Part shown: positions 1-10,827 of the stretch, piece by piece
Layout of the letters: each line of letters opens with the position of its first letter
Position numbering within the stretch: position 1 is the first letter of the stretch
NCBI GenBank assembly: GCA_005223375.1
Contig: RXOD01006258.1
Coordinates: forward strand, 1-10,827
Direction: 5' to 3'
Length of the DNA: 10,827 nucleotides
Source: Amoebophrya sp. AT5.2
Taxonomy: Eukaryota; Sar; Dinophyceae; Syndiniales; Amoebophryaceae
The notes under the pieces: generated by a model
Told to the model about the DNA's origin: nothing
The model's input: only the letters and a program-made list of their open reading frames with translations
Databases searched by the model: none
Translations under genes and position numbers: made by a program

Positions 1-1
1 T

Positions 2-3000
2 GCGGTCCGCGAGCACGGCGCTGCTCGTTCTCTCGTGAGGTGCTTGTACACCTATGTGGACTATGTAAGCCTGGATGGGAATATAGCAGCGGATAACGAA
101 GGGCCGGCTGGGCTAGACACCGACAGTAGTCACAATACTCTGCCGGGCAGCCTCAGGAAGATGGCCTACAATGTATCGAGTGGCAACATAATTAAAGCAG
201 CGAATCCGGTGGCCTTCGGAACCATCAGCAACGACAGCGACGGCGGTGCAGCGCCAGTTGCCCATGAACGCGCTTTCTTGTATTTCCGCATCAAGAACGA
301 CGAGTCCCGGCGCATCTACAGCGGCTGGCTCGAGATTCTGGCGGAGGGGTCCGTAGCTTCGTGTCCGGTGCTACTTGGACGACCTTTCATGCTGGAGTAC
401 GGGGTATGCGTTTGTCATGATGAAGATCCACAATACGCCGTCATTGCGGGCGAAAAGATTGAGATGAGCACGGACGTCGACATTGCCATGGTTGACATCG
501 AGTTTGTGCAGAGGGCGGACGCGGTGCAGGGTAGGTACGTTGCACCATCATCACCCAAGAAGAAGAGAAAGGAGAGACAGATACCTACTCCAGCAACCAA
601 GAAGAAAGCTGCAGCGTTGACTAAAAACAATTCACCACAAGGCAGAACTCTTCTTACATCACCCAGTGGCAAAAGCTTCCTCACCGAGTACCTAACGCGT
701 CGTGCGCAGATTAGCAGGGTGCGAGAGGAGGGAGAGAACGACGAGAAGTACTACACCCTTTCACCAGCCGAACGCGGACTAGTTGCGAAATCCTTCTGTG
801 CACAATCTTTCCGATTTACACCCGAGGAGGACGCCGCGCTGCGGGCGGCGGTGGATGCGGACGTCAAAAGAGCAGTTAACTTCGCCAGCGTCGGCTCCGA
901 CGTGGAAGCAGCGTCGAGAAGCAGTAGTAGTCTTGGTGGACAAGGCGGACCTGTCAGCTGGGGAAGCGACAACGCGGCGGGAGGTGGAAGTGTGGGAGGT
1001 GGAAGTGATGGTAATAACAGCCCGGACGAGGAGGAGACGTCAGAGGAGGAGATGTCGGAGCAGGAGTTAGAAGCACGTCTGCGGCTGGAGTTTCCGGACC
1101 TGTCCATCGGGGCGATCCAGTGGTTGAAGAGGCAGCACAAGTGTCTCGGACACAGCGCCGCGCTTGAACATTTGTTCAAAGGAAGAGCAAAAGCAGCAAT
1201 GAAGAAAGTCCGGAAATATTGTCGCAAATGCATGCGGCAGGACGACGCCGACCAAATCAGGGAACGGGGGTCGCTACTGCAGTTCGCAACGGAGAAGAAC
1301 AAAATTTGGATTTGCGACTCGATGAAGAGCCGTTTGGGGAAGTCTGTCTACATAACAGATGGCTGCACGCGCTTAAAGGTGGCGGAGCTAGCAGATGCCG
1401 ACCAAGGTGGGCTCACTGGCGCCGCGGTGCGGGCGGTAATGCTGATGCGGATGGTCAGCCAAGGCACGGCGGAGAAGATTTTGTTCGACGAAGGCAGCGA
1501 ATTTAACAACGCGCTTTTTGTAAAGGTGTGTCACAGCGTCAACATGAGAACCCACCCTGTAGGGTTCAAGTCGGCGCACCGTATATCGAAGATCGAGAGA
1601 ATGAACGGTGATAACAGGCGGAACGTCAGAAAGTTGACGATGTCGCCGTACGACGATCACGTAGCAGCACTTTTGTGGTCTCGGGCCTCTCAACCCATCC
1701 TCATCGAGACTTTAGACGCGGCGGTGGAGGAATTTTTGAGCACCGAGAACAACTCCGACGAAAATCCGCTCGACATGCAGTTGAAACGGGAATTAATAGC
1801 AGAACATATGGCGCAGCTGAACTCTACGCCCATTTTGGGACAGAGTCTCACACCATACAACCTCGCCTCCGGCGGCTACTACAGTGCGGCACGAGACTGG
1901 GAGCAGCTCCGTGAAGATCTCGCTGAAGGAGAAGAATTCGGCGATGACATGGAGCGGTGGTTCCGGCTCAAATGTCGCATCCAGGCGGCCACCAGGAAGG
2001 TGATACGGCAATACGATGCTGAACAACTTTTGCGGCGCCGAGAAATCGTGGGCCGCTCCTACAAACGGGTTTTAGATCTCTCGCGACTGGAGCCCGGCAT
2101 GCGCGTCTACATCCGACGCGGCGATGGCAAGTTTCGTCGTCACGAAGATGGAGTAGTGACCTCTGTCGCCGACGACGGCGCGTACGTGAAGATGGGTAAG
2201 TCGACGGTGAAGTATCCGCCAAGCGACATTGCGCTCATCACCGACGACAGTACAGGAACCGCGCTCGAACACTACCCGGACGAGGAATTCTCTGATGAGC
2301 TGGAAAGGCGACTCACCGTGTACGACGATGAGGAACCGTTCTTCGCTGATCCGATGACCAGCGTCCAGGGCGGAAGGAGCACGGCATCCACGAAGAGCTC
2401 CGGCGGCAGCGGCATGGGTCACAACTGCCACCTATGCGACAAACAGTGCACTAGTCGCGCACGACTGGTGCAGCATATGGCTGAGAAGCACGGTATTCCA
2501 GAAGAAGAAATCCAAGAACAGCCACAGGTGCCTGCCGTTTTTCGGCGTGGGTCGCGGCGTCTCATCGACTTCGACGACAGCGACGACGAAGACGATGACT
2601 TCAACGACAATCAGGAGCCACTCGCGCCCCCGGCGGTCGATGTCGCGTTCGACGAGCAGGGCAACCCGGTGGACCGCTGGACGGAGACAGCAGAGGCAGT
2701 TGTGCGGTGGCATGTACTTCCACGCAGAGAGCTGTTTACTCCGTCGCCACAAATGTTTCCACATGCCGACGTCTACTCCAAGTTGACAGGGGAGCGAAAA
2801 ACCATCGGACTACTTTTAGATAATCCGCTGGTCGAGGAGACCGCCACCGACAACTGGAAGAGACCAGGTAGTCGAGCGTCGCAGACATCGATGTTCGCCG
2901 ATACGCGATTATGGGTGGGCCGCACGGAGTTCCGGAAGATGCCTTCAATGTTTCTTCGGGAATTTTTGCTGAAGCCGCGTGACAGCAGCTCCAGTTCCGA

Positions 3001-6000
3001 CAACGAGGAGGACGTGTGGCAGGAGGATGATAAAACAGTCACTGTCATCCACAATCGCCCGAGAAGACGCCGGTGTCCGCCCACGAATGCGGACATCACG
3101 CATGAGGTTGCAACGACAATGCTGGAGCCGCGAAGGACCACTACGCAGATCTACGTTGACGACCTTAACCAGCAGCAGGACGAAGAAGACGACTGGAAGA
3201 GAGATAGTTCTGCTTCCTCATCCAGTGATCCGCGAAGCAAAAGAGAGTGGATTGGCCGCGCCGTCTTCTACAAGAAGAAGGACGCGTGGGGAAAGCGCGT
3301 ACTTCCGTTCACGCAGAAATCTAAAACTGCTGGCAGTGCTGTAATGAGCGGCATCGAGGAGGAGTCGAAGGAGGCGGACCGCGAGTCGCGGCACAGCTGG
3401 CAGCAGGAATACGAAAGAATCAGTAGGGAGTCGGAGGAGGAAATCGACAAGGTTCTCGGCGACGGGGGCACTGCCGCTTCTTCCATCATGCGACCTACTA
3501 GAACAACAACACAGCCTACCCGGAGCGGTCCTTACACAAGAGCAGCGTCTTCCTACATGACGTGCGTGCCAGCTCCGGAGAACAAACCGGCAGACGGTCG
3601 CATCTACCTCGGCAAGGGTGGCCGCATCTTCACGGACGGAACTCTGCATTCGTCTATCGCATCCGAGTTGCAGGACTGCATGTCCACGATGGAGCTTAAG
3701 CTGGAGGACGGAAAGTTATACCTTGCTCCTGCGGAGAACGACGTATCAGGATCTGTGGTCCGCGCTTACGACTTCACGGTGATTCCGACTGTCGCTGCGT
3801 TGCTCGAGGGCAAGGACCGCCACGAAGGACGGCTTCGACAGTCCGACGAGTGCTGTTACTTGTTTTCCCAGTTGCTCAACGGCCGCCCCATCAAAGAGTT
3901 GTTGAACGGAAAAGACAGCCGGGATGTGCAGTACGTCGTTACCGGCGTCGAGCTGCAGCGCAACAAAAAGCATGTGAGCAGTCAGCCCATGAAGGGCAAT
4001 TCAGTCTTCCTGCGCTGGGGCGATAACTTGTCCCCAGAGTTCGTGAGCGAGGACAGCAGCACGTGGGCGCCGGCGTCCAACTTCTGGACCGCGAGGATCT
4101 TTTTCGAGACTACCACCAGCGCACACGAGGCGATGCAGGCCTACACCAAAGGCACGAAAAGTTCCGCAATGCAGATCGAGCTCAAGACGGCCGAACAGTT
4201 CGGGTTTGAAAGTTATTTTATCCCGTCTGTCCGAGAGGAGGTGAAGGCCATCATATCGCGCGACGTGTTTGGGCGGAACGCGAAACGCAGCGAGATCAGC
4301 GACCGCAACGTCATGACCAGTCGACTGGTAGTTACTATCAAGATCGACCTCGGAACCGGGAAGGTCAGCAAGATAAAAAGCCGCTGGGTATCTCGCGGCT
4401 TTGAAGATCGCCGATTCAGCAGCAAAAAGAACGAAAACTCGTTGAACTGCAGATCGCACACCATGAGCGATGCCAGTTATCTTCTACTTCTGCAATTCTG
4501 CCAAGCGACGCGGTCTGCAACCTGGAATGCCGACATAAAGGAGGCGTTTCTGGAGGGCATGACCTTTCAGGAGGCGCACGCAGGAAACGAGGACTACTGG
4601 GCGAACCCGAACTCGACGCTGTGGATGACCATTCCGAAGGTCATCCAGGACATGCAGGAATTCGGCTTCGGCGAGGTGGTGGAGTTGGTGAAGTGTATAT
4701 ACGGTTGTAAGGACGCACCTTACAACTGGATGCTCACTTTCCATACTGTCCCGCAGACGATCGGGCTGAAGCAGAGTCTCCTGGACCCGTGCCTGTGGTT
4801 GTGTTTTGCCACGCCACAAGAGGAGGAGGTGCTGAAGGGAGGCTACGACGCAGTAAAAGCATACTTCTACAAGCAGGTTGAAGCCATCGATCTGCTCGAC
4901 AAACAAGACACAGAGGGGATGGCATCGGTGCTGTTGGGCATGAAGCACGACAAGCTGCCGGAATACAAGCCGTCTTCTTCACCAGACTTCATCAACCCCG
5001 ACACCGAGCGACTGGCGCAGGCACTCACCATGCGCGTGCAGTTCAAGGGAACGTTGGTTGGGGCCATCGGGTCGCACGTTGACGACACGAAGTCGGGAGG
5101 ACATCTTCTTTTCATGCTGCGGCTGTACGCCCTTTTCAGGCGTTTCCCACTTGGAAGTTTTTGTCGCCTCGACCCAGGCAGGAGGGATGCTTTCATCGGC
5201 CGCGAGGAACAGTGCGTGCCGGAGGTAGTGGACAAATTCCAAATGCAGCAAATGCTCGAAGCGAAGAAGCAGGAGATCGCGGAAAACAAAATCGAGATTC
5301 CGGACGAGTTCCTCGCCGCCGTCGACGAGCAGGAGCTGCAAGAAGCAGAGAAACAATACAACATCGACAGAGCAACAAAGCCGCACGCGTATGCCAAGGT
5401 TGATTCCATCCAGGTGTCAGCCAAGGTATTGGAGGAGGGATGCCGCATGCAGGAGGAGGTGGTATACGTCGTGGGACAGGAAAACTATGCGACGAAGGTG
5501 AAGCCGATAGAGAAGGAGGAAGTGCTTGAGTATTTTCGACAGCGGGATTTGGCGAAGACCAAGCTCCAGAAGAAACAAGTCGAAAACCCCTTCCGCGGCC
5601 GCATAGGAGAACTCATTTGGAGTTTGAAAGCCAATAGTTGCATCGCCGCCACCGTCTCTGACCTGGCGGGCCAGCTCATCCCGGCGGAAAAGGCGGACTC
5701 ATGGGAACAAGTCATGTTTTACGTGAACGACTTGAGCGGGATCATCATGATGCTTCAGCACTCCGAAGCAAGTTCGCGCCGCGTCGCCCGGCTCGGAGGC
5801 CTCTTCGAGCACTACATGATGGGATGCGGGGATGCGTCGAAGTCGCGGGTCGGTGGTACCCTCAACCTCATCGGCCTACTGAAAAGCAGATTTACAACTT
5901 TGAATTCATTTTCACGAATTCCGCATCGCGTGCACAGCAGCTCCACGGGTATCGAGACCCTCGCCGGGAGGATGGTGTGCAGTGAACTACTTTACCTGAC

Positions 6001-7375
6001 ACAACTGGCGCTGGACCTGCATCTAGTGCGACATGGATCGACCATTTTGCAGTTGGTCGACAGCAAAAACATGGTTTCCGAGCCGCGCGAAAAGAACTTG
6101 GCGTTGGACTTTTTCGCGCTTAGTCAATTGCGCGATGAGGGGATTTTGGCGATGAAGCACATCCCCGGCCGCATCAACTGGAGCGACGCTCTGACGAAAT
6201 CGATCAGAGAAGTTGTTCTCATCCTTCTGTACCTGGCGTCTGTATGGGGCATCTGCGAAAAGGCGGCGGAGACCGTCATTCGGGAATTCATGCAGAAACA
6301 GGAGCGTGAACGGGCACGGAAGGAGCGGACTATCGAGGAGGAAGGGGAGTCTCAGGAGGAGACGCGTCTGATTGCGGATGACGATGAGGAGGACGAGGCC
6401 GCGCTGCCTCAGAATACATCATCTTCGTCGGCGGTCGTGATGAAGACTACGGGAGGACCACTCGCTGCAGGCAAGAAGACGGACAGCTGGGTGGAGACGG
6501 AGGAGACGCTCACGCGGGTGCATGGGCTTCCTCGGCTAGCACGACATACACCATGCAATGTGGATTCCATCACTGCAGAAACAGCGCAAAAGTATCTGCA
6601 GGACAACCGTACTACGAACTACACCTTCGTGGACACACCTCATCTGCAGCTGAAGGAGGAGGACAGCTGGCGGGACCGCTCGCGCGAGCATGCGGTGATC
6701 GCTGGTCGGCGAAAGTGGACCGGAACAACAACCTTCGAGAAGGTACCGGACTCGCCGCGGCTGCTAAAGAAGAAATCTGTAAAGAAGTCGAAGAATGCGA
6801 AAAAGGAGACCCCGCGACTGAGCGTTGCTGGGGCAACAGCGACCTCGACTGCGGGGTCATCCACCAGGTACTCTGTACCTTCTCTACCTGTGATGCCAGA
6901 CTCGTTGGAAAATAAAATTCAATCTTCTGTTGTTTCGGGTGCTGCCTCTCTCCACGACCACCACCAGGAGACGTCCGGGAGGCGGTCGTGGCCACCTTCG
7001 CCCTCAAGGCACCGTGCAGCTGATGCAGGACAAAAATCGCGGTGGTTTGGTCCCAGCATTAAGCAGGCGGAACTGGAGACGAGCGTGTGGCATGAGCACA
7101 CCTCGACGTGGATTTTCGAGCACAACGGCTTTACTACCAGCACGTTTGTGCGACCAGTGAAGAAAAATGGGCAGCCGCAAGACGGAGGTCCAGCTGGAGC
7201 AGAACTTTCAGAACATCGAACTACCGTTTACCGGAATGCAGCAGGAAAAATATGCCAGCACAACGACTACTGGCGGCGACCCGTCGATGAGCGGATGCGC
7301 CGCTTCATCTTCCGACCTGAACATCGAATTCTGCGTGCGATCTTCTACAAAACGAACAGTGGGATGAGAACGTGA
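2..7375 (+). CDS. pol: Giant Ty1/copia-type Pol polyprotein (PR-IN-RT-RNase H), 5' end outside window
   Basis: The polyprotein makes the enzymes for cDNA synthesis and integration. The frame is open to the left window edge. The in-frame codon at nt 35 (GTG, codon 1 here) is not a credible eukaryotic start, and the first ATG (codon 43) lies after the apparent protease catalytic Asp, so the true start is upstream or depends on recoding. Domains seen: retropepsin-like protease about 25-120, SV40-like NLS 174-179, integrase zinc site 368-399 and catalytic D428/D485/E521, C-terminal integrase SH3-like part about 688-732, C2H2 finger 798-819, two copies of a W-rich repeat 882-968 and 995-1080, RT about 1402-1760 with SHVDD 1680-1684, RNase H about 1928-2055 (D1933, E1974, D2009, D2051), two more repeats 2152-2236 and 2352-2439. 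The stop is TGA at 7373-7375. About 2450 aa is far larger than typical copia polyproteins (roughly 1300-1500 aa including Gag); the excess is low-complexity linker plus the repeats. Confidence 0.95.
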   Translation, partial: AVREHGAARSLVRCLYTYVDYVSLDGNIAADNEGPAGLDTDSSHNTLPGSLRKMAYNVSSGNIIKAANPVAFGTISNDSDGGAAPVAHERAFLYFRIKNDESRRIYSGWLEILAEGSVASCPVLLGRPFMLEYGVCVCHDEDPQYAVIAGEKIEMSTDVDIAMVDIEFVQRADAVQGRYVAPSSPKKKRKERQIPTPATKKKAAALTKNNSPQGRTLLTSPSGKSFLTEYLTRRAQISRVREEGENDEKYYTLSPAERGLVAKSFCAQSFRFTPEEDAALRAAVDADVKRAVNFASVGSDVEAASRSSSSLGGQGGPVSWGSDNAAGGGSVGGGSDGNNSPDEEETSEEEMSEQELEARLRLEFPDLSIGAIQWLKRQHKCLGHSAALEHLFKGRAKAAMKKVRKYCRKCMRQDDADQIRERGSLLQFATEKNKIWICDSMKSRLGKSVYITDGCTRLKVAELADADQGGLTGAAVRAVMLMRMVSQGTAEKILFDEGSEFNNALFVKVCHSVNMRTHPVGFKSAHRISKIERMNGDNRRNVRKLTMSPYDDHVAALLWSRASQPILIETLDAAVEEFLSTENNSDENPLDMQLKRELIAEHMAQLNSTPILGQSLTPYNLASGGYYSAARDWEQLREDLAEGEEFGDDMERWFRLKCRIQAATRKVIRQYDAEQLLRRREIVGRSYKRVLDLSRLEPGMRVYIRRGDGKFRRHEDGVVTSVADDGAYVKMGKSTVKYPPSDIALITDDSTGTALEHYPDEEFSDELERRLTVYDDEEPFFADPMTSVQGGRSTASTKSSGGSGMGHNCHLCDKQCTSRARLVQHMAEKHGIPEEEIQEQPQVPAVFRRGSRRLIDFDDSDDEDDDFNDNQEPLAPPAVDVAFDEQGNPVDRWTETAEAVVRWHVLPRRELFTPSPQMFPHADVYSKLTGERKTIGLLLDNPLVEETATDNWKRPGSRASQTSMFADTRLWVGRTEFRKMPSMFLREFLLKPRDSSSSSDNEEDVWQEDDKTVTVIHNRPRRRRCPPTNADITHEVATTMLEPRRTTTQIYVDDLNQQQDEEDDWKRDSSASSSSDPRSKREWIGRAVFYKKKDAWGKRVLPFTQKSKTAGSAVMSGIEEESKEADRESRHSWQQEYERISRESEEEIDKVLGDGGTAASSIMRPTRTTTQPTRSGPYTRAASSYMTCVPAPENKPADGRIYLGKGGRIFTDGTLHSSIASELQDCMSTMELKLEDGKLYLAPAENDVSGSVVRAYDFTVIPTVAALLEGKDRHEGRLRQSDECCYLFSQLLNGRPIKELLNGKDSRDVQYVVTGVELQRNKKHVSSQPMKGNSVFLRWGDNLSPEFVSEDSSTWAPASNFWTARIFFETTTSAHEAMQAYTKGTKSSAMQIELKTAEQFGFESYFIPSVREEVKAIISRDVFGRNAKRSEISDRNVMTSRLVVTIKIDLGTGKVSKIKSRWVSRGFEDRRFSSKKNENSLNCRSHTMSDASYLLLLQFCQATRSATWNADIKEAFLEGMTFQEAHAGNEDYWANPNSTLWMTIPKVIQDMQEFGFGEVVELVKCIYGCKDAPYNWMLTFHTVPQTIGLKQSLLDPCLWLCFATPQEEEVLKGGYDAVKAYFYKQVEAIDLLDKQDTEGMASVLLGMKHDKLPEYKPSSSPDFINPDTERLAQALTMRVQFKGTLVGAIGSHVDDTKSGGHLLFMLRLYALFRRFPLGSFCRLDPGRRDAFIGREEQCVPEVVDKFQMQQMLEAKKQEIAENKIEIPDEFLAAVDEQELQEAEKQYNIDRATKPHAYAKVDSIQVSAKVLEEGCRMQEEVVYVVGQENYATKVKPIEKEEVLEYFRQRDLAKTKLQKKQVENPFRGRIGELIWSLKANSCIAATVSDLAGQLIPAEKADSWEQVMFYVNDLSGIIMMLQHSEASSRRVARLGGLFEHYMMGCGDASKSRVGGTLNLIGLLKSRFTTLNSFSRIPHRVHSSSTGIETLAGRMVCSELLYLTQLALDLHLVRHGSTILQLVDSKNMVSEPREKNLALDFFALSQLRDEGILAMKHIPGRINWSDALTKSIREVVLILLYLASVWGICEKAAETVIREFMQKQERERARKERTIEEEGESQEETRLIADDDEEDEAALPQNTSSSSAVVMKTTGGPLAAGKKTDSWVETEETLTRVHGLPRLARHTPCNVDSITAETAQKYLQDNRTTNYTFVDTPHLQLKEEDSWRDRSREHAVIAGRRKWTGTTTFEKVPDSPRLLKKKSVKKSKNAKKETPRLSVAGATATSTAGSSTRYSVPSLPVMPDSLENKIQSSVVSGAASLHDHHQETSGRRSWPPSPSRHRAADAGQKSRWFGPSIKQAELETSVWHEHTSTWIFEHNGFTTSTFVRPVKKNGQPQDGGPAGAELSEHRTTVYRNAAGKICQHNDYWRRPVDERMRRFIFRPEHRILRAIFYKTNSGMRT
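113..430 (+). other. Pol domain: retropepsin-like protease, apparent active-site variant
   Basis: L-D-T-D-S-S-H-N at residues 27-34 sits where copia proteases carry L-D-[ST]-G-A-[ST]-H. L-L-G-R at residues 113-116 matches the C-terminal [IL]-[IL]-G-[RDN] motif of retropepsins, at a normal distance of about 85 residues. The Gly of the D-T-G triad is Asp30 (GAC at 122-124). The assignment rests on these two motifs and on its position before integrase. There is no other D-T-G or D-S-G candidate between the window edge and the integrase at a suitable distance. Confidence 0.55.
554..571 (+). other. SV40-type nuclear localisation signal in Pol
   Basis: Residues 174-179 read P-K-K-K-R-K, identical to the core of the classical monopartite SV40 signal. 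A second lysine cluster (T-K-K-K, about residue 188) follows within 15 residues, so a bipartite signal is also possible. It lies in the spacer between protease and integrase. Ty1 integrase also uses a basic NLS, though at its C-terminus; function here is inference. Confidence 0.6.
1136..2230 (+). other. Pol domain: integrase (HHCC zinc site, DDE core, SH3-like C-terminus)
   Basis: The zinc-binding site is H368-x4-H373-x22-C396-x2-C399, the copia-type HHCC pattern (H-x4-H preceding C-x2-C). The catalytic triad is D428 (W-I-C-D), D485 (F-D-E-G-S-E-F) and E521 (I-E-R-M-N-G), spaced D-x56-D-x35-E, which is the retroviral/copia DD35E signature. Residues about 688-732, beginning G-M-R-V-Y-I-R-R and ending P-P-S-D-I, look like the SH3-type C-terminal DNA-binding region. 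All catalytic and zinc residues are present, so the domain should be functional. Confidence 0.93.
2426..2491 (+). other. C2H2 zinc finger between integrase and RT
   Basis: Residues 798-819 fit the classical finger exactly: C798-x2-C801-x12-H814-x4-H819. The hydrophobic L811, three residues before the first His, is also in place; the usual aromatic residue between the second Cys and that Leu is not evident. Serine/glycine-rich and acidic low-complexity sequence flanks it on both sides, so it would be an isolated module. Possible roles are binding cDNA or choosing target sites; both are inference. Confidence 0.8.
2678..2938 (+). repeat. W-rich Pol repeat, copy 1 (integrase-RT linker)
   Basis: Residues 882-968. 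Anchors are W882, H893, P896, P903, L917, R921-K-T, D939-x-W941-K-R, W960-x-G-R963 and F966-x-K968. The same anchors occur at the same spacing in three further copies. I do not recognise a known domain. The protein-level repeat is diverged enough that no nucleotide repeat is obvious. Confidence 0.85.
3017..3274 (+). repeat. W-rich Pol repeat, copy 2 (integrase-RT linker)
   Basis: Residues 995-1080. Anchors are W995, H1006, P1009, P1016, L1030, R1034-T-T, D1052-x-W1054-K-R, W1072-x-G-R1075 and F1078-x-K1080. The offsets from the first Trp (11, 14, 21, 35, 39, 59) are identical to copy 1 from His to the second Trp. It is separated from copy 1 by 26 residues, part of which is acidic and Ser-rich. 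Confidence 0.85.
4238..5320 (+). other. Pol domain: copia-type reverse transcriptase
   Basis: Motifs in order: S-R-W-V-S-R-G-F at 1449-1456 (the copia K-A-R-x-V-A-R-G block); D1500-I-K-E-A-F-L-E-G, carrying the first catalytic Asp; L-V-K-C-I-Y-G-C-K-D-A-P-Y-N-W at 1551-1565 (copia L-x-K-x-L-Y-G-L-K-Q-A-P); and S-H-V-D-D at 1680-1684 with catalytic D1683/D1684. Between the L-W-L-C-F strand (about 1588-1591) and the V-D-D strand there are ~85 residues where copia RTs usually have about 20, so an insertion of ~65 residues splits the palm. The thumb/connection is also long before the RNase H. All three catalytic Asp residues are present. Confidence 0.93.
5816..6200 (+). other. Pol domain: RNase H
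   Basis: The copia-type RNase H has its DEDD residues at D1933 (G-C-G-D-A-S), E1974 (T-G-I-E-T-L-A), D2009 (L-V-D-S-K-N) and D2051 in H-I-P-G-R-I-N-W-S-D-A-L-T-K, the standard copia end block. The domain appears intact. It degrades the RNA strand of the RNA-DNA hybrid. It is followed by an unusual ~390-residue extension instead of the short tail normal for copia. Confidence 0.92.
6488..6742 (+). repeat. W-rich Pol repeat, copy 3 (after RNase H)
   Basis: Residues 2152-2236. Anchors are W2152, H2163, P2166, P2173, L2188, R2192-T-T, D2210-x-W2212-R-D, W2228-x-G2230 and F2234-x-K2236. It differs from copies 1 and 2 by a one-residue insertion before L2188 and by Thr instead of Arg after Trp-x-Gly. 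A Lys-rich stretch follows at once. Confidence 0.85.
7088..7351 (+). repeat. W-rich Pol repeat, copy 4 (C-terminus of Pol)
   Basis: Residues 2352-2439, ending seven residues before the Pol stop. Anchors are W2352, H2363, P2373, L2390, R2394-T-T, D2411-x-W2413-R-R, R2434 and F2437-x-K2439. It is the most diverged clear copy: the first Pro is Phe2366 and the third Trp is Arg2431. Its anchors confirm that this frame is the coding one up to the Pol stop. Confidence 0.78.
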
Positions 7376-7647
7376 AGCAGATGTCGAAAATTTTGGGCAA
7401 TTCAAGATCAACATCGGGTTCTTCGCCGACGAAAAGAATACCGGTATTAGAAATATACGGAGGAGATCGGCTACGAACCCCGGCCCTCCAGTTTTGTACA
7501 GGAACTTGTATTTGGGGAGCAGCAGTGCGGCGGTGGAACGTTTGGGAATTCTATGCGGCTTTGCAGGGGCTGCGGCGAATTGGGGGCAGGATGGTGGATT
7601 GGGACGTGAATCAGTGCCAGGCAGGGGCCTGGCACATGCGGTGGATA
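7376..7647 (+). other. Region between Pol stop and proposed LTR
   Basis: No recognisable gene. One frame is open from 7368 to a TAG at 7680-7682 with no ATG until near its end, and another from the GTG overlapping the Pol stop (ATG at 7381) to 7671. Neither resembles a known protein. The stretch contains a perfect hairpin (7614-7635) and some G-rich sequence (for example around 7581-7590), but no clean polypurine tract directly before the proposed LTR start. Confidence 0.5.
7614..7635. repeat. Perfect 9-bp inverted repeat (hairpin)
   Basis: GTGCCAGGC at 7614-7622 and its exact complement GCCTGGCAC at 7627-7635 enclose a four-base AGGG loop. It lies 12 bases before the proposed LTR start. No T-run follows, so it is not terminator-like. 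It might structure the 3' end of the RNA or the plus-strand priming region; that is inference. Confidence 0.75.
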
Positions 7648-7756
7648 TGCTGTCTTCCTACCTTACTCTAAAACAGCACTAGAAACTACACTAACGAACA
7701 AGGAACAGAACTTTGGCACTTGTGTAAAATCACTGCAATCAGTGCACTTTGCTGTG

Positions 7757-7762
7757 TATAAT
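7757..7762 (+). promoter_or_regulatory. TATA-like box in the proposed U3
   Basis: TATAAT occurs in the context GTGTATAATC about 110 bases into the proposed LTR. The position suits a U3 promoter, but the motif is short and AT-rich enough to occur by chance; some protists (dinoflagellates) do not use TATA boxes. Confidence 0.2.
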
Positions 7763-8144
7763 CACTCTGTACCACTTTAGGAACTACTCGGGGCGACAGG
7801 ATATCTTCCTCTGTTTTATTGCCAGACAGCACCTTAAATTCAATCCCCATCTGCAGCTAATTCAGTCTTGTCAATGTGCAGACAACTGTTTCCACTGAGC
7901 CTGTCGTCCGCGATATTCCGTCATCTTTCAGACAAGGAAGAATCTGTCAAAGGCAACTACAAATCGGTATTTTGTTTTGTTCTTTGTTTGGGCAGTGCTC
8001 TCATCGAGATGAGTTTGTTGTTGCTGAAAGCAACGGGAAATGGCAATTCGCGCGAGAGATTCGCATTGGGTGATGGCATTGCCACTGAGAGAACAGTCGG
8101 CAACCACCTAAAAACGAACCGCACTTTCAGACTTGTTTCGATGG

Positions 8145-8178
8145 GAGCCAACGCTTTCGGGCGTTGGCTCAAGATTTT
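8145..8178 (+). terminator. Strong hairpin followed by T-run in the LTR
   Basis: GAGCCAACGC (8145-8154) and GCGTTGGCTC (8161-8170) are perfect 10-bp arms around a six-base TTTCGG loop. AAG and then five T residues follow (8174-8178). In bacteria this would be read as an intrinsic terminator; in an LTR it may mark RNA 3'-end formation or an R-region structure. The 3' arm plus AAG ends in TTGGCTCAAG, the last ten bases of the dinoflagellate spliced leader. Confidence 0.5.
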
Positions 8179-8282
8179 TACCTCAATTTTCAGCAGGGAA
8201 GCAAGGAGTGAGTGGTGCCTACGACGTGTCCTGTCCAAGTAGAAATCAGTCGCATTTCTAATATGGTGAGGCCAGAGCCGTC

Positions 8283-8310
8283 GTGTTAGAAAACCATCTA
8301 CACCTAACAC
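8283..8310. repeat. 7-bp inverted repeat
   Basis: GTGTTAG (8283-8289) and CTAACAC (8304-8310) are exact complements around a 14-base loop, late in the proposed LTR. TGTTAG...CTAACA resembles copia LTR ends but the two arms are only 28 bases apart, so they cannot be the two LTR termini of one LTR. It may be a structural element of the leader RNA. Confidence 0.4.
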
Positions 8311-8387
8311 TTCGGCTATCCCGCGGCAACCTTCGCGACCATCCCTTCGGCGGTTTCCTTCGAGATCGTCGTCTCCGGTCACAGCAG

Positions 8388-8399
8388 GCTGTCGACAGC
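8388..8399. repeat. 12-bp perfect palindrome at proposed LTR 3' end
   Basis: GCTGTCGACAGC is its own reverse complement. It overlaps the last bases of the proposed LTR and precedes the candidate primer site by three bases. It could be a dimerisation-type kissing loop sequence or a site bound by a dimer; this is inference. Confidence 0.5.
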
Positions 8400-8402
8400 A
8401 AT

Positions 8403-8420
8403 TGGAGTCAGATACAAACC
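8403..8420 (+). promoter_or_regulatory. Candidate minus-strand primer binding site
   Basis: TGG at 8403-8405 follows the proposed LTR end (CA at 8399-8400) after two bases, as in many LTR elements where it pairs with the CCA end of a tRNA. I could not match the following bases to a specific tRNA, so the call rests on position alone. Confidence 0.25.
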
Positions 8421-8477
8421 CTAAAACATCATACTTTCTTGGTTCTCAACACCGTGTTTCCGCCGGCGATTCAGTGG

Positions 8478-8687
8478 ATGAACCCCATCTATCCACCGCT
8501 GCAGCAAGGAGAACGCATTCTTTACCACACATCGTTGGGAAGCAGTTATCGACACGGGATTATCATCGCTTTTCTCGACCGCCGTCGCGTCGTTCGCGTT
8601 GTGGACCTGCAATCCGATCGCGAGTACTACGTGACACAGGCCGAAACGAAGCGTGTCTCACAAAACGAACCAGAGCCGGAGCCTTGA
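8478..8687 (+). CDS. Small leader ORF 1, 69 aa, possible SH3/Tudor-like protein
   Basis: Starts at the first ATG of the leader and stops at TGA 8685-8687. I do not recognise a family. It begins G-E-R-I-L-Y then has H-G-I-I-I, a run of alternating hydrophobic residues rich in Arg/Val, and ends in E-P-E-P-E-P. This is similar in layout to the next ORF (G-D-Q-V-Q-F ... Q-G-K-I-I ... E-P-E-I-E-P), so the two look like diverged tandem duplicates. The pattern G-x-x-[VI]-x-[YF] ... G-x-[IV] recalls small SH3-type barrels (Tudor, KOW, integrase C-terminus). The ATG has T at -3, a weak initiation context. Only ten bases separate it from the next ATG. Confidence 0.6.
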   Translation: MNPIYPPLQQGERILYHTSLGSSYRHGIIIAFLDRRRVVRVVDLQSDREYYVTQAETKRVSQNEPEPEP

Positions 8688-8697
8688 TTACTCTTTT

Positions 8698-8919
8698 ATG
8701 CATTTTGCGGAAGGAGATCAAGTGCAATTTCTCATCATACAATTCTTGACCAGCGGGAGATACGTTGATATTGTTGCACAGGGGAAAATCATACGTGTGA
8801 ATCCAGAATTCGACACCGTTATCATCAGGGAGGAAGAGACCAAGGTACTGTACGAGCGCTGCTGCCAGGAAGTCGAGCTGCGCGAACCGGAGATCGAACC
8901 AGCACCAGCCGCAATTTAA
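8698..8919 (+). CDS. Small leader ORF 2, 73 aa, possible SH3/Tudor-like protein
   Basis: Starts at the second and last ATG before Gag and stops at TAA 8917-8919. An upstream in-frame GTG at 8653 would overlap ORF 1 and is not needed. The protein opens F-A-E-G-D-Q-V-Q-F, has G-K-I-I-R-V-N and D-T-V-I-I strands, a Cys pair (C-C) and an acidic Pro-Glu tail. No known family is recognised; resemblance to ORF 1 suggests duplication. Its ATG also has T at -3. Gag follows after 81 bases. As an accessory protein unique to this element it could bind RNA, Gag or integrase; none of this is shown by the sequence. Confidence 0.6.
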   Translation: MHFAEGDQVQFLIIQFLTSGRYVDIVAQGKIIRVNPEFDTVIIREEETKVLYERCCQEVELREPEIEPAPAAI

Positions 8920-9000
8920 CAGCGACCAGGTCATTCTCTACTCTATTTTTCCTCACTGCGACGTACTACTGCTGGTCTACAAGACCGAAGTACAACGAAA

Positions 9001-10602
9001 ATGAGCTGCTTCTCGGGTTTGGCGACCGCATTTTGCGGCGACCAGATCAAGGAAGAAGCCAACCGCATGCGCGAGTTGGAGCGCCTGCAAGAAGAAAACG
9101 AAAATCTAAAAAACGCGGTTCTGTCGCCGACGGCTTCGCCGACGAACAAGAAGTGGTTCGAAAAGAAGCTGGAAGGCGAGTTGAAGAAGCTGGACGACAA
9201 GCATGCGGGGGAAATCTGCGCGTGGCAAAGCCAGATCAACGAAAAGACCGCTGAAATGAACGAACTGCGAGCGGAGAAGGCGAGCTTAGAGGTTAAGCTG
9301 TCCGCGGAAAAATCGCGCATCTCGGCGTTGGAGGGGAAGGTCCATGACCAGTCCGGCGTGTTGGGGAACTTTAAATCCACGATCGACGGGTTGGGATCCA
9401 GACGTGACTCTACCGACATCGAGGCGGACGTGCTGCCGCGTGCTTTCCAGATGGACTGGGAGCAGCTGCGCGAGCTGGAAGTCATCGAGCGCAGCTCCAA
9501 CGAGCCGCGCCACGTCTCCGACAAGTACCGCGAAATGCAGAAGAAGCTGCAAAAGCCGCCGCAGATCGCCGGAAAACCGTTTAGGGAGTTTGCGACCGAC
9601 GTGTACGCCTGGGTGAAGAAGCTCTACCCGCTGGGCAATTCTTTCGACGAGCTGGGGGAGGAGCTGTTGGAAGGAGCGTTCGTGGGGGCGCATCACGAAA
9701 AACAGCGCGCGAAAGCGGCGGGCCCAGACATCATCAAGATCATGACCTCCATGACCACGCAGATGTCGCCGTTAGTGGACACCGTCGAACAGCAGCTGGA
9801 GCGCTACCTGCCCAAGGTGGTGCGCAGGGACCAGTACACGCCAATGGCGCACTACCATCTGATGCAAGATGTGTATGATCTCGAAAAACAGGTTTGCGGA
9901 AATGACCGCTCCGACAAGAACAAATGGGAACGCACGGCGTCGTCGCTCCTGTTGGACAAACACTCGGAGGTCGCAGTCCGCGCGGCGTACAAGCAGTCGG
10001 CAGAAAACAACTTCGACCTGCTGGGCACCACGCTGACGGTGCTAAACTGCGACGAGGACGTCGGGCGGTACGAGTATATGACGACGCACAAGCTGAAAGG
10101 GAATCCGGAGGACTTTCTCGACCGCGTGTTCCAGGCGCTGGGAGAGGGAGCTGTCGGCACCGATCAGCGCCGCAAAGTGCAGTCCGTGAACAACTTCTAC
10201 AAATCCATCGGTGTGCAGCAGCAGCAGCAATCGGGTCATTCCTTCTTCGGCGGGGGCGACCAGTTCAACACCGAAAAGCCTCCTCGCAGAGATGGAGCTG
10301 AAACGCCGCGCGCGGGTAACCAGACGCCGCAGGCGGGAAAGCGCTTCACGCAGGAGGAAATCAAGGAGATGCAGAAGAAGCCCTGTCAATTTGGGAAGAA
10401 GTGCTACAACCTGATGAAAACCGGAAAGTGCCTCTTCAAGCACACGAAGGAAGAGCTGACGCACTGTTTGCAGTGCTTCGAGCGTGACTACCCGGACAAG
10501 GCAGCGGCGCGTAAGAAGGAAAAGGAGGACCGGAAGAAAAAGCAGGAAAAAGCTGCTGCGGACAAGAAAAAGGCGGAAGCGGCTGCGTCTGGGACTTCGT
10601 GA
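9001..10602 (+). CDS. gag: Gag-like structural protein with coiled coil and CCCH finger
   Basis: 533 aa, starting at an ATG with A at -3 (strong context) and ending at TGA 10600-10602. Residues about 17-128 form a long charged heptad-rich coiled coil. Residues about 145-400 are a mixed, mostly helical region with no recognised motif, in the place of a capsid domain. Five Gln occur at 406-410 (CAG repeats with a final CAA). A zinc finger lies at C462-x5-C468-x8-C477-x3-H481, and the last ~40 residues are Lys/Glu/Ala-rich and basic. The layout (assembly region, capsid-like middle, C-terminal zinc finger, basic tail) and location before the expected Pol start fit Gag. The normal copia knuckle (C-x2-C-x4-H-x4-C) is absent and replaced by the CCCH finger. 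Direct capsid homology cannot be confirmed by eye. Confidence 0.75.
   Translation: MSCFSGLATAFCGDQIKEEANRMRELERLQEENENLKNAVLSPTASPTNKKWFEKKLEGELKKLDDKHAGEICAWQSQINEKTAEMNELRAEKASLEVKLSAEKSRISALEGKVHDQSGVLGNFKSTIDGLGSRRDSTDIEADVLPRAFQMDWEQLRELEVIERSSNEPRHVSDKYREMQKKLQKPPQIAGKPFREFATDVYAWVKKLYPLGNSFDELGEELLEGAFVGAHHEKQRAKAAGPDIIKIMTSMTTQMSPLVDTVEQQLERYLPKVVRRDQYTPMAHYHLMQDVYDLEKQVCGNDRSDKNKWERTASSLLLDKHSEVAVRAAYKQSAENNFDLLGTTLTVLNCDEDVGRYEYMTTHKLKGNPEDFLDRVFQALGEGAVGTDQRRKVQSVNNFYKSIGVQQQQQSGHSFFGGGDQFNTEKPPRRDGAETPRAGNQTPQAGKRFTQEEIKEMQKKPCQFGKKCYNLMKTGKCLFKHTKEELTHCLQCFERDYPDKAAARKKEKEDRKKKQEKAAADKKKAEAAASGTS
10384..10443 (+). other. CCCH zinc finger in Gag
   Basis: C462-x5-C468-x8-C477-x3-H481. 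It resembles RNA-binding CCCH fingers (usually C-x7/8-C-x5-C-x3-H) but with the first two spacings exchanged. Flanking Lys residues favour RNA binding. It stands where retroelement Gag proteins carry a CCHC nucleocapsid knuckle. Confidence 0.75.
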
Positions 10603-10827
10603 ATAACCACACCTCCCCTGCAGTCGGATGAACCGACAGCAGTAGCCACCACTGCAGCAGGGGGAGAGGAAGGTGGAGGAAAATCCAAATCAGCAATTCG
10701 AAGATCGAAGAAAAGAACTGCGAAAGCACTCTGCACTCAAGGTGTAAAAATAGAAATTCACGTTCCCGGTTGCTCGCACACCAAGCGAAACAGATCTGGA
10801 CGCTGATCTGGACGAGAAGACCGGTGA
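10603..10827 (+). other. Gag-Pol junction, open frames reaching right edge
   Basis: After the Gag TGA the same frame stays open for 67 codons to a TGA at 10804-10806. The frame in phase with Pol (circularly) has stops at 10604, 10745 and 10751 and is then open from 10754 to the edge, with an acidic D-L-D-A-D-L-D-E end. A third frame is open from 10632. No ATG begins the Pol-phase frame. Which frame is used cannot be settled. A short direct repeat GATCTGGACG occurs twice near 10793-10814. Confidence 0.5.

What the first reader, a model, noticed from the sequence alone, without database searches (positions are those of the whole stretch)
2678..7351. An unrecognised ~86-aa domain present four times inside one Pol polyprotein
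Residues 882-968, 995-1080, 2152-2236 and 2352-2439 share the pattern W-x10-H-x2-[PF]-x6-P-x(13-16)-L-x3-R-[TK]-T-x~17-D-x-W-[KR]-[RD]-x(15-17)-[WR]-x-[GL]-[RT]-x2-F-x-K. The distance from R to the second W is 19, 19, 19 and 18 intervening residues, and all four end in F-x-K. Two copies sit between integrase and RT and two after RNase H, so the array flanks the RT-RNase H core. I know of no copia domain with this pattern. Conserved Trp, His, Asp and Arg suggest a folded module, perhaps for binding protein or nucleic acid or for polyprotein processing.
Basis: seen in the sequence. Interest (0 to 1): 0.85.

Follow-up and report, generated by a model that had tools for sequence, protein, structure and literature searches.

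The report
New repeated domain in retrotransposon Pol
A mobile genetic element in a protist carries four copies of a small, previously unclassified protein module at the joints of its replication polyprotein, and dozens of its relatives in the same genome carry it too, which suggests a conserved but still unproven job in assembling or guiding the element's enzymes.

Summary
The intact 2,457-aa Copia-type Pol frame carries four copies of a ~90-aa domain at the stated places. Copies 1-3 detect each other by leave-one-out HMM. Copy 4 does not, but a profile of relatives without window rows finds it (15.6 bits; best of 1,000 shuffles 5.3) and profile-profile comparison links it (97.4%, E 1.5e-11). 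The scanned own-genome loci hold 74 instances on 35 contigs. Copy 4 and copy 1 form supported clades across elements (19 and 14 rows, both 100/98); copy 3 is not resolved as one clade. Relatives show purifying selection (dN/dS 0.10-0.27 in the 16 of 40 pairs where it could be computed). AlphaFold gives confident beta-rich models of copies 1 and 3 (pLDDT 83, 86) without a credible PDB match. Family libraries gave nothing convincing. So this is a real, apparently undescribed module family in a Copia-like lineage. Function is inferred, not shown: first choice protein-protein assembly of the Pol enzymes, ahead of nucleic-acid binding. Occurrence in other organisms was only weakly testable.

The parts
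2..7375 (+). Pol frame of a Copia-type LTR retroelement, order PR-IN-zinc finger-domain-domain-RT-RNase H-domain-domain; runs off the 5' end of the window, no internal stop
   Evidence: order from motifs and matches
2678..2938 (+). Domain copy 1, between IN and RT; its position is occupied in 14 of 14 elements of the nearest group; followed by a PSMF tail in 12 of these 14
   Evidence: AF2 pLDDT 82.8, pTM 0.75
3017..3274 (+). Domain copy 2, directly after copy 1; in the nearest group only the window element and C2099 have it (2 of 14)
6488..6742 (+). Domain copy 3, directly after RNase H (12 of 14 of the nearest group)
   Evidence: AF2 pLDDT 85.9, pTM 0.78
7088..7351 (+). Domain copy 4, divergent C-terminal type with NGQP..GGP insert, at the very end of Pol (13 of 14 of the nearest group)
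110..410 (+). Aspartic-protease-like segment (LDTDS...LLGRPF); borders approximate, label recalled
   Evidence: motif; matches to this segment in relatives
1136..2371 (+). Integrase: HHCC-type zinc site and D, D, E motifs (labels recalled; borders approximate)
   Evidence: motif positions and matches
2399..2506 (+). C2H2-like zinc finger between IN and copy 1, also found in relatives
   Evidence: weak zf-C2H2_jaz match E 0.086
4199..5161 (+). Reverse transcriptase, HVDD active-site motif
   Evidence: RVT_2 20.3 bits, below cut-off; 37 contigs with a match
5849..6451 (+). RNase H
   Evidence: motifs and matches
9001..10602 (+). Gag-like frame with CCCH-like motif; lies downstream of pol in this contig

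Best explanation
SHOWN: the four segments belong to one family of about 90-aa domains that sits at the joints between the enzymes of a Copia-like Pol (before protease in some elements, between integrase and RT, and twice after RNase H). INFERRED from AF2 models of copies 1 and 3: a small beta-rich fold of five strands and one or two short helices, with W-x-E / R-x-H-x2-PR / R-x-T / D-x-W / W-x-G-x-T-x-F-x-K on or near the strands, joined by low-complexity acidic or basic linkers. The clades of copy 1 and copy 4 show that these duplications are older than the radiation of the elements, and that these positions keep their own version. INFERRED, my first choice at about 0.4: they are protein-interaction modules left on the tails of mature IN (copies 1-2) and RT-RNase H (copies 3-4), which bind one another or Gag and so hold the enzymes together in the virus-like particle and the pre-integration complex. 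Charge differs widely between copies and no plausible catalytic set is invariant across both types, which fits docking or scaffolding better than an enzyme or a generic nucleic-acid binder.
For: Family and copies. Position. Clades: copy-4 type 19 rows 100/98, copy-1 position 14 rows 100/98, window copy 2 with C2099 98/84. Selection: of 40 pairs of instances with over 55% identity, dN/dS could be computed in 16 and was 0.10-0.27; only three of these have dS below 1, all C2211 against C2522: copy 1 0.10, copy 3 0.16, copy 4 0.27. Fold. Charge: pI 5.35-10.96 over 55 main-type members, 5.87-9.88 over 19 copy-4-type members. Conserved residues of the main type are mainly W, P, G, R, D, E. Of 13 contigs with an RVT_2 match over the cut-off, the six outside the domain-bearing set (C1868, C2156, C736, C1238, C1735, C2142) did not appear in six domain queries, so the domain marks particular lineages.
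Against: Nothing here measures binding. Median pI is 9.05 and 9.3, which nucleic-acid binding would also explain. Copy number varies: 2 of 14 nearest elements have copy 2, and the sisters C2308 and C2454 show no copy 3 (C2454 no copy 4 either), so not every copy is essential. Positions are not clean clades throughout: post-RNase H copies need 6 changes, IN-RT copies 3, pre-protease copies 3; copy 3 of the nearest group is scattered in an unresolved comb; few columns for 74 rows and the bootstrap had not settled. Selection was not measurable for the window's own copies (the one window pair is saturated), 24 of 40 pairs are saturated, and C2211, in the best-measured pair, has a stop in its RT and a copy 1 that loses its end. 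AF2 alignments had 9 rows; copies 2 and 4 were not folded.
Confidence: 0.42

Rival explanations
1. Nucleic-acid-binding modules: the sheets grip template RNA, tRNA primer or cDNA and raise processivity of RT or target choice of IN, as added DNA-binding parts do in other polymerases.
Confidence: 0.3
2. Host-targeting modules, like chromodomains at the end of Gypsy integrases: they read chromatin or a host protein and steer integration or nuclear import.
For: Copy 1 lies after IN and its zinc finger, where other elements carry targeting parts (recalled).
Against: Copies also lie before protease and after RNase H; none of 55 main-type members matches a Pfam chromodomain.
Confidence: 0.12
3. Processing spacers: folded plugs that expose protease sites in the linkers and keep the order of polyprotein cleavage.
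For: The copies whose neighbours were identified sit at enzyme boundaries, and those of the window are flanked by low-complexity acidic, Ser-rich or basic linkers.
Against: A spacer needs no position-specific conserved version; tandem copies at one joint (copies 1-2; two after RNase H in C2582, C2053, C1906) are redundant for this. Cleavage sites were not looked for.
Confidence: 0.12
4. Not a functional module: coincidental or low-complexity similarity.
For: Copy 4 is not significant from the window alone.
Against: Scores far above 1,000 shuffles for copies 1-3 and above them for copy 4, orthologues at fixed positions in many elements, low dN/dS in relatives, ordered AF2 models.
Confidence: 0.02

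Closest known systems
Ty1/Copia LTR retrotransposon Pol
   Same: Order protease-integrase-RT-RNase H, HHCC and DDE integrase motifs, separate Gag-like frame with a zinc motif
   Different: RT is far from RVT_2 (20.3 bits against a cut-off of 31.6); four extra domains and a C2H2-like finger; HVDD motif
Chromodomain of Gypsy chromoviruses (recalled; named in PMC9289625, passage)
   Same: A small module added to Pol after integrase
   Different: No Pfam chromodomain match; several copies, also before protease and after RNase H
Non-canonical domains of plant LTR elements such as PMD, G-patch, AIR1, CHROMO (PMC9289625, passages seen)
   Same: Extra conserved domain fixed in an LTR retroelement lineage
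   Different: That survey of 121 plant genome assemblies found 15 such domains, all in Gypsy-type elements, and states no domain gain in plant Copia (envelope-like genes in some Copia lineages are mentioned); this one is in a Copia-type Pol and multiplied within it
DNA methyltransferase-bearing retrotransposons of Symbiodinium and a charophyte (PMC5890265, passages seen)
   Same: Algal or protist retroelements with an added domain; purifying selection (Ka/Ks below 0.2) is reported there for the charophyte Gypsy elements
   Different: A known enzyme, in LINE, DIRS or Gypsy elements; the paper notes that the abundant Copia elements of Symbiodinium lack it

Membership tests
Ty1/Copia Pol | Integrase upstream of RT-RNase H in one Pol frame | tested here: met
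   Motif order and segment matches
Ty1/Copia Pol | RT matches Pfam RVT_2 (PF07727) above the curated cut-off | tested here: inconclusive
   Window 20.3 bits or 24.4, cut-off 31.6; relatives C2454 (31.7) and C2378 (35.3) are over it
Ty1/Copia Pol | Flanking long terminal repeats | tested here: inconclusive
   No LTR-like pair in the window: four two-copy direct repeats of 20-33 bases, no inverted ones; the window begins inside pol and related contigs look permuted
Chromodomain | Match to Pfam chromodomain models | tested here: not met
   None among 55 main-type members at E<=1, none in the whole Pol
Chromodomain | Chromodomain fold | tested here: inconclusive
   All fold matches weak; a family not listed is not excluded
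Y-family polymerase little-finger domain | Same fold with significant structural score | tested here: inconclusive
Y-family polymerase little-finger domain | Sequence similarity | tested here: not met
   Profile of 55 members: no PDB chain at E<=10
The new repeat family itself | Copies 1-3 recognise each other above chance | tested here: met
   Leave-one-out
The new repeat family itself | Copy 4 belongs to it | tested here: met
   Not from the window alone (-1.6 bits), but by family profile 15.6 bits against 5.3 for the best shuffle and hhalign 97.4%

The most novel reading that the evidence does not exclude
A new protein fold or family that a Copia-like lineage multiplied inside its own Pol so that the enzyme joints bear their own versions; the paralogues on the integrase tail and on the RT-RNase H tail pair with each other and re-form a single replication-integration machine after protease has cut the polyprotein.
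Probability: 0.15. Interest if true: 0.8.

Novelty: new variant of a known kind. Interest (0 to 1): 0.58.

Why it matters
Extra domains in LTR retroelements are called rare, and the one large plant survey seen here reports none gained by Copia (PMC9289625, passages). A domain that was gained, multiplied to mark joints of Pol, and kept as distinct versions at two or more positions in dozens of elements of one genome makes a testable system for how retroelement enzymes stay together after processing, and gives a candidate new domain family for annotation of protist genomes.

Tried and rejected
Relatives elsewhere. A protein search with copies 1-2 found only the same gene (P0001; 2,140 candidates). 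A search with the 55-row domain alignment, which by the tool's length rule reaches only short proteins, found none (143 candidates). RT plus RNase H (6,383 candidates) found P0001 again, eight more EukProt proteins (P0002-P0009), which I take from their numbering and from the pieces that equal own-genome sequence to be of the same genome, and one distant unnamed ENA protein P0010 (29% identity over 22% of the query), in which the domain profiles found nothing. Scans of IMG/VR with RT, copy 3, a Pol alignment and a copy-1 alignment, of GTDB contigs with the copy-1 alignment, and tblastn of copy 1 against plasmids found nothing. These searches need shared words or conserved peptides, so absence elsewhere is not shown. 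I have an unverified memory of a similar W..H..PR..P..R.T..W.G.T.F pattern in dinoflagellate Copia-like proteins; no call supports it.

Domain in host genes: none seen, but not searched for apart from the own-genome queries. The outlier on contig C340 is a piece of about half a domain, close by eye to C602, which has a CCHC Gag-like frame, so it looks like a relic of an element. Contigs with this RT but no domain match: C2203, C1595 and C710 (a 72-aa RT piece), 3 of 37. Spot checks of 2 kb in C1595 and C2203 showed no domain; C1595 carries a different RT on the other strand there. Organism: 18S rRNA was asked for seven times and never answered.

Literature: nine searches (two returned no paper) showed no paper on such a domain in titles and abstract openings; only passages of PMC5890265 and PMC9289625 were read.

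Full report
WHAT IS THERE. Bases 2-7375 are one open frame of 2,457 aa with the motifs of a Copia-type Pol: an aspartic-protease-like LDTDS, an HHCC plus D,D,E integrase, a C2H2-like finger, an RT with HVDD, and RNase H (motif labels recalled). Pfam sees only RVT_2 at 20.3 bits, below its cut-off of 31.6, and a weak zinc finger.

WHERE IT SITS. In the 14 contigs whose RT is nearest (the window's and 13 others at 56-68% identity) the order, where seen, is PR-IN-finger-copy 1-RT-RNase H-copy 3-copy 4. Copy 1 was found in 14 of 14, copy 2 in 2 (window, C2099), copy 3 in 12 and copy 4 in 13. Copy 3 is missing in the sisters C2308 and C2454 and copy 4 in C2454; for C2454 the region after RNase H was seen only through the search tables. 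In a second group a copy stands before the protease (C826, C1927, C1995, C2048, C2114, C2599), and C826 also has one after RNase H and a C-terminal one. In C2172 one copy lies after a CCHC Gag-like part, and a second lies 0.7 kb before the RT match (no protease or IN match was found in the stretch fetched, so the first joint is read by eye). C2582, C2053 and C1906 have two in tandem after RNase H. Of 37 contigs with a match to the window's RT, 34 also gave a domain match; C2203, C1595 and C710 did not. Of 13 contigs over the RVT_2 cut-off, seven carry the domain and six (C1868, C2156, C736, C1238, C1735, C2142) did not appear in six domain queries. Counts from these tables are lower bounds, as the tool says, and contigs may be cut.

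AGE AND SELECTION. On a tree of the 74 instances the copy-4 type is one side of a branch with 100/98 support, the copy-1 position of the nearest group another with 100/98 (14 rows), and window copy 2 pairs with the second copy of C2099 (98/84). Post-RNase H, IN-RT and pre-protease labels need 6, 3 and 3 changes, six rows had no label, copy 3 of the nearest group is partly an unresolved comb, the bootstrap had not fully settled and columns are few. So the split of copy 4 from the rest, and of copy 1 from its neighbours, is older than the radiation of these elements; for copy 3 this is not shown. Among 40 pairs of instances over 55% identical, dN/dS could be computed in 16 and was 0.10-0.27; 24 are saturated, only the three C2211/C2522 pairs have dS below 1 (0.10, 0.16, 0.27), and the only pair with a window row is saturated. 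C2211 has a stop in its RT and a cut copy 1. The tail PSMF follows copy 1 in 12 of 14 elements.

HOW IT MAY WORK. The invariant residues of the main type (W8, E10, R23, P29, R48 in 55 of 55; H19, D66, W68, W84, G86, K92 in at least 50 of 55) look to me like core and turn residues; R23 is not among the conserved columns of the C-terminal type, and H19 is kept there in 14 of 19. Charge ranges from pI 5.35 to 10.96. A catalytic role is thus unlikely. Modules of one kind at several enzyme joints, with distinct conserved versions, on linkers that are acidic (before copy 3) or strongly basic (between copies 3 and 4, net +13), are what one would expect of docking parts that keep IN, RT-RNase H and Gag together after cleavage. 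I put this at about 0.4, nucleic-acid binding at 0.3, host targeting and processing spacers at about 0.12 each.

NOVELTY. No library on hand has the domain, and nine paper searches listed no report of it. The protein and contig searches for other hosts were narrow, so 'restricted to this genome' is not claimed. In a survey of 121 plant genome assemblies 15 unusual domains were found in LTR elements, all in Gypsy, with no gain seen in Copia (PMC9289625, passages; it does mention envelope-like genes in some Copia lineages), which makes a multiplied domain in a Copia-type Pol unusual. I file the system as a new variant of a known kind (a Copia-type Pol with an added domain); the domain itself is, on this evidence, a new family.

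Noticed in passing
window 7375-10602; contigs C2177, C826, C2211, C1927, C2114, C1962, C2454: The Gag-like frame lies downstream of the end of pol, and in C2211, C1927, C2114, C1962 and C2454 the N-terminal half of Pol follows Gag again, so these contigs (10.8-12.8 kb) look circularly permuted: collapsed repeats, tandem copies or circles. C826 (19.9 kb) has Gag downstream only.
   Followed up: partly
window 9001-10602: Gag-like protein with CCCH-like motif; 45 matches on 34 contigs, 33 of them domain-bearing; 42 of the 45 without an internal stop.
   Followed up: partly
window 2399-2506: A C2H2-like finger between integrase and copy 1 is also found in relatives of the nearest group and in C826.
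   Followed up: no
window 5075-5086: RT active-site motif reads HVDD; a distant unnamed ENA protein (P0010) has AHVDD.
   Followed up: no
P0001; L079 (C1595:7000-9000): The EukProt gene model of this Pol begins with a foreign RT-RNase H with YTDASW, which I read as DIRS-like from memory; a protein similar by eye lies antisense beside another Pol of this lineage.
   Followed up: no
after copy 1, window 2942-2953: Short tail PSMF after copy 1 in 12 of 14 elements, perhaps a linear motif.
   Followed up: no
window 6758-7066: Linker between copies 3 and 4 is strongly basic (net +13, pI 11.1), while the linker before copy 3 is acidic.
   Followed up: no
own genome: RT matches are at 25-68% identity to the window's, yet 40 of 42 have no internal stop, and a DNA search with window 2678-4000 finds only itself: many divergent open families and few visible decayed copies, within the limits of those searches.
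   Followed up: no
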